The position numbers were made by a program, and so were the translations under genes. Source: Phototrophicus methaneseepsis (GTDB lineage: Bacteria > Chloroflexota > Anaerolineae > Aggregatilineales > Phototrophicaceae). From it: a stretch of 64,000 nucleotides of DNA. The notes under the pieces are model-generated. The model was not told the DNA's origin. It searched no databases and saw nothing but the letters and a program-made list of their open reading frames with translations. The stretch lies in the NCBI RefSeq assembly GCF_015500095.1, contig NZ_CP062983.1:4092001-4156000 (forward strand), given 5' to 3'. Of this stretch, positions 1-64,000 are shown piece by piece; position 1 is the first letter of the stretch; every line of letters begins with the position of its first letter.

Positions 1-142
1 AATACAGGTGATAAGCGGTCGGATCGTCAAAGTTGACGGTCTTCTTAATGAAGCGAAGCCCCAGAACCTTGACATAGAAATCAACGTTCTTCTGGGCGTC
101 GGCTGTAACCAAGGTAATGTGATGTAATCCCTGAATTTTCAC
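1..142 (-). CDS. VOC (glyoxalase/ring-cleaving dioxygenase fold) protein, N-terminal part
   Basis: Only the first 47 codons lie in the window; the gene runs off the left edge. The start is a GTG at 142 preceded by TAGGAG. The visible residues give the pattern of the first VOC beta-alpha module: HHITLVTA at 7-14 (candidate metal-binding His), then NVDFY and LGLRFIKKTVNFDD followed by AYHLY. This is typical of the ring-cleaving dioxygenase/MhqO-type group, often induced by electrophiles or quinones. That assignment is from family knowledge; the substrate cannot be read from this fragment. A perfect palindrome lies about 70 bp upstream and probably controls it. Confidence 0.8.
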   Translation of the reverse strand, partial: MKIQGLHHITLVTADAQKNVDFYVKVLGLRFIKKTVNFDDPTAYHLY

Positions 143-194
143 GTCTGGCTCCTAACCTCTGATGTCACTCATAGTAATGGACGGATATGAGACA

Positions 195-231
195 AAGGTT
201 ATTACCTTAAAAACGGACTGCAGTCCGTTTT
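195..231. promoter_or_regulatory. Perfect 22-bp palindrome plus adjacent inverted repeat (probable operator)
   Basis: Positions 210-231 form an uninterrupted palindrome with half-site AAAACGGACTG and its exact complement. Five bases away, 195-208 holds AAGGT-N4-ACCTT. Both lie between the start of the leftward VOC gene (142) and the terminator at 251-273. A spacer-less 22-bp palindrome is typical of TetR-family operators; MarR-type binding is possible. No regulator gene is visible in the window. A weak promoter (TTGTCT, 16 bp, TATGAG on the minus strand) can be drawn downstream of the palindrome. Confidence 0.6.
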
Positions 232-245
232 ATACACAGTTCATA

Positions 246-273
246 TAAAAAATGCCCTGCGAGAGGGCATTTT
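246..273 (-). terminator. Rho-independent terminator of the M20 hydrolase gene
   Basis: Hairpin AATGCCCT / AGGGCATT with a short loop. On the minus strand it is followed by a run of six T. It lies 26 bp beyond the stop codon at 299-301. Confidence 0.75.
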
Positions 274-298
274 AACGAATCACATGGCAGTTGACACC

Positions 299-1492
299 TT
301 ATGGCAGCATCGCGGGCAGCAGTGCGTACCATTCTGTTGCGCTAACGACATCATCCAGCTTGACCTGATCCAATACCGTGTGCGCGTGAATTTCATCGCC
401 AGGGCCAAAACCAATGCTTGGAATACCGGCTTTGCCTGCCCAATAGATACCATTAGTAGAGAAATCCCACTTGCCAGTACCCATCGCCCCATAAGCAGCT
501 TTGCCTGCCGCCACACCAGCCTGCACCAATGGATGCTCTTCTTCTAACAGCCAGGCCGGGTAAATCTTCTCCAATGGGAATACAAAGCCCGTATAGCTCG
601 GCACTTCGTACATAAGGATTTCTACCGTGATATCACTACGGTCACCAACGATCTCCTGCAAGCGAGCCAACTCACCTTCCGGCGTTTCGCCAAGCGTCAC
701 GCGGCGGTCGACATAGATCGTCGCTTCATCAGGTACTGCATTGATGCTGGGCGTCTTGACGTGCATATCTGTAACGGTAATACGACCATGGCCGAGATAA
801 TCATGATCGCCTAATTCCGGCTCCAGATCTTTGATACGCTCAATGATAGGCAGCAGTTTATAGATGGCATTATCGCCAAGATAGTTACTCGCAGCGTGAG
901 CACTCTTACCTTTGGCCGTAATGCCGAACTCCACGCGGCCCTTTTGCCCACGATACACCTGCATCTTGGTCGGCTCGCCAATGACGACAAAATCCGGCTT
1001 AATGCCTTCTGTCTGGACGAAAGCATGTGGCGCGGAGCCATCATTCCATTCTTCCATATTGCCAAAGTAATACGCGGTGATGCCTTCAAGGAGGCCCAGT
1101 TCCTTAGCCAGCGCAAGGCCATAAATCATGCCAGGTGTGCTGTTCTTCTCATCACAGGCACCCCGTGCAAAGAAAACGCCATCTTCAACCTTGCCCTGGA
1201 ACGGGTCCCATTCCCATTCATCAGGGTCGCCAATGCCGACGGTATCAATGTGGCTGTCATAGAGCAGGATTTTATCGCCATCACCGATGCGCCCAACAAC
1301 GTTGCCCATCTTATCCCAGAAAACCTCGTCAAAGCCGAGCTTCTTCATTTCTGCTTCGACGCGCTCCCCCACTTCATGAATCTGGCTTTCCATGCTAGGA
1401 ATCGCCACAATCTCACGGAAGAAGGTGAGAATATCATCGCGCTGTTCTTGCACGCGGACTTTGATCTTATCAATTGTTGCTTGCTCAACCAT
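299..1492 (-). CDS. YgeY-family M20 zinc hydrolase
   Basis: A 397-residue M20/ArgE/DapE-type metallohydrolase, the usual length for YgeY. Metal and catalytic residues are visible: DSHIDTVG with H81 and D83, D114 in ARGACDE, the E147-E148 pair, E173 in GEPT, and a C-terminal His in HAH (369-371). The stretches YRGQKGRVE and FSTNG plus IGFGPG match YgeY more closely than ArgE or CPG2. In enterobacteria ygeY sits in a purine/carbamoyl gene cluster with ssnA, and here an SsnA-like deaminase lies two genes upstream. The exact substrate is unknown; a deacylase or peptidase acting on an N-acyl or carbamoyl amino acid is the family expectation. No signal peptide, so cytoplasmic. Confidence 0.82.
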   Translation of the reverse strand: MVEQATIDKIKVRVQEQRDDILTFFREIVAIPSMESQIHEVGERVEAEMKKLGFDEVFWDKMGNVVGRIGDGDKILLYDSHIDTVGIGDPDEWEWDPFQGKVEDGVFFARGACDEKNSTPGMIYGLALAKELGLLEGITAYYFGNMEEWNDGSAPHAFVQTEGIKPDFVVIGEPTKMQVYRGQKGRVEFGITAKGKSAHAASNYLGDNAIYKLLPIIERIKDLEPELGDHDYLGHGRITVTDMHVKTPSINAVPDEATIYVDRRVTLGETPEGELARLQEIVGDRSDITVEILMYEVPSYTGFVFPLEKIYPAWLLEEEHPLVQAGVAAGKAAYGAMGTGKWDFSTNGIYWAGKAGIPSIGFGPGDEIHAHTVLDQVKLDDVVSATEWYALLPAMLP

Positions 1493-1617
1493 ATGGGGTT
1501 GTTCCCTTTCAGAAAATGAGGCCGCAGCCTCCCGTCAAACCGAGCACAGAGTATACCCACCCGTCCTCAGACATGAAACCCAATCTAGGCACGGTATGAC
1601 ATTCGGCAACCGACAGG

Positions 1618-2481
1618 CTAGCGTTCATGGACAGTTGTCCAGACGCCACCCGGATTTTGCCGGGTTTGGGTCACATAAGCACGATCCAGCGCCAGCAGTT
1701 CACCACTGCCCAGGTAGGTCCAGCGCAATTGTGAACAATAGGCGGAATCCGGCACTGTCGTCTTAAAGACGAACAAAATGCGCTCCAACTCAAGATTTTG
1801 CACCAGCCCCACCCACTGAATATCGAGATCGGGCCAGTTACATTGTTCAGCCAGTAGATTACTCAGCGCATCCCAGGGGGCAACCTTGCCATCGAGCGAA
1901 GTCCGCAAAATCCACTGTTCAGCGCCAATGGGCACGCTCATTACACGCTGGTCGCTTGTATCCTGGATAATCAAGCCTGCATTGACATCGTACTTATGCC
2001 AGCGCGGCTCCGGCCTGCCTCGCAACAGATTGCTGACCCAGCGCCTGGCGAGTTTACGTCGCAAATCTCGCAGCACATCCTCAGGTGTTTCCAGCGTATG
2101 TTGATGCACACCGCCCTGGGCAACATGCGCTACCATAAAATCGCCAAACAAATTATCCGGCAACTCATCCAGCGCGAAGAAGCCGTTCGCAGTCGTCTCA
2201 TCAGTCTGCTGGCGCAGTTCTCCGCCAATCGGCCGTGCCAGGAACAACACATTCATGCGTCCCCGCCCCTGCTGATAGTAAAGGCCAACAGGGCGCTCGA
2301 TCTCAACTTTAAGGCCAGTTTCTTCGTAGGCCTCACGGGCGGCTGCATCCGCTATTGCCTCGCCGGGATCCAGGCGCCCTGTTGGCAAATTCCAGGAGCC
2401 AAAGTCCCCCCGGCGGGAGAGCAAAATACGCCCCTCGTCATCCAATACAGCGCAAGAAACACCTAACTTCATAAACGCCAT
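1618..2481 (-). CDS. NUDIX hydrolase with a C-terminal degenerate second domain
   Basis: 287 residues, twice the size of a minimal MutT. A complete NUDIX box lies at residues 35-57 (G35, E41, R49-E50, E53-E54, G56). The C-terminal half (about 150-280) looks like another NUDIX-like beta fold without a box; this is an inference from pattern. It starts 4 bp after the upstream 8-oxoguanine deaminase-like gene stops, so the two are surely co-transcribed. Together with that neighbour, a role in removing oxidised or damaged nucleotides is plausible but not shown. Start ATG at 2481 has GGAG upstream; an ATG at 2472 is an alternative. Confidence 0.8.
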   Translation of the reverse strand: MAFMKLGVSCAVLDDEGRILLSRRGDFGSWNLPTGRLDPGEAIADAAAREAYEETGLKVEIERPVGLYYQQGRGRMNVLFLARPIGGELRQQTDETTANGFFALDELPDNLFGDFMVAHVAQGGVHQHTLETPEDVLRDLRRKLARRWVSNLLRGRPEPRWHKYDVNAGLIIQDTSDQRVMSVPIGAEQWILRTSLDGKVAPWDALSNLLAEQCNWPDLDIQWVGLVQNLELERILFVFKTTVPDSAYCSQLRWTYLGSGELLALDRAYVTQTRQNPGGVWTTVHER

Positions 2482-2485
2482 CGGG

Positions 2486-3841
2486 CTACGCTCCGTTGAT
2501 GAGCGCCTGCGACAGGCGATTATGTGTTTCTATCAGCACCGGCAGGTCAACTGTGGTCAGATGACCATCACGCACGACACCGCGCCCATTAATCCAGACT
2601 TGATTCGCATTGATCGATTGACCAAACATGAGCGCCGCAATCGGGTCATGCAGGGCACCCGCAAAGCCAACAGTATCAATGTTATAAGCAGCGATGTCCG
2701 CCGCCATGCCGGGCGCAATCGCCCCCACATCATCGCGTCCCAGGACGGAAGCACTACCCCGTGTGGCGATATGCAGGGCCTCACGAGCAGTCAGTGCGCC
2801 GGGATTGGTATCTTTGACGCGCTGCAAGAGCATCGCATTCCTCGCTTCATTGAGCAGGTGCCCGCTGTCATTCGATGCTGAGCCATCCACCCCCAGGCCC
2901 ACCTTCACACCTTCATCGAGCATATGCCGGATTGGCGCAATGCCAGAGGCAAGGCGCATATTCGATGAAGGGCAGTGACAAACGCCTGTGCCAGTCCGCG
3001 CGAACAAGCCAATTTCTGCATGGTTAAGCTGAACACAATGCGCATGCCAGACGTCATCACCGACCCAGCCGACATCTTCCACGTAATCACCAGGCCGCTG
3101 CCCGAACTGCTCCAGACTGAAGTCGATATCTTTCACATTCTCCGCGAGGTGCGTATGCAGATGCACGCCATAACTACGGGCGAGTTCGGCAGCTTCTCGC
3201 ATGAGGTCTTTGCTCACTGTAAATGGCGAACATGGTGCAACAACCACGCGCAGCATCGCATAGCGCGACGCATCATGATGCGTTTCAATGATATCGCGCG
3301 TGATACGCAGAATATCAGCTTCATTTTCAACGACGGAATCTGGCGGTAGGCCCCCACTGCTCTCACCCAGGCTCATCGACCCACGTGCCGCATGGAAACG
3401 CATCCCAATTTCCTGCGCCGCACGGATTTCATCCTCAATCGTGCAATCATTAGGATAGATATAAAGGTGATCGCTGGAAGTGGTACATCCAGAGAGGATA
3501 AGCTCAGCCATGGCAAGCTTGGCCGATACATTGATGTGTTCACTGCGTAAGTTGCGCCAGATCGGATAGAGCGTCACCAGCCAATCGAATAATTCTTTGT
3601 CCTGAGCGATGACGCGCGTCAGGTTCTGGAACATGTGATGATGGGTGTTAATTAACCCAGGGATCACCACATGACGCGACAAATCATAGACTTCATCAGC
3701 TGTTTGCTCGGGCATTTCCTCAAGAGAGCCCACAGCCTCAATCACATTATCGCGTATGAAGATCGAGGCATTTTTCAGTTCGCGCTGAACATCGTCCATC
3801 GTTGCCAGAGTATGGATATTTTTCAGGAGCAGCGTGGTCAC
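2486..3841 (-). CDS. 8-oxoguanine deaminase-like amidohydrolase (SsnA/AtzB group)
   Basis: 451 residues, an amidohydrolase-superfamily cytosine/guanine-deaminase-type enzyme. The metal ligands of the TIM barrel are visible: H67-x-H69 after PGLINT, H229/H231 with E234 in HLHTHLAE, H266/H268 in WHAHC, and D319 in GVDGSASND. The segment GESSGGLPPDSV (159-170) matches the loop of characterised 8-oxoguanine deaminases. These enzymes convert 8-oxoguanine to urate; isocytosine or triazine substrates are alternatives in this group. The start is GTG at 3841, preceded by AAAGG. It heads a tight pair with the NUDIX gene, and the YgeY-like gene follows. Confidence 0.8.
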   Translation of the reverse strand: MTTLLLKNIHTLATMDDVQRELKNASIFIRDNVIEAVGSLEEMPEQTADEVYDLSRHVVIPGLINTHHHMFQNLTRVIAQDKELFDWLVTLYPIWRNLRSEHINVSAKLAMAELILSGCTTSSDHLYIYPNDCTIEDEIRAAQEIGMRFHAARGSMSLGESSGGLPPDSVVENEADILRITRDIIETHHDASRYAMLRVVVAPCSPFTVSKDLMREAAELARSYGVHLHTHLAENVKDIDFSLEQFGQRPGDYVEDVGWVGDDVWHAHCVQLNHAEIGLFARTGTGVCHCPSSNMRLASGIAPIRHMLDEGVKVGLGVDGSASNDSGHLLNEARNAMLLQRVKDTNPGALTAREALHIATRGSASVLGRDDVGAIAPGMAADIAAYNIDTVGFAGALHDPIAALMFGQSINANQVWINGRGVVRDGHLTTVDLPVLIETHNRLSQALINGA

Positions 3842-3895
3842 ATCTCAGCCTTTCAATGATTCCATCAATATAATTTATGCCATTCTCGTCAGGAA

Positions 3896-4777
3896 TTAGC
3901 CTTCAGCCAAACGATGCGCCGCCTTAAGCGTATTGCTCAGCAGCATCGTAATCGTCATTGGGCCAACGCCACCGGGAACAATGGTAATGGCACCAGCGAT
4001 ATCCTTAGCGCCTTCAAAATCGACATCACCAACCCACTGATAGCCTTTTTCAGCCGATGGGTCATCCACTTTATTGGTTCCTACGTCAATAATGACAACA
4101 CCTGGCTTGAGCCAATTTGCTTTGACGTAATTCGGCTTACCGATAGCTGCCACCAGGATATCAGCTTCACGAATATAAGAGGAGGCGTCCGGCGTACGAC
4201 TGTGACAGATCGTCACTGTTGCGTTGGCTTCGTTCAGCATCAAGGCCACTGGCAAGCCGACGATATTACTGCGTCCAAGCACGACAGCTTGCTTCCCACT
4301 GGGGTCGATACCTGCTTCTTCAATGAGAACCATACATCCGGTAGGCGTTGCTGGCGTAAAGGTTGGCGTCCGGCCTTTCATCGCCAAAGCGCCAATATTC
4401 ACCGGGTGAAAGCCATCAACATCTTTATCCAGGCTAACGGCACTTAAAACCGCCTCTTCGTCGATTTGATCTGGCATCGGGAGCTGTACGAGAATACCGT
4501 GAATTTTGGAGTCTTCATTGAACTGCTGAACAGCCGCCAATACTTCCTCCTGGGTTGCATCTTCCGGTAGTTCAATCGCGGCAGAATGAAGGCCCACTCG
4601 CTTGCACGCACGACGCTTCATCCGTACATACATCTGTGAGGCTGGGTCCGCCCCAACAAGTATTACGCCTAAACCTGGGGGATAACCATGCTTCTCTTCA
4701 AAAGCAGCCGCCTGCTGCTGAATATCATCTTGCAGTCGCCGGGCAACCACATTGCCATCAATGAGTTGAGCTGTCAT
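3896..4777 (-). CDS. folD: Bifunctional methylenetetrahydrofolate dehydrogenase/cyclohydrolase FolD
   Basis: 293 residues from the ATG at 4777, which has AGGGAG upstream; the frame stays open further upstream but the family N-terminus (MTAQLIDG) begins here. Catalytic residues Y50 and K54 lie in the YVRMKRRAC signature. The NADP-binding segment GRSNIVGLPVA and the C-terminal PGGVGPMT signature are intact. The enzyme interconverts 5,10-methylene- and 10-formyl-tetrahydrofolate in the cytoplasm, feeding purine and formyl-Met synthesis (fmt lies at 57.7 kb). It ends 54 bp upstream of the deaminase gene start and may be the first gene of that leftward group. Confidence 0.95.
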   Translation of the reverse strand: MTAQLIDGNVVARRLQDDIQQQAAAFEEKHGYPPGLGVILVGADPASQMYVRMKRRACKRVGLHSAAIELPEDATQEEVLAAVQQFNEDSKIHGILVQLPMPDQIDEEAVLSAVSLDKDVDGFHPVNIGALAMKGRTPTFTPATPTGCMVLIEEAGIDPSGKQAVVLGRSNIVGLPVALMLNEANATVTICHSRTPDASSYIREADILVAAIGKPNYVKANWLKPGVVIIDVGTNKVDDPSAEKGYQWVGDVDFEGAKDIAGAITIVPGGVGPMTITMLLSNTLKAAHRLAEG

Positions 4778-4974
4778 ATTCGTTAGACTCCCTGGTGTTC
4801 CGTTGTTGCATAAACCAATTAACTCACATGATGACACAGGATCAGCAACTACGGTATGGTGGACTGAGCTTGAAACAGGGCTAAGCTGGTTGTCAACGCA
4901 TTCATACAACTCCCTACAAGACTTAAACCCCTATTAGGAGCATTTTCAGGTAGTATAAACATCATAACGATTAG

Positions 4975-4986
4975 GACAAATTTGTC
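4975..4986. promoter_or_regulatory. 12-bp perfect palindrome upstream of the giant pilin-like gene
   Basis: GACAAATTTGTC reads the same on both strands. It lies 31 bp upstream of the ATG at 5018 in the divergent gap between folD and the giant gene. It could be an operator; with only 12 bp, chance occurrence is not excluded. TATAAA at 4954-4959 is a possible -10 without a convincing -35. Confidence 0.35.
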
Positions 4987-5017
4987 TTATTCCACCCAGT
5001 TGTACAGGGGAGTACTA

Positions 5018-8000
5018 ATGGGACTTACGAAAATGAGACACAAAAAATCACAAACGAGATCGACGGTTGAGAGCGCTCAGGCAATGGTTGAATATGCCCT
5101 GATTGTCGTGCTGTTGATTCTCGCATTTGGTGTAGCATTGGCTGCAACCGGCCCTTATGTCGGCAATGTTTTCTGCGAGGTTGCTCTCAATCTGGTCGAG
5201 AATGATGCACCGAGTGACTATAGCGCCGTTTATGAGCCAGGCGAAAATGCTACAAGCGGCAAATGCGCTTATGAAAATAGAGAAACCTCTTATCTTGATG
5301 AAAATAGGATGCCAGATGCTGAAGAGTTCTGGCAAACAGTGACGGTTGTCGCCAGCTTAACAGCCGAAGATCGTTCACTGCCAACGAGCACACGGGCACC
5401 CATCACACCGACGCCACTGACTGTGGATACACCATCACCGACACCGATTACACCAACCGCTACAGAAATCCCGTCGGAAACGCCAGTGCCCTCCCCAACA
5501 GAGGAAGATCATCGGCATGTTGCCCCATGGGAAGACTCTGCAGAGAAACCCATTGACTGGCGTTTGGATGATTCTTTCTACACAGGGTCGGAAGACTGGT
5601 TCGGTATTTATTATGACAATCGGTCTATGACGGCACCTGCCAAGAGCGCCCTCTATAACAACGAGATTGACGAAGCTTTCCGCAATAAGCTGAACTTCGA
5701 TTGGGGGACAGGTGCCGCCATCGCAGACCTTTCCGACACCAATAACTGGAGTGTTTCATTCCGTAAGCCCATCTGGATTCAAGAATCTGCGACAAATGGC
5801 ACTGGGATGGTCACGCTCAGCATCGACATTCCCCGGGTTGAAGATGGTATTCGCATCTGGATCGTAGGCGAACAATTTGGTGGTGAAGTCAACGTAGAAA
5901 CAGGCAGTGCAGGTAGCTGCTCTGGACTGGGCGTTACACCAGGTGGCTTGGGAGAAGATGTTAGCACAGCAGGTGCCGGGTGGAATATTTACGACGATGC
6001 CTATTTTGGATTTAATCCCGCGACCGACCCCGCTGCAGCTGCCCCAACAGAATGTCTCCTCGTTGATCGTTGGAAACATGGTGGCGCGCCAGCCAGCCAG
6101 CTCAGTGTGAAGCGCAGTGTCCCAGCGGGCTTCTACATGCTGCAAGTTGACTATTATGATGAACAGGGTGACGCGAGCATCGCGGTCAATGTTGGCAGCA
6201 CAAGCACGCAAATCAATCCGGATGACACCACAGTCGATACCGCGGGTAATGATCTTGGTGGCGTGCCAACATGTGGTTGGTATAACCGCGAAAGCAATAA
6301 ACTGCCGAACACGCTCGACTATATGTGGGATGAATTCGAAGATGGTGCGAACCTACCCGCTGGGAGTCGCTGTTACCTTGAGCTGCGTGGTTGGGTTGAA
6401 ATCCCCGCAACCATGACCAACGTCAAATTGACGTTCTGGGACATCTGGGAGATGCAAACAGGCGTCTATGGCTGGCTCGAAATCGGCGACTACGATGCCT
6501 ATGCAGCGACCAATCCACGTGATCGCAGCGCACTAAGCTGGCAACGCGTGAACCTCCACGAAGGCATGACGTATAACTATAACTGGACGCACCACACCGT
6601 TGGGATGGATTCCTACGTTGGTAAAAAGGTCGCATTACGCTTCGTCATTGAAAACCGAAGCTCAGCAGATATCAACAGATGGTATATCGACAACATTCGT
6701 ATTGCTTCCACCCCACGTCAGACATTCTATATGTCGCAGCAGTGGGATTTGAATAACAATGCCCAGAGGAACGATTTCATCACAAGTGGGCATTGGGCTA
6801 TGACTAATGAAAACGCCTTGGGTGCTGGTATGGCCTGGCATGAAAGTCCTGGCCGCAATACCTCAGCCTTTACAGAATATCACCAACGTGATGTGACCCT
6901 GCCGCCCGATTATAACGATACGCGCATTCATAGTATCGAGTTCAACGGCGTGGTTGACGTCAATGACCCGAATGGCTTATCCGATCTAGAAGGTGATGTT
7001 GGCGATCCACTTCTTACCTTCTGGCACAAGTACGATATCGGGACACTCACACAGCTAGAGATCCAATACACAACAGACGGCCTCACAACGGATCCAAATA
7101 CATCATTCGGCGTCCAGGCTCCTGTCTGGCATACCGTGCCCGATACCGGCGTATTGGTTGCTGGGAATACAACGGGCAGCGCGAATAATCAGATGGAATT
7201 CGTTGAGATTCCATTGCAGCCAATCGTGGATGCCATTGGTTCAAGTCGTTTCCGTCTGCGGTTTGCCCTGATTATGCGCTGGGATGCATCAGAAGATAAC
7301 GGTTGGTGGATTGATGAAATCCAGTTGGAACGCGTCGGTACAGAGAAGTTCCTGCCTTATCCGTTCTTTGATAATGTCGATACAGTTGAGACTGTGCGTA
7401 ACTGGGAAGGTGACTGGGGCCGCGTCGAAGGTGGTCGCAACCCAGAAGCAGGTGCAGGCTATTCTTATACGGATTCACCCTATACCAGCTACGGCAATAA
7501 CAAGACCTACAACCTCATCACGAGTGAAACGTTCGACACGTTCATGGATTCACCACAGAATGTGCGGTCGGCAGCTTGTGAACTAGGTGGAGCTTGTGAA
7601 ACGCCTGATCCAACGCCTGTTGCACCCATGTTAGAGTTCTACTGGTGGCGCGATGTTAATCCATCTGACCACCTTTACGTCGAATGGCGACGCCGTAGTG
7701 AAGCTGATACCGCATGGCGTATTTTGTGGGCCTATAAAGCAGAAATGCGTACCAACGGCACAGGTACTGACTATGAAACTCGTATCCAACTCGATTGGGA
7801 GCGCGTTGAAGTCAATCTCAAGCCTATGATGGATATACTAAAAGCTCAGGATAATCCGGCTGATCCGCTCGACGATGATATCATCTTGCGCTTCAGCTTC
7901 AGGACGAATGGGAGCGGCACAAGAGACGGACATTACGTCGATGATATCCGCGTCAGAGAACGCAATACGAATATCTGGCGCCTATGGCCCACAGGAACAA

Positions 8001-10396
8001 CGCCAACAACTGTGAGCGGCACAGCGCTCCCCGCAGGCAGCGGCATTGTTTACTACGATGGGATTGAAGGTACTGGGAACCCTGCAAGTAATTACTGGCA
8101 CATCGGTGGCAGTTGGACAGCTATCAACTGGGATAGCAAAGGTGGCGTTACCAGCTTCCATGATAGCCCTGTAGGCCAGAGTGCCCCACCACCATTTATG
8201 GATGGGTCAAACATCACGAACTACGCAACAAAAGCAGACACCTATAACGTGCTGGAGCTAGGCACATGGATTGATTTGCGTGGTGTTGATGCAGCATCTG
8301 TACCCATGTTAAGCTTCTGGTCGCACTATGCAGTCGGCACAGATGACCGAGCCCGCGTCGAAATTTCCTTGCTGGAACAAAATCGCTATGACAATCCAGC
8401 TTCAAGTAGCTACTGTCAGGACGGTTACGCTCAGTGCTACGAAAAGAACTACGGTTGGTCTGAATGGATTGGCCTGTGGGATCGCAGTAGTCAAAAGCGC
8501 ACTTATACATGGCAATATGAACGTATTGATCTATCTGCGTATGCCAAAAATGGCAGCTCAGATGGCCAGATCATTCGTATTCGCTTCGTGCTTGATGCGC
8601 TCCGCAACAGTAATACCTGGGATGGCTGGTACATTGACGAAGTCCGTGTCCAGTACAATCAACCCCGTGTCTATGTGATCAACCGAGATAACAGCATATA
8701 CGATAGCTCACGAAATATGCGTAACTGGATTGCTGAAGGCAAATGGGGCCTTAGCACAACCTTTGGCCGTGGGCAAAGTCCAACTTCAGGCATGGGCCAG
8801 TTGATCTGGAGTTACGAATATGTGAACCTACGTAACACAAGTATTCGTACAAAATGTGAGCCAAACAGCGGCGATCATATTCAATGTGCTACACATTACT
8901 TCGACAATAACCCCTTGCCTATTACAAGTAGTTCAGGTAGCCATATCGGGCAAGAAACATCAGTCAACTATCCAGATGCAGAATTCCACCAGGATTATGC
9001 AGATCTCAGTGAAAGCTATTTGGGTGCGCGCTGGATTACGACAACAGGCCTAGTTGGTCCTTCGACAAGTGGCGGTATCATTGAACCTGGCTTGTATTTC
9101 TTCCAGACCATATCTGACGATGGCGTCCGCATGCGTTACGAAGTCGCCTCCGGCAGTTGTACACTACCCTCAACGCCGACAACCGACATGCCGCTCGCAG
9201 GCCAAACATGGAACCTGATCAACAACTGGAATGGCCATGGTGATACGACAGATACAGGTCGTGCTCAACTTGAATCTGGGTGTACCTACCGTTTTGAATT
9301 GCAATGGTTCCAGGGGACAGGTGGTAAAACAATCGTTCTATCACAGGGCACATCGGGGAACATGTCCTTTACAGACACCCCAGCCTATGGTCCCGATGAA
9401 AATCAGGATATCGCGGCGGTTCCGCGCAGTAACTCATCATTGCTTCTGAACGGTGTCCTTGACCTTACTGGTGCGGATGACCCTGTCGTTCAGTACTATA
9501 CCTATCATGAGTTGGGTGGCACGGCCTATGTGGAAGTCAGCCCTGATGGCGGTTTCACATGGACCCAGCAAGGCTTGCAAGGCGGCCCGCCACCGAGCGA
9601 TATATGGACGAGTGCGTGGACGGTTGACCTATTCAACGACAATGCCAATAGGGAAAACAAAATGCAGGCGGCCCCCTCGTATGTGGGTGTCGCAGCAGGT
9701 ACAGATGCAGGTATCCATCTGAATTTTGGTAATGACTATATCGGCAAGTTGTTCCCAGAAGTGCCCGATAACTGGGGGCAAGACTATGCCTCGATGCGCT
9801 TCACACGCACCTTTACGTTGGCCCAGGACACGACCTTCCTCTTCCAGACGAATGGGGATGATGGTCTACGATTATGGGTTGATTATGATGCAAGTGATCC
9901 AAAATGTACGGCTCTGGCAACAAGTGGCGGCCCAGACTCAGGAAGTAGCAAAACATATCCATCGCCACAATACACAGGTGACTGCCTGATCATCGATAAC
10001 TGGAAAAGACAGGGTACTAATCCATTGAGTGTTTTACGTACGATTGAGGCAGGCACGCACACATTACAGCTTGACTACTTCGAGGAGACGAGCGGGGCAT
10101 ACATAGACCTTGATGTGATTAAAACCAATAATGGCATTCCGTTCGATGCACCAACATACAGCGGAGTTAATATGCCGAACACCCCGGCAGAGATCCCATC
10201 GAATTGGATCTCTAAAGCCCATGACTTAACGATCTATGCCGGTGCAGATATGCCCTTCATCAGTTTGCGCTTCCGTCTGGATCGCATGGATGTCAAAGGT
10301 GTTGATGAAAATCGCAATCCTCAATCGCGCAATCAAAGCCCCTTCAACTTCAAAGAGAGTTGGTGGATTACCGACATCACGATTGCTGAGCCGTAA
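5018..10396 (+). CDS. Giant Flp-pilin-headed surface protein with PA14-like and MAM-like modules
   Basis: 1792 residues from the ATG at 5018 (GGGGAG 5 bp upstream; a TTG at 4982 is less likely). Residues 1-60 resemble a whole Flp/Tad pilin: a basic leader, then ESA|QAMVEYAL with Glu at +5 and Tyr at +6 of a class III prepilin site (Ala20 at -1 instead of Gly), a hydrophobic helix at 27-43, and GPYVGNVF. A Thr/Pro linker spans about 121-163. PA14-like blocks lie near 175-400, 1315-1455 and 1528-1705 (GDDGLRLWV; LQLDYFEE). MAM/immune-inhibitor-like jelly rolls end in WYIDNIRI, GWWIDEI, HYVDDIRV, GWYIDEV and WWITDIT. Probably exported and possibly built into a Tad-type pilus as a tip adhesin; no other tad gene is nearby. 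Confidence 0.75.
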   Translation: MGLTKMRHKKSQTRSTVESAQAMVEYALIVVLLILAFGVALAATGPYVGNVFCEVALNLVENDAPSDYSAVYEPGENATSGKCAYENRETSYLDENRMPDAEEFWQTVTVVASLTAEDRSLPTSTRAPITPTPLTVDTPSPTPITPTATEIPSETPVPSPTEEDHRHVAPWEDSAEKPIDWRLDDSFYTGSEDWFGIYYDNRSMTAPAKSALYNNEIDEAFRNKLNFDWGTGAAIADLSDTNNWSVSFRKPIWIQESATNGTGMVTLSIDIPRVEDGIRIWIVGEQFGGEVNVETGSAGSCSGLGVTPGGLGEDVSTAGAGWNIYDDAYFGFNPATDPAAAAPTECLLVDRWKHGGAPASQLSVKRSVPAGFYMLQVDYYDEQGDASIAVNVGSTSTQINPDDTTVDTAGNDLGGVPTCGWYNRESNKLPNTLDYMWDEFEDGANLPAGSRCYLELRGWVEIPATMTNVKLTFWDIWEMQTGVYGWLEIGDYDAYAATNPRDRSALSWQRVNLHEGMTYNYNWTHHTVGMDSYVGKKVALRFVIENRSSADINRWYIDNIRIASTPRQTFYMSQQWDLNNNAQRNDFITSGHWAMTNENALGAGMAWHESPGRNTSAFTEYHQRDVTLPPDYNDTRIHSIEFNGVVDVNDPNGLSDLEGDVGDPLLTFWHKYDIGTLTQLEIQYTTDGLTTDPNTSFGVQAPVWHTVPDTGVLVAGNTTGSANNQMEFVEIPLQPIVDAIGSSRFRLRFALIMRWDASEDNGWWIDEIQLERVGTEKFLPYPFFDNVDTVETVRNWEGDWGRVEGGRNPEAGAGYSYTDSPYTSYGNNKTYNLITSETFDTFMDSPQNVRSAACELGGACETPDPTPVAPMLEFYWWRDVNPSDHLYVEWRRRSEADTAWRILWAYKAEMRTNGTGTDYETRIQLDWERVEVNLKPMMDILKAQDNPADPLDDDIILRFSFRTNGSGTRDGHYVDDIRVRERNTNIWRLWPTGTTPTTVSGTALPAGSGIVYYDGIEGTGNPASNYWHIGGSWTAINWDSKGGVTSFHDSPVGQSAPPPFMDGSNITNYATKADTYNVLELGTWIDLRGVDAASVPMLSFWSHYAVGTDDRARVEISLLEQNRYDNPASSSYCQDGYAQCYEKNYGWSEWIGLWDRSSQKRTYTWQYERIDLSAYAKNGSSDGQIIRIRFVLDALRNSNTWDGWYIDEVRVQYNQPRVYVINRDNSIYDSSRNMRNWIAEGKWGLSTTFGRGQSPTSGMGQLIWSYEYVNLRNTSIRTKCEPNSGDHIQCATHYFDNNPLPITSSSGSHIGQETSVNYPDAEFHQDYADLSESYLGARWITTTGLVGPSTSGGIIEPGLYFFQTISDDGVRMRYEVASGSCTLPSTPTTDMPLAGQTWNLINNWNGHGDTTDTGRAQLESGCTYRFELQWFQGTGGKTIVLSQGTSGNMSFTDTPAYGPDENQDIAAVPRSNSSLLLNGVLDLTGADDPVVQYYTYHELGGTAYVEVSPDGGFTWTQQGLQGGPPPSDIWTSAWTVDLFNDNANRENKMQAAPSYVGVAAGTDAGIHLNFGNDYIGKLFPEVPDNWGQDYASMRFTRTFTLAQDTTFLFQTNGDDGLRLWVDYDASDPKCTALATSGGPDSGSSKTYPSPQYTGDCLIIDNWKRQGTNPLSVLRTIEAGTHTLQLDYFEETSGAYIDLDVIKTNNGIPFDAPTYSGVNMPNTPAEIPSNWISKAHDLTIYAGADMPFISLRFRLDRMDVKGVDENRNPQSRNQSPFNFKESWWITDITIAEP

Positions 10397-10427
10397 ACCA
10401 ACAAGGCAATTATGACATAACCAAGCG

Positions 10428-10456
10428 GACCGCCCATTCGGGCGGTCTGTTTGTTT
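10428..10456 (+). terminator. Rho-independent terminator of the giant gene
   Basis: Perfect stem GACCGCCC / GGGCGGTC with loop ATTC, followed by TGTTTGTTT, 32 bp after the stop codon. Confidence 0.85.
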
Positions 10457-10588
10457 ATTAGACAAAGCCTATTACTTCCAGTCACTTGGCTTAAGTCATT
10501 CATCATAATTTCTTAGTCTATTCTCTGGTCGATGCCGGGTCTTACTGCTAAACTGTAATCAGAAGCATAGCAAGCGATAGGATGCATC

Positions 10589-11218
10589 ATGGTGGCAGAT
10601 AAAGATGGGCGTGGGTTGCTCTTTGTCATGGTTGGCCCAGGTGGAGCCGGCAAAAACACAATCATGTCAATTGCAATCGAACGATTGGATAACCTGAGCA
10701 AGCTGATTACAGCAACGACACGTCCTATGCGCCCCGGCGAAATCAACGGTGTCAATTATCAATTTGTTGATCTGGCACAGTTCCGCGAGATGATCGACCG
10801 AGACGAACTGCTTGAGCATCAAGAAGTCACCAAAGGTAAGTTTTACGGCATTCCACGCGCCAACGTCGATACCTATCTTGATAATGGGCATGACCTAGTT
10901 GCCGATATTGAGGTGCTTGGCGCGCGTATCCTACGCCAAACCTATCCTTCTGACACCGTCATGATCTTCTTGACCGTTCCAGGCAATACAGAAGAAGAAG
11001 TCCTGACCACATTACGGGAACGCATGGAACAACGGCGGGATAACCCTACAGTAATAGAAGAACGCTTATTAAGGGCCCGCCTTCTAGAACTACCCTTCCA
11101 GGTAGAATGCGATTATGTCATCGTCAACGATGATATTGATCGCACTGCTGAAGAACTCATCACCATCATCCAACAAGAACGCATGGCTCGCCGCCATCCG
11201 TCGCAGGTGACATCATGA
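10589..11218 (+). CDS. gmk: Guanylate kinase
   Basis: 209 residues, normal for bacterial Gmk. The P-loop is GPGGAGKNT at 16-24 (K22). The GMP-binding region TTRPMRPGEINGVNY and the following EHQEVTKGKFYGIP match the family, as does DIEVLGAR for the VDIDxQGA segment. Phosphorylates GMP to GDP in the cytoplasm. AGGATG precedes the ATG. The stop codon overlaps the start of the next gene (ATGA), so the two are translationally coupled. Asn23 at the position usually Gly or Ser is slightly unusual but compatible with function. Confidence 0.95.
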   Translation: MVADKDGRGLLFVMVGPGGAGKNTIMSIAIERLDNLSKLITATTRPMRPGEINGVNYQFVDLAQFREMIDRDELLEHQEVTKGKFYGIPRANVDTYLDNGHDLVADIEVLGARILRQTYPSDTVMIFLTVPGNTEEEVLTTLRERMEQRRDNPTVIEERLLRARLLELPFQVECDYVIVNDDIDRTAEELITIIQQERMARRHPSQVTS

Positions 11219-12288
11219 ACTTACGTGATCTTCATACACAACACGGCGCCACGCTTGCACCAGATGGTATCCCTCTGCAGTACAATGACCTTGCCACAGA
11301 ATACGAGCAAGCCCATCACGCGGCTGTTCTGCTAGACCGCTCTCATGAAGGCCGTATCCACCTTACGAATATCTCACGGTTCGAGCTGCTCAATCGCATG
11401 TCTACGAATAAGCTGGTTGATATGACCGCTGGAGAAGGTCGGGCGACGCTTTTTACCAATGACCACGCACGGATTATTGATCGCATTGAGGTCTATAACT
11501 TAGCAGATACTCTGCTCGCCATAACAGAACCGGGTCAGGGTCCCAGCATAACCAACTTCATTCAGAAGCATATCTTTTACGGGGACCAGGTGCAGTTGGC
11601 AGACGTCACAACTGAGACAGCTCACTTTGCCCTTCATGGACCGCAAGCAGTCGCCATCGCGAAGCTCATAAACCCAGATATCCATGAAGACACAACTTTA
11701 GCGGCTTATCAGGCGACGTTAGGCAGCACCCCTGTTACGCTTTTGAGGCGTAAGGCCGTGGTAGGTACGCATTGGGCCGTCATCTGCGCCAAAACAGATG
11801 CAGAACAAGTTTACGTAGATTTACTCTCGCTAGGTGCGCCTCTGGGCCTGATCCCGGCTGGATCACTCACTTTTAATACCTTGCGCATCGAAGCAGGCCG
11901 CCCAGCGCGCCCAGAACTCAATACGGATTATATTCCGATGGAAGTTGGCCTTTATGACGAGATCAGCTTCACAAAGGGCTGCTACACTGGGCAGGAAATC
12001 ATCGCACGCATGGACAGCCGGGAACGCATCGCACGCGTGATGGTTCAGCTTGAACTTGATAACCTTGTGCAGGCGCCAGCCGATTTATTCCTGGATGGCC
12101 GCCTGATTGGCAAGATAACGAGCAGTGTCCAGGCACCTAACCATCATGTTTATGCATTGGGGGTCGTCAAGACGGCCGTGGCAATCCCAGGTAAGCTGCT
12201 AACGGCTGGAGAAGCAACAGCCACTATCGTTGACTACGCTGGCACGCAACCCACATTTTTAAAACCTGAGCAGAACACATCCGCTTGA
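11215..12288 (+). CDS. YgfZ/GcvT-like folate-binding protein
   Basis: 357 residues, an aminomethyltransferase-like fold. The diagnostic motif K-G-C-Y-T-G-Q-E lies at 254-261. This is the YgfZ/IBA57 signature, not GcvT. YgfZ helps maintain certain iron-sulfur enzymes in a folate-dependent way. It overlaps gmk by 4 bp. GcvT itself is a less likely identity because the KGCYxGQE motif is present and no gcv genes are nearby. Confidence 0.85.
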   Translation: MNLRDLHTQHGATLAPDGIPLQYNDLATEYEQAHHAAVLLDRSHEGRIHLTNISRFELLNRMSTNKLVDMTAGEGRATLFTNDHARIIDRIEVYNLADTLLAITEPGQGPSITNFIQKHIFYGDQVQLADVTTETAHFALHGPQAVAIAKLINPDIHEDTTLAAYQATLGSTPVTLLRRKAVVGTHWAVICAKTDAEQVYVDLLSLGAPLGLIPAGSLTFNTLRIEAGRPARPELNTDYIPMEVGLYDEISFTKGCYTGQEIIARMDSRERIARVMVQLELDNLVQAPADLFLDGRLIGKITSSVQAPNHHVYALGVVKTAVAIPGKLLTAGEATATIVDYAGTQPTFLKPEQNTSA

Positions 12289-12320
12289 ACGAGCATTTAG
12301 GAGTTGGGCTATTCTGTAAA

Positions 12321-12351
12321 CGGTGCATATCGTATTTGACGATATGCACCG
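12321..12351. promoter_or_regulatory. 12-bp-arm perfect inverted repeat
   Basis: CGGTGCATATCG and its exact complement are separated by 7 bases (TATTTGA). It lies 33 bp after the ygfZ-like gene and 27 bp before the next ATG. No T-run follows, so it is not a classic terminator; an operator or an RNA hairpin in the leader are both possible. Confidence 0.5.
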
Positions 12352-12377
12352 GAAGCACACCAGGTTGACCATTACCC

Positions 12378-13517
12378 ATGAAATGGATTACGCGCCTCAT
12401 TGCCTTTATTATCGCCTATATTGCAACAGGGCTCTTCCTGATTGCAGCAGTTGACATGGCTGTTTCCAGGGCGATGCTGAGCACGACAACCTACCGTGCA
12501 GCCTTCAATAACGATCAATTTGCGCGCAATTTGGTACCTAGCATCCTCACAGCCATGGCAGAAGGCTCTCGCAACGGGGACCTGGATGTCTGGCCTTTTG
12601 AAGCCGAAACACTAGCCGAGCGTGTGGATGCCAACACATGGGCCGCCGCAACGGAGGTCCTGGTGCCAGAAAGTTGGGTTAGCGAGCAAGTCGAACGGTT
12701 AATCAGCCTATTCGACGGTATTCTCAATGACGAGACGACCGTCCTGCAAGAAACGATTCACCTACAACTTCTTAAGCAAAATTTGGAAAGCGAGCCTGCT
12801 ATAACGGCAGCGAATCGCTTAATTGATGCACTGCCAGATTGTACCTTCGCTGAAACTGAGTTAATCCAGGCGATTGCCAACGGGGAAGAAACTCGCCTGC
12901 CACTCTGCAAGCCCACAGCAGAATTCCGTGATTATAGTGTGACCACAATTGTTCAGTGGCTTAACAATATCGGCCAGATGCTGCCCGCAACAACCAATCT
13001 GGAAGCCATTGGCATTACAGCGAACAGTATACAAGGCTTGCATCTCCTGGTAGAGATTAACTGGCAGGTTGTATCTTTGCTATTCCTGTGCCCGACTGCC
13101 CTGCTATTCCTCGTTGTGTTCCTTGTTGTGAAGTCGCTGCGCAGCTTCGGCAGGTGGACGGGAATTGTGGTGATTATGAGTGGGCTCACAATTTTAGGAG
13201 CGTTGTTCCTGCTCCAAGCCATCACCATCAACACGATGACCGACGTCTGGCAGACAAATACACCTCAGGAACGATTTTTCGCACAAATTGTGCTTTCACT
13301 CGTGAGGGCCGCTTTCTTACAGTCCAGCACCACCTTATTGCTCTTGGCCGCTATCTTCTTCGCAGTTGGCTTCATATTGCTGATGGTGGCAAGTTATGCG
13401 CCTCAAGCAATCCCGGAGCTCTTTGAAATCGAGGATAGCCACCCATCGCCAGAGGATGGAACAACCCCCAATGCCAACCGCACCAAAGCGAAGCATGATC
13501 ATATAATTGAGTCTTAG
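12378..13517 (+). CDS. Predicted multi-pass membrane protein of unknown function
   Basis: 379 residues. One N-terminal hydrophobic helix (about 5-30) is followed by an extracytoplasmic region of about 190 residues with several Cys (CTFAE, LPLCK). Three hydrophobic helices then follow around 225-250, 260-280 and 305-340, with a short charged C-terminal tail. I do not recognise the family. It lies downstream of gmk/ygfZ and convergent with the FtsB-like gene. The layout of an N-terminal anchor, outside domain and C-terminal helices recurs in Chloroflexota hypothetical proteins. Confidence 0.75.
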   Translation: MKWITRLIAFIIAYIATGLFLIAAVDMAVSRAMLSTTTYRAAFNNDQFARNLVPSILTAMAEGSRNGDLDVWPFEAETLAERVDANTWAAATEVLVPESWVSEQVERLISLFDGILNDETTVLQETIHLQLLKQNLESEPAITAANRLIDALPDCTFAETELIQAIANGEETRLPLCKPTAEFRDYSVTTIVQWLNNIGQMLPATTNLEAIGITANSIQGLHLLVEINWQVVSLLFLCPTALLFLVVFLVVKSLRSFGRWTGIVVIMSGLTILGALFLLQAITINTMTDVWQTNTPQERFFAQIVLSLVRAAFLQSSTTLLLLAAIFFAVGFILLMVASYAPQAIPELFEIEDSHPSPEDGTTPNANRTKAKHDHIIES

Positions 13518-13532
13518 CTTGGCAAATTAGCC

Positions 13533-13985
13533 TTAGGGCAAATCAGAATCGAAGAAAAGCCGCCACCAGAGCTGATAATTTTCTGGCCTGGGCAGCGTGG
13601 TTTCAGCTTCTGCGAGGTCAAATTCTTGCACTTGGCGTACCTGCACCTGGCTCGTCAGTGGGACTGGCACAACGAGAATTTCGCCTTCACGGACAAGTCG
13701 TCCCTCACTACGCGCCCACAGCGCCACATAATCATCACTCTGGGCAAAGTTGCGCTCCTGGATCAAATCAGACTGCTCAGAACGCAACTGCTCAATTTCT
13801 GCTTGGACGGAATCCTGAATATTGCGCAGGTCCCGATCTGCAAGGATACGCGTGCTGAAGTTGATCGCAAGCATCAAACCAATAGCAATAATCACAGCAA
13901 ACATCACCTGCGTGCTGCTCAACTGGCGGCTACGCTGTTTGCGTTGTGGATTTGGCTGATCTGTCGATGGGTTCTGAGTGGGCAT
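13533..13985 (-). CDS. FtsB/DivIC-like septum protein
   Basis: About 150 residues. A basic cytoplasmic N-terminus precedes one transmembrane helix (VMFAVIIAIGLMLAINF) and then a coiled coil (about 55-95, rich in E, Q and R with heptad leucines) ending in SDDYVALWARSEGRLVREGE. This architecture fits the DivIC/FtsB family of single-pass divisome proteins, and the last segment matches their conserved membrane-distal region. The start is ATG 13985; a GTG two codons upstream (13991) is possible. A promoter can be drawn on the minus strand: TTCACT, 16 bp, TATAGT (TATAGT at 14012-14017). Confidence 0.65.
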   Translation of the reverse strand: MPTQNPSTDQPNPQRKQRSRQLSSTQVMFAVIIAIGLMLAINFSTRILADRDLRNIQDSVQAEIEQLRSEQSDLIQERNFAQSDDYVALWARSEGRLVREGEILVVPVPLTSQVQVRQVQEFDLAEAETTLPRPENYQLWWRLFFDSDLP

Positions 13986-14040
13986 ATTCACCAGTCACAG
14001 TGCATTTCCTACACTATACGATGAAGTTGCCCAGAGTGAA

Positions 14041-14070
14041 AGTCTGATTCAATGAAGTCTGATTCAATGA
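14041..14070. repeat. Tandem duplication of a 15-bp unit
   Basis: AGTCTGATTCAATGA occurs twice in direct succession at 14041-14055 and 14056-14070, between the FtsB-like gene promoter and the IS200 element. Probably a slippage duplication; no function is evident. Confidence 0.9.
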
Positions 14071-14137
14071 AGATAGAAGCAAGTGCCTATTCTGCTGACT
14101 ATCAACGAAACCAGTGCCAGCAGTGTGGTAGTCAAGA

Positions 14138-14795
14138 CCACCCGCATAGCGGGTGGCTTGATCCAGCCCTATAAGGGCTTGGCACTTGCTGCACCTCAAG
14201 GTGCTCTTTCACTGCGTTCAAGCCGATGCATCGATTACCTGGCTAACCCCTAAAGGGGTCGTCATGCTCTTTTGTGCTGATCCGATCCATCATTTGATCG
14301 TGTTTCTCTTGCTCACGCACGTACTTTGCGATCGTCGCTTCATTCAGTCCTACTGTGCTTACGTAGTAGCCTCGCGCCCAGAAATGCCGATTCCCGAACT
14401 TGTATTTTAGATTCGCATGGCGGTCAAAGATCATCGTGGCACTCTTGCCTTTCAGATAGCCCATGATAACCGACACGCTATATTTGGGTGGGATCGATAC
14501 TAACAGATGGATGTGATCGATTCGGGCGTTTCCCTCTATGATCTCCACGCCTTTCCACTTGCACAAATCCTTCAATATCTCCACAATACTGGCTTTGTAC
14601 TGGTTGTAGATTACTTTCCGTCGGTACTTGGGCGTGAACACGATGTGATACTTACACATCCATTTCGTGTGTGCTAGACTTTTGCTCATGGATTTCACTC
14701 CTCGTTATAGAGTTGGCGGCTTGAACACTGCCATCCTAACGGGAGTGATTTTCTTTTCCTATAAGGCTTTTCTTCTCCACCCGCATAGCGGGTGG
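14138..14795 (-). mobile_element. IS200/IS605-family insertion element (tnpA only)
   Basis: The minimal extent is set by two identical copies of the palindrome CCACCCGCATAGCGGGTGG at 14138-14156 and 14777-14795, flanking a single tnpA gene on the minus strand. Subterminal hairpins are the recognition signals of this family, which moves as single-stranded DNA and has no terminal inverted repeats or target duplication. Further small hairpins lie in the tnpA-downstream end (AGCCCTATAAGGGCT near 14165, GCACCTCAAGGTGC near 14191, CCCCTAAAGGGG near 14248). True tips are probably some tens of bases outside each hairpin. The element sits just downstream of tRNA-Leu. No tnpB is present. Confidence 0.85.
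14243..14689 (-). CDS. tnpA: IS200-type transposase TnpA (Y1 HUH)
   Basis: 148 residues, full length. H59-I-H61 in ARIDHIHLLV is the HUH metal motif, and the catalytic Tyr lies in ARGYYVSTVG (Y108/Y109). N-terminal KYHIVFTPKYRRKV is typical. ATG 14689 has AGGAG 9 bp upstream, preferred over a GTG at 14698. The gene is intact, so the element may still be active. Confidence 0.95.
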   Translation of the reverse strand: MSKSLAHTKWMCKYHIVFTPKYRRKVIYNQYKASIVEILKDLCKWKGVEIIEGNARIDHIHLLVSIPPKYSVSVIMGYLKGKSATMIFDRHANLKYKFGNRHFWARGYYVSTVGLNEATIAKYVREQEKHDQMMDRISTKEHDDPFRG

Positions 14796-14846
14796 TTTTC
14801 TGTTTCGTGCCTTCGGCACTCAACTCACTGAAGTGCCTAATAAAAA

Positions 14847-14872
14847 ACGCCAGACATCTGTCTGACGTTTTT
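14847..14872 (-). terminator. Hairpin terminator of tRNA-Leu
   Basis: AACGCCAGACA / TGTCTGACGTT stem (one mismatch) with a T-rich tract on the minus strand, directly after the tRNA 3' end. Confidence 0.65.
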
Positions 14873-14874
14873 GT

Positions 14875-14958
14875 GCCGAAGGTGGGAGTCGAACCCACAC
14901 TCCCGTAAAGAGAACTACGCCCTGAACGTAGCGCGTCTGCCAATTCCGCCACTTCGGC
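14875..14958 (-). tRNA. tRNA-Leu (anticodon CAG)
   Basis: 84 nt on the minus strand with a 7-bp acceptor stem GCCGAAG/CTTCGGC, anticodon stem-loop CTACG-TTCAGGG-CGTAG giving anticodon CAG, the long variable arm of a class II tRNA, and a T-arm GTGGGTTCGACTCCCAC. CCA is not encoded. A strong promoter lies upstream (TTGACA at 14993-14998, 16 bp, TATGAT at 14971-14976). Confidence 0.95.
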
Positions 14959-14970
14959 TAAGCTCAGGAA

Positions 14971-14998
14971 ATCATATCAGAACTCTTAATAATGTCAA
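14971..14998 (-). promoter_or_regulatory. Sigma-70-type promoter of tRNA-Leu
   Basis: Minus strand: consensus -35 TTGACA (14993-14998), 16-bp spacer, -10 TATGAT (14971-14976), about 12 bp before the tRNA 5' end. Confidence 0.75.
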
Positions 14999-15011
14999 CA
15001 TCGAAAACCAA

Positions 15012-15028
15012 AATTTGGGCCCCAAATT
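15012..15028. promoter_or_regulatory. 17-bp palindrome between tRNA-Leu and the SH3b gene
   Basis: AATTTGGG, one central C, CCCAAATT: 8-bp perfect arms. It lies 14 bp upstream of the tRNA-Leu -35 box and about 80 bp upstream of the rightward gene's -10 box, so it could act on either. Confidence 0.4.
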
Positions 15029-15069
15029 CCAGGCAATTTTCAGGGATGGCAGCGGAGGAAAAACGCGGG

Positions 15070-15097
15070 TTAACGACCCGGCAGTCCATGATATAAT
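15070..15097 (+). promoter_or_regulatory. Candidate promoter of the SH3b/serine hydrolase gene
   Basis: TTAACG (15070-15075), 16-bp spacer, perfect -10 TATAAT (15092-15097). Transcription would start near 15104, ahead of GGGA and the ATG at 15132. Confidence 0.45.
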
Positions 15098-15131
15098 GGC
15101 CCGCGTGTTGTCAATTGTCATGGGAAATGTT

Positions 15132-16883
15132 ATGGGACGTTCGTTTGGTCGACTTTTGCTGGCCGCCGTGCCACTATTCGTGATTGCAGTTTGCCTACAA
15201 ACTGCCCAGGCACAGATCACTGGCGTGACAGCCACAGCAAATAATATTGTGAATATACGCGCCGGGACAGGTGTCGACTTCGACCTTGTCGGTGAGATGG
15301 AAGAAGGGACGGCGTACCCCGTTTTGGCTCGCAGTGAATTTTATCCCTGGCTACTGATCGGCGACCCGGTCACAATGCAGCCTATCGGATGGATTTACGA
15401 GGAGATCGTCGCCGTATCTGGCACAACCAACAATCTCCCCCTCTCAGATGACATCATTGATCCCTCCAACACAGCACCGACGCAAGCACCTGCGGTCACC
15501 CCAACGGTAGCTACCGCACCAACGCAAAGCGCGGCAACACAAAGCACAGTTGTGACGGTCGATGCAAGCGGCAGCCCGGTACCAACCCTGACAGCAACAG
15601 CTACGGTCCCACAGCCAACAGCCACATTCGCCTATAACATTGCAGGTATCGTCCAGGGCGAAATTAATGTGCGCTATGGGCCTGGCGTGCAATATCCACG
15701 TGTGGGCGTCGCCCAGGCTGGTGAGCGCTTCGAGATCACCGGCTACCACACCCAGCAGCCCTGGGTACAAATTCGCTACCCGGATTCCCCTACGGGCTTT
15801 GCCTGGATTGCCATTGACCTGCTGGAAATTCAAGGGGACATCTATCAGACGGATGCGATTAGTGATATCAGTTTGCGCCTGCCAACCCTGACGCCAACCC
15901 CTTCCGTCATCAGCAGCGGCAACGATGGGAGCGACATCAGTCCGGAATTCGCAGCACTGGGTGAGCAACTCGCTCAGATTATGCTCAGTGGTGGCTTCGA
16001 CCTCGCGACCAGCCGTTTTGGCGCGCTCTTCCTGATGGATTTGCAGACGGGCGAAGCGATTACACTGGGCAGTGACTATGCTTTCAGCGGGACCAGCATC
16101 ACCAAAGTAGCCATTTTGGCCCGCCTTTACGAAACACTGACAGAGCCGCCCGGGGTCCAGCTAGCCACGGACATCGCCAATACCATGATTTGTAGTGAAA
16201 ACGCGGCGACTAACCGCTTACTCAGCACGATTGGTGAAGGCGATGAATGGCGTGGCGCCGCAGCAGTCACGGAGATGTATCAGCAGTTGGGCCTGACGAA
16301 CAGCTTCATCGTCGCGCCTTATACGCTCGATCCAAATAACCCACCGCTGCCAAGTGGTCCGCTTGACATCCCGGATACAACGGCTGATTCCATCAAGAGC
16401 AATGCGGACTATTCCAATCAGCTCACCGTTGATGATATGGGCCACCTATTAGCCGATGTTTATCAATGTGCTTATGATGACCAACCAATGCTGGATGGGG
16501 CTATTGAGCCGCGTGAGTGCCGTCAGATGCTGCACGTCATGTCGAATAATACGGTTGACGCACTTCTGAGGGCTGGCGTGCCGGAAGAAATCCGCGTCGC
16601 ACATAAACATGGCTGGATCCCTGATACACATGGTAACGCAGCCGTTTTCTTCACGCCTGGTGGCGATTACGTCATGGTCATGATGCTGCATCAGCCGGAT
16701 TGGCTTAATTATGATGAATCACTGCCTGTCTTGGCAGAAGCATCACGCACAGTCTATAACTATTTCAACCCAGATGAACCGATGGATGCGATCCGCGAAG
16801 GATATATCCCGGATGCCCTGACGTGTAACTTCGCAGGGACGCCGCTGATTACAGATTTACGCCAACCCGTCTGGGATGATTAG
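15132..16883 (+). CDS. Exported protein: two SH3b domains plus a class A beta-lactamase-like serine hydrolase
   Basis: 583 residues. The ATG at 15132 gives a signal peptide ending ...TAQA|QI; an in-frame ATG at 15120 is an alternative, and reading further upstream would run through the tRNA. SH3b 1 (about 32-90, NIVNIRAGTG) and SH3b 2 (about 172-240, EINVRYGPG) flank a Thr/Pro/Ala linker. The C-terminal half has the three motifs of the penicillin-binding/beta-lactamase fold: S322-I-T-K325, S355-E-N357 (for SDN) and K492-H-G494 (for KTG). No Omega-loop ExxLN was identified with confidence. It may act on peptidoglycan or be an inactive relative; SH3b domains would bind the cell wall. Confidence 0.8.
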   Translation: MGRSFGRLLLAAVPLFVIAVCLQTAQAQITGVTATANNIVNIRAGTGVDFDLVGEMEEGTAYPVLARSEFYPWLLIGDPVTMQPIGWIYEEIVAVSGTTNNLPLSDDIIDPSNTAPTQAPAVTPTVATAPTQSAATQSTVVTVDASGSPVPTLTATATVPQPTATFAYNIAGIVQGEINVRYGPGVQYPRVGVAQAGERFEITGYHTQQPWVQIRYPDSPTGFAWIAIDLLEIQGDIYQTDAISDISLRLPTLTPTPSVISSGNDGSDISPEFAALGEQLAQIMLSGGFDLATSRFGALFLMDLQTGEAITLGSDYAFSGTSITKVAILARLYETLTEPPGVQLATDIANTMICSENAATNRLLSTIGEGDEWRGAAAVTEMYQQLGLTNSFIVAPYTLDPNNPPLPSGPLDIPDTTADSIKSNADYSNQLTVDDMGHLLADVYQCAYDDQPMLDGAIEPRECRQMLHVMSNNTVDALLRAGVPEEIRVAHKHGWIPDTHGNAAVFFTPGGDYVMVMMLHQPDWLNYDESLPVLAEASRTVYNYFNPDEPMDAIREGYIPDALTCNFAGTPLITDLRQPVWDD

Positions 16884-16921
16884 CAACTGGACAGCAGAAC
16901 GAGATCAGCAAAGTTGAAAAC

Positions 16922-16954
16922 AAAAACGGGGCCCGCGAATGAGCCCCGTTTTTT
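16922..16954. terminator. Bidirectional terminator
   Basis: AAAAACGGGGC / GCCCCGTTTTTT with a 10-base loop, between the convergent SH3b gene and the malG-like gene. A/T runs on both sides suit both directions. Confidence 0.9.
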
Positions 16955-16996
16955 GTGATAGCGTGACTTGCAAACTATAGCTGAGCTTTTTATGGC

Positions 16997-17986
16997 TTAG
17001 CCCTTTACGGACCCTGCCGTTAAGCCACCGACGATCTGGTCTTGCAGCGCCAGATAGAGGATAACCACGGGCGTGGCAGCAACCAGCGCACCTGCCGCGA
17101 ACTTACCCCAGTCTCTGTTGAAGTCCGAGTCGATGAAGTTATACAACCCCACCATCAGCGTCCAATTTTCTTTATCACGCAACAAGATACGCGCCAGCAC
17201 AAATTCATTGAATGAATTAACGAACGCCAGAATACCCACAACAGCCAGGATCGGGCGCACCAGCGGGATGATGAGTTGCCAGAAAATCTGCCAATGTGTG
17301 GCACCATCTACACGGGCTGATTCATCAATATCACGTGGGATAGAATCGAAGAAGCCTTTCATCAACCATGTATTCACGCCCATTGCGCCGCCCATATACA
17401 CCAGGATGAGACCCCCCAGGCTATTCAGGCCAAAATAGCGCAGCCAGGACCAATCGATAAAGGCCAAGAATGGCAACGCCTGCGGGATACTTTCTGCAAG
17501 CTGGCCGATTTCCTGCATGATCAGGAAGAGTGCGACCATCGCCAACAAGTTCGGGAACACCTGGATGAGCAGCACACCCAACAACAGGGAGCGCCGCCCA
17601 TAAAAGCGGAAGCGTGAGAACGAATAGGCCGCCAGAGCCGTAATGAATACGGAGAGTATGGTACTGGTGCCTGCCACGATGAACGAATTGCGTACCCAGC
17701 TCCAGAAGGGCCACAGGTTCGTCTCTTCCACCATCAAAGCGCGGAAGTTCGTCAGTAAATCATCAGCGCTTTCAATTCCACGCGGTATCAGCGATTGTGT
17801 AGAAAGCTGCCCACCTGGATTAAATGCCGAAGAAACAACGAACAACACCGGGAACAGCGCGAATATCAGCGCCAACACAATGACGATCATCCGGAACGTC
17901 AGCGTCACGATTGCTTCGCTGCGCGATTGCACCATCGTCGATTCAACACGATTCTGCTTGCTGGACTTGGTTGAACGCCTAGACAT
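16997..17986 (-). CDS. malG: Maltose-type ABC importer permease, MalG family
   Basis: 329 residues from ATG 17986, which has GGAGGAGG 9 bp upstream; a TTG at 17995 is possible. Six hydrophobic helices follow a basic N-terminus. The ABC permease EAA loop is seen as ESARVDGATHWQIFWQLIIP. It overlaps the end of the MalF gene by 8 bp. With MalF it forms the membrane channel for an oligosaccharide, probably a maltodextrin, judged by the large MalF loop and the starch-binding-like tail of the binding protein. No MalK-type ATPase gene is adjacent, so a shared ATPase elsewhere is inferred. Confidence 0.88.
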   Translation of the reverse strand: MSRRSTKSSKQNRVESTMVQSRSEAIVTLTFRMIVIVLALIFALFPVLFVVSSAFNPGGQLSTQSLIPRGIESADDLLTNFRALMVEETNLWPFWSWVRNSFIVAGTSTILSVFITALAAYSFSRFRFYGRRSLLLGVLLIQVFPNLLAMVALFLIMQEIGQLAESIPQALPFLAFIDWSWLRYFGLNSLGGLILVYMGGAMGVNTWLMKGFFDSIPRDIDESARVDGATHWQIFWQLIIPLVRPILAVVGILAFVNSFNEFVLARILLRDKENWTLMVGLYNFIDSDFNRDWGKFAAGALVAATPVVILYLALQDQIVGGLTAGSVKG

Positions 17987-19595
17987 TTTCACCAACCTCC
18001 TCCCAGGTACGTGTATATCGATACTGGAACAGCGTCACCAGCGCCACAATGGCGAAGATAATCAACGTAATCGCGGAGGCATAACCATAATCACGACCTT
18101 GAGCACCAAAGGCAAGGCCATAGGTATAGCTGATGAGAATATCCGTCTGCCCAGCAGGCACAGGCGACCCTTCGAAGACGGGATTGCCTTCCGTCAGCAC
18201 TTCAATCAGCAAATAATTGTTGAAGTTAAAGACGAATGACGCAATCAACAGCGGGCCAACGGTGACGAGCAGTAACGGCAGTGTAATCCGCCAGAAGCGC
18301 TGCCAAGCACGTGCACCGTCAACCGCCGCCGCCTCATAAATATCTGAGGGAATCGCTTGCAACGCGCCACTACAGATGAGCATCATATACGGATAACCCA
18401 GCCACAGATTCACTAACAAAATAGCGATCTTGGCCCAGGTTCCATCGGAAAACCATGGGATATGCACGCCGAATGCATCCGCAATACCATTGGTGATAAG
18501 GCCCAGATTTTCGTTCAGCATACCCTTCCATACGAGGATACTCACTACACCAGGGATGGCATAAGGGATGATCAACAGAGAGCGAATCACCTTGCGGGCA
18601 GGGATACGCGGGTCTTCCATGACAATCGCCATGAACAAACCCACAGCGAACGTCGTCAGCACAGAAAGCAGCGCAAAAACGACAGTCCAGACGAAGATAT
18701 TGACCAGTGGGCCGCGCAAGCCAGGGTCTTCGACAAGGCGTGTGTAGTTATCCAGGCCGATAAACACCTGATAACCAGGCCGCAGGGTGGCACCGCTTGG
18801 CGACATGAAATAACCCGTTTCGTCATTGGCCGCGTACCTGTCGCCCGTAGCATTATCGACAAAGGCATCTGCCTCAGCGTCATATTCATAACGTTGGGCC
18901 GGGGCGGCAGCACGGCGGCTGTTGAGAATCGTATAGACATCCTCCCCTTCGCCGAAGAGGACGCCTTCGTCGCTCAAGGCCTGGATTGACGTTGCTGCCA
19001 GAATCCGCGATAACGGGGCGAAACCGTTGTAATCCTCTGGCTGTTCTTCCGGCGCGGGATCAATGACTTCTGCGGGTTGCCCCACCGGAGCAAATAACGT
19101 TACCGGCGTGCCATCTGCATCAGCACCTTCTAACCACAGGGCGTAATCCCCCGCTTCATTCTGGTACAAGGTGTAATCGTAGGTAATGCTACCTTCCGTT
19201 ACATACAGGCGGTCCTGCTGCTCAATAAGGCGCACCGTTTGCGGTTTCGTCAACAAGTGCGATTCGCCCAAATAATCACCCAGGTTGGTAAACGACGTCT
19301 GTGTGGTGTAGACAATGGGGTAAATCACCAATAAGGTGATTAGCATCAACCCAGGCACCATCCAGCGTATGGGGTATAAACCCGGTATAAAGAATGTGAT
19401 ATTTGGAATCAGGGCAATAATCGCAACAACGATACCCAGCCCCGGCTGACCACGGAAGAAAAATGTATAGATCAAGACCAGGGCAAACGCGTTACCAACA
19501 AGCAGCAAAAAGTAAGACAGTAAAGTGACGAACCAGTTGTTTGAAGAAGCCAGCCCCCTGCGTTGGGGGCTGGTTTCTTGCTGGGTAACGGCCAT
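17979..19595 (-). CDS. malF: Maltose-type ABC importer permease, MalF family, with large P2-like loop
   Basis: 538 residues, larger than most MalF homologues (about 290-320) and similar to E. coli MalF (514). The extra length is an extracytoplasmic segment of about 180 residues between FTNLGDYLGES (near 110) and YQVFIGLDNY (near 285). This is the same place as the P2 loop that touches the maltose-binding protein in E. coli. The EAA loop reads EAAAVDGARAWQRFWRITLP. The ATG at 19595 lies 5 bp after the binding-protein stop codon and has no clear Shine-Dalgarno. A strong hairpin covers codons 8-15. Confidence 0.88.
   Translation of the reverse strand: MAVTQQETSPQRRGLASSNNWFVTLLSYFLLLVGNAFALVLIYTFFFRGQPGLGIVVAIIALIPNITFFIPGLYPIRWMVPGLMLITLLVIYPIVYTTQTSFTNLGDYLGESHLLTKPQTVRLIEQQDRLYVTEGSITYDYTLYQNEAGDYALWLEGADADGTPVTLFAPVGQPAEVIDPAPEEQPEDYNGFAPLSRILAATSIQALSDEGVLFGEGEDVYTILNSRRAAAPAQRYEYDAEADAFVDNATGDRYAANDETGYFMSPSGATLRPGYQVFIGLDNYTRLVEDPGLRGPLVNIFVWTVVFALLSVLTTFAVGLFMAIVMEDPRIPARKVIRSLLIIPYAIPGVVSILVWKGMLNENLGLITNGIADAFGVHIPWFSDGTWAKIAILLVNLWLGYPYMMLICSGALQAIPSDIYEAAAVDGARAWQRFWRITLPLLLVTVGPLLIASFVFNFNNYLLIEVLTEGNPVFEGSPVPAGQTDILISYTYGLAFGAQGRDYGYASAITLIIFAIVALVTLFQYRYTRTWEEVGENV
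19550..19573 (-). promoter_or_regulatory. GC-rich hairpin inside the first codons of malF
   Basis: CCAGCCCCC / GGGGGCTGG, 9-bp perfect arms with a 6-base loop, covering codons 8-15 of malF just after the malE-malF junction. It could protect the malE transcript 3' end or dampen malF translation, comparable in position to the hairpins between malE and malF in enterobacteria. Function is inferred. Confidence 0.5.
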
Positions 19596-19600
19596 AGCGG

Positions 19601-21109
19601 TTAGCCGTTATTGACACTATCGGTGATGACATGAGTGCTGTCATCGTAGGTGAAGGTGACATCGGTGTCTTCTGCGAGGGAGAGGGTCAGGTTGCTACCA
19701 TCCGCCACACCATCGGCACCATAGTTCTCATCCCAGCCACCATTCATAGCAACTTTGTATTCATAGTCGCCCGCTGGCAGTGAGAAGGTCGCTTCGTAGA
19801 TGCCGTCGCCATCTTCATCCATCAATTGCGTCGAGAGGCACGCCGGGTCCCACTCACCATCGCAGCCCGCTTCATCCTGCAAGCTACCCGCAATAACGAC
19901 GGTGCGATCGCCAGAGACGACGAGTTGAATCGCATCTTGAATCTGGAGGACCGCGTTATTTAATGTTTCCGTTGCATCGGAACCTGTGCTAATCAGGGTT
20001 GTGGAATCACCTGCTGCCGTCCAGACACCACCCATTTCCGGGATTGCCGGCATCGGAACCGCGTTTGAGCCAGCCGCGATGAAGCCCTCAACATTAGGAT
20101 CGGAGCTGGTATCAACAGCCTTGAACGCAGGCGGCAGCGGGTTCAGATCATACAGAGCCTGCATGAATTCATCCGTTGCGACGTAATCCAGCAAGAAAGC
20201 TTCTGCCAGCAGTTGCTTATCGCTGAAAGCACTGATCAAGAAGCCCTGACCGCCAGAGAAGGATGCGCCCTGTTCCAGGCCGCCTTCTGCACCTGGGATC
20301 GGATCAATGGAATACGGGATGCCCGTCTGGACAATGCGTTCTGAGAACCAGGGGCCTGTAATGAACATGCCGAGGTCGCCATCTTCGAACATCGCGAAGG
20401 ATTCATCATCGCCCACATTCGGGATCATGTAACCATTGGCATACATCATTTCCATCCATTCACCTGCGGCAATGGCACCTTCACTATTCAGGCCAATGTC
20501 GTCGGTGTTGAATGAGCCATCTTCGTTACGGCCAAAGATGTAACCACCAAAAGCGGAGAAAATCGGGAAAGCATGGTAAGCATCACCTGTACGCATCAGG
20601 AAGGCATATTTACCATCTTCCATCTCAGCCGCCAGGTCCGTGACTTCCTGCCATGTTGACGGAGCTTCAGGGATCAAATCCGTGTTGCGGATCAAAGCCA
20701 CGTTTTCGATACCATAGGGAATACCCCAGAGCTGGCCATCGAATGTGAACAGATCCAGTGTAGATTCATAAAACAGATCCTCGTACCCTTCCAGGTCCAA
20801 CGGAACAATCGCACCATTCGCCACTAACAAACCCAGGCTGTCGTGCGGCTGAATGATAATATCCGGGCCTTCGCCAACGGGACCTGCAATCAGCAGTTGA
20901 TCGCGGATATCGCCCAGGCCAAGTTCAACGACTTCCAGGGTGATACCCAGTTCTTCCTCAATGGTCGGAGCTAACTCATTCAAAACTGGTGCGCGCGTTA
21001 CATCGGCCCAGATTTCGAGTGTGTTGGCATCGTCTTGTGCCATTGCGCTGGTTACCACACCAAGCACAAGAGCCACTACCAATAATATCCCCACAAAATT
21101 ACGGCGCAT
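19601..21109 (-). CDS. malE: Maltose-type solute-binding protein fused to a C-terminal X25-like starch-binding module
   Basis: 502 residues. A Sec signal peptide ends AMA|QDD; there is no lipobox Cys, which is odd for a binding protein of a presumed monoderm. Residues about 25-395 are a type 1 (MBP-like) sugar-binding protein (GIPYGIENVALIRN; GQGFLISAFSD). Residues about 397-502 are an extra beta domain (TVVIAGSLQDE, GEWDPACLSTQL, LPAGDYEYKVA, DENYGADG) of the X25 type found in pullulanases and amylases. This predicts glycogen/starch-type oligosaccharides as ligand. AGAGGC precedes the ATG. It is the first gene of the malEFG operon. Confidence 0.88.
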   Translation of the reverse strand: MRRNFVGILLVVALVLGVVTSAMAQDDANTLEIWADVTRAPVLNELAPTIEEELGITLEVVELGLGDIRDQLLIAGPVGEGPDIIIQPHDSLGLLVANGAIVPLDLEGYEDLFYESTLDLFTFDGQLWGIPYGIENVALIRNTDLIPEAPSTWQEVTDLAAEMEDGKYAFLMRTGDAYHAFPIFSAFGGYIFGRNEDGSFNTDDIGLNSEGAIAAGEWMEMMYANGYMIPNVGDDESFAMFEDGDLGMFITGPWFSERIVQTGIPYSIDPIPGAEGGLEQGASFSGGQGFLISAFSDKQLLAEAFLLDYVATDEFMQALYDLNPLPPAFKAVDTSSDPNVEGFIAAGSNAVPMPAIPEMGGVWTAAGDSTTLISTGSDATETLNNAVLQIQDAIQLVVSGDRTVVIAGSLQDEAGCDGEWDPACLSTQLMDEDGDGIYEATFSLPAGDYEYKVAMNGGWDENYGADGVADGSNLTLSLAEDTDVTFTYDDSTHVITDSVNNG

Positions 21110-21151
21110 TTAGTTCTGCCTCTCGAAAGTAATGGCTTACATTTTATAAAT

Positions 21152-21228
21152 GTCACTTATTGTGACTACGAAGATTATACTGTCTGAAACAGCAGCAAAT
21201 CAAAGCAGAAATTAGGCAATTTGCCTAA
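21152..21228 (-). promoter_or_regulatory. malE promoter with two palindromic sites
   Basis: Minus strand: -35 TTGATT (21198-21203), 18-bp spacer, perfect -10 TATAAT (21174-21179). Upstream of -35 lies a 17-bp palindrome TTAGGCAA-T-TTGCCTAA (21212-21228). At the expected transcription start lies GTCAC-N5-GTGAC (21152-21166). The downstream site is placed to block RNA polymerase; the upstream one could serve an activator or a looping repressor. Confidence 0.6.
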
Positions 21229-21281
21229 GCTAAAGATGAATTTACACATAATGACAGATGATAACCTTATCTAAGGCGCAG

Positions 21282-21596
21282 CTAAGGGCACAGGTGCCGT
21301 AGATATTCCCAGGTATAGATGCCCGTATCATGTCCATCATCCCACACAGGTTGCAGTGCATAGTTGCCTATCGGATGTAACTCGGACATATTGTAATTAC
21401 GAGCAGGCTGCAACATCAGCAGGTTATCGGGTGCGTGCTCCATGCCCATAAACTGGTGCCCACCCCGGCACTCCACACAAGGGCATGCTTCGCGCAGGTG
21501 GGAAAGCGGATATTGGCACACCTTATCATCGGACCAGGTAATTTCCAGGTAAGCTTCTGCTTTATTCAAGGTGATGTTGGTTGGACGAGCATCCAT
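21282..21596 (-). CDS. DUF971 (gamma-butyrobetaine hydroxylase N-terminal-like) protein
   Basis: 104 residues from the ATG at 21596; the frame stays open to a TTG at 21635. The pattern RPTNITLNKAEAYLEITW, then YPLSHLREACPCVEC and YALQPVWDDGHDTGIYTWEYLRHLC, is the DUF971/GBBH N-terminal domain. Small stand-alone members are often linked to iron-sulfur cluster assembly. Cys residues in CPCVEC may bind a metal. No strong ribosome site is visible. It ends ahead of the malE promoter. Confidence 0.88.
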   Translation of the reverse strand: MDARPTNITLNKAEAYLEITWSDDKVCQYPLSHLREACPCVECRGGHQFMGMEHAPDNLLMLQPARNYNMSELHPIGNYALQPVWDDGHDTGIYTWEYLRHLCP

Positions 21597-21612
21597 AAAC
21601 AGTCCATTCTTA

Positions 21613-21665
21613 TTTTGCAATGATTTGTTTTGCAAAGACTTATCGTGCTATCACTCGTTTTGCAA
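21613..21665. repeat. Three TTTTGCAA repeats at 15- and 30-bp steps
   Basis: TTTTGCAA occurs at 21613-21620, 21628-21635 and 21658-21665, so start-to-start distances are 15 and 30. They lie between the leftward DUF971 gene and the rightward sensor kinase. A repeated site for a DNA-binding protein is possible. Confidence 0.5.
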
Positions 21666-21825
21666 TCGTAGGCTGCATTGTAGCTGACTGATACATAAAA
21701 CTGCACGCTAAATTCCAGAGGGCCGCTGCAACCCCACATGACAAACCTCATAAGTCCCTGTTACAAGCTATGGATTGAAAGCAAGCACCTTCTGCTATAC
21801 TGAAACTGATAAAGCAGACTCAGAG

Positions 21826-23007
21826 ATGCCTAGCTGGTTTATGGAAACGCACACGCCCGATACGCGCCAACTCACAATCCTGAGCCAGATCGCGGAATCC
21901 CTCAACCGAGAAGTGGACCTGCCAAAAGCGCTAAGCACGGCATTGGAGCGCATCACGGATCTCTTTGACTTATCAACGAGTTGGGTCTTCCTGCTGGATA
22001 GCCAGACATCTCGATATTATGTGGCAGCCGTTTATGGGCTCCCCCCTGCGCTCAGTGAGCACCCTCGCCGTTTGAGCGGTACCTGCTACTGCCTGGATAC
22101 CTACGGCGACAGCGACGATCCCCATGCGACATCCGCCAGTGCGGCCAATATCAGTGCCATTACCTGTACCCGCCTCAAAGACCTGAAAGAAGGTACACAG
22201 GGCTTACGGTACCACGCGAGCATCCCGCTGCATGCCAACAATAAGCATTTAGGCGTCCTCAACGTCGCCAGCACGGATTGGAGCAAAATTAGCCCCTCTG
22301 ACTTGAGCTTGCTGCATACCGTCGGTGATATTGTGAGTATGGCAATTGAACGCGCCCGGTTGTTCCGCCAGAGTGCTGAAATCGGGGCACTCAATGAGCG
22401 TACGCGGCTTGCTCGTGATATGCATGATACGGTCGCACAGGAACTCGCTGCGATTACCCTACAGATCGAAACAGCAGAAGCCCTACTGGCCGAAGATCGT
22501 GATATAGCGCGTGCCCAGGTGGCTCTACAGCGTGCAAAGCTCATGGCACGCAACAGTCTGGAAGAAGTGCGACGCAGCGTACAGGATTTACGTGCAGCCC
22601 CGCTGGAGAACCGAACGCTATCAGAAGCTGTTGTCATGCTGTTGCACACTGAAGAGATCAAGAACACCCTGCAAGTCCATGCCAATGTCGAAGGCAGCGA
22701 ACCACCGCTTTCCGTGCGCGTCTCCACAGCGCTTTATCGCATTGCCCAGGAGGCAATCAATAATGTGGTCCGTCATGCAAAAGCAAATGAACTATCCCTT
22801 GAGCTAATCTACATGCCAGGAGATGTGCGCCTGGTAATTGAAGATGATGGTAAAGGGTTCGAGGTCAGTAAAATTGGGCCGAACCACTTCGGCATCAAAG
22901 GGATTAAAGAACGTGTCCGGCTCCTGAGCGGCAGGATCGACCTTGCCAGCGTCCCCGGGCAAGGCACCATCCTAGAAGTATCCATTCCTCTGGAAGAGAC
23001 CCCATGA
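21826..23007 (+). CDS. GAF-domain histidine kinase of the NarX/LiaS (HisKA_3) type
   Basis: 393 residues from ATG 21826. There is no transmembrane segment, so it is a cytoplasmic sensor. The GAF domain spans about 20-190 and holds several Cys (GTCYCLD, ITCTRL) that could bind a cofactor. The HisKA_3 phosphoacceptor is H200 in RDMHDTVAQE, and the ATPase domain shows NNVVRHAKA and DDGKGF. The gene overlaps the following response regulator by 4 bp (ATGA), so they are a cognate pair. The signal is unknown; the Cys pattern might suggest redox or a metal, which is speculation. Confidence 0.9.
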   Translation: MPSWFMETHTPDTRQLTILSQIAESLNREVDLPKALSTALERITDLFDLSTSWVFLLDSQTSRYYVAAVYGLPPALSEHPRRLSGTCYCLDTYGDSDDPHATSASAANISAITCTRLKDLKEGTQGLRYHASIPLHANNKHLGVLNVASTDWSKISPSDLSLLHTVGDIVSMAIERARLFRQSAEIGALNERTRLARDMHDTVAQELAAITLQIETAEALLAEDRDIARAQVALQRAKLMARNSLEEVRRSVQDLRAAPLENRTLSEAVVMLLHTEEIKNTLQVHANVEGSEPPLSVRVSTALYRIAQEAINNVVRHAKANELSLELIYMPGDVRLVIEDDGKGFEVSKIGPNHFGIKGIKERVRLLSGRIDLASVPGQGTILEVSIPLEETP

Positions 23008-23660
23008 TTGATACGATTCAGATACTTGTAGCAGATGACCATCCCGTCATGCGAGAAGGCCTTGTGGCAGTCCTCAATACACAGGCTGATTTCGAGGTCA
23101 TCGCAGAAGCGGCCGATGGCATGGAACTGGTTCAGAAAGCGCTCGATATCCAGCCCGATATTATTCTGACTGATGTTGAAATGCCCCGCCTGAATGGGGT
23201 TGATGCCATCCGGCAAATTCACACACAGTGGCCTACGGCGTTGGTGCTGGTCTTCACGGCATTTGATACGGATGACCGCATTATCGGGGCTATGCAGGCG
23301 GGCGCTAAAGGCTATCTGCTGAAGGGTGCCCCCAGGGAAGAAATCTTTGAAGCCATTCGCATTGTGCACCAGGGCGGCTCCTTATTGGAGCCAGAAGCCG
23401 CCAATAAGCTCATTGACCACAATCACGAAGCTCAATCCGATCATGTTAATTATGGCCTGCCTGAGCCGCTCACGGCCCGCGAGATGGAAGTCCTGGGATA
23501 CTTAGGTAAGGGCATGACGAATAAGGAAATCGCCAGCACCTTGTTCATTACAGAGCGAACCGTGAAGTTTTATGTCAGTGCCATATTAGGTAAATTAGGG
23601 GCAGGGAACCGGACCGAAGCCGTCACCATCGCTGCCAGCCGGGGCCTGTTACAGCTCTAG
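23004..23660 (+). CDS. LuxR/NarL-family response regulator
   Basis: 218 residues. The receiver domain has acidic pair D11-D12, phosphoacceptor D57 in ILTDVEMP, a Thr in FTAFD and a Lys in LLKGAP. The C-terminal LuxR HTH (about 150-215) reads LTAREMEVLGYLGKGMTNKEIA. Partner of the kinase with which it overlaps by 4 bp. Targets are unknown; DUF971 and the malEFG operon are the nearest upstream genes. Confidence 0.94.
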   Translation: MIDTIQILVADDHPVMREGLVAVLNTQADFEVIAEAADGMELVQKALDIQPDIILTDVEMPRLNGVDAIRQIHTQWPTALVLVFTAFDTDDRIIGAMQAGAKGYLLKGAPREEIFEAIRIVHQGGSLLEPEAANKLIDHNHEAQSDHVNYGLPEPLTAREMEVLGYLGKGMTNKEIASTLFITERTVKFYVSAILGKLGAGNRTEAVTIAASRGLLQL

Positions 23661-23964
23661 AAAAGCCTTTTTGGTCATCAAAATGGCTTAATATGACGAT
23701 TACTCCACGTTATTGTGCCGAAGCTCTCTGGAACGGTTGCATCTCGATTTACGTCTGATAAAATGTCTGCCTGTCATAAAAATGATATTAGGCATCTAGA
23801 GAAGTTGCATAGAAAGCCTGAGTTATAACGCATCTATAATGCAAATCTGCTAGGTTGGCGCAAGTTGAGTACATTTACGATGACCGAGTTCGCGCACCTA
23901 GAGCAACAAATAAGAGCAACAACAAGCGGTCACCATTACATTCAGGAACAATGCGGAGAAGACA
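23661..23964. other. 304-bp gap between the regulator and the lipoprotein gene
   Basis: Just after the regulator stop is a weak imperfect hairpin (AGCC..TTTG / CAAA..GGCT) without a T-run. TATAAT at 23835-23840 is a possible -10 but has no acceptable -35. The repeat GAGCAACAA occurs at 23901 and again at 23914. No coding region or structured RNA was recognised. Confidence 0.6.
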
Positions 23965-24699
23965 ATGCAAAAACGTCTAGGGTTCATGCTCATATTGATA
24001 CTAACTGTCGCAGCAGCATGCCAGGTTGGTGAACCGCCCACACAATTTGTGGTAGAGGTCACGGTACCTGTACCTGTTACGGTGGTACAAACAGTGGTGG
24101 TCACGCCCAATACACCAGATAGTTCTGTGATCGACACAACGCCCATCGGCACCCCAACAGCGGCATCTGCAACGGTAGAAGGACAGACCGTACCTGAAGA
24201 ACCCGATGCGACAGCAACAATCACAGGCACGCCACTGCCGGAAGGCTTCCCCACGCCGACTGTAGGCCAGGTCTACACGGCAGAACAGGCCTTCCAGAAT
24301 GGGCGTATGTTCTGGCTGGAACCCGTTGGGCAAATCTGGGTTTTGACCACAGATGAAAACGAAAACCAGGTTTGGCTCGTATATAATGATACCTGGGAAG
24401 AAGGTATGCCGGAGACCGATGATACACTGGTACCGCCAGAACCCGGTTTACAGCAACCTGTGCGTGGCTTTGGTAAATTATGGCGAGAAAATGACGACGT
24501 CCGCAACTTGCTCGGATGGGCTGTTGACCCGGAACTGGGCTTCGTCACACGCTATGAATTCTATCATGGTGGCGAAATGGTCGATGGTACCTATGTCGCC
24601 GCACCGGGTTATCATGTACTCCAGGCTTACAATGGCGATATACTAGTGATTGATGAGGCCACACGTACCTGGTCAAAAGTAGGAAACGTTAGAACATGA
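23965..24699 (+). CDS. Lipoprotein with Thr/Val-rich linker
   Basis: 244 residues. A lipoprotein signal peptide has lipobox A-A-A-C19. It continues with a Val/Pro/Thr-rich spacer (about 25-95), then a globular domain (about 100-240) rich in Trp, with MFWLEPVGQIWVL, VRGFGKLWREN and LLGWAVDPE. The segment around LLGWAVD is faintly like the LGFP type of surface repeat, but I do not recognise the family. The last 4 bp overlap the start of the glycosidase-like gene, so the two are co-translated. It is anchored outside while its partner has no signal peptide. Confidence 0.8.
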   Translation: MQKRLGFMLILILTVAAACQVGEPPTQFVVEVTVPVPVTVVQTVVVTPNTPDSSVIDTTPIGTPTAASATVEGQTVPEEPDATATITGTPLPEGFPTPTVGQVYTAEQAFQNGRMFWLEPVGQIWVLTTDENENQVWLVYNDTWEEGMPETDDTLVPPEPGLQQPVRGFGKLWRENDDVRNLLGWAVDPELGFVTRYEFYHGGEMVDGTYVAAPGYHVLQAYNGDILVIDEATRTWSKVGNVRT

Positions 24700-27215
24700 A
24701 AAATCTCCGTCGCTGGGAACTGGACGCCAAGCAATCTGCCCTGCTCACATTAGCAGCAGATGCAAGACTGAGTCTGACAGATTACTTCGATGACCAGACA
24801 TGGCGGCTCCGGCTTGGTGATGGAGATGTCGCAGCACTTGCAATACAAACACAATATGGCGGTCGTGCAGGGCTCATCAGCCTGGTCCCCATGTGGGAGC
24901 ACGACGGCCATTTTATTTACGAAGCCCAAACGTATGAAAAAGCGCCCATCGTCACGCAGTTCGCGCCGAACTTCATCCAGCTAGAGGGCAAACTGACGAG
25001 TGATACGCTGCTCACAATGCGCCTGTGGGCAATGGATTCCCACACGATTGGCGGTGCGTTCGTCGTAGAAAACACCTCTGAGCGGGCGATTGACCTTCGT
25101 TTCGATCTTTATGGTCACGTCATCAAAGACGGCAAAGAACAGCCTCTATCGCTCATAACCATGCCACGACATCTCCATGCCCTGGCACTTGGCGAGTTCG
25201 ATAATTTAGAGCCCGTCGTCATTGTAGAAGATGGCAATGCTCGTGATGACCGCCCCAAAATCGGCACATCCGTCACAATAAAGCCTAAACAGCACACCCT
25301 GTTCCGATGGGTGCATGTGGGCCTGGGCACCAAGCGCGATTCGCTCAATGTAGCCAATCAATGGCTGGAGGTTAGCTGGTCCGCTTATTTTCAGCAGATC
25401 AATGCCGCAGCAAAGGCACTGCCCCAAATCCAGACGGGGAACCGAGATTGGGATTGGTTGATCGCAGCATCATATAACCAGGTTGCCCAGAGCTTCTTCA
25501 CACCAGCGGGGCACTTGCCGAAAGGGACCTTCGCCGCTAAGAGACGCCCATCTCATGGGTACAGCCAGAACGGTGATGGCAGTGACTATCCACGTGGATG
25601 GGATGGACAGGACCCGATGCTGGCCTACCTCACTACCCCACCGATGGCATCTATAGATCCGATGATCGCGCAGGGCATCATCCATAACTATCTGGCAACA
25701 CAGGCTGATGACGGCAGCATCGACAACAGACCTGGTACGAGCGGCATCAAGCAAGAGATTCTTTGCCCGCCCATCCTGGCGCGTATTGCATGGCATATCT
25801 TCCAGCAAAGCGAGGATGACGCCTTTTTGCAGGCTGTTTTCCCGGGTTTGATGAGCTTTTTGGAGCGCTGGCTAGCCACTGATATTGACGGCGATGGTGA
25901 TGGGCACCCAGAATGGCAGGATGAGCGCCAGATGGGTTATATCGCCTTCCCCACCTTCGCCACATGGCAAACATGGTCGCAGGGGGCTGATATTCGCATG
26001 GTAGAAGGCCCCGATCTTGTCGTCTACCTCATTGCAGAAGCCATGACCCTGCATCATATGGCGGAGCACCTTGGCAAGAAATCCGCCCTACCCACGCTGA
26101 ACAATATCTTGGCTGGTTTACGAAGCCAGCTAGAAAAGTTGTGGCTCAACGATCACTTTGTCTACCGGGACCGCGATACACACATCACCACAACGGGCAG
26201 CGTCATCTTACAAGAAGGCGCTGGCGACCAGAGACACGATGTTGAGCACAGTTTGCTGGTACCTAACCGGCTTATCGTCCGTATCGTTGGTGGCGTAAAT
26301 CATGTACCGCGCATCCGCCTGCACATCGAAGGCCGCGACGACCAGGATCAGCCTATTGAAGAAGCACATACCTTTGAAGCATTTAAGTGGCAGAATCGTC
26401 AGGGGCTGTTCACTTCTCATAAGACTTACAGCAAGATCGACAGCATCTGGTGCGAGGGATTGAGCCGCGTATATAAGATCAACGTGTGCACGCTAGATAC
26501 CACACAGATCGACATCAATACACTGCTGCCCTTATGGATCGGTGCTTTGCCGGAAAAATATACAATCGAACTCGTCAAGCTAGCCACCAATCCCGCCAAA
26601 TTCTGGCAGCCTAACGGTATCACGATGGCCCCTGTCGATTCCCCTCATTATGATCCCAGCAATGCCAAGGGTGCCGGGGGTATCTGGCCCTTCTGGCTAA
26701 CGCTGATTGGCGAAGGGCTCATAGCTGCTAATGAGGCTAAAAAAGCAGGGGAGATGTTCAAGAATCTCTTACAGGCTCAGCTTGAAGCTGTAAAGGATGA
26801 GGGGCACTTCGGCCAGTTTTATCATGCTGAAAAACCACAAGCGCTTGGCGAGAAAAACCACCTCGCTGGTATCGTCCCGCTGCATTTGTTGAATAAGCTA
26901 CTGGGTATCCGTATTGTGGGTCGTAACAAGGTATGGGTCGGCGGTGCCTTTGGCTGGGACCGCGCTGTCACGATTCGCCAGCACGGCGTCATCGTGCGCC
27001 GGACTCGCAAAGAGATTAAAGTGAAGTTCCCATCGGGTTATATTGTTGAATTAGAGGGCGATGCACGCTGGCAAGCGATCATCGACCCCAATGGCAAAAA
27101 TAGCAGGCGCGTGAAACGCTTCCAGGTACCAGAAGTAAAGAAACAGCCTATAACCACCTCAACGACGGTACGCCCTATTGAACGTGTGAATATTCTGATT
27201 GAATATGAAGACTGA
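24696..27215 (+). CDS. Six-hairpin glycosidase-fold protein (GH63/GH116-like superfamily)
   Basis: 839 residues, no signal peptide, so cytoplasmic. Residues about 1-250 look like a beta-sandwich; about 260-740 look like an (alpha/alpha)6 barrel. Typical pieces are DYPRGWDGQDPMLAYL, a Ca-binding-like DIDGDGDGHPEW, and AKGAGGIWPFWL. Candidate acids are the Asp in RGWDGQD and the Glu/Asp in HPEWQDE. The specific GH family and substrate cannot be assigned by eye. It overlaps the lipoprotein gene (ATGA) and is followed 11 bp later by a histidine kinase. Breakdown of an imported or stored oligosaccharide is a reasonable guess. Confidence 0.7.
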   Translation: MKNLRRWELDAKQSALLTLAADARLSLTDYFDDQTWRLRLGDGDVAALAIQTQYGGRAGLISLVPMWEHDGHFIYEAQTYEKAPIVTQFAPNFIQLEGKLTSDTLLTMRLWAMDSHTIGGAFVVENTSERAIDLRFDLYGHVIKDGKEQPLSLITMPRHLHALALGEFDNLEPVVIVEDGNARDDRPKIGTSVTIKPKQHTLFRWVHVGLGTKRDSLNVANQWLEVSWSAYFQQINAAAKALPQIQTGNRDWDWLIAASYNQVAQSFFTPAGHLPKGTFAAKRRPSHGYSQNGDGSDYPRGWDGQDPMLAYLTTPPMASIDPMIAQGIIHNYLATQADDGSIDNRPGTSGIKQEILCPPILARIAWHIFQQSEDDAFLQAVFPGLMSFLERWLATDIDGDGDGHPEWQDERQMGYIAFPTFATWQTWSQGADIRMVEGPDLVVYLIAEAMTLHHMAEHLGKKSALPTLNNILAGLRSQLEKLWLNDHFVYRDRDTHITTTGSVILQEGAGDQRHDVEHSLLVPNRLIVRIVGGVNHVPRIRLHIEGRDDQDQPIEEAHTFEAFKWQNRQGLFTSHKTYSKIDSIWCEGLSRVYKINVCTLDTTQIDINTLLPLWIGALPEKYTIELVKLATNPAKFWQPNGITMAPVDSPHYDPSNAKGAGGIWPFWLTLIGEGLIAANEAKKAGEMFKNLLQAQLEAVKDEGHFGQFYHAEKPQALGEKNHLAGIVPLHLLNKLLGIRIVGRNKVWVGGAFGWDRAVTIRQHGVIVRRTRKEIKVKFPSGYIVELEGDARWQAIIDPNGKNSRRVKRFQVPEVKKQPITTSTTVRPIERVNILIEYED

Positions 27216-27226
27216 GTTCCTGCCAG

Positions 27227-28285
27227 ATGAATGACGGTACGCCCAGCGGAGTTAAGCATGAGCAGCGCCTTATGACCCAAACGCTAAATGCAATCCAATA
27301 CTATGAGTTTATCTTTCGTAGCAGTGGCGAAGGTATTCTCATCGCCGATGAGCGTATGTTGCGGCATCTTAACCCGGCAGCAGCCGCTATGCTGGGCAGC
27401 ACACCAGAATCATTCATCGGGAAGACAATCCGCGAAGCTTTTAAGGGCAATCATGCCCTGCTCAATCTATTTGAACGAGAAGGCTCGCAACAGCTTGATG
27501 TGCGTCTGCCCCGTCGCAGGCTGGCAGAAGGGGCCGCGGAGACACTCGACACAGGCGAGCGCATCGTCCTGCTGCGGGATATTACCGAACAGCGCGACCT
27601 CGATACACGACGCGATACGCTCATTGCCGCAATCGTCCATGATCTGAAAAATCCCATTTCCGCCATTAACGGCTTTGCCGATCTCATCGAGCGCTATGAG
27701 GGCAATCCGGAAAAACAGGCCCATTTCCTAAAGCGCATCCAGCAGACGACGACGAAACTGCAAAATGTCATCCGGCCCCTGGTGGACCTGGCATGGATCG
27801 AAGCAGGTATGCCCCTACGGCACGTCCCCATCCGGCTGGACGCTGCCATTAAACAGGCCGTTGATAACGTCCGGCCCCTGGCCCGCGAGCACGAAGTCAG
27901 CATTGCCACCTCCCTGCAAACGCCCTTACCTGTCGTTATGGGCGACCCGGAGCGTCTGGAAATCGTCATAGAAAATATGCTACAGAATGCAATTCTTTAC
28001 TCCCATGCCCAGCATCCCGTCGCTATTCATGCCTGGGGCGATGAAGCCGAATTGTATTGCAGCGTGGCGGACCAGGGCATTGGCATCCACGATGATGAGA
28101 TAGAAAGTATCTTCGACAGGATGTACCGCAGTGAAGACGAGCAACTACAAGATATTCCGGGGCATGGGCTTGGCCTGACTGTCGCCAGAACAATTATACG
28201 GCGACACGGTGGCGATATGTGGGCATCCAGCAATTATGGCGAAGGCACAGTCGTTACATTCTTGCTACCCGTTGTTCAGCTTTAG
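27227..28285 (+). CDS. PAS-domain sensor histidine kinase, cytoplasmic
   Basis: 352 residues with no transmembrane helix. A PAS-like domain (about 22-115, GEGILIADERMLRHLNPAA) precedes HisKA with phosphoacceptor H138 in IVHDLKNPIS, then HATPase_c with N box ENMLQNAILYS, G1 ADQGIGI and GHGLGLTVA. It starts 11 bp after the glycosidase-like gene, in the same operon. No response regulator is adjacent; the nearest orphan regulator is at 38.5 kb. Confidence 0.9.
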   Translation: MNDGTPSGVKHEQRLMTQTLNAIQYYEFIFRSSGEGILIADERMLRHLNPAAAAMLGSTPESFIGKTIREAFKGNHALLNLFEREGSQQLDVRLPRRRLAEGAAETLDTGERIVLLRDITEQRDLDTRRDTLIAAIVHDLKNPISAINGFADLIERYEGNPEKQAHFLKRIQQTTTKLQNVIRPLVDLAWIEAGMPLRHVPIRLDAAIKQAVDNVRPLAREHEVSIATSLQTPLPVVMGDPERLEIVIENMLQNAILYSHAQHPVAIHAWGDEAELYCSVADQGIGIHDDEIESIFDRMYRSEDEQLQDIPGHGLGLTVARTIIRRHGGDMWASSNYGEGTVVTFLLPVVQL

Positions 28286-28326
28286 ACAGGTCTGCGACTT
28301 TAGACATGCCTGGTTAAATATTCCAA

Positions 28327-28342
28327 TCACAGAATACTGTGA
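28327..28342. promoter_or_regulatory. TCACAG-N4-CTGTGA palindrome
   Basis: 6-bp perfect arms, located 25 bp upstream of the GTG start of the ThrB-like gene. Candidate operator; the arms are short enough to arise by chance. Confidence 0.3.
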
Positions 28343-28366
28343 CTGCCAACCCAAGAGGACGCCATC

Positions 28367-29272
28367 GTGCAAAAGATTAAAGTTCGTTTGCCTGCCACTA
28401 TGACCGATTTCGGCCCAGGTGTGCGCACGCTTGGCCTTGCCCTGTCGCTATATGCCAATGTCGATTTTAGCCCGCGCAGTGACGATGATTTGATCGTTGA
28501 AACAGAAGGCGAAGGGGCCGGGCGTTATGCCCTTGGGCTGCGGCACCCGGTCGTATTGGGCATGATGCGCGTCTTCCAGGCGACTGAACAGGCCCCCAGC
28601 GGGGTGACAATCCGCATCAAGAATGACATTCCATTGGGTAGCGGCCTGGGTGCAGAAGAAGCCTTTATGACAGCTGGCATCATCGGGGCCAATAACCTGC
28701 TCAATCATCCTTTTAACAGGGATCAACTCATCCAGATGGCATCCGATGCGACAAAGCGGCCTGATTGTGCCGTGACGACGATCACGGGCGGACTAACAGC
28801 CCATACCTACGAAGACGAAACCGTCGTGCATCGCTCGTTAGCGTTATCACCGTTCAAGCTCATCCTCGCTATCCGCACAGATGATGGCTATGAAAGCCCC
28901 ACTCTGCCAACGCGCGTTCCTATGGCGGATATGCTCAGGAGTCTGCACAATCTACCGATCCTCATTGACGCCCTCGGAGCAGGTAACTTACCCGCTGTTG
29001 CCGCTTCGGTACAGGATGGCGTCCTGGCAGAAGCAACGCGGCGGCGAATCGGCGGCTTTAACCACGTGGCGGAAGTCGCCCGACTGGCGGGTGCCCTAGG
29101 CGTAACAACCAGCGGCGGCGGCCCGGCGATGATCTTCATCGCAGAGGACCACCATAACCGAATTGCGGAAGCCATCGAAACGGCCTTTTACAATATCCAG
29201 ATCCCCGCGCGGGTGCTAATCGTGCCAATGGACACTCAGGGCGTCGTTATCAGCATGATGCAATCAGCCTAA
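28367..29272 (+). CDS. GHMP-kinase-family protein resembling homoserine kinase, with altered motifs
   Basis: 301 residues, the length of ThrB. Overall order matches ThrB: VRLPATMTDFGPGVRTLGLAL (4-26), the phosphate-binding loop IPLGSGLGAEEA (88-99), RPDCAV (131-136), and C-terminal GGGPAMIF. In active ThrB these are usually ANLGPGFD, GLGSSAA and HPDNV. Here the two Ser of the loop are Ala-Glu, Asn is Cys, and Asp of GPGFD is Arg. It may therefore have a different substrate or be inactive. GTG start with AGAGG upstream. No other threonine-pathway gene is nearby. Confidence 0.75.
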   Translation: MQKIKVRLPATMTDFGPGVRTLGLALSLYANVDFSPRSDDDLIVETEGEGAGRYALGLRHPVVLGMMRVFQATEQAPSGVTIRIKNDIPLGSGLGAEEAFMTAGIIGANNLLNHPFNRDQLIQMASDATKRPDCAVTTITGGLTAHTYEDETVVHRSLALSPFKLILAIRTDDGYESPTLPTRVPMADMLRSLHNLPILIDALGAGNLPAVAASVQDGVLAEATRRRIGGFNHVAEVARLAGALGVTTSGGGPAMIFIAEDHHNRIAEAIETAFYNIQIPARVLIVPMDTQGVVISMMQSA

Positions 29273-29432
29273 ACAGCAAGCATCTCATCAGCACGCTGCC
29301 GAAACAAGCTACCGATACACAGTTCATCCTATAGATTCTGTCTACACAGCCAGGGCCAAATGGGCGTATGATGACACCCCATGTCGTTAATGGCTATCAA
29401 GACATCTGCCATAGTTATAGAAAGTTAATCGA

Positions 29433-31325
29433 ATGAGTTTCTTCCGGTCTATGCGACGCCGCCCAGGCAAAGCCAATGAGGAAATCTTCACACCGGATGT
29501 CCCCGTACAATGGCAGCGCATGTTATCCCTCTTACGCCCCTATATAGGGTGGATGATTATCGCTGTTATTGCTCTCGTCGGCAGTTCCGCACTGAGCCTC
29601 GTGTTTCCCGCTATTATCCAGCAGGTTGTCGATACTGTCTTACAGGAGCGCAACACACAACTGCTGAATCAGATCACAGTGGCCCTGCTGGGCGTATTTT
29701 TACTGCAATCCCTGACCACATTGGTGCAGACGTATGCCGTCAATTATGTCGGTGAGCGCATCGTCATGGATGTGCGCGTCAAGCTGTATGATCGTCTGCT
29801 GGATTTCTCGCTGGGGTTCTTCACAGAGAACCGCGTCGGTGAGTTGATCAGCCGGATGTCCAGCGACGTTACCAAGCTGCAAAGTGTCATCACCAATAAC
29901 ATCACGACGCTGCTCTCCCAGGCTCTGACGATGATTGGCTCCATCGTGATTATGTTCGTCATCAACTGGCGACTGTGCCTGTTCATCCTTGTGCTGATCC
30001 CGATTATTATGGTAGTCGGCATGGTCTTTGGTATCTTCTTCCGCCGCTACAGCGAACGCGTCCAGCAAGAAATCGCTGAATCCACCATCGTGGCCGAAGA
30101 AGTCTTCCAGAACATTCGCGAAGTCAAGAGCTTTGCCCGCGAACCTTACGAGAAGAACCGTTATAACAGCGCGATTGATCGTGCATTCGATGCGACTGTC
30201 CGCCTGCTGAGGATTCGGGCAGTCTTTGGGCCACTCGTCGCCTTCTTAGGTTTCGGCGCATTGGCAGCGTTATTATGGTTTGGCGGGCGAGAAGTCATCG
30301 ATGGTCGGCTGACAGGCGGTGCCCTGGTCGCGTTCCTGATCTATGGGCTGACTGTGGCGTCCAGCTTCGGCAGGCTGGTGGGGCTCTACTCCCAATTCCA
30401 GGAAGCCATGGGCGCGACCAAACGCATCTTCTACCTGCTAGACCTAGCCCCACAAATCAAAGATAAGCCCAATGCCAGGGCCATCCAGCACGTGGAAGGC
30501 CATATTCAACTGGATGGCGTCAGCTTCGCCTATACGCAAAATCATCCGGTACTGCAAGACATCAATCTGGATATTGCCCCTGGCGAGGTGGTAGCACTCG
30601 TTGGCCCAAGCGGTGCCGGCAAGAGCACATTATTCAACCTAATTCCGCGTTTCTATGACGTGGATGCAGGTAACGTCAAAATTGACAACATGGATGTCCG
30701 CGACGTCACCCAGAGCAGTCTGCGCGCCCAGATCGGCATTGTGCCACAGGAAACCCTGCTCTTCGGCGGTACTATCCGTGAGAACATTCTCTACGGGCGG
30801 TTAGATGCCCATGAAGAAGACCTCATCGCCGCCGCAAAAGCTGCTAACGCCCATGATTTCATCATGCTGCTCCCGGATCAATATGAGACAATTGTCGGCG
30901 AGCGCGGCGTCCGGCTCAGCGGCGGTCAGCGACAGCGCGTCGCCATTGCCCGCGCTATCCTTAAAGACCCGCGTGTTTTGCTGCTCGACGAAGCGACCAG
31001 CAGCCTGGATAATGAAAGCGAACATCTCGTACAGGAAGCCCTGGGCCGCCTGATGCAAGACAGGACCACTCTTATCATCGCACACCGCCTGAGCACAGTC
31101 CGCATCGCACACCGCATCGCCGTTGTAGAAGAAGGCCATATCATTGAACTGGGCACCCATGACGAATTAATGGCCCATGATGGCCTCTATGCCCGTCTAT
31201 ACGACATGCAGTTCCGTGATACAGATATGATGGATACAACTATGGATTCAGAAGGCACCCATCCAGAAGATGTTGACCCAGAAGATATTGACCCAAATGT
31301 TGAACTGCCCGCAGGAGCCGATTAA
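29433..31325 (+). CDS. MsbA-type ABC exporter (fused membrane and ATPase domains)
   Basis: 630 residues. Six hydrophobic helices in 35-330 are followed by the ATPase domain with Walker A GPSGAGKST (about 391-399), signature LSGGQ (about 495), Walker B VLLLDEATSSLD and the switch His in IIAHRLST. Acts as a dimer exporting a lipid, drug or peptide; the substrate is unknown. An acidic 40-residue tail rich in Asp/Glu/Met follows the ATPase. It shares one base with the next gene (TAATG), so they are coupled. Confidence 0.93.
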   Translation: MSFFRSMRRRPGKANEEIFTPDVPVQWQRMLSLLRPYIGWMIIAVIALVGSSALSLVFPAIIQQVVDTVLQERNTQLLNQITVALLGVFLLQSLTTLVQTYAVNYVGERIVMDVRVKLYDRLLDFSLGFFTENRVGELISRMSSDVTKLQSVITNNITTLLSQALTMIGSIVIMFVINWRLCLFILVLIPIIMVVGMVFGIFFRRYSERVQQEIAESTIVAEEVFQNIREVKSFAREPYEKNRYNSAIDRAFDATVRLLRIRAVFGPLVAFLGFGALAALLWFGGREVIDGRLTGGALVAFLIYGLTVASSFGRLVGLYSQFQEAMGATKRIFYLLDLAPQIKDKPNARAIQHVEGHIQLDGVSFAYTQNHPVLQDINLDIAPGEVVALVGPSGAGKSTLFNLIPRFYDVDAGNVKIDNMDVRDVTQSSLRAQIGIVPQETLLFGGTIRENILYGRLDAHEEDLIAAAKAANAHDFIMLLPDQYETIVGERGVRLSGGQRQRVAIARAILKDPRVLLLDEATSSLDNESEHLVQEALGRLMQDRTTLIIAHRLSTVRIAHRIAVVEEGHIIELGTHDELMAHDGLYARLYDMQFRDTDMMDTTMDSEGTHPEDVDPEDIDPNVELPAGAD

Positions 31326-32392
31326 TGAGCAAAGCCACTGACTCCGCCAGCATCAGCACCACGCTTTTGCAGGAAGTCGCCTTATTCGATACCGACGACA
31401 GTGTGCTGGTATTCAGTGCGGAATCAGTCCCACTGCTGCGCAGCCTCGCCCGCACGGTGGCACAAGTCGATGTTTATGAGTTGCAGCACAGCTATATTGA
31501 TAAACTGCCAAATATGCAAAAGGTCACTGTGCATACAGAAGTCTTCCCGCCAGTGGAAGACAAATTCGACAAAATCATTATCTTCGTACCCAAAGGGCGG
31601 GATTTTGCACGCGCCCTGCTGTGGCAAGCATCACAAGTCTTGGCCCCAGGCGGCACAGTATATATTGCAGGGCCGACCAACGGCGGCGCGAAGACCGTCC
31701 TCAAGGATGCTGCCGACCTATTTAAAGACGTGACCACACTCGTCTTTAAGAAGCGGCATCGTGTGGGTTCAGCTCGGCACGCATCCGCCAGCGTTTACCC
31801 GGCTGAATGGGGCGAAGAGCCGACGCAAATACAATTTCGCACCCTGGAAACGCCCATCAAGCCGCTGGTTGTCGCAACAATACCGGGTATCTTTAGCTGG
31901 GAGCATCTCGATGAAGGGACGCGCTTTTTGCTAGAGACTATCGATATGGAGACACTGCTGGCTGATAAAACGGTGCTTGATGTCGGCTGTGGAACAGGCG
32001 TTATAGGGGCTCTGGCCGCAGGCTATGCCCAACACGTCACTCTCGTGGATGACAATTTACTGGCCGTCCGCTGCACACAGGCCACCCTGGCACACCATCA
32101 CATCACCAACGCGGCTGTCCTCGCCAGCGATGTTTATAGTGCCCTCAGCGATGAGCGTTTCGACATCATCCTGAGTAACCCACCCTTCCATGAAAAATTC
32201 GACATTAATGCCAATGTCGCTCATCGCATCCTCAAGGAAGCCAAAGCGCATCTGACCAAGCGTGGCAGCGTCATATGGGTGGCGAACAGCTTCTTAAGAT
32301 ATGAAGATGTCGCGGCTGAGCATTTTCGTTCCGTCGAAGTGCTGGCACAGAACGGTAAGTTCACCGTCGTACAGGCTACACAGCCATTATAA
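31325..32392 (+). CDS. RsmC-like class I methyltransferase (rRNA guanine-N2 type)
   Basis: 355 residues with two tandem Rossmann-like halves, as in RsmC/RlmG. The C-terminal half carries motif I DVGCGTG (about 219-225) and motif IV SNPPFH (about 284-289), the N-P-P-[FY] of amino-group methyltransferases. The N-terminal half is a degenerate copy. Likely target is an rRNA guanine. Translationally coupled to the ABC exporter (1-bp overlap), although no functional link is obvious. Confidence 0.85.
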   Translation: MSKATDSASISTTLLQEVALFDTDDSVLVFSAESVPLLRSLARTVAQVDVYELQHSYIDKLPNMQKVTVHTEVFPPVEDKFDKIIIFVPKGRDFARALLWQASQVLAPGGTVYIAGPTNGGAKTVLKDAADLFKDVTTLVFKKRHRVGSARHASASVYPAEWGEEPTQIQFRTLETPIKPLVVATIPGIFSWEHLDEGTRFLLETIDMETLLADKTVLDVGCGTGVIGALAAGYAQHVTLVDDNLLAVRCTQATLAHHHITNAAVLASDVYSALSDERFDIILSNPPFHEKFDINANVAHRILKEAKAHLTKRGSVIWVANSFLRYEDVAAEHFRSVEVLAQNGKFTVVQATQPL

Positions 32393-32412
32393 AGCGTGAC
32401 AGGGAGGCCCTA

Positions 32413-33405
32413 ATGCTAACAGGCAAACAAGTCCTCGTAACAGGCGCAACAGGATTTCTGGGTGGTGCGTTGGTACGACGTTTATCTGCCGATGGCGCGC
32501 AGGTGCGTGCCCTGGCGCGCCGCCCTGGCCGTGATGATTACATTAAGGACCTGACCGACGTCACAACAGTCATGGGAGATGTCACTGACCCGGCAAGCCT
32601 GGAAGAAGCCATGCAAGGGGTTGAGATCGTCTTTCATGTGGCGGCTATGGCTTGGGGGCCTCTCAAAAAGCAGCGCGTCGTCAATGTGACCGGGACGCGC
32701 AACGTCGCACAGGCCGCTACCGAAGCAGGCGTGAAGCGGTTGGTCCATGTGAGCACTGTTTCTGTCTATGGCTACCGCAATCAGGGCCGTGTGACGGAAA
32801 AAACACCTCTCCACCCTGGTAGCCCACCCTATGCGCACAGTAAAGCAGAAGGTGAAGCCGCTCTGAGAGCGGCCGTGGAAAAAACGCATTTGGATTATGC
32901 TATTGTACGTCCTGGGATGATTTATGGGCCACGCAGCACAAGCTGGACGCGCGGCCTCTTCCGATTGGCAAAGCTGCGCCCCACCCCCTGGCTTGGTGAT
33001 GGTAGTGGCACAGCTTTCCCCATCTATGTCGATGATGTGGTGTCATTGATGATCGCAGCAGCCACCCACCCCGCCGCAGTCGGTGAGGCTTTCAATGTCA
33101 CGCCAGATCCTTCGCCAACATGGCGTGAATTCCTGGGATACTATCAGGCCCTAGCTGGGCATCAGGGCTGGGTGGGCTTGCCGCTAATCCGGCTCGTTAA
33201 AATCATCGCACCTCTGGTTGACGCCATCCTGACCCTGCGCGGTGAGCCGCAGGATATTGGCCGCCTCGTTGACCAGATGTCCAAGCAGACGACGTATAGC
33301 AACGAGAAAGCCAAAACGTTGCTCGGTTGGGAGCCACAAGTTAGCCTGGCTGAAGGTGTGCAATATTGTGTCCCCTACCTGCAGGAAGAAGGATTACTCC
33401 CTTGA
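32413..33405 (+). CDS. NAD-dependent epimerase/3-beta-hydroxysteroid-dehydrogenase-like protein
   Basis: 330 residues, extended SDR fold. NAD motif GATGFLGG at 11-18; catalytic Ser in HVSTVSVYG, and Y140/K144 in YAHSK. PGMIYGP follows, as usual. AGGGAGG lies 5 bp before the ATG. The substrate, a nucleotide sugar or a sterol/terpenoid, is undetermined. It sits between two methyltransferase genes and its stop overlaps the next start. Confidence 0.9.
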   Translation: MLTGKQVLVTGATGFLGGALVRRLSADGAQVRALARRPGRDDYIKDLTDVTTVMGDVTDPASLEEAMQGVEIVFHVAAMAWGPLKKQRVVNVTGTRNVAQAATEAGVKRLVHVSTVSVYGYRNQGRVTEKTPLHPGSPPYAHSKAEGEAALRAAVEKTHLDYAIVRPGMIYGPRSTSWTRGLFRLAKLRPTPWLGDGSGTAFPIYVDDVVSLMIAAATHPAAVGEAFNVTPDPSPTWREFLGYYQALAGHQGWVGLPLIRLVKIIAPLVDAILTLRGEPQDIGRLVDQMSKQTTYSNEKAKTLLGWEPQVSLAEGVQYCVPYLQEEGLLP

Positions 33406-34244
33406 CGCCGCTCGTCAGCATCTTGATTCTCGTCTTTATTGTTGGCTTCGCGGCTTGGTGGCTCCTGATTGATACAGAAGGGGTCTATCTGGGACGTCGT
33501 ATGGTCATCTGGCTGTATGATGTCTATGCCAGCCGCTACGATAACATCAAGCAATATGATGATGTCGAAGAGCATCTCTTCCTGGCACAGCCACTCCTGA
33601 CGCAGCTCGCCCCCCATACGGACCCCATGGTGCTGGATATCGCCACAGGGACCGGACGCATTCCCCTGGCACTGTGCCAGCATGCCCGCTTTGAAGGCCA
33701 GATTATCGCCCTGGATTACAGCCGGAAGATGCTCTCACAAGCGTCTGCCAAACTCGCAGAAGAGCACTTCAGCGATTATGTGACGCTGTTATGGGGCAAC
33801 GGTGCTGAGTTACCCTTCCCAGAGAACAGCTTTGACCTCGTCACCTGTATGGAAGCCCTGGAGTTCATGCCGGACCCGGAGGCCGCACTAGCGGAAATTA
33901 TCCGGCCTCTACGCCCTGGCGGCTTGCTGCTGACGACACGACGCATCAATACTTATATGCCGGGTCGCTTATGGGATGAAGAACAGATGCGCGTCCATCT
34001 GGAAGAAAACGGCATTATAGGGTCCAACTTCCAATCCTGGCACACGGATTACGATCTTGTGTGGGGTCTTAAAGCAGGCAAAAGCGATTTCATCGGCGCA
34101 CAACCACCAGAGCAACGCTTATGCTGCCCAAATTGCGGCCAGCAAGGCTTCGCCGTGACGCCTACAGGCTGGCAGTGCGATCATTGCGGCAAAACAATGC
34201 CTCTGTTAGAAGGCGGCATTCTGGATGTGCTGCATCTACGATAA
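33402..34244 (+). CDS. Membrane-anchored class I methyltransferase with C-terminal zinc ribbon
   Basis: 280 residues from a TTG at 33402. That TTG overlaps the upstream stop as TTGA and has GGAAGAAGGA 9 bp before it; an upstream TTG at 33366 lacks support. One N-terminal transmembrane helix (about 4-24) is followed by the methyltransferase core with motif I DIATGTGRIP, and EALEFMPDPE, LRPGGLLL. The C-terminus has a four-Cys ribbon CPNCG...CDHCG. The target is unknown; UbiE-like lipid or quinone methylation at the membrane is one possibility. Confidence 0.85.
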   Translation: MTPLVSILILVFIVGFAAWWLLIDTEGVYLGRRMVIWLYDVYASRYDNIKQYDDVEEHLFLAQPLLTQLAPHTDPMVLDIATGTGRIPLALCQHARFEGQIIALDYSRKMLSQASAKLAEEHFSDYVTLLWGNGAELPFPENSFDLVTCMEALEFMPDPEAALAEIIRPLRPGGLLLTTRRINTYMPGRLWDEEQMRVHLEENGIIGSNFQSWHTDYDLVWGLKAGKSDFIGAQPPEQRLCCPNCGQQGFAVTPTGWQCDHCGKTMPLLEGGILDVLHLR

Positions 34245-34348
34245 GGCCCAATCCTGGCATTAAATTATGAGAGTGCCTTTGTTACAATTTGCCCCATGTC
34301 GTTTCGATAACCCGCTAAACCACACAAAAGAGTGAGATAAGATATACT

Positions 34349-36070
34349 GTGAAACTGCTACCTCAACTCCATGCGCATTTAGTTGAGCAGGCCATTCGGG
34401 CCGCCCAACAAGCCGGGGACCTACCCGATTTTAATATACCGGATATTCCAATTGGCCCGACCAAACGCGAAGGTCAGGGCGATTATGCCTGCCCCATCGC
34501 AATGGCACTGGCTAAACCAATCGGCAAAAAGCCGCGTGATATCGCTGATGTCATCGTCAAATATCTCCCCCCAGCAGATTTCGTCGAAGACGTCGAGATT
34601 GCAGGGCCGGGCTTCATCAACTTCACGCTCAACCAGGGCTGGCTAAAGCGCCAACTGGAACGCATCATCAACGAGGGTGGCGATTACTTCACCCTGGATA
34701 TGGGCGCGGGCAAAAAAGCACAGGTTGAATTCGTCAGTGCGAACCCTAGCGGCCCCATTACCATTGGACGCAGCCGTGGCGGCATCATCGGCGATACGAT
34801 GGCCCGCCTGCTAGAAGGCGCTGGTTACAACGTTCAGCGAGAGTATTATTTCAATAATGCTGGTATGCAGATGGTCATGCTCGGCAAAAGCTTAAAAGCG
34901 CGTTACCTGCAGGCGCTCGGCAAAGATGAGCCCCTGCCAGAAAATGGCTATCAGGGTGAATACCTGATTGACTTTGCCAGGGAATTAGTCGAGCAAAAAG
35001 GCGATACGCTGGTTGATGCAGAGTGGCAGCCCTTCAAAGAATTTGCAGAAGCGCAGATGTTTGATTGGATCAGGACCACGTTAGGGCGCGTCAACATCTC
35101 GCACGATAACTTCTTCAACGAAGATAGTCTCTTCCAGGGTGGTGCCATCTGGGACGTTCTGAAAGAGCTTGAAGGACGCGGACACATCTATAAAGGCGCT
35201 GAATGGGAAGGCGCGACCGATGAGGAAAAAGCAGCGGCGGCTGATAAAGCGCCAGCCACCTGGTTCCGCTCTACCACGTTCGGTGATGAAAAAGACCGCG
35301 TATTGGTCAAGAGCGATGGCGTACCGACTTATACCCTGCCAGATATCGCCTACCATAAAAATAAAATCGAGCGCGGCTTCGATATCATGGTCAACGTCCT
35401 GGGTGCAGATCATGGGCAGCAGTATAAGGTCGTACAGATGGGCATTCAAGCCCTGGGGATGGATCCCTCCGGCATTCACGTTATCATCAACCAGATGGTG
35501 AAAGCTGTGCGAGAAAACCCGGAAACGGGCGAACTTGAAGAAATCAAGATGAGCACGCGCAAGGGCGTCTTCGACACGCTCGATGACCTCGTCGATATGA
35601 CCAGTGCAGACGCAATTCGCTATCATATGCTGGCACGCAGCCCTGGGTCTCATCTCAACTTCAATGTGGAAGAAGTCGTCAAACAAAGCAACGAGAACCC
35701 CGTCTACTATATTCAGAATGCCCATGTGCGCTGCTGCGGTATTGCCCGCGAAGCTGAAGCACGAGGATACAGTGACGAAGGCGCAGACGTCAGTTTGCTG
35801 GGTGATGAAGAATTAGCATTCATCCGCAAAGCCCTGGAGTTGGGTGAAGTCATCGAGACAACAGCAACTGTCTACGAGCCTCACAAAATCGCCTTCTATG
35901 CACAAGAACTGGCAAGCGTGTTCCACCCGATCTATGATAATGTACGGGCAATTGGCGAAGGCATTCCGGAAGATGTGACCAAAGCGCGGCTGCGCTTTTA
36001 CAAAGCAGCTCGTATCGTCTTTGCACATGTCCTGGGCATGATGGGCATGAGTGCGCCGGAGCGTATGTAA
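34349..36070 (+). CDS. argS: Arginyl-tRNA synthetase
   Basis: 573 residues, usual length. The N-terminal Arg-S additional domain, the catalytic class I core and the C-terminal anticodon domain (from about 455) are all present. K400-M-S-T-R-K-G is the KMSKS loop. The HIGH signature, normally H-[VI]-G-H after NPTGP, reads T138-I-G-R141, so both His are replaced. DYACPIAMALAK and the DHGQQ region (ADHGQQYKV) are as expected. GTG start with GAGTGAG upstream. As it is probably the only ArgS, it must be active. Confidence 0.93.
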   Translation: MKLLPQLHAHLVEQAIRAAQQAGDLPDFNIPDIPIGPTKREGQGDYACPIAMALAKPIGKKPRDIADVIVKYLPPADFVEDVEIAGPGFINFTLNQGWLKRQLERIINEGGDYFTLDMGAGKKAQVEFVSANPSGPITIGRSRGGIIGDTMARLLEGAGYNVQREYYFNNAGMQMVMLGKSLKARYLQALGKDEPLPENGYQGEYLIDFARELVEQKGDTLVDAEWQPFKEFAEAQMFDWIRTTLGRVNISHDNFFNEDSLFQGGAIWDVLKELEGRGHIYKGAEWEGATDEEKAAAADKAPATWFRSTTFGDEKDRVLVKSDGVPTYTLPDIAYHKNKIERGFDIMVNVLGADHGQQYKVVQMGIQALGMDPSGIHVIINQMVKAVRENPETGELEEIKMSTRKGVFDTLDDLVDMTSADAIRYHMLARSPGSHLNFNVEEVVKQSNENPVYYIQNAHVRCCGIAREAEARGYSDEGADVSLLGDEELAFIRKALELGEVIETTATVYEPHKIAFYAQELASVFHPIYDNVRAIGEGIPEDVTKARLRFYKAARIVFAHVLGMMGMSAPERM

Positions 36071-36151
36071 CGAATTGTCATAACGAACTGTTCAGCACGA
36101 TGCGATAACGCGCTGTTATTCACTCAATATCTATCAACCGTGAGGGAACAC

Positions 36152-36706
36152 ATGGGACTCAAACCAGATCACTGGATCCGCGAAATGGCGCTTGAACATG
36201 GGATGATCGAACCTTTTGTCGATGGACAGGTGCGCAAAGATGTCATCAGCTATGGGGTATCATCCTATGGTTATGATCTGCGCGTTGCTGATGAGTTCAA
36301 AATCTTCACGAATGTGCATTCAGCCATTGTCGACCCCAAAAACTTCGCACCGGAGTCTTTTGTCGATTTTAAGGGCGAGGTCTGTGTCATCCCGCCAAAC
36401 TCATTCGCGCTGGCACGTTCTATTGAATATTTTCGGATTCCGCGCAGCGTGCTCACAATCTGCCTTGGCAAATCAACGTATGCACGCTGCGGACTGATCG
36501 TCAACGTCACGCCCTTTGAGCCGGAATGGGAAGGCCACGTGACGTTGGAAATCAGCAATACCACGCCCCTGCCCGCCCGTGTTTATGCCAATGAGGGGCT
36601 GGCCCAGGTGCTCTTTTTGGAAGCTGACGAACCCTGCACCACATCCTACGCTGATAAAAAGGGCAAATATCAGGGGCAAACAGGCGTCACACCGCCTCGC
36701 CTGTAA
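36152..36706 (+). CDS. dcd: dCTP deaminase
   Basis: 184 residues from ATG 36152, with GAGGGA 5 bp upstream; a GTG at 36140 is possible but unsupported. The Dcd/DUT trimer fold is recognised from [51 protein letters not shown] (catalytic Glu region) and GLAQVLF. Converts dCTP to dUTP (or dUMP if bifunctional) in thymidylate supply. Stands alone between argS and the RNase H gene. Confidence 0.95.
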
Positions 36707-36723
36707 CTTAACAGTCAGGGCGC

Positions 36724-37431
36724 TTAAAATCGTTGTAAAGCGCCCTTCTTCGCCAATTGATCAGCAACTTCATTCCAGCGCACGCCTGTATGACTTTTGA
36801 CTTTGTGCCATGTCACTTTAACAGGCGACTTCTTCGTAAATGCTGCATAGCGCTTGGTCAGTGGCTGGTTCGTCTTCCACTCCCCTGTAGCCCATTTTTC
36901 GATGCCTTTGTAGTCATAAATGATGGTGATCGTCTGCACCCCTTCCTGGGCACACCAGTCGAGCACGGTCATCGCTGCCATGAGTTCCCCGGCAACCTGC
37001 CTTGCTTCAGTGTCTTCCGTGATACGCCCTGAAAAGCGAGCGACTTCTTTGCCTTCATGCAGCACAACCGCCCCATAACCCACAAAGCCGTCGATATGTG
37101 CCCCATCCACATAAGCGACATATCCAGCCGTAGGCATCTCATCTGCGACCTGCGCTTCAGTACCATTGAATTCATGCCATAACGATTCAATCTGTGAGGC
37201 CAGCTTTTTATGCTTCATCTCGTGCGTTTTAAGCGTATATTCTTTGCGCTTGGGGCTGTAATACAAATTGAGTTTGCCAGCGTCGCTGCCGTCAGTCGCG
37301 GCAATTTGCAGCTTCACCAGGTAATCACGGAATGAGTCTTCCAGCAAGGCAGACTTGATACCTGCATCTTTAAGCTGTCTTACCAGCAATAACCCTCTGT
37401 CGCGCAATTTATCTTCATATAAAACGGGCAT
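36724..37431 (-). CDS. RNase HI-domain protein with N-terminal extension
   Basis: 235 residues from ATG 37431 (GGAGAG just upstream; a GTG at 37461 is in frame). The C-terminal 130 residues are RNase HI with the four acids D109 (YVDGAH), E149 (AGELMA), D173 (IYDYKGIEKWA) and D224 (EVADQLAKKG), plus the His in KSHTG. The N-terminal ~95 residues are Lys-rich and unassigned; they may help bind nucleic acid. Degrades RNA in RNA/DNA hybrids. Convergent with dcd. Confidence 0.88.
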   Translation of the reverse strand: MPVLYEDKLRDRGLLLVRQLKDAGIKSALLEDSFRDYLVKLQIAATDGSDAGKLNLYYSPKRKEYTLKTHEMKHKKLASQIESLWHEFNGTEAQVADEMPTAGYVAYVDGAHIDGFVGYGAVVLHEGKEVARFSGRITEDTEARQVAGELMAAMTVLDWCAQEGVQTITIIYDYKGIEKWATGEWKTNQPLTKRYAAFTKKSPVKVTWHKVKSHTGVRWNEVADQLAKKGALQRF

Positions 37432-37505
37432 GATCTCTCCAGGTTTATGATCCCAATACACGGTATCATACCTTTAGCGTCACAGTAGGAGCAAGATAAC
37501 AAACG

Positions 37506-38189
37506 ATGGCTAAACCGGAGATTCGACAGGCTGCACGGCGGTTGCGCCAACAAGATGGGCTTTCTATTAAGGAGATCGCCGCACAGCTTGGCGTCGCTCG
37601 GTCTTCCGTCAGCACCTGGGTACGAGATATCACACTGACACCACAACAAAAGGCTCGCCTAGACGACCGTAATAAGAACCACCCGGCGCAACGTGAGGGC
37701 AGCCGCGCGGTTGAAGCAAAGCATCGCCAACTGCGTGAACAGTACCAGCAAGAGGGCCGCATCAAAGCGCGAGAAGGCGATACGCTCCATTCATGGGGAT
37801 GTATGCTCTACTGGGCAGAGGGGAATAAAGCACGCAATATGATTGCATTTTCCAACTCAGACGTTGATATGATGTGCTTATTCATCCGCTTCTTGCGAGC
37901 TTCCATGCGTATATCAGACGATCAAATTTGCTTTCGTATAAACTGTTATGCTTCTTCTGAAGCACAGGTTTTAGAGATCGTTGAACATTGGTGTGACGCT
38001 CTTAAACTGACGCCGACACATGCTCGTACCCATAGCATTAATGCCAGACCTATTAGCAGTAAGAAAACTAGCACAAAACTCAAATGGGGAGTTTGTCGGC
38101 TAGAAGTATATGACACTCGCGCTATACAACATATTTACGGAGCAATACAAGAATACACTGGGATTAACAAACCTAAGTGGTTAGACTAA
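37506..38189 (+). CDS. HTH protein with LAGLIDADG-like (WhiA-type) domain
   Basis: 227 residues. Residues 1-45 form a resolvase-like HTH (SIKEIAAQLGVARSSVSTWVRD). A basic linker follows, and from about 95 on GCMLYWAEGNKARNMIAFSNSD with FIRFLRASMRI resembles the LAGLIDADG fold used by WhiA and by homing endonucleases. The second acidic motif needed for cleavage is not evident, so a DNA-binding regulator is more likely. Several late codons are A/T-richer than neighbouring genes, a slight hint of transfer. It ends 45 bp before tRNA-Val. Confidence 0.65.
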   Translation: MAKPEIRQAARRLRQQDGLSIKEIAAQLGVARSSVSTWVRDITLTPQQKARLDDRNKNHPAQREGSRAVEAKHRQLREQYQQEGRIKAREGDTLHSWGCMLYWAEGNKARNMIAFSNSDVDMMCLFIRFLRASMRISDDQICFRINCYASSEAQVLEIVEHWCDALKLTPTHARTHSINARPISSKKTSTKLKWGVCRLEVYDTRAIQHIYGAIQEYTGINKPKWLD

Positions 38190-38192
38190 CCA

Positions 38193-38222
38193 TTGACCCT
38201 TTGCGATTGTTTCACCTATAAT
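38193..38222 (+). promoter_or_regulatory. Promoter of tRNA-Val
   Basis: TTGACC (38193-38198), 18-bp spacer, perfect TATAAT (38217-38222), 11 bp before the tRNA. Confidence 0.75.
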
Positions 38223-38233
38223 GTTGCGGTAGC

Positions 38234-38307
38234 GGGAGATTAACTCAGTTGGCTAGAGTGACTCGCTTACAACGAGTAAGTCGGGGGTTCGAGTCCCTCA
38301 TCTCCCA
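38234..38307 (+). tRNA. tRNA-Val (anticodon TAC)
   Basis: 74 nt. Acceptor GGGAGAT/ATCTCCC, D-arm ACTC..GAGT, anticodon stem-loop ACTCG-CTTACAA-CGAGT giving TAC, T-arm with TTCGAGT, discriminator A. CCA is not encoded. Confidence 0.94.
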
Positions 38308-38311
38308 CAAC

Positions 38312-38336
38312 AAAAACGCTCTTCGGGGCGTTTTTG
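38312..38336 (+). terminator. Terminator of tRNA-Val
   Basis: AAAAACGC / GCGTTTTT stem enclosing an 8-base loop, directly after the tRNA, ending in five T. Confidence 0.85.
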
Positions 38337-38383
38337 CGCTTAATGAACACTTGTGATTGAATGTAAATTGATAAATTTGTGAT

Positions 38384-38412
38384 TTGTGCCCTTACACTAC
38401 CTGTGGTATAAC
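38384..38412 (+). promoter_or_regulatory. Candidate promoter of the OmpR-type regulator
   Basis: TTGTGC (38384-38389), 17-bp spacer, TATAAC (38407-38412), 44 bp before the ATG at 38456. Confidence 0.45.
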
Positions 38413-38455
38413 AAGTTACATCAGTGTTACATATTAGTTAATCAGGCGTTTGAGT

Positions 38456-39160
38456 ATGGTAACTGTGCAGCAGCGCGATCTCAACATTCTCATTGTCGAA
38501 GATGATGAAGATACCGCCGAGGTTGTGTGTACACTCTTAGAAGATGCGGGTTTTAATACCGAATCTGTCGGCCAGGGCGAGCTCGCCCTTAATGAGATTA
38601 CTAGCAATGCTCCGGACCTCGTCTTACTCGATATTGACCTTCCCGATATCAACGGGATTGAAGTACTCAGAAGTGTACGGTCACACTCATTCCTGCCGAT
38701 GATTATCCTCAGTGGGTATGGTCAGGATCGAGATCGTGTTGTCGCACTGGAAGCTGGCGCGGATGATTACATGTCTAAGCCATTCTCGCCAGAAGAACTG
38801 GTCGCACGAGTGCGGGCGCTACTCCGCCGTGTTGAATGGACCCCCAAGCCAGAAACACAATTGCAAGTGCGCGACCTCGAGTTGGATATGCCACGGCGTC
38901 AGGCGATGATACGCAGCAGGCGTTTGCATCTCACGCCCATTGAATATGGCATTCTCGTCATGTTGATGCGCAGCGCCGGCCAGGTCGTAACACATGATGA
39001 ACTCCTGCGCTCCGTATGGGGTGAACAGTACCGAGGTGATTTCTCCGTATTGCGTGTGAATATCTCTCGTCTACGCCAAAAGCTGGAAGACAATCCGCGC
39101 CGCCCTTCCTATATCGTGACAGCACCAGGCCAGGGCTATTGGATGCCCTTAAACCGATAA
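38456..39160 (+). CDS. OmpR/PhoB-family response regulator
   Basis: 234 residues from ATG 38456 (a TTG at 38450 is in frame). The receiver domain shows E15-D16-D17, phosphoacceptor D59 in LLDIDLP, and K in YMSKPFSPEE. The winged-helix domain (about 135-232) includes LTPIEYGILVMLMR and VNISRLRQKLE. No kinase is adjacent, so it is an orphan regulator; histidine kinases without partners lie at 27.2 and 46.2 kb. Confidence 0.93.
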   Translation: MVTVQQRDLNILIVEDDEDTAEVVCTLLEDAGFNTESVGQGELALNEITSNAPDLVLLDIDLPDINGIEVLRSVRSHSFLPMIILSGYGQDRDRVVALEAGADDYMSKPFSPEELVARVRALLRRVEWTPKPETQLQVRDLELDMPRRQAMIRSRRLHLTPIEYGILVMLMRSAGQVVTHDELLRSVWGEQYRGDFSVLRVNISRLRQKLEDNPRRPSYIVTAPGQGYWMPLNR

Positions 39161-39299
39161 ACAAGTTACAACTCTATTTTGACTTGCGACATTCCTGACG
39201 AGCGGCTTCAATCCTGATAAGCCTGCTGGCAGAAAGCGTTACAATGTGCTACAGTGCGGACAAATACTGTTCTGTTTGCTCATTGGTTCAAAGAATCGC

Positions 39300-40055
39300 A
39301 TGTCAAACGATTACGATGCGCTTGCCCCAGTTTATGACATCCTCGAAATTGGCAACTTCGCGGAGGCCTTGACGCCGATGCTGGTTGACTACGCTTTGCG
39401 CCATGAATGGATGGGGCGTCGTATTATGAGTGTGGGCTGTGGCACAGGTAAAGGTCTTTCCTGGCTCGCACAGCATGGTTATTTGCTGACCGCAGTGGAT
39501 CAATCCGAGGCGATGCTCACAGTCGCCAAAGAAAACTTAAAATCCAGCCGGGGCACCATTGATTGGCACCAGCAAAACATACTCAAGCTAGAGGGCATCG
39601 ATAACATGGACATGGTCCTTGCCCTGAATGTGATGGGTGAACTCAATACCCTCAAAGAGTTAGAAACAGCCTTCCAGGCCATCCGGCGTACCCTACACAA
39701 TGAGCGCCTTTTCATCTTCGACATTTACACCATCGAAGGCCTTGTCATCCGTCAGCAATCTGGAGACCAGCTCCTACAGGATCAGGATAACCTGACCGTC
39801 TTCGCGACAAATCACTATGATTATGAGCGACAGATCCAAGCAAGGCACTATCGGATTTATCACCAACAAAGTGACCAGCAATGGCAGCGCGTTGATGCCA
39901 AGCGCACATTACGTTCCTACCCTATTCAAGCCGTCCTAGCACTTGTCAAACGTGCAAAGTTCGAGGTTGCCACAGTATTAACCCACGATTTGCAACCATA
40001 TGACCCTGGCAAGGCACATACCGAGCGGGTTATCATATTGGCGAAGTCAACCTAA
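39300..40055 (+). CDS. Class I SAM-dependent methyltransferase
   Basis: 251 residues from ATG 39300. N-terminal NDYDALAPVYD, motif I SVGCGTGKGL, then TAVDQSEAML. The C-terminal half (YERQIQARHYRIYHQ) matches the substrate-binding region of small-molecule methyltransferases. Substrate unknown. The frame stays open upstream to 39246, but the family N-terminus starts at MSNDYD. Confidence 0.85.
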   Translation: MSNDYDALAPVYDILEIGNFAEALTPMLVDYALRHEWMGRRIMSVGCGTGKGLSWLAQHGYLLTAVDQSEAMLTVAKENLKSSRGTIDWHQQNILKLEGIDNMDMVLALNVMGELNTLKELETAFQAIRRTLHNERLFIFDIYTIEGLVIRQQSGDQLLQDQDNLTVFATNHYDYERQIQARHYRIYHQQSDQQWQRVDAKRTLRSYPIQAVLALVKRAKFEVATVLTHDLQPYDPGKAHTERVIILAKST

Positions 40056-40230
40056 GCAGCGTCCAAATCGGCTGAGATAAAGGGGTTGGCTCACGTAGGC
40101 CTATTGTGTATCAAAGTTCGTTTTTGGAGTTGTTATACCAACGAGCCGTTTACCTGGTGGCCCTCCAGGTCCTGTCAGATAAGTGCTTAAACCCACAGTC
40201 ACCAAAGCCGTTTTAGAGGTATGTTTCGCT

Positions 40231-40926
40231 ATGACCATCACTGACATCACACAATCATCTGGAATACCTGAAACGCCAACCCAAGTCTATCCTGTTGATA
40301 TTGAACACACTGGCATCCGGCTTGCTGGCTGCACCACGCTGATTCTGACAACGATCGTCACGTTTTTCATCATTGATACGTTCATCCTGCCACAGGGCTA
40401 CCTGCTTTCAATATTCGGTAGCCTGGGCGTGGCCGCTCTGGCAACATATTTGATGGATAACTTTCTGAAAGGGCGCTGGGCCAGTGGGCGTGTGCTGCAC
40501 GTCAATAATGAGCGCATTGCACTGACACGCAATGAAAAGATCGAGCGCGTTGTTGACCCAACGCAGCACGTCAACGTCTTACTATGGCGCTTTGTGATAC
40601 AAAAGAACCAGCGCGTCAAAAAGGGCTGGAACGTCATTGCTTGTGCGCTGGAGCAAGATGATACAGTGCTGCCCATTTATGCCTTTGTTGCTCCGGATGA
40701 CCTGGAAAAACTCCCGTTACATGATGAATTCACCCTCTTAGAAGCAAAGAAAGCACCCAGCAAAGGTGGCTCAATACGCGATATGCGCCATGCTGGGGAA
40801 CAGCGCCGCTTACACGACGCGGAGCGCGAACGTGGTGAAGATGGCGCAGAAATGTCCTTAGAACATTTCACACGTTTTCTTGAAACGCTGCAAGAATCCT
40901 TCCCTAAATGGATGCCCCAAAAATGA
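40231..40926 (+). CDS. Membrane protein of unknown function
   Basis: 231 residues from ATG 40231, with AGAGGT 10 bp upstream; a GTG at 40183 is less likely. Two adjacent hydrophobic helices lie at about 30-75, followed by a cytoplasmic beta-rich region of about 110 residues (VLHVNNERIALTRNEKIERVV, WNVIACALEQDD) reminiscent of a PH-like domain, and a charged helical C-terminus. Family not recognised. The stop overlaps the next start (ATGA), so it is coupled to the secreted PPC-domain protein. Confidence 0.75.
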   Translation: MTITDITQSSGIPETPTQVYPVDIEHTGIRLAGCTTLILTTIVTFFIIDTFILPQGYLLSIFGSLGVAALATYLMDNFLKGRWASGRVLHVNNERIALTRNEKIERVVDPTQHVNVLLWRFVIQKNQRVKKGWNVIACALEQDDTVLPIYAFVAPDDLEKLPLHDEFTLLEAKKAPSKGGSIRDMRHAGEQRRLHDAERERGEDGAEMSLEHFTRFLETLQESFPKWMPQK

Positions 40927-42467
40927 CACAATTGCCCTGGTGGCGCTGGTGCATGGTCCTGACCTTTGCACTGGCCACCACCTTCATACAGATGGATGCC
41001 CAGGCCCAGGATGATACCCTTGTCGTTACCGGGCAAAGCATCACAAACAGCCTCGCTTCGGGTGAATCCGCTGTGTGGCGGTTGCCTGCACGCGATGGCG
41101 CGATGTTCTCTTTTATTGTGGAACAGGTCAACGGCGATCTGGACCCGATCCTCAGCATTGAAGACACCAACGGGAACGTACTCATCAGCAACGATGATTA
41201 CAGCTCAGATACGTTGGACGCAGCTATTGAAGGTTTTACAGTCCCTCGTAACGGCACCTATATTGTGCGCATCAGCGCTTATGGTGACACAAGCGGGGAT
41301 TATCGTCTGACAGCCCTACCCGGCTATGCCGCCATTTCTCTACATGAAGAATTTAACGAAGACCGAGATTGGCAGCTCATCACCAGCAGTGAAGGCGATG
41401 ATGCCCAGGTGAACCTTGCGGATAGCCAACTACATATTGAAGTAGAAGGCATCCAGCAGACAGCCCGCGTCACCGCCACAAATCTGGAAACGCCTGATCA
41501 CTTTTTCGCACAACTCATGGTGAATAACGTCAGCGGGCGCAATGGCTGGCAAGTCGGCATGACCTATCGCCAGCGCGGCAATAATTCGTACTACATCTAT
41601 CTGGTGGATCATAGAGGCTACTGGCGTGCCGCTGTCGTGGAAGATGGTGAAGAACGCGTTTTAAGCGATTGGAACCCACACCCGGCCATCGTCGCGGGCA
41701 CGACAAGCTTCGAACTCAGCATCTTCGTCAAAGATGATCGCCATGAATTCTTATATGACGGGCAACTCATTGGCGATGTCCGCGATGATACGTTGCTGGA
41801 AGGCGGTCGTATTGGTTTTGTGGCGGATACAGTCAACGCGTTAGGCAGCCGAACCAGCATCTTATTGGACGATCTGATCGTCACGGTGCCTATGGTCAAT
41901 GGGACGCAAGCAATCCCCGTTCAGCAACTTGTCGTTACATCATCCGGAAATATGGTGCGCGAGCTGGAACGCCGCAATGTCATCCCTGCTGGCGGTGCAC
42001 AAACGCTCTCATTGGAAGAAACATCTGCCCGCTTTACGAATGCAGGCGTCAGCCGCTATGCTGTGGCGAGCAACGTCACGTTTAGCAATGTCGTCGTGGG
42101 TGCAACGATTGACTGGCCCTTTACAGAGCGCCTGAATGGCTGTGGGCTGGTTGTACGAGATGCAGGTGATGAAGATACTTACGTTGTGGGATTCATCGAC
42201 AGCAACGGCGGTGTCGCGCTCAGCCAGCGAGAAGGAGATGCCTTCACAGAGACTGTCTTCCGCGATGATATCGACCTGCCCACCAACAGCAGTTATCACA
42301 TCCTGCTCATTGCAATAGATGACGAAGTTCGCCTCTTTGTAGAAGGCGAATATGTCGGCAGCATTGAAAGTATCAACGCTGAGGGTGGTATCGGTCAGGC
42401 TGTCATCAACTATGATCCAGGCGATACAACCTGCCAGTTCGATAACCTTTGGGTATGGAGCTGGTAA
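40923..42467 (+). CDS. Secreted protein with PPC domain and two LamG/DUF1080-like domains
   Basis: 514 residues from ATG 40923, which overlaps the previous stop by 4 bp. A signal peptide ends near AQAQ. Residues about 30-125 are a PPC domain (LDPILSIEDTNGNVL, NDDYSSDTLDA, GTYIVRISAYGD). Two concanavalin-like folds follow (about 135-330 and 355-510), each with W/Y-rich strands and a final LxFDxLxV-like strand (ILLDDLIV; CQFDNLWVW). Probably binds carbohydrate or another surface; no catalytic residues are evident. Confidence 0.82.
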   Translation: MTQLPWWRWCMVLTFALATTFIQMDAQAQDDTLVVTGQSITNSLASGESAVWRLPARDGAMFSFIVEQVNGDLDPILSIEDTNGNVLISNDDYSSDTLDAAIEGFTVPRNGTYIVRISAYGDTSGDYRLTALPGYAAISLHEEFNEDRDWQLITSSEGDDAQVNLADSQLHIEVEGIQQTARVTATNLETPDHFFAQLMVNNVSGRNGWQVGMTYRQRGNNSYYIYLVDHRGYWRAAVVEDGEERVLSDWNPHPAIVAGTTSFELSIFVKDDRHEFLYDGQLIGDVRDDTLLEGGRIGFVADTVNALGSRTSILLDDLIVTVPMVNGTQAIPVQQLVVTSSGNMVRELERRNVIPAGGAQTLSLEETSARFTNAGVSRYAVASNVTFSNVVVGATIDWPFTERLNGCGLVVRDAGDEDTYVVGFIDSNGGVALSQREGDAFTETVFRDDIDLPTNSSYHILLIAIDDEVRLFVEGEYVGSIESINAEGGIGQAVINYDPGDTTCQFDNLWVWSW

Positions 42468-42497
42468 GTCGTCAACGTCCACCATAACAGGAGTACC

Positions 42498-42530
42498 AAA
42501 AAGAGGTCAGCATACACTGACCTCTTTTTT
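42498..42530. terminator. Bidirectional terminator
   Basis: AAAAAGAGGTCAG / CTGACCTCTTTTTT with a 6-base loop between convergent genes. Confidence 0.92.
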
Positions 42531-42549
42531 ATTGCCTTAGCTATGATCT

Positions 42550-42924
42550 TTAGCGTACGGGTTCATTCCAATAGGGGTCCACATCGTAGTAACGATAGAC
42601 TTCATTCTGGAAGTCCATGTTGCCTGTCTGTGGCCAATGGTCCTTATCAAACCCAGGCGCATTCTGCAAACGTTCCTTATTTGCATCCAAGATGAACCGC
42701 TCATTGTTTTGGTCAATCGTGAATGATTGGAACGGTACGGCAAACAGCTTGTTGCCGATGCCCAAAATGCCACCAAAGGACAGGACAGCGTATAAAATGC
42801 GGCCTGTCGTCAGGTCGATCATCAAATCTTCAATGTGACCGATGTCCTCGCCCTGCGTATTAACAACATTCGTTCCGTTTAAACTAGTCGCAGAAAGAGC
42901 ACGTACAATGTCATTCTTACCCAT
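42550..42924 (-). CDS. PRC-barrel domain protein
   Basis: 124 residues from ATG 42924, with GAGGAG 7 bp upstream. Residues about 8-85 are a PRC barrel (LNGTNVVNTQGEDIGHIEDLMIDLTTGRILYAVLSFGG) and the rest is a short Tyr/Asp-rich tail. Such stand-alone PRC-barrel proteins are often linked to stress or envelope functions; the exact role is unknown. Confidence 0.9.
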   Translation of the reverse strand: MGKNDIVRALSATSLNGTNVVNTQGEDIGHIEDLMIDLTTGRILYAVLSFGGILGIGNKLFAVPFQSFTIDQNNERFILDANKERLQNAPGFDKDHWPQTGNMDFQNEVYRYYDVDPYWNEPVR

Positions 42925-43111
42925 TTTGTTGCTCCTCAAACTCTAAATTTCCTAGATTGTGCGTCAGCATTACTTCAACTGACTATACCAACAGCATAAT
43001 CGCAAGAGCTAAGGCCCCTCTTGGTTCTATTTAAGAAGGTCGTATAACAATCTAAATTACAGATGAGACAGGTAAATCGCAGTAGCGACGATCTATCCCG
43101 CGAATCGGTAA

Positions 43112-43148
43112 CAAAAAAGCGCGACCCTGAGGCCGCGCCTTTTGTTTT
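43112..43148 (-). terminator. Terminator of the GH-A-like gene
   Basis: Stem with arms GCGCG and CGCGC extended by CC/GG, followed on the minus strand by six T; it lies 28 bp beyond the stop codon at 43176. Confidence 0.75.
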
Positions 43149-43175
43149 ACTATGTGTTGCTAAAGCAAGGATTGC

Positions 43176-44621
43176 TTAGCCACCCATCACAGTGCCAAGT
43201 GCCGTACAGGCCGGGCAGCTACCATCTGGGCGGATAATCGCGTAACCACCCATCGGATCCGGGTCCCAATCTGTGAAGTTGATGTTCCAAACGATCATCA
43301 GACGGATATCGCCACGCTGTGCCAGACGCGTTGCCGCACCAGCCAGGTAAGAAGCCTGTTCTGCTACAGTAACAGGGTCATTTGGTGACCAGTTATATGC
43401 AGACGGGATAGCGGTCCCCATGCCTTCACCAGAGAGATAACCCAATTCTGTATAGCAAACCTGCTTGCCAGGGAATGCTGAGGTTGCACGGTTGGTGTTC
43501 GCATCCAGGTAGTATGTGGGGAACTGACCGCGCGGGTCGCCACTGGTGGCTGTTGGCGGGAGCACACCTTCGTTGTAGTGCATACCGACACAGTCCATAT
43601 AGTTTGCAGCGCCAGCCTGGGCCATCTGCTGCAAGAAGGTGTCATCGTTACAACCTGCCGATGTACAACCAGCCGCGCCAAAGAAACCAGTCGGCGTGGG
43701 AGCTGCACTGATCACCAGCGTTGCCGGACGAACGCCCTTGATGGCGTTATAAGCCGCTGCAAGCAGCTTGGTATAGTTCGCACCATTGATCTGGCCTGCG
43801 GGCCATTCACGGTCGATATTCGGCTCATTCCAGATTTCGAGGCCATCCGCACCAGCTTCTGCCAGAGCACGAACAAAGGTCGCATATTCAGCTATATAGC
43901 CGTCTGGATCAGCGCCCAGTTCTTCCTTGCTACCCACAATACTCAGCAGGACTTTAAAGCCACGTGCCTGGGTGCTGTTAATCAGGTCATAGCCCTTCTG
44001 GACGCCTGCGGTCGTCGGGAGCTGATATTTCACCCACTTCATGCCAGCGGTTGACATCGCATTTTCAGCAGCGCCGGTCAAGCCAGTAACATGGCCGCCC
44101 AGTTCAAAGCTGCCACTCGCAGCAGCACCTGCCACTGGATCCGGCAGATCTGGGTTATCAACAGCCGTTGCGGCGGGTGCAGCGGCGGAGTCTTCCGACA
44201 TGATGTCGCAGATCGCAACATCATTCAGGTCGAAGCTGACACGCGCTTCATAATCGACACCACGCATACTGCGAAGGCGGAACGTCCAACCAAAGTAGAC
44301 TTCACGCCCCTGAGCAATACCGACGGTGGAGACACAGCTATCGATACCCGCTGCATTTGCAGGATGCGCTGCATTTGGGATCGACCAATCATCTTGCCAG
44401 AATTCCCAGCTCAGAACGGTTGTCAGGTCGACACCTTCGGCTTCCGTGATGGCATCGCGTGCTTCGCTGAATGCCAGCCAGACCGGGTCTGTTGGGGTTG
44501 CAGTTGGTTCTTCAAATTGTGCTTGTACGGTCGTCGGTGCGATTACGCTGATGCTCAACACACCAGCCATCACAACAAACAGAGCCGTCAGTAGTGCTTG
44601 ACGTAATATCGAACGTTGCAT
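43176..44621 (-). CDS. Secreted clan GH-A-like glycoside hydrolase
   Basis: 481 residues. A signal peptide ends VQAQ. An N-terminal domain of about 110 residues with two Cys precedes a TIM barrel from about 165. The acid/base region reads E-I-W-N-E266-P-N and the likely nucleophile is E392 in CYTELGY, the two-Glu arrangement of clan GH-A (GH5/GH39-like). The exact GH family is not assigned. Probably cleaves an extracellular polysaccharide or glycan. A second GH-A-like secreted protein lies at 54.4 kb with different sequence. Confidence 0.78.
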   Translation of the reverse strand: MQRSILRQALLTALFVVMAGVLSISVIAPTTVQAQFEEPTATPTDPVWLAFSEARDAITEAEGVDLTTVLSWEFWQDDWSIPNAAHPANAAGIDSCVSTVGIAQGREVYFGWTFRLRSMRGVDYEARVSFDLNDVAICDIMSEDSAAAPAATAVDNPDLPDPVAGAAASGSFELGGHVTGLTGAAENAMSTAGMKWVKYQLPTTAGVQKGYDLINSTQARGFKVLLSIVGSKEELGADPDGYIAEYATFVRALAEAGADGLEIWNEPNIDREWPAGQINGANYTKLLAAAYNAIKGVRPATLVISAAPTPTGFFGAAGCTSAGCNDDTFLQQMAQAGAANYMDCVGMHYNEGVLPPTATSGDPRGQFPTYYLDANTNRATSAFPGKQVCYTELGYLSGEGMGTAIPSAYNWSPNDPVTVAEQASYLAGAATRLAQRGDIRLMIVWNINFTDWDPDPMGGYAIIRPDGSCPACTALGTVMGG

Positions 44622-44669
44622 AGAGAATCCTTTACACTCCCGTAGTCGTGTACGCTTGCCTAGTCAGTG

Positions 44670-44686
44670 ACAATGTGGTCATTGTA
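44670..44686 (-). promoter_or_regulatory. Palindrome overlapping a possible -10 of the GH-A-like gene
   Basis: ACAATG-N4-CATTGT (44670-44685) overlaps TACAAT read on the minus strand (44681-44686). A repressor here would block transcription of the secreted glycosidase-like gene. No strong -35 is visible. Confidence 0.35.
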
Positions 44687-44794
44687 GCAGCGCAACAGCC
44701 TAACGGGAAACCGCTGGTTTTACCAGTGTGAGACGGCGCAGTAGGACAATCGTCAGATTGTGTCAGATACGTCGCCACTCTCACGCATCGCCGA

Positions 44795-46162
44795 TTATCG
44801 CCAATTTGCACTTGTCTGGGCAAGAATATCACGGATAAAGTGAAGCCGTGGCAAAATCGCTGTTTGCCCCTGCTGGATGAGCATTTGCTCCACCCCATTT
44901 ACCAAATCCATGAGCTCAGCCCCATAATTCTGGGATTCCAACTGTAAGCGGGCTGTCAACTCCGCATCATCTTCAATGCTCAAAAGCTCATTAATCAGGC
45001 GTAATTCCGGTGACATCTGGGATTGCAAAAGTTCAACAGCTTTCTGGTAGACCTGCTGCAACTGAGCCACCACAGCCGTATTGCCTCGCTTTTCCGCCTC
45101 TTGCAGGTTTGCCGCCAATATCGACATAAACTGCTCATCGAGGATCTGGACATTTGCCTCCAGCATTGCGGCGGGATCCGGGCTTTCAAGGATTTGCTGT
45201 AAAATCTGGGCCGTTTGTTGCATGGATTGGCGCGCCTGCGCATCAATGACTTGTGTTAGCTGTACCAGACGATCGCGGACAGCTTCCAGCGCTGGCCGTT
45301 CTTCTTCCGTCGCGGCTTCTATCTTGAGGCTGAATTCCTGCAAAAGCTGGTAATCGAAGGCGGGACGGACCAGCCCAACCAGCGCCTGCAGCCGCTCGTC
45401 TTCCACACCATATTGCAAAGCCAGGTCGATGAAGTCAGTACGTTCTGCACCTTCGCCTAATGCCTCGATATCATTGGCAACAGCCTGTACCATGGCTTGC
45501 TGCTGCTCCTGTCGGGCGGCGATTTCTTTACCAAAGGTACTGTATTGAATGAGCGCTTCCTGCACCTGCAGCATCGCTTCTGCGATATCCTGCGGGCCCT
45601 GGCTCATGATACGCTGCGCCATCAAGCTCAATGTCTGGAAGAACTGCATATCAATTTCATCGTCATGCTCACGGATGAGGCCTGCCAGCGTTTCTAAGCT
45701 ATCCGCCTCAACCATTTCCTGGATCAGTTCAACGCGCGCGCGCTGCTGAGCCATCATCTCAGGGGTGATGCCATCGGCCTCCAAAATTTGTTCGATAAGG
45801 CCATTCATGGTCAGCGCTCGTTTAGGGCTGAACATATATGCTTTGAACTGGTCTTTCGGCAGTTCGTTTGTAAGCGAGTTCATCAAATCGCCGATGATAC
45901 GCTCGTCGCTCTTGCCCTGTGTGGCTGCAACACCCATCGGCACATAAGCGATGAGCAGTTCTTTAGCCGCATCATGATATAACAAGGGCGAATCAACCAC
46001 ATTCACAGCACCACAATTAGGGCACGGAAATTTGTTGATTTGTTCGCTAACCAGAGCAGACTTCGCCTGGGGATTTTCCTGGGCATCGATGACGCTAAAA
46101 ACTGCAACATTATTGGGGCTGCCGCAATTTGCACAGCGTATCGTTTGTTTCGTTCGGATCAT
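44795..46162 (-). CDS. CpXC-domain protein with long helical region
   Basis: 455 residues. The N-terminal CpXC domain (about 1-75) has two Cys pairs, CANCG and CPNCG, which would bind zinc. The remaining ~370 residues are Gln/Glu/Ala/Leu-rich and almost wholly helical, perhaps coiled coil. No signal peptide. AAGGAG precedes the ATG. It follows the histidine kinase gene by 63 bp on the same strand and may be co-transcribed. Confidence 0.85.
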   Translation of the reverse strand: MIRTKQTIRCANCGSPNNVAVFSVIDAQENPQAKSALVSEQINKFPCPNCGAVNVVDSPLLYHDAAKELLIAYVPMGVAATQGKSDERIIGDLMNSLTNELPKDQFKAYMFSPKRALTMNGLIEQILEADGITPEMMAQQRARVELIQEMVEADSLETLAGLIREHDDEIDMQFFQTLSLMAQRIMSQGPQDIAEAMLQVQEALIQYSTFGKEIAARQEQQQAMVQAVANDIEALGEGAERTDFIDLALQYGVEDERLQALVGLVRPAFDYQLLQEFSLKIEAATEEERPALEAVRDRLVQLTQVIDAQARQSMQQTAQILQQILESPDPAAMLEANVQILDEQFMSILAANLQEAEKRGNTAVVAQLQQVYQKAVELLQSQMSPELRLINELLSIEDDAELTARLQLESQNYGAELMDLVNGVEQMLIQQGQTAILPRLHFIRDILAQTSANWR

Positions 46163-46225
46163 TGGGTCTCCTTAAATGAGATTAGATTGTTGTGAAGTTG
46201 GGATTGATGCCGACCTGACGGCGGC

Positions 46226-47836
46226 TCAATCTCGCGGAATGGTGAAGTAAAAGGTCGAGCCATAATCTGGCTGGCTTTTAACGTTAATCGTACCGCCATG
46301 CGCATCAACAATCGACTTCACCAGATACAGGCCTAAACCTGTCCCCTTGGTCGTCGTCGTCAATTTGTTATCCACGCGGTAAAAGCGGCTGAAGATATTC
46401 GGCAGTTCGGATTCAGGAATGCCGATGCCCTCATCCCTGACGAAGAAGGTCACGCTATCTTCATTGAATCGCCCCCCGACGGTGATCGTGCCACCCCTGG
46501 GGGAATACTTCATGGCGTTGGTCAACAGGTTATCAATGACCTGACGCAGCAGCGTTGCATCTCCTGGTATTGCCGGGAAATCTGACGGAAAGCTCACGAC
46601 GAACGTATGCTTATCCGTTTGCATCCGCTGCCGCTCGACCGCGCTGGCTGCCAGGATATCCAGACGGACATCATCTGCCAATCGCAGCCGTACACCATGC
46701 TCAGCCTGTATCTTACTCGCTGTCAATAAATCATCAATGAGCACAGTCAGGCGATCTGCTTCTTCTTCAATGACGCCCAGGCTGTTACGGACGATATCTT
46801 CGTTCCACTTCGCATCCGGGCGGGTCAGCGTACTGGCATACCCCTTGATGAGAGCAACAGGCGTCCGCAATTCATGAGATACCGTTGAAATAAAGACGTT
46901 CTGCATCTCCTGGGCACGCCGGAAGTTGGTAATATCGCGCAAATTGCCGATGATATTATGCAGCTTGCCATCCTGCCCGAAAAGCGGCGCATACGTAATG
47001 CCAACACTCAGCGTCAGGCCATCTTTGCGCGCTAATTCGCCCTCTACGTAAAACGTATCGGAGTAAGCCTGCGACTGATTTTCTTCTTTCTGAGTTTTAC
47101 GAGGATCTTTTATGTTCGGCCAGCCATCCGCGACGGCATCATGCAAATCCCGGCCATCTATCTGATGCCAGATGATGACCTGCTCTTGCGGCTGCCCCAC
47201 GGCATCATCCGCCGTCCAGCCCGTCATTTGCTCAAAAGCTCTGTTCACCTGCAAAATATCCAGGTTCGCATCCAGGATGATGACGCCATCTGCGTTGTGT
47301 TCAAGAATCGCGGATAAGCGCTGCTGTTCCTGCTTGATCTGCTCAAACATCTGCGCATTGTTAACAGCAATAGCCGCTTGATCCGCAAAACTCTGCATAA
47401 TCTGTAAGTCATTGGACGTCACAGATGCTTCGTAAGAGCGAAAAACAATCAGCAAACCAAGGGGGTTCTCTGCAAAGACAAGGGGCATCGCGACAGCTTG
47501 AACCAATTCTTCGCTCAGGCTGGCGGCCATCTCTTTAAGCTGCTGATCGAGTAAACGGCGATCCGTACCCATGCTAACCGTGCTGATAAACGCATTGAGG
47601 CGCTCATTCAGGGCATCGACCTGCTCTCGCTTGATGCCCGTATAAGCACGCACACGGAAAGTCGCTGTCTCAGGGTCATTGAGGGCAATAACGCCAACAC
47701 GCCCAGCAAGCATAATCACGGAAGCTTCAAGAACACGTCTCAGAACTTCCGTCAGATCGAGCTGAGCGGTAATTGCGCGAGAAATTTCCAGGAGGAAATC
47801 GCGCTGGCGGACCGGGAATTCGGGTAAGGTTAACAT
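46226..47836 (-). CDS. GAF-PAS sensor histidine kinase
   Basis: 536 residues, no transmembrane segment. A GAF domain (about 12-155) is followed by PAS (about 175-300, ILEHNADGVIILDANLDILQVN). HisKA has phosphoacceptor H321 in STVSHELRTP; HATPase_c shows DNLLTNAMKYSPRGG, RDEGIGIPE and GTGLGLYLV. It lacks an adjacent response regulator. The start codon is immediately preceded by a perfect hairpin and no ribosome site is seen, so translation may be regulated. Confidence 0.92.
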   Translation of the reverse strand: MLTLPEFPVRQRDFLLEISRAITAQLDLTEVLRRVLEASVIMLAGRVGVIALNDPETATFRVRAYTGIKREQVDALNERLNAFISTVSMGTDRRLLDQQLKEMAASLSEELVQAVAMPLVFAENPLGLLIVFRSYEASVTSNDLQIMQSFADQAAIAVNNAQMFEQIKQEQQRLSAILEHNADGVIILDANLDILQVNRAFEQMTGWTADDAVGQPQEQVIIWHQIDGRDLHDAVADGWPNIKDPRKTQKEENQSQAYSDTFYVEGELARKDGLTLSVGITYAPLFGQDGKLHNIIGNLRDITNFRRAQEMQNVFISTVSHELRTPVALIKGYASTLTRPDAKWNEDIVRNSLGVIEEEADRLTVLIDDLLTASKIQAEHGVRLRLADDVRLDILAASAVERQRMQTDKHTFVVSFPSDFPAIPGDATLLRQVIDNLLTNAMKYSPRGGTITVGGRFNEDSVTFFVRDEGIGIPESELPNIFSRFYRVDNKLTTTTKGTGLGLYLVKSIVDAHGGTINVKSQPDYGSTFYFTIPRD

Positions 47837-47858
47837 GGGCCTATTTTAGCATAGGCCC
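47837..47858 (-). promoter_or_regulatory. Hairpin abutting the start codon of the GAF-PAS kinase
   Basis: GGGCCTAT / ATAGGCCC, 8-bp perfect arms with a 6-base loop, ending at the base before the ATG. In mRNA it would fold over the ribosome-binding region; in DNA it could be an operator. Confidence 0.55.
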
Positions 47859-47978
47859 GTACAAGCGGCTGAAAGCAGCATAAAATTCTGTCAGACTTCT
47901 TATAGTATCGGCGCTGATTGCGCCATATGGTCCACACGATGCGCAGTATAGGACAGGCTATGTTGACTATGCGAATAC

Positions 47979-48968
47979 CTAGTCGTATAAATCCAGCGTG
48001 GCTGCAACCTGTGTCACATCAGCCTGACCGCCCTGGGTCAACACAAGCGCGGCAGCACCAATAATGCTCACAGCCCCAGCCAACCCCGCAGGTACAATCT
48101 TCAAATCGCGCCAGTATGAATCATCCAATGCGTGCTTTTGTACAGTCGCATTGATCTTCTCATACCAGCCATCACCAAATTTGCTGACACCGCCACCAAT
48201 CACAATCACTTCTGGGTTAAACAGGTGCAGCAAAGACACGATCCCCAAGCCAACGAAAAACGCCGAATGATCCACGATCTGTTGGGCCAGTTCATCGCCA
48301 TCTGCAGCCGCTCGCCCAATGATACTGGCATCGAGAAGGCCCAAATCGCCACCGACCATATCCGTCATGATCGATGTAGCGCCATCCTCCAGGGCCGCAC
48401 GGGCGCGCCGTGCCAGGGCCGGGCCAGCAGCTTGCAACTCCAACGTGGAAACCTGCCCACCATCTGCAACCATAATCATATGGCCTGCTTCGCCGCCCAG
48501 GCCCACCTTGCCCAACAGCAGGCGACCGTCATAGATGACGCCACTGCCGACGCCGGTACTCACTGTGATGAAGATCACATGACGATACCCCTGAGCCGCA
48601 CCACGTGTGACTTCCGCCAATGCCGCGACATTCGCATCATTGCCGACATAAATCGGCGCATCAAATTCGTCTCTTAAAATTTGCGCAAGGGGCACTTCAT
48701 GCCAGCCCGGCAGGTTCGGCGGAGCAACGACAACGCCTGTTAAAGGGTTCAATGGCCCTGGCGCGCTAACCCCAATCCCCAACAGGTCTGATTTATCTTC
48801 TGGCATGACTTTATGAATCAACGCTTTAATACGTTCAATTGTTGGTTGCAAGCCCTCATGGGCCAATGTAAGTGTGTCTTCTCGTTGAAGGATGTTCAGT
48901 GCTTTATCGAGACGTGCCGCACGGATACGTGTCCCCCCTAAATCCACACCAATAAGTACCTCCGGCAT
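47979..48968 (-). CDS. ROK-family sugar kinase without the zinc-binding Cys motif
   Basis: 329 residues. The N-terminal phosphate loop DLGGTRIRAA (9-18), catalytic D111 in GNDANVAALAE, and GGEAGH (158-163) are as in ROK kinases. The usual CxCGxxGCxE zinc motif that follows is absent; the segment is instead MVADGGQVSTLELQAAG. Likely phosphorylates glucose or another hexose in the cytoplasm, possibly with altered stability. AGGAAGGG precedes the ATG. Confidence 0.88.
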   Translation of the reverse strand: MPEVLIGVDLGGTRIRAARLDKALNILQREDTLTLAHEGLQPTIERIKALIHKVMPEDKSDLLGIGVSAPGPLNPLTGVVVAPPNLPGWHEVPLAQILRDEFDAPIYVGNDANVAALAEVTRGAAQGYRHVIFITVSTGVGSGVIYDGRLLLGKVGLGGEAGHMIMVADGGQVSTLELQAAGPALARRARAALEDGATSIMTDMVGGDLGLLDASIIGRAAADGDELAQQIVDHSAFFVGLGIVSLLHLFNPEVIVIGGGVSKFGDGWYEKINATVQKHALDDSYWRDLKIVPAGLAGAVSIIGAAALVLTQGGQADVTQVAATLDLYD

Positions 48969-49051
48969 GTCTTACCCTTCCTGATGTTCGTTGAGTAGAT
49001 ACTAAGTTTGGTCAAACAGCTTGATATCTTACCACGAACTCGCGTCAACTT

Positions 49052-49103
49052 CTGGTGATTTCCTGGTGATTCCGTTGAAGCAAGTTTTAAGCCCTGATAG
49101 AAT
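49052..49103 (+). promoter_or_regulatory. mutS promoter with tandem 11-bp repeat
   Basis: -35 TTGAAG (49075-49080), 17-bp spacer, -10 TAGAAT (49098-49103). Two direct copies of CTGGTGATTYC (49052-49062, 49063-49073) end one base before the -35, one helical turn apart, as expected for an activator site. Confidence 0.55.
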
Positions 49104-49167
49104 AACGGACATCGTTTGTAGAACGCAATCCCCTCAACGAAAAACATCACATAGGTTGTAAATTTAC

Positions 49168-51792
49168 ATGGCAAAAGTAACCCCTGCCCGGCGCCAATAC
49201 CTTGAAATTAAAGCACAGTTCCCGGACTGCTTGCTCTTCTTCCGCATGGGCGATTTTTACGAGATGTTTGACGAAGATGCCATTATTGCCTCGCGCGAAC
49301 TGGACATTGCGCTGACGTCACGCAAACACAGCACAAAGAGCGAACCAGTCCCGATGGCAGGCGTGCCGCATCACGCCGTAGAGAATTACGTCGCCCGCCT
49401 GATCGAGCGCGGTTATCACGTTGCAGTCTGTGATCAACTCAGTGAGCCTGATGGCCGCGGCATCGTTGACCGCGATGTGACGCGCGTCATCACGCCAGGG
49501 ACCGTCATTGAGCCGGAACTGCTCATGGAAAATCAGGCCAATTATCTGCTGTGCATCATCCCGGATGGCGACCCTGAAACAGGCCGTTGGCAGCGTGCGG
49601 GGCTCGCTTACGCCGATATATCCACCGGGGAATTCGCCGCGACACAGCTACAGGGCGAAAATGTCGGCGTACTCGTCCTGGAAGAACTCGCCCGTCTGAC
49701 TCCCAAAGAGGTGATCATGCCGCAGAGCTGGGCTAATCGCGGCGTATCCCTGCCAGAAGGCATTCATCTGACGCCTATTGACGATTGGATCAGCGAATAT
49801 CGCACTGCGGATGAAGGTCTGCGCCATCACTTCCATGTGAGCACGCTGGATGGCTACGGCCTGGGCGAACAACCCTATGCCATTTGTGCCGCAGGGGCTG
49901 TGTTGCATTATTTACGCGCCACGCAGATGAATTCTCTGGCACAACTGACCACAATTCGCAGCTATTCCACGGCTAGCTTTATGGTGCTGGACCAGTTCAC
50001 ACGGCGTAACCTGGAAATTACACAAACGATCCGCAGTGGCAAGACGCGGGGCAGCGTCCTGGGGGTGCTGGATCGCACCATTACGTCCATGGGAGCCCGT
50101 TTGCTGCGCATGTGGATGACGCAACCTCTGCTAGAGATACGCCGCTTAAATGCGCGTCTGGACGCCGTAGAAGCGCTCACACAGGATGAAGTGCTGCGTC
50201 AGGAACTCACGCAAACGCTCGCTAATGTCTCCGACATTGAGCGGCTCATCAACCGCCTCATGATCGGCAAAGCAGGCCCGCGCGACCTCATCAGCCTGCG
50301 CGATAGCCTCGCCACAATCCCGCGGATTATTGATAATTTGCAGGGCATTAGTGCGCTCGAAGCGCTCCTTGAGCGCCTGGACCCTTGCGAAGAAATCTAT
50401 CAGCTCATCAGCGATGCCCTGACAGACGAGCCGCCAGCGACAATCAATAACATTGGCATCATCCGCCCAGGCTACTCCGAAGAATTGGACCATATTCTGA
50501 GCAGTACGCGCGATGCCCGTGATTGGATCGGCAATCTGGAGCCACATGAACGCCGCCGTACGGGCATCCCAACGATCAAAGTGGGCTATAACAAAGTCCA
50601 TGGCTACTATATTGAAGTCACGAAGGCACACGTGGATAAAGTCCCGGAAGACTATATTCGGCGGCAAACACTCGTCAATGCAGAGCGCTACATCACGCCA
50701 GAGCTTAAAGAATATGAAACGCTGGTGCTGAACGCTGAGGAAGAAATTTTGCAGACAGAGCGCCGCCTCTTCGATGAGGTCTGCAAACAAATCGCGGCAG
50801 AAGGCGGACGCCTGCTCAAGACAGCGCGTGCCATTGCCCATCTAGATGTCTTCCTGGCATTGGCAACAGTCGCGGTTAATGAGGGCTACATCCGCCCCAC
50901 CCTCACAGAAGATGACACATTGACGATTAGCGGTGGGCGTCACCCTGTCGTGGAAAAATTGTTGGAAAGCGGCACGCGTTATGTCGCCAATGATACGCAC
51001 TTCGACGATGCGTCACGCATCCATATCATCACCGGGCCAAATATGTCCGGCAAGAGCACGTACATCCGGCAAGTCGCGATCATTACCCTCATGGCCCAGA
51101 TTGGCAGCTTCGTCCCAGCGGATGAAGCCACCATCGGTTTGGTGGATCGCATCTTCGCTCGCATCGGTGCTCAGGACGAAATCCACGCGGGGCAAAGTAC
51201 CTTCATGGTGGAGATGGTCGAAACAGCCCGTTTGCTCTCCGGCAGCAGCAATCGCAGCTTGGTTATCCTGGACGAAATTGGGCGCGGCACCTCTACCTAT
51301 GATGGGCTGGCGATTGCCCGCGCTGTGATCGAATACATTCATAACAATCCACGGCTGAACAACCGGACGCTCTTCGCTACGCATTATCACGAACTCACCG
51401 AACTACCGAACATCCTGCCACGCTGCCGTAATTACAGCGTCTCCGTAGCAGAACAGGGCGAGAATATCGTCTTCTTGCACAAAGTGGTCCCCGGTGGCGC
51501 AGACCAAAGCTATGGTGTTCATGTTGCCCAACTCGCCGGGATGCCGCGCCCTGTGGTGGAGCGCGCCCGCGAGCTGCTCGCACAGTTGGAATCTGACGGG
51601 AGCGATTTCTCCTTACCGGCTAGCAATGGCGATAAACACCCCAAAAAGGACGCTCCGCAGCAGCTCAGCATGTTCGATGCCAGGCCCAACCCGGCCATAG
51701 AAGCCCTGCGCCAACTCGAAGTTGATCATCTCAGCCCATTGGAGGCTTTAACCAAACTTTACGAACTCAAACGCCTTGTGGACGTAGAATAA
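49168..51792 (+). CDS. mutS: DNA mismatch repair protein MutS
   Basis: 874 residues, full length. Mismatch-contacting F30-Y-E32 in MGDFYEMF; connector and lever domains; ATPase with Walker A GPNMSGKST (623-631), VILDEIGRGTSTYDG (Walker B and signature) and ATHYHEL. The C-terminal region after about 800 has QLSMFD and a dimerisation helix. Recognises mispairs and recruits MutL; no mutL is in the window. Confidence 0.97.
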   Translation: MAKVTPARRQYLEIKAQFPDCLLFFRMGDFYEMFDEDAIIASRELDIALTSRKHSTKSEPVPMAGVPHHAVENYVARLIERGYHVAVCDQLSEPDGRGIVDRDVTRVITPGTVIEPELLMENQANYLLCIIPDGDPETGRWQRAGLAYADISTGEFAATQLQGENVGVLVLEELARLTPKEVIMPQSWANRGVSLPEGIHLTPIDDWISEYRTADEGLRHHFHVSTLDGYGLGEQPYAICAAGAVLHYLRATQMNSLAQLTTIRSYSTASFMVLDQFTRRNLEITQTIRSGKTRGSVLGVLDRTITSMGARLLRMWMTQPLLEIRRLNARLDAVEALTQDEVLRQELTQTLANVSDIERLINRLMIGKAGPRDLISLRDSLATIPRIIDNLQGISALEALLERLDPCEEIYQLISDALTDEPPATINNIGIIRPGYSEELDHILSSTRDARDWIGNLEPHERRRTGIPTIKVGYNKVHGYYIEVTKAHVDKVPEDYIRRQTLVNAERYITPELKEYETLVLNAEEEILQTERRLFDEVCKQIAAEGGRLLKTARAIAHLDVFLALATVAVNEGYIRPTLTEDDTLTISGGRHPVVEKLLESGTRYVANDTHFDDASRIHIITGPNMSGKSTYIRQVAIITLMAQIGSFVPADEATIGLVDRIFARIGAQDEIHAGQSTFMVEMVETARLLSGSSNRSLVILDEIGRGTSTYDGLAIARAVIEYIHNNPRLNNRTLFATHYHELTELPNILPRCRNYSVSVAEQGENIVFLHKVVPGGADQSYGVHVAQLAGMPRPVVERARELLAQLESDGSDFSLPASNGDKHPKKDAPQQLSMFDARPNPAIEALRQLEVDHLSPLEALTKLYELKRLVDVE

Positions 51793-51832
51793 AGCTTAAC
51801 AATCGCTACATAAGTACAGAAAGGACTGTAGC

Positions 51833-52651
51833 GTGACACGTTGGGCGGATGGCATCTATGACAGCGATGCCGCACTGGATTACTTTTCTACGATCACGGA
51901 TTGGCTAGAGCGAGAACTCGCTTACTGGTTATCGCCAGAGAATGTGCAGCATCATAGCCGATGGGTTGCTGAGGTGATGTCCGTCATTGAGTTGATCCTG
52001 CTTTTTGAGCGATATCATAAAGGCAGTGAAGATTACGTCTGTGACCGGCGAGCCGTCCAGCGATGGCGTACTATCTTCTTTGACATTTGGGACGATGAAT
52101 GGGATGTCGTCGCGAAAAATGATTTCCCTCATAATCGCCAAGCGTTCAGAGAAAAAGAACGTGCCACGATTGCGCTGCTCTTTGATTACCTGGAAAACAA
52201 AGCACTTTACTTAGAAGATGATGATTTAGCCGACCAGACACGACTGCCGAAGGTGCCACTTCCGCGCTATTCTAAATATAAGTGGTATACTGACTTTGGT
52301 CAGGCAACGATCAAAACAGGTCAAGTCATCCAGGACCTCATCAAGTACCTGGAACAGACAATTATTTACTATCACTCGCCGGAAAAATGGGCGCTTGTGA
52401 TCAGTACGGGCATGGAAGAAGCCTGGGTCGCTGTCGATTTACTGGGTTTTATCACAGAAACTTATGAACTAAGCCCGGGGGTGTACAGTCAAACCGTCGA
52501 AGCGTGGTACGCAACGGCTGTAGAAAACTGTAATACATCCAAAGAAACGCGTTCGACCGATTGGATTGAATCCGATCCTTACTTCCAGAATGTGAAGCGC
52601 GCATATGATAAACTGGAAGCCATAGCCAAAAAGTACAAGCCGATGGTTTAG
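51833..52651 (+). CDS. DUF4259-like protein, internally duplicated
   Basis: 272 residues with GTG start, 40 bp after mutS. RWADGIYDSDAALDYF resembles the opening of DUF4259 proteins (WGxGxFDSDxALD). The helical unit LERELAYWLSPENV...VIELILLFERY (about 25-70) recurs as LEQTIIYYHSPEK...AWVAVDLLGFITETY (about 180-225). This suggests a duplicated domain with one copy losing the opening motif. Function unknown; small soluble helical protein. Confidence 0.7.
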   Translation: MTRWADGIYDSDAALDYFSTITDWLERELAYWLSPENVQHHSRWVAEVMSVIELILLFERYHKGSEDYVCDRRAVQRWRTIFFDIWDDEWDVVAKNDFPHNRQAFREKERATIALLFDYLENKALYLEDDDLADQTRLPKVPLPRYSKYKWYTDFGQATIKTGQVIQDLIKYLEQTIIYYHSPEKWALVISTGMEEAWVAVDLLGFITETYELSPGVYSQTVEAWYATAVENCNTSKETRSTDWIESDPYFQNVKRAYDKLEAIAKKYKPMV

Positions 52652-52675
52652 AAAAATCAGAAAAAGCCCAAGCCC

Positions 52676-53305
52676 ATGGAACAGCGGTACTTCCCTGAAA
52701 ATTATTTCAAACGTCTGGATGAAGGCAGCGACCACGATTTTTACAGCGAGCCACGCAAAGTGGTCCATATTGATGAAGAGGCGATTGCCGCGTTACAGGC
52801 TTACTACGCAAAACATGTCCCGCCACATGGCGACTATCTCGACCTCATGAGCAGTTGGCGCTCACATATTCCCCCATCGCTTGACCCAATCTCTGTGACG
52901 GGGTTGGGTATGAATGCAGAAGAAATGGGCGACAACCCCCAGTTGGATGAATTTATCGTCCATGACCTGAATGTCACGCCCATGCTGCCCTACCCGGATA
53001 ACCGCTGGGATGCCGTATTGTGCGCTGTTAGCATCCAATACCTACAAAACCCCATTGATGTCTTCCGTCATGTCAACCGTACCCTCAAGCCAGATGGCAT
53101 TTTCATCGTAAGTTTTTCCAATCGATGCTTCCCTACAAAGGCTATTTCAATCTGGCTCAATATGAATGAGGAAGAACAAGTTGAATTGGTGAAGCGCTAC
53201 TTTGAACTAGCCGGGAATTTTACCGATATACAAACAAAGGCCATCACACCGGATGGCCAGGACCCTCTTTATATTGTCAGTGGCAGAAAAGCGCTGGATT
53301 TATAG
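52676..53305 (+). CDS. Divergent class I methyltransferase-like protein
   Basis: 209 residues. Later motifs of the SAM-methyltransferase fold are clear: DAVLCAVSIQYLQNP, then VNRTLKPDGIFIVSFSNRCF. The expected glycine-rich motif I is replaced by LDLMSSWRSHIP. This variant occurs in a known group of proteins, from memory, so it may still bind SAM. It lies 24 bp after the DUF4259-like gene and convergent with the DUF1385 gene. Confidence 0.75.
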   Translation: MEQRYFPENYFKRLDEGSDHDFYSEPRKVVHIDEEAIAALQAYYAKHVPPHGDYLDLMSSWRSHIPPSLDPISVTGLGMNAEEMGDNPQLDEFIVHDLNVTPMLPYPDNRWDAVLCAVSIQYLQNPIDVFRHVNRTLKPDGIFIVSFSNRCFPTKAISIWLNMNEEEQVELVKRYFELAGNFTDIQTKAITPDGQDPLYIVSGRKALDL

Positions 53306-53337
53306 TCAATCACGCATCACGGCGATAGCTTTAGATC

Positions 53338-54432
53338 TTAATCGCCAACTGCCGGGATTGCAGCCGCAGCCGGGTTTGGTTCTGGGATTGCGGCTTCAAC
53401 TTCTTCAATCAAACCTTCTGAATAGAGCACACGCTTAAAGCTTGTAATGGCGACTTCGCACATGCCAAGGTCTGGTTCGCGCGTGGTCAGATGCTGCAAC
53501 ATGAGATTGGGCTTGACCAGGACACGTACCCACGGGCGATGGATATTATTGGCAGACCAGCGCAGATACTCATAAGCAATCCCCGCAATGACCGGGATGA
53601 GCACAATGCGTGACAGAATCAGCAGCAAAAAGGGCGGCCGCCCCAACAGCGAGAAGACAATCACGCTGACGAATACCACGGTCAGCAAGAACGCCGTACC
53701 ACAGCGGGGATGTTCAATCGGGTATGTGATGACCGTTTCCGGCGTCAGCTCCGCACCCGCTTCATAGGCATTGATTGTCTTATGTTCAGCGCCATGATAG
53801 CCAAACAAGCGCTTCACATCGTTGAGCTGGCCTATCAGAGAGATATAAGCGATCAAGATCGCCAGTTGGACCACGGCTTCGATGAAGTTGATGATCGTCG
53901 CTTCGACACCGATAGGCAGGGCTTCATAGAAGATGAAAACATTGCTACCGCCGCTTTCAGCTTCCACCACGTCACCATCGGCTGCTGTTTCAACTTGTTC
54001 AACCGCCGCGTCCGAGGAGGTTGAGGTAATGCCCAATGCGCTGCCGATGCCTGTTGCCAGCGTCGTTGGCAGCAAGAAAAACAGCCCGATGCCGATGAGC
54101 AAAGAGACAGCCAGTGTGGCAAAACCAACCGGGCCATTAAAGCTAACGTCTTCTTCTTCACCCAGTGCCACATCTGCGGACCACATCAGGGCACGTGTAC
54201 CAAGCCCCAGGGAATCCCACAGGCCTACCAGGCCACGTACAAAAGGGGTCCGGGCAATCCAACCCCGATAGAGTGTTTTATTCAAAGGCTGCTCATGGAC
54301 GACGATTTGCCCTTCCGGGTCCCGTACAGCGATAGCGGCATTATTCGCCCCACGCATCAGCACACCTTCAATAACAGCCTGCCCGCCATAAGAAAACTTA
54401 ATTTCCTGAGGGGCACTCTTTGGTTTTTCCAC
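53338..54432 (-). CDS. DUF1385 (YqhQ-family) membrane protein
   Basis: 364 residues from GTG 54432, with AGGAG 7 bp upstream; a TTG at 54453 would overlap the upstream gene. FSYGGQAVIEGVLMRG at the N-terminus, TPFVRGLVGLWDSL, four to five hydrophobic segments, and GYHGAEHKTINAYE with HPRCGTAFLLTV are diagnostic of the family. His/Glu residues in HGAEHK may bind a metal. The cellular role is unsettled. It is the last gene of a leftward run with the GH-A-like gene and recJ. Confidence 0.92.
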   Translation of the reverse strand: MEKPKSAPQEIKFSYGGQAVIEGVLMRGANNAAIAVRDPEGQIVVHEQPLNKTLYRGWIARTPFVRGLVGLWDSLGLGTRALMWSADVALGEEEDVSFNGPVGFATLAVSLLIGIGLFFLLPTTLATGIGSALGITSTSSDAAVEQVETAADGDVVEAESGGSNVFIFYEALPIGVEATIINFIEAVVQLAILIAYISLIGQLNDVKRLFGYHGAEHKTINAYEAGAELTPETVITYPIEHPRCGTAFLLTVVFVSVIVFSLLGRPPFLLLILSRIVLIPVIAGIAYEYLRWSANNIHRPWVRVLVKPNLMLQHLTTREPDLGMCEVAITSFKRVLYSEGLIEEVEAAIPEPNPAAAAIPAVGD

Positions 54433-54442
54433 GCTGCGACTC

Positions 54443-55837
54443 CTAATCTGCAAACTCCAGCGGTGTCACGCCATCCGGCGTCTGTTCTGTAATCATAATA
54501 GGGCCATAAGCCGTCAAAATGAGCGGCTCCCCACCGATAAAACAGCCATCTACATCTGTACAGTGGGCGGCATCTAGAGGCACACTATACACCCCATCTT
54601 GTGTGGGAACAATTAGGAACTCCCCTTGCAGGGTCGTCCGATAAGCTTTGTCGTCATCCAATTGAATATTCACCGTCGCGTGGGCCTCCGTGCGGGCCCA
54701 GGCCACCAACGTCTGACGGCCATTCTCATGCTGTAACAAGACGCCTGTCAGCGTTTCTGTCTGCGCCATCGTGGCGTTGGTCACATCCGCGAACTGCCCC
54801 ACCAACATATGATACGTTTCGTAAGCTGGCCGAGATTGCGCATTTGCAGGGCTAAGAATACCAAATGACTCCGCATTTGGCGGCAAATCCTGGTCATACA
54901 GCTTATAAACGGCGATCCGTTCTGCATCAGCGGCGAGCGCTAAGGCAACCGCCTGCACCAGATAACTAGCTTGATGCGATAAATCCAGGTCGTAAACCGG
55001 GCGATCCACGGGCCAATTGGGGTCATCTGTCGGGGCCGCATTGGTTTCATTAATCCAGATGGCTTTGTTTTGCAGGCCATGTTCATCAAGCGAACGCTGC
55101 ACCCGCTGTACGAGGTCATAAACCGTCTCTGAACGGAAGTAAACGTGCAAGCTGACGACATCAAAGTAATAATTGTTCGCTGCGGCATCGGGGTCCTGCA
55201 TGATGCGATCCAACAAGCGCTCAATGTACGGCGTGCGCCCTTCGTTGACATCATGCCAGTAAGTCGTACCAGCCAGATGAATACGTGCAGCGGGGTTCGC
55301 ACTGCGAGCGGCTAAATAAGCTACCTTGACCATGCGGAAGTAGTCTTCAAGGTCGCCTTCGTATTCAAATCCATAAGTTTCCGGATCAATATCGGGTTCA
55401 TTCCAGATAATGAAGCGAGAGACACCACGAGAAGCATAATAGGCCGCCGTTTTGCTGACAAACTGCCCCCAAGTATTGCCTGGGTCATCATAGGGCAAAT
55501 AAAGTCCACGTGGCACCCCTGGCCCAGGCGTCCCATCTGTGGCCCATGCAGGCGTCGTCTTGAGCAAAGCGACAACTTCACGGTTGCAAGCTGATGCGGC
55601 CTTCAGCCAGCGATCATCCACATTGAGCGTATGCCAATCTTCAGGGCCAGTTGGCTGATGCTGCGCCCAATCAAAGATGATGCGCTCCCAGCCCACGCCT
55701 AAATCACAGGTCACATCCGGAAACCAGAAGCCCTCTACAATGCCAAAGCGGTTCGCAGGACTAAAATCCTGCTGTGCCTGCCCGATGCTACTTATAAACA
55801 GCAGCAGCAAACTTAAAAGCACGATGCGCCGCTTCAT
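54443..55837 (-). CDS. Secreted clan GH-A-like glycoside hydrolase (GH39/GH5-like)
   Basis: 464 residues. A signal peptide ends GQAQ. The TIM barrel has the acid/base E147 in IIWNEPD and likely nucleophile E264 in IWINETNAAPT. The C-terminal ~120 residues look like a beta domain. The gene starts inside the end of recJ (4-bp overlap, ATGA) and is followed 10 bp later by the DUF1385 gene. Extracellular glycan hydrolysis is likely; the precise family and substrate are undetermined. Confidence 0.8.
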   Translation of the reverse strand: MKRRIVLLSLLLLFISSIGQAQQDFSPANRFGIVEGFWFPDVTCDLGVGWERIIFDWAQHQPTGPEDWHTLNVDDRWLKAASACNREVVALLKTTPAWATDGTPGPGVPRGLYLPYDDPGNTWGQFVSKTAAYYASRGVSRFIIWNEPDIDPETYGFEYEGDLEDYFRMVKVAYLAARSANPAARIHLAGTTYWHDVNEGRTPYIERLLDRIMQDPDAAANNYYFDVVSLHVYFRSETVYDLVQRVQRSLDEHGLQNKAIWINETNAAPTDDPNWPVDRPVYDLDLSHQASYLVQAVALALAADAERIAVYKLYDQDLPPNAESFGILSPANAQSRPAYETYHMLVGQFADVTNATMAQTETLTGVLLQHENGRQTLVAWARTEAHATVNIQLDDDKAYRTTLQGEFLIVPTQDGVYSVPLDAAHCTDVDGCFIGGEPLILTAYGPIMITEQTPDGVTPLEFAD

Positions 55838-57561
55838 GCTTGGGCAACCTCCGCCGGGCGCACATCTTTGAGGTTCAGTTGCAAATTACGACGCCCCTGC
55901 CACTCATTCATCTCCAGATTATAGACCACATCCAGGTAATCCGGCATTGCGCCATTCCAATGCCCCAGACGGAAGCCAATGCAATCAATAGGTGGTTCGC
56001 CCTCAGCCACAACGCGCATCTTCAGATGCTGGTCATCACTGCCAACGGTGCGATAATCAACAACGCGCACGCCGCGCGTCAAAAAGACAGGCTGCTCATT
56101 GCCATTACCCGTTGGTTCTAACGCGGATAGTTCATCAACCATATGGGAAGAAAGCTGCCGCATGGGCAGTTCCATATCAATAGACAGGATGGGCAGCAGT
56201 TCACGGCCAGCAAGCGCTTGTTCAGCCATTTCCAGCAAGCGCCGCTCCAGAACATCAATATTGTGGTTCATAATCGTGAAGCCCGCCGCCTGGGCGTGTC
56301 CGCCATGCCGCACCAATAAATCCGCACAAGCATCGAGCGCCTGCGTAATATGGAACTCTGGAATGCTTCGACAAGAAGCATGGCTTTCTTCCGGCCCTTT
56401 ATCCAGGATAATCGCAGGGCGATAGTACGCCTCCGTCAGGCGGCCTGCCACAAGCCCGACAATCCCTGGCGAAACAGCATCATCAGCGGCAAAGATGAGG
56501 TTGCCATTTCCCAAGCCGCCCGCATCGATATAAGTCTGGATACGTCCTTGAGCTTCCCGCGTGAGAGACTGCCGCTTGCTGTTGAGTGTCTGTAAAGCTT
56601 CTGCATAGCCACGAGCTTCTTCAACCGTCTGGGCAGAGAGCAGTTTATAAGCGACCAGCGCACTATCCAGGCGACCCGCTGCATTAATCCGTGGCCCCAG
56701 GCCAAAGCCGATGCTCATTGCTGTGATCTGCCCTGGCTGTAAGCCAGCCACTTCCATCAAAGCCTGAATACCGGGGCGCTGAGCCTGATTCAAGACTTCC
56801 AGGCCGCGACGTACCAAACTCCGATTCAAAGGGACATTCAGCGGCATAATATCGGCAACGGTACCAATAGCGACAAGGTCTAGCAGGCTGTCAATCACGG
56901 CTTTATAAGGTTCTGCACTGCCCCCATTGCGCCGCCAACCATCAAGTAGGAGGGCACGCGCCACCATAAAAGCGACCCCCACCCCCGCCAGATTCGGCTC
57001 CCCAGCACAATCCGCCTGCTGTGGGTTGACCACAGCATCTGCCTGGGGGATTTCAGGGCCAACCGAGTGATGATCCGTGACGACAATATCCAGGCCAGCG
57101 GCCTTACCATCGGCCACTTCTTGCACGGACCGAATACCACAGTCCACCGTAATCACCAGCTTGACGCCCTGCTCAGCAAGTTCTTGCAGCGCAGGTGTAT
57201 TCAGGCCATAACCTTCATCGACACGGTGCGGGATGTAAGCACGGGCATTGGCACCCAATCGATTGAGAACTTGCATCATCAACGTGGTAGAGGTCACGCC
57301 ATCGGCATCAAAATCGCCATAGACGACGATTGGCTCCCGTGTTTTAATCGCACGGCGAATACGCGCGACAGCCTTCTCCATATCTTTCATGGCGAAGGGG
57401 TCAACGGTAATATCTTTGTCGTACAAAAAGTGATAGGCTTCTTCAGGGGTTTGCAGGCCACGATTATATAAAATCTGAGCCAGCACCGGGCTTAAGCCTT
57501 TATACTGCCTCAGGAGCGGTTGTGGCGCTGCGGGGGCGACAGTCCATCGTTTGCTTATCAT
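55834..57561 (-). CDS. recJ: Single-strand-specific exonuclease RecJ
   Basis: 575 residues from ATG 57561, the usual length. Although the frame is open for 116 more codons upstream, nothing in that extension fits the family. The DHH phosphoesterase motifs are present: YGDFDADGVTS, TVDCG and TDHHSVG, plus the DHHA1 motif GGHAQAAGFT. Degrades 5' single strands in recombination and mismatch repair; mutS lies 4 kb away. Translationally coupled to the GH-A-like gene. Confidence 0.95.
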   Translation of the reverse strand: MISKRWTVAPAAPQPLLRQYKGLSPVLAQILYNRGLQTPEEAYHFLYDKDITVDPFAMKDMEKAVARIRRAIKTREPIVVYGDFDADGVTSTTLMMQVLNRLGANARAYIPHRVDEGYGLNTPALQELAEQGVKLVITVDCGIRSVQEVADGKAAGLDIVVTDHHSVGPEIPQADAVVNPQQADCAGEPNLAGVGVAFMVARALLLDGWRRNGGSAEPYKAVIDSLLDLVAIGTVADIMPLNVPLNRSLVRRGLEVLNQAQRPGIQALMEVAGLQPGQITAMSIGFGLGPRINAAGRLDSALVAYKLLSAQTVEEARGYAEALQTLNSKRQSLTREAQGRIQTYIDAGGLGNGNLIFAADDAVSPGIVGLVAGRLTEAYYRPAIILDKGPEESHASCRSIPEFHITQALDACADLLVRHGGHAQAAGFTIMNHNIDVLERRLLEMAEQALAGRELLPILSIDMELPMRQLSSHMVDELSALEPTGNGNEQPVFLTRGVRVVDYRTVGSDDQHLKMRVVAEGEPPIDCIGFRLGHWNGAMPDYLDVVYNLEMNEWQGRRNLQLNLKDVRPAEVAQA

Positions 57562-57681
57562 AGGGTACGAAACGTATACTTTTAACAAGACTATCGTTGA
57601 TACTACCACGCGCAGAAATGCGCCACAAGCGCTAACCAAAAAACAACTTTGACACGCAATTAACTGAAAGTAAATCTTTAT

Positions 57682-58617
57682 ATGGCACGTATTATCTTTA
57701 TGGGAACGCCGGATTTTGCCGTCCCGACCTTGCAAGCACTCATCCAACAACATGATGTCATCGGTGTGGTGACCCAGCCAGACCGTCCTGCGGGTCGTCG
57801 TGGCGATTTGCGCCCGCCGCCTGTTAAGGTCGTCGCACAGGAAGCTGGCATCCCTGTTTATCAACCAGAGCGTCTGCGCAAAAAAGCCGCCATTGAAGCA
57901 CTCAAGCAAATGGGCATCCCTGATCTTTACGTGGTTGCCGCCTTCGGCCAGATTTTGCCCCAGGCCGTGCTAGACATCCCTGCACATGGATGCATCAACG
58001 TGCATGGGTCCCTATTGCCGCGCTGGCGAGGTGCGGCCCCGCTCCAAGCCGCCCTACTAGCAGGTGATGAAGAAACAGGCATCACGATTATGCTGATGGA
58101 TGCAGGCCTGGATACAGGCCCGATGCTCAGCAAGCGCCCCATCCCGATTACAGAGGTAGAAACGGGCGAGAGCCTGCACGATAAAATGGCAGCGCTGGGT
58201 GCAGAACTGCTCATAGATACGATCCCAGGCTATCTGGATGGCAGCATTCAACCACAACCACAGGATGACAGCCTATCAACTTATGCTCCGCAGATTTCTC
58301 GTGATGATGGGCGCATCAATTGGAACGACACCGCCCTAGAAATTGAAAGACGTGTGCGGGCCTTCACACCCTGGCCGGGGACCTTCACCTATTGGGACGA
58401 TAAACAACTTAAAGTACACAGCGGCCTTGTCATTGACGGTACAGCCCAGATTGGGCAAGTGGTCGCCACTGGCGACACCATTGCTGTTGGCACCGGTGAG
58501 GGCCTCTTTGCTCTCGGAGACATCCAGATTGCGGGGAAAAAGCGCATCCCTGTCATTGATTTTGTCAATGGCTATGCCGATTTTGTCGGCAGTGTGCTGG
58601 ACCAGCACAGTGACTGA
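57682..58617 (+). CDS. fmt: Methionyl-tRNA formyltransferase
   Basis: 311 residues. The N-terminal formyltransferase domain has FMGTPDFAVP, INVHGSLLPRWRGAAP (catalytic Asn/His) and TIMLMDAGLDTGPM (Asp). The C-terminal tRNA-binding domain begins with RAFTPWPGTFT. Formylates initiator Met-tRNA with 10-formyl-THF. Divergent from recJ. The last 8 bp overlap the next gene. Confidence 0.96.
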   Translation: MARIIFMGTPDFAVPTLQALIQQHDVIGVVTQPDRPAGRRGDLRPPPVKVVAQEAGIPVYQPERLRKKAAIEALKQMGIPDLYVVAAFGQILPQAVLDIPAHGCINVHGSLLPRWRGAAPLQAALLAGDEETGITIMLMDAGLDTGPMLSKRPIPITEVETGESLHDKMAALGAELLIDTIPGYLDGSIQPQPQDDSLSTYAPQISRDDGRINWNDTALEIERRVRAFTPWPGTFTYWDDKQLKVHSGLVIDGTAQIGQVVATGDTIAVGTGEGLFALGDIQIAGKKRIPVIDFVNGYADFVGSVLDQHSD

Positions 58618-59149
58618 GGCCATCGTCACGGACCTTGATGCCGTGAGGTTATTAGCTACCGCGCATCAGGATGCGTTTGATGTGATGCGTTATATGCTTC
58701 AATTGGATGATGACCTCTCGGATGAAGCTATAGATAATCTGGTCGAGCGTATCGCTGAACCCGTGATCAAAGCGATTGACTGCACCCAATGTGGGAACTG
58801 CTGCCGCTCACTGCATGTTTACCTGACGGAATCCGACGCTGTGCGACTGGCAGAAGCATTAGGCAAGTCCACAGATGCGATTGTCGACACGTATATCGAC
58901 CAGGAATCCGCACAAGCAGAAGGTGAATGGGGCCGTTTTGCACAGCGGCCCTGTGCCTTACTCAAAGGTAACCTGTGCAGTATTTACGCCCATCGCCCCA
59001 ATACCTGCCGCGCTTATCCACAGTTCACGCCAGATTTCCGCTGGCTGCTGCCGGATATCATCGAAGGTGCCAGCCTCTGCCCGATTATTTACAATGTGCT
59101 GGTACGCTTACTGCCTCTGGTCGACGAAGGCATCGAAAAACACATTTAA
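58610..59149 (+). CDS. YkgJ-type CxxCxxCC cluster-binding protein
   Basis: 179 residues if translation begins at GTG 58610, inside the end of fmt (8-bp overlap). The frame stays open upstream but would only read through fmt. Cys signature CTQCGNCC, then CALLKGNLCSIYAHRPNTCRAYP, the YkgJ/UPF0153 pattern thought to bind zinc or an iron-sulfur cluster. Role unknown. No clear ribosome site, so it probably depends on translation of fmt. Confidence 0.82.
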   Translation: MTEAIVTDLDAVRLLATAHQDAFDVMRYMLQLDDDLSDEAIDNLVERIAEPVIKAIDCTQCGNCCRSLHVYLTESDAVRLAEALGKSTDAIVDTYIDQESAQAEGEWGRFAQRPCALLKGNLCSIYAHRPNTCRAYPQFTPDFRWLLPDIIEGASLCPIIYNVLVRLLPLVDEGIEKHI

Positions 59150-59302
59150 GCAAATTCCAAGCACGCGAAAACAATCTCTAACTATAAAAATCTCATAAAT
59201 ACAACCTGAAACCACCACAAGGATGAAACAAGTCCCGGCCATGCTGCGTATAAAGGAATAGATTGACAACAAGACAGCAAAAGCTGATTTAAAGGATTCC
59301 AA

Positions 59303-59503
59303 ATGCAAAAGCGGCTGACAAAATCTAGTGATACCATGATTGCTGGTGTGGCCGGTGGGCTGGCAGAATATTTCAACGTTGACCCTACCCTGGTCCGTCT
59401 GCTCTTCGTCCTGTTTGCCCTGGCGGGCGGCCCCGGCTTACTCGTATACATCGTGCTATGGGTCGTGATGCCAAGCGCCTATTCAAAACGCAAGTACGAA
59501 TAA
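59303..59503 (+). CDS. PspC-domain membrane protein 1
   Basis: 66 residues; AAAGGA precedes the ATG. KRLTKSSDTMIAGVAGGLAEYFNVDPTLVRLLFVLFAL is the PspC domain, ending in one hydrophobic helix pair. Part of the envelope-stress family, though alone it does not prove a Psp system. Followed by a second, similar gene. Confidence 0.93.
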   Translation: MQKRLTKSSDTMIAGVAGGLAEYFNVDPTLVRLLFVLFALAGGPGLLVYIVLWVVMPSAYSKRKYE

Positions 59504-59512
59504 GTACACTGG

Positions 59513-59535
59513 GAGCAACACAAAGAGCAACACAA
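59513..59535. repeat. GAGCAACACAA direct repeat
   Basis: Two copies at 59513 and 59525, 12 bp apart, between the two pspC-like genes. A close variant (GAGCAACAA twice, 13 bp apart) occurs at 23901-23922 before the lipoprotein gene. Confidence 0.45.
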
Positions 59536-59606
59536 TAAGGGCATCAACCCGGCAAGAAAATGATATATAAACGACCTACAGAAACGAACACACGAGAGAG
59601 GATCTC

Positions 59607-59876
59607 ATGAACGAAACACCGAAACGACTTTATCGCTCCGAGACAGACCGCCAGGTTGCTGGTGTCTGTGGTGGGATTGCAGCATACTTCAATGTGGATC
59701 CTACCCTTGTGCGCATCGTATTTTTGCTGCTCCTACTGGGGGCTGGCAACGGATTCTTGCTATACATGGTCCTTTGGATCGTTATCCCGGAAGAATCCGA
59801 CGTGCGTGCTATGAGCAGCACAAAACGCAAGAATGATGGTTCAGACAACGATGACTATTATGAGGACACCATCTAG
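59607..59876 (+). CDS. PspC-domain membrane protein 2
   Basis: 89 residues; GAGAGGA precedes the ATG. KRLYRSETDRQVAGVCGGIAAYFNVDPTLVRIVFLLLLL is the PspC domain, and a polar acidic tail (SDNDDYYEDT) follows. It is clearly a paralogue of the gene 100 bp upstream and probably arose by tandem duplication. Confidence 0.93.
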   Translation: MNETPKRLYRSETDRQVAGVCGGIAAYFNVDPTLVRIVFLLLLLGAGNGFLLYMVLWIVIPEESDVRAMSSTKRKNDGSDNDDYYEDTI

Positions 59877-59902
59877 CCCACTCAAAGCCCTGGCAAAGCA
59901 GC

Positions 59903-60901
59903 TCAACGCTTTTCCGGCTGTGAGAACGTCGGTCGCAGGAATGGCACCAATTGGGCAGCCGTTGTAATAGGCTGCCCACAATCAAGCAGTAGATAGGCGC
60001 CTTCTTCATGTGGGTTGGCATGTGTATAACTCGCTAGCCTGAGTTGATGCTTGCCAATCAGTGCATAACCGCCCCGTACAGGAATATGCCCACTCACCAA
60101 AACCCGCTGCTTATACGGGCTCAACGCTGAAATATGCCTTAGATAAGCATCCAGGACGAAAGAATAAGCGTCCAAAGTCCAGCCGAGTTCATTACGTGTA
60201 AAGAGAATATCCCAAAGCAAAGCAAATTCCTGGCTCATCTGGGAGATGAGTTGCCCTCGCAAAAAATGCGTTAGGCGAGGATCATCGGCGCCAGTAATCC
60301 CTAGGAAATAGCGCGCCTGAGCCATGTATTCTCGGTTGCTGGCAAGCTGTGCGCGGGTATAGTTACGCGCGATCTTATCTTCAGCCAGACGCAGCAGCGC
60401 CTCATGATCAAATGTCAAAATATCTTCCGCGATCTGTACCGAGTTAATCGCAGGGGCAGCACCCGAATGATTAATCAGCACCCCGGCTTTCGTCCGCACA
60501 AAAAAGGGTAGTGAACGTAAAAAAGCCAGGATTTCGGTCCGCTGGCCAGATTGCGTCAATAACCGTTCGAAGCGCGGGGTAAATTCAATATCGCCCTTTG
60601 CCAGCGTTGTACTGTAGATATGGGGCATCTCGTGGTTGCCCAGGAGCATCACCACAGTACCCGGCTTGTAATGCGCTTGCAAACGCATAATATCGAGCAG
60701 AATCGGAATGCTCAGATCATCCTCTTCTGGCCCGTAGCCATGCACCATATCTCCCGCGAGGATGAGGTACTGAACCGCACCCTGCTGGTATAATTCAACG
60801 AATTTTTGGCGAATCTGAGTGTAGGCGACGCCGTCTCCGTGTAAATCCGTGACAACCATCGCAACACCGTTGTCTATATCTATTGCACGAGGGTGGCTCA
60901 T
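59903..60901 (-). CDS. Calcineurin-like metallophosphoesterase
   Basis: 332 residues. Metal motifs are TDLHGDG (DxH), LAGDMVHG (GDxxxxG), GNHEMP, and a late GHIPV (GHxP). This is the serine/threonine phosphatase or diadenosine tetraphosphatase type of calcineurin-like fold. Substrate unknown; cytoplasmic. Convergent with the pspC-like pair and 54 bp after the recombinase gene. Confidence 0.88.
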   Translation of the reverse strand: MSHPRAIDIDNGVAMVVTDLHGDGVAYTQIRQKFVELYQQGAVQYLILAGDMVHGYGPEEDDLSIPILLDIMRLQAHYKPGTVVMLLGNHEMPHIYSTTLAKGDIEFTPRFERLLTQSGQRTEILAFLRSLPFFVRTKAGVLINHSGAAPAINSVQIAEDILTFDHEALLRLAEDKIARNYTRAQLASNREYMAQARYFLGITGADDPRLTHFLRGQLISQMSQEFALLWDILFTRNELGWTLDAYSFVLDAYLRHISALSPYKQRVLVSGHIPVRGGYALIGKHQLRLASYTHANPHEEGAYLLLDCGQPITTAAQLVPFLRPTFSQPEKR

Positions 60902-60955
60902 AGCACCATTATCATTTCGAGTGAGTCTTGAAGTAAAGGCGGCAACGTCAGACGC

Positions 60956-62011
60956 TTATTCAGCATCCATCTCACGGGCTTCCTGCAATGCTCGTAAATC
61001 AAACATGTAAACAGTCGGTGGCTTACGCTTATCGACATCCATGGTTCCAATGTATTTCAACGTGGTCCGGCTATCCGCATGGCCGAGGTTATCTCGTATC
61101 GCCAGCAGATCCATACCGGCCTCATAGAGACGTCTGGCATAGGTGCGCCGCAAGTCATGCGGGTTCACTTTGCGCAGCTCGCCGTCAATCATCACCGGGT
61201 AACGCTCTAAAATCTGGTTGATCGCCCGGACAGTCAGCCGAGAATCCCGGACCTGCTTAGCCCCCCGGTAAAACCCACGAAAGACAGGCCCACCAGTAAT
61301 CCCGGCCATAGTCATCCATTGATTGACCACAGCAAGGCACCATTCCAGCTCTCCATAAGGGATTAGGCGTTCTTTTGCGCCTTTACCACGCCGGATATGC
61401 AAAGCCAATGTACCACCTAAACGCTGCCGCAAATCGGGCACATCCAATGCACAGAGCTCGGCTTCTCTCAGTCCTGTACACAGCATTAATGCAAGGATAG
61501 CTGTATCGCGCAGGCCGCGTAAGCTATCCACACCCGGCATCGCCAACAACTGGCTAGCCTGGGAAGATGTCAGCCGGAGATGCTCTTCATCACGGACGTC
61601 CTGCCGCGTCACTACCTTGACTTGCGCCGCATCCGGATCAATCGCATTCGAAAGTCGCTTGAGGACTTCGTCTACCAGGGCTTTGCGGTCCGATGGCGAG
61701 GCATCCTTTGGCGTCATATCGTAAAGACGATCTCGCGTGTCATTATCCCGCAGCAGAGCTTTATAACGCCCACGTATAGAAGATAAATGCGCCCGAACAC
61801 TACGCGCAGCCAGGGGCTTCCCGTCGCGGCCTTTATAGGTCGTCAGCAAATAATCACGATACTGGGATAAATTGGGCTGCAGCCAGAGCTTACCCTGTGC
61901 ATCTAGCCAGCGAACATAAGTCGTCAGGCGATGATGCTCGTCTTTTTCCAGGGCGTCTGTAATGAGAACAGCTTGATTAAAACTCTGTTTGCGTTGTATC
62001 AGGTCGGACAT
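60956..62011 (-). CDS. Tyrosine recombinase (XerC/XerD-like)
   Basis: 351 residues from ATG 62011 (a TTG at 62032 is in frame). An N-terminal SAM-like core-binding domain (about 10-135) precedes the catalytic domain with R182 (TGLREAEL), a Lys at 210 or 213 (RRGKGAKER), H285 and R288 (NPHDLRRTYA), H311 (NLGHADSRTT) and nucleophile Y320. All catalytic residues are present. No partner recombinase, excisionase, integron or attachment site is seen here, so a chromosome-dimer or solitary integrase role is open. Confidence 0.9.
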   Translation of the reverse strand: MSDLIQRKQSFNQAVLITDALEKDEHHRLTTYVRWLDAQGKLWLQPNLSQYRDYLLTTYKGRDGKPLAARSVRAHLSSIRGRYKALLRDNDTRDRLYDMTPKDASPSDRKALVDEVLKRLSNAIDPDAAQVKVVTRQDVRDEEHLRLTSSQASQLLAMPGVDSLRGLRDTAILALMLCTGLREAELCALDVPDLRQRLGGTLALHIRRGKGAKERLIPYGELEWCLAVVNQWMTMAGITGGPVFRGFYRGAKQVRDSRLTVRAINQILERYPVMIDGELRKVNPHDLRRTYARRLYEAGMDLLAIRDNLGHADSRTTLKYIGTMDVDKRKPPTVYMFDLRALQEAREMDAE

Positions 62012-62106
62012 ACTTACCCAATGCGAAATCAATACTTTATTCTACTTTAGCACAAGATGGGATGTCATGTAGAGATACAGAGTCCGCTGTAAGATTGGTA
62101 TTAAAT

Positions 62107-62140
62107 TAAAAAGGTGCGACCAACAGGTCACACCTTTTTA
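62107..62140 (-). terminator. Terminator after mdh
   Basis: AAAAAGGTG(C)GACC / GGTC(A)CACCTTTTT stem and A/T tracts on both sides, 33 bp beyond the mdh stop codon. Confidence 0.88.
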
Positions 62141-62172
62141 ATGACAGCTTTTAGTGATGTAGAGACGCTGCC

Positions 62173-63159
62173 CTAGAGCAGGTCTGTGATTGCTTCGCGT
62201 TCTTTCAGAAGTTCGTCCTGGGTAGCGGCTGCTTTTTCTTTTGCATAGTCGCTCAGTTCCAGGCCTTCGACAATTTCCCAGTCACCATTACCCGTGCTAC
62301 GCAGCGGGAATGAGTAGAAAATGCCATCTGCAATGCCATACGGATTGCCATCTGAGTAAACAGCTGCGCTGAACCAGTCGCCTTCTGCAGTCGGGGTGAT
62401 CAGAGAACGGATGGTATCCAGGGCAGCATTGGCGGCGCTTGCAGCGGAGCTCTTGCCACGTGCGTCGATGATGGCCTTACCACGATCCTGCACCGTGGTG
62501 AGGAAGTCGCCTTCGAACCAACCACGATCATCAATGACCTCTGTTGCAGGCTTGCCACCCACCTTGATTTCTTCAAAGTTCGGGAACTGTGAAGCGCTGT
62601 GGTTGCCCCAGATGCCAACATTGGTGACTTCTGTGCTGAGCACGCCAGCCTTATCAGCGACCTGAGCGCGAGCACGGTTTTCGTCGAGGCGTGTCATCGC
62701 AAACCAACGATCTTTCGGAACATCCGGAGCGTTGGACGCTGCAACCAAGCAGTTGGAGTTGCATGGGTTAGCGACAACCACGACGCGAATATCATCGGCG
62801 GCATTGTCATTAATCGCTTTACCCTGATCAAGGAAGATCGGGCCATTGGCAGCGATCAAATCAGCACGGACCATGCCAGGTCCACGCGGCTTACCACCAA
62901 CCAGAATCGCCCAATTGGCATCTTTAAAAGCGACATTGGCATCATCTGTCGCGATAATGTCATGTACGAGCGGTTGCGCGCTATCTTGTAATTCCATCAC
63001 CACGCCCTTGAGCGCGTCCATAGCCTGGGGGATTTCAAGAATTTGCAGAATCACAGGTTGTTCTGGGCCAAAAACTTCGCCATTGCCGATACGGAACAGC
63101 AAGCTATAGGCAATTTGCCCAGCGCCACCCGTGACTGCTACGCGAATGGGATCTTTCAC
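62173..63159 (-). CDS. mdh: Malate dehydrogenase
   Basis: 328 residues. The Rossmann start reads [13 protein letters not shown]. The rest of the pattern ([42 protein letters not shown] with catalytic His) matches the cytosolic/type 2 MDH group, not the lactate-dehydrogenase-like type. Converts malate to oxaloacetate. GTG start with AGGAG upstream. Lies downstream of pckA on the same strand, a logical pair around oxaloacetate. Confidence 0.95.
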
Positions 63160-63197
63160 AAGAATTACTCCTCAATACGCTTATTAAGCAATTAAAT

Positions 63198-63223
63198 CAG
63201 GGATTGAGTATACCCAATCCCTG
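63198..63223 (-). terminator. Hairpin between pckA and mdh
   Basis: CAGGGATTG / CAATCCCTG, 9-bp perfect stem with an 8-base loop, followed on the minus strand by a weak T-rich tract. Probably terminates or attenuates pckA transcription before mdh. Confidence 0.6.
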
Positions 63224-63260
63224 TTTTGTACGTAAGTCGCATTTGCAGCGGCTGTTTAAA

Positions 63261-64000
63261 CTATGCTTTGGGGCCACCAGCCAGGATGTCTTCGCTAGCC
63301 TGATCCGCAAACTTTTCGAAGTTCTTGCGGAACATACCAGCCAGTTCCAGGGCCTTCGCATCATAAGCGCTGCCCTCGCTCCAGGTCGCACGCGGGTTCA
63401 GGATTTCCGATGGGACACCTGGGACGCTGTTCGGGATCATCAGACCGAAGAATTGTTCTTCTGTGTAATCCACGTCATCCAGTTCGCCATTCAGAGCAGC
63501 GTTGACCATACGGCGTGTGTAGGACAACTTCATACGGCTGCCGGTACCGTAGGGGCCACCAGTCCAGCCTGTATTCACCAACCACACGGATGCGCCACTT
63601 TCCTTGATCTTCTGGGCCAGCAGTTCAGCATACACAGTCGGGTGCAGCGGCATGAATGGGCCACCGAAGCAGGTGCTGAAGGTTGCTTGCGGCTCTGTGA
63701 TGCCACGTTCCGTACCGGCGACCTTAGCGGTGTAACCACTGATGAAGTGGTACATGGCCTGTTCCGGGGACAGTTTGCTGATTGGAGGCAGCACACCGAA
63801 CGCGTCAGCTGTCAGGAAGACAACATTCTTCGGAACACCACCCTTACCATCTTCGCTGGCATTCGGGATGTAGTTCAGCGGGTAAGCGCAGCGTGTATTT
63901 TCAGTGTATGTCGTATCGGCGAAGTCCGGCGAGCGGTCTTCTTCCAGCGGGACATTTTCCAGAACGGTACCAAACATCTTGGTCGTTGCGTAAATCAGCG
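63261..64000 (-). CDS. pckA: ATP-type phosphoenolpyruvate carboxykinase, C-terminal part
   Basis: The frame runs unbroken to the window edge, so the 5' part is missing. The visible ~246 residues hold [51 protein letters not shown] and [14 protein letters not shown], all typical of the ATP-using (bacterial/plant) enzyme's C-terminal domain. Makes PEP from oxaloacetate in gluconeogenesis. mdh follows 100 bp downstream. Confidence 0.95.

Follow-up and report, generated by a model that had tools for sequence, protein, structure and literature searches.

In this work, we ask how a protein of 1792 residues can begin as a Flp pilin, and what such a protein may do. Flp pilins are thought of as small subunits of the pilus shaft. 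The gene lies in the window, here the whole stretch of 64,000 nucleotides analysed, which corresponds to G000:C1:4092001-4156000 of a single-contig genome of 5.63 Mb. One open reading frame on the forward strand, from 5018 to 10396, encodes the entire protein, and the sequence AGGGGAG is found about 8 bases 5' of the ATG at 5018; comparable G-rich sites precede the ATG of homologues. The reading frame, coordinates, length and N-terminus given in an earlier note on this DNA were all borne out. The protein is ordered as a leader, a Flp-type core (residues 21-60), a helix (101-113), a Thr/Pro linker of 54 residues and a series of PA14 and MAM/jelly-roll modules (Table 1). From its sequence, it appears to be a very large adhesin-like surface protein that starts as a Flp (Tad-type) pilus subunit. 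The joining of a pilin core to non-pilin PA14/MAM modules is that of a modular pilin; since 1792 residues do not fit the small size, about 50-80 residues, of ordinary Flp/Fap pilins (PF04964), the protein is described here as a modular Flp fusion. Residues ~16-50 are its sole membrane-spanning-like stretch, and neither a LPxTG-type sortase motif nor a second membrane segment was seen in the 1792 residues. The NCBIfam search returned no informative family, and no Rfam elements were detected near the gene at gathering scores. An IS200-like transposase (Y1_Tnp) gene is located about 4 kb downstream, at 14243-14698.

Table 1. Features of the modular Flp fusion and of its neighbours, in window positions. 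Module borders are approximate; neighbour counts refer to 8 kb around the 52 homologous loci that gave any hit.
Feature	Position	Strand	Remarks
folD, divergent neighbour	3896-4909	-	within 8 kb in 48/52 loci
Predicted prepilin leader, residues 1-20	5018-5077	+	5 K/R, end ...VESA; Gly at -1 in 29/30 homologues, Ala here
Flp-type pilin core, residues 21-60	5078-5197	+	QAMVEY..., GPYVGNVF; model helices 21-43 and 45-60; invariant Q+1, E+5, Y+6, F52
Short conserved helix, residues 101-113 (FWQTVTVVA)	5318-5356	+	invariant F104 and W105
Thr/Pro/Ser-rich linker, residues 114-167	5357-5518	+	length 53-57 residues in 30/30 homologues
MAM-like jelly roll 1 (~168-180 and 430-588), PA14 domain 1 apparently inserted	5519-6781	+	meprin MAM Z 13.2
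PA14 domain 1 (~188-397)	5579-6208	+	6qdi PA14 Z 13.1, rmsd 2.2 over 126; Flo1 Z 10.9
Beta-sandwich module 2 (~635-779), MAM-like, least certain assignment	6920-7354	+	model and fold comparison
MAM-like module 3 (~780-983)	7355-7966	+	meprin beta MAM Z 13.8, rmsd 2.7 over 152
MAM/CBM-like module 4 (~1006-1216)	8033-8665	+	fold comparison
PA14 domain 2 (~1261-1449)	8798-9364	+	sugar-binding PA14 of RTX adhesin 6m8m Z 10.4; Asp-Asp 1367-1368 in 27-28/30
MAM-like module 5, first part (~1470-1515)	9425-9562	+	fold comparison
PA14 domain 3 (~1529-1704), optional	9602-10129	+	DDGLR motif (1614) aligns in 6/30 homologues
MAM-like module 5, last part (~1713-1792, C-terminus ITDITIAEP)	10154-10393	+	fold comparison
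gmk (guanylate kinase), downstream	10589-11218	+	40/52 loci
gcvT-like aminomethyltransferase, downstream	11215-12288	+	34/52 loci

The earlier note had read residues 18-60 as a Flp/Tad pilin with a class III prepilin signal, and this reading stood on both profile score and conservation. A Flp profile built from the standalone Flps of the order scored 24.3 bits for the window copy and 15.6-47.8 bits across all 30 homologues (window copy included), with matches always inside the first 75 residues; in the control, shuffled N-termini and reversed proteins reached at most 0.6 bits. The core, which reads QAMVEYALI...ATGPYVGNVF, is the most conserved stretch of the whole protein, and a chance match was rejected on the basis of the shuffles and of this conservation. 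Across the six reading frames of the window, there is a single instance of the prepilin pattern with an uncharged hydrophobic stretch behind it. A core of the TadE type was also rejected, as the TadE profile, made from only 4 sequences of the same genome, gave 2.6 bits for the window copy (1.6-10.4 over the homologues), against 24.3 for Flp. The Pfam searches proposed in the earlier note had a mixed outcome: Flp_Fap (PF04964) did not recognize the window copy but did recognize 14 of the 28 family members (E up to 0.1), and the scores of most standalone Flps in the order likewise fell under its curated cut-off; PF07811 matched four other places in the genome, the giant not among them. The pilin part of the predicted model has a pLDDT of ~57-76, that is, moderate confidence, and no PDB sequences resembling the N-terminal profile were found up to E 1. 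Around the end of the core lies a pair of cysteines, C53 and C83, possibly forming a disulfide; a similarly placed pair is seen in several homologues (L035, L041, L043).

The class III prepilin motif, namely Gly or Ala at -1, E+5 and Y+6 followed by a hydrophobic helix, is present, and the predicted cut falls between A20 and Q21, a small correction to the position first noted. Q+1, E+5 and Y+6 are invariant in all 30 N-termini, from homologues at 32-60% identity, and the E+5 pattern was found in every homologue N-terminus read, including diverged ones from other families. Since Gly occupies position -1 in 29 of the 30 full N-termini amid these invariant residues, the Ala, found in the window copy alone, is a substitution private to it, at a cleavage site that is otherwise conserved. 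This residue had been marked as a point to explain; the prepilin peptidase is reported to cut at glycine or alanine (PMC3244431), and a G/A-X4-F/E cleavage motif has been described for a Tad pilin-like protein (PMC12607857), so that either residue would be accepted.

Between pilin core and linker, the Phe-Trp of the short helix (FWxTVTxVA) is invariant in all homologues. The share of Thr, Pro and Ser in the linker varies from 42 to 70% across 30 homologues; a length that stays constant while the sequence changes suggests that the linker acts as a spacer spanning a set distance.

The PA14-like and MAM/jelly-roll-like modules first recognized by eye in the cargo were confirmed by Pfam, with PA14 at 32.5 bits (cut-off 24) and InhA-like MAM at 31.0 bits (cut-off 26.9). 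Structure prediction and fold comparison, the check suggested for them, likewise returned PA14 and MAM-like folds, of glycan-binding type, at Z 10-13. Mean pLDDT was 70.5 for the model of residues 1-640, in which PA14 domain 1 apparently interrupts a MAM-like jelly roll, and 76.1 for that of residues 615-1792, where reelin-like pairs also appear in the fold comparison. The Asp-Asp motif is retained in PA14-2 and PA14-3, and reads ED in PA14-1 of the window copy. Both marks of a sugar-binding PA14 domain are found, the fold (by Pfam, and by Z 13.1 to 6qdi) and the Asp-Asp calcium motif (DD at 1367 and 1614).

Within 8 kb of the giant gene no tad genes were found in the 52 loci, except for two loci with another kind of Flp. 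In most of these loci the giant is placed between folD on one side and gmk-gcvT on the other. FolD is also nearby in the 3 loci read from other families of the order, and Gmk in 2 of these. The address beside folD and gmk is thus ancestral and, being common to most relatives and to other families, indicates that the separation from tad genes is old. The lack of a nearby tad gene, left open in the earlier note, is accounted for by this ancestral address and by the Tad cluster and prepilin peptidase that the genome has at other sites.

A cluster at L011 holds RcpC, TadZ-like, TadA, TadB and TadC genes, along with response-regulator and histidine-kinase-like ones; one T2SSE and two T2SSF matches were obtained in the genome, and a single A24 prepilin peptidase is encoded at L015. 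The proposed search for tadABCZ and the peptidase was therefore positive, and the genome has what a Tad subunit would need, both the machinery and the processing enzyme. An ordinary membrane anchor in a genome without peptidase, the finding that would have spoken against a pilin, is not what we observe: the core is of the Flp type and the A24 peptidase is there. A short Flp of 54 residues (L014:6572-6736), sharing 44% identity over 39 residues with the core of the giant, is probably the major subunit of the Tad pilus. Two clusters, L012 and L013, encode TadE/TadG-like proteins, of which some have large tails. One of them, a TadE-type protein of 968 residues (L013:6074-8980), carries long thrombospondin-3-like repeats and has a similarity, below the NCBIfam cut-off, to myxobacterial CglD and MtsD. 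At L012, a 779-residue TadE-type protein with a Thr/Pro-rich tail (11273-13612) and a 929-residue TadG-like protein (8426-11215) adjoin reading frames resembling a tyrosine recombinase and ParA/ParB.

Homologues of about 1500-2000 residues are found throughout the family, the full-length ones examined having about 1460-1880, and the order's other families contain diverged ones; in public records they appear under Anaerolineae or Chloroflexi, in some cases under Aggregatilineales. Among the matches listed for a class-level sample, every long open frame (>1,000 residues) came from this order, and no plasmid homologues were found. Both a recent acquisition and a frameshift fusion were rejected, given the shared synteny and the full-length homologues.

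Within the family, the giant was matched in 56 of 60 genomes with T2SSF (TadB/C), a few of these matches being fragments on short contigs, and in 0 of 38 without (Fisher 5e-23); this p-value, which takes genomes as unrelated, overstates the evidence, because the 38 genomes represent few lineages, and 33 of them belong to a single genus. Within that genus, G098 has TadB/C as well as the giant. The four TadB/C genomes in which the giant was not found are G064, G093, G132 and G133. As the A24 peptidase is retained in all 38 genomes lacking TadB/C, and a Flp match in 37 of them, the giant tracks the assembly platform and not the peptidase. Genomes of genus g22 (L159, L160 and others) in which no TadB/C (T2SSF) match was obtained retain one or two standalone Flps and an A24 peptidase. 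The fixed chromosomal address across the order, together with the absence of the giant where the Tad machine is absent, indicates that it probably serves as a large adhesive component on the Tad pilus.

The earlier note had proposed a pilin core with a huge adhesive cargo, acting as a minor-pilin or pilus-tip adhesin, and this remains the best supported reading, on the grounds of Flp score, conserved motif, machinery, TadB/C co-occurrence and folds of glycan-binding type. Points that speak against it are the distance of the gene from tad genes, the Ala at -1 and the missed Pfam threshold of the window copy, the moderate pLDDT of the pilin part, the four TadB/C genomes without the giant and the few lineages behind the 38 genomes lacking TadB/C. 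We consider it likely that the giant modular Flp pilin is a minor subunit of the Tad pilus presenting a PA14/MAM adhesive head, with the tip as its most likely position. From the computed sequence features, conservation, locus, machinery, TadB/C co-occurrence and predicted folds, we infer the following course of cleavage, incorporation, tip placement and ligand binding. The A24 peptidase would remove the 20-residue leader after A20, and the platform of TadB and TadC, with TadA as its motor, all encoded elsewhere in the genome, would take up the Flp helix (21-60) as a minor subunit. The Thr/Pro linker of fixed length would keep the PA14 and MAM/jelly-roll modules, about 1,600 residues in all, at a distance from the filament, where the PA14 domains, two of them with the Asp-Asp motif, may bind glycans in a calcium-dependent manner. 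In this way the pilus would be equipped with a large head for adhesion, the tip being the most likely place.

The same modular pilin could instead be distributed along the shaft by means of a long flexible linker. Flp pilins are indeed the shaft-forming type, the linker of 53-57 residues is rich in Thr and Pro, and a position in the filament body has been allowed for modular pilins whose linker is flexible enough (PMC8179133). A cargo of some 1,600 residues would, however, crowd the adjacent subunits, and the known large pilins PilB, CpaL and KilN are modelled at the tip, so that we regard a shaft position as unlikely.

Other readings place the protein outside the filament. That the Flp-like helix is a mere membrane anchor, tethering an adhesin in the cytoplasmic membrane apart from any pilus, would agree with its being the only membrane-spanning-like segment and with a gene distant from the tad genes; a plain anchor has no need, though, for an invariant Q+1, E+5 and Y+6, a near-invariant G-1 or a Flp-like tail (GPAIGNVFSN), nor would it be expected to be missing jointly with TadB/C, and we judge this quite improbable. 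A further reading is a pilin-like priming or pseudopilus subunit which stays at the base of the Tad machine and serves secretion or sensing rather than adhesion: such a role, very improbable in our estimate, may be hinted at by the invariant FW helix at 101-113 and by CpaL, proposed as a sensor and placed at the base before assembly (as proposed for CpaJ/K/L), but the many folds of glycan-binding type and the long spacer point outwards.

A minor Tad subunit with an adhesive head has parallels in several known systems. Modular pilins are widespread, PA14 being among the grafted domains; in the survey describing them, which used the IPR012902 motif, the most extreme case has 860 residues (PMC8179133). 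PilB and PilC of Streptococcus sanguinis resemble the giant in having a pilin module, a linker and a functional module, a proposed tip position and a role in adhesion. In contrast to those modular type IV pilins, the core is here of the Flp type, the full-length homologues examined have about 1460-1880 residues and the machinery of the genome is Tad. CpaL/TadG (PMC12607857) is likewise a large Tad minor-pilin-like protein with an adhesive or sensory module and a G/A-X4-F/E cleavage motif. It combines, however, a pilin-like globular module with a vWA domain in 626 residues, whereas the giant has a helical Flp core and PA14/MAM modules, no vWA being found, and its genome encodes TadE/G-like proteins separately. 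With KilN and the Kil Tips of Myxococcus (PMC12075869), a Tad pilus is again adapted through large minor pilins, whose exposed domains vary; KilL, KilM and KilN are homologous to TadE/F/G, while the Flp-type minor pilins of Myxococcus, KilK and KilO, are small adapters without cargo. Finally, the PA14 fold and the Asp-Asp of PA14-2 and PA14-3 are shared with PA14 adhesins such as the Flo1/Flo5 flocculins, the RTX adhesin 6m8m and the Clostridium clariflavum PA14 pair 6qdi, from which the giant differs in that its PA14 domains are carried by a pilin core. For Chloroflexota, both tad genes and structures resembling pili have been reported (PMC7332563, PMC13319060). Searches of open-licence papers returned no Flp pilin in Chloroflexi, no Flp pilus with a PA14 domain and no Flp-based giant; modular pilins and Tad tip proteins are already known, and a Flp-based one of such size was not found in the literature searched.

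The giant is accompanied by other Flp fusions in relatives. One, of 798 residues (L166:948-3344), carries malectin, cadherin/Ig and laminin-G domains, another, of 463 residues (L167:667-2058), thrombospondin-3 and malectin domains, and shorter ones occur at L168 and L169; L162 is a diverged giant, also with bacterial Ig and cadherin-like modules. An ancient giant at a fixed address and these other fusions might make Flp pilins a general carrier of large grafted modules in this Chloroflexota order, whose Tad pili would then have, in addition to the TadE/F/G tip complex, Flp-based adhesins that can replace one another, a proposal for and against which we see about equal grounds.

Tad pili are widespread, and the way in which they recognize surfaces, only now being worked out, is ascribed to tip proteins of the TadE/F/G type. 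If our reading is true, a conserved Flp subunit with an adhesin more than 20 times its own size would represent a second way to functionalise Tad pili. The giant would offer a concrete test case for the passage of a large cargo through the platform on nothing but a Flp helix, and gives a hint of the way in which adhesion to surfaces, or between cells, may come about in these Chloroflexota.
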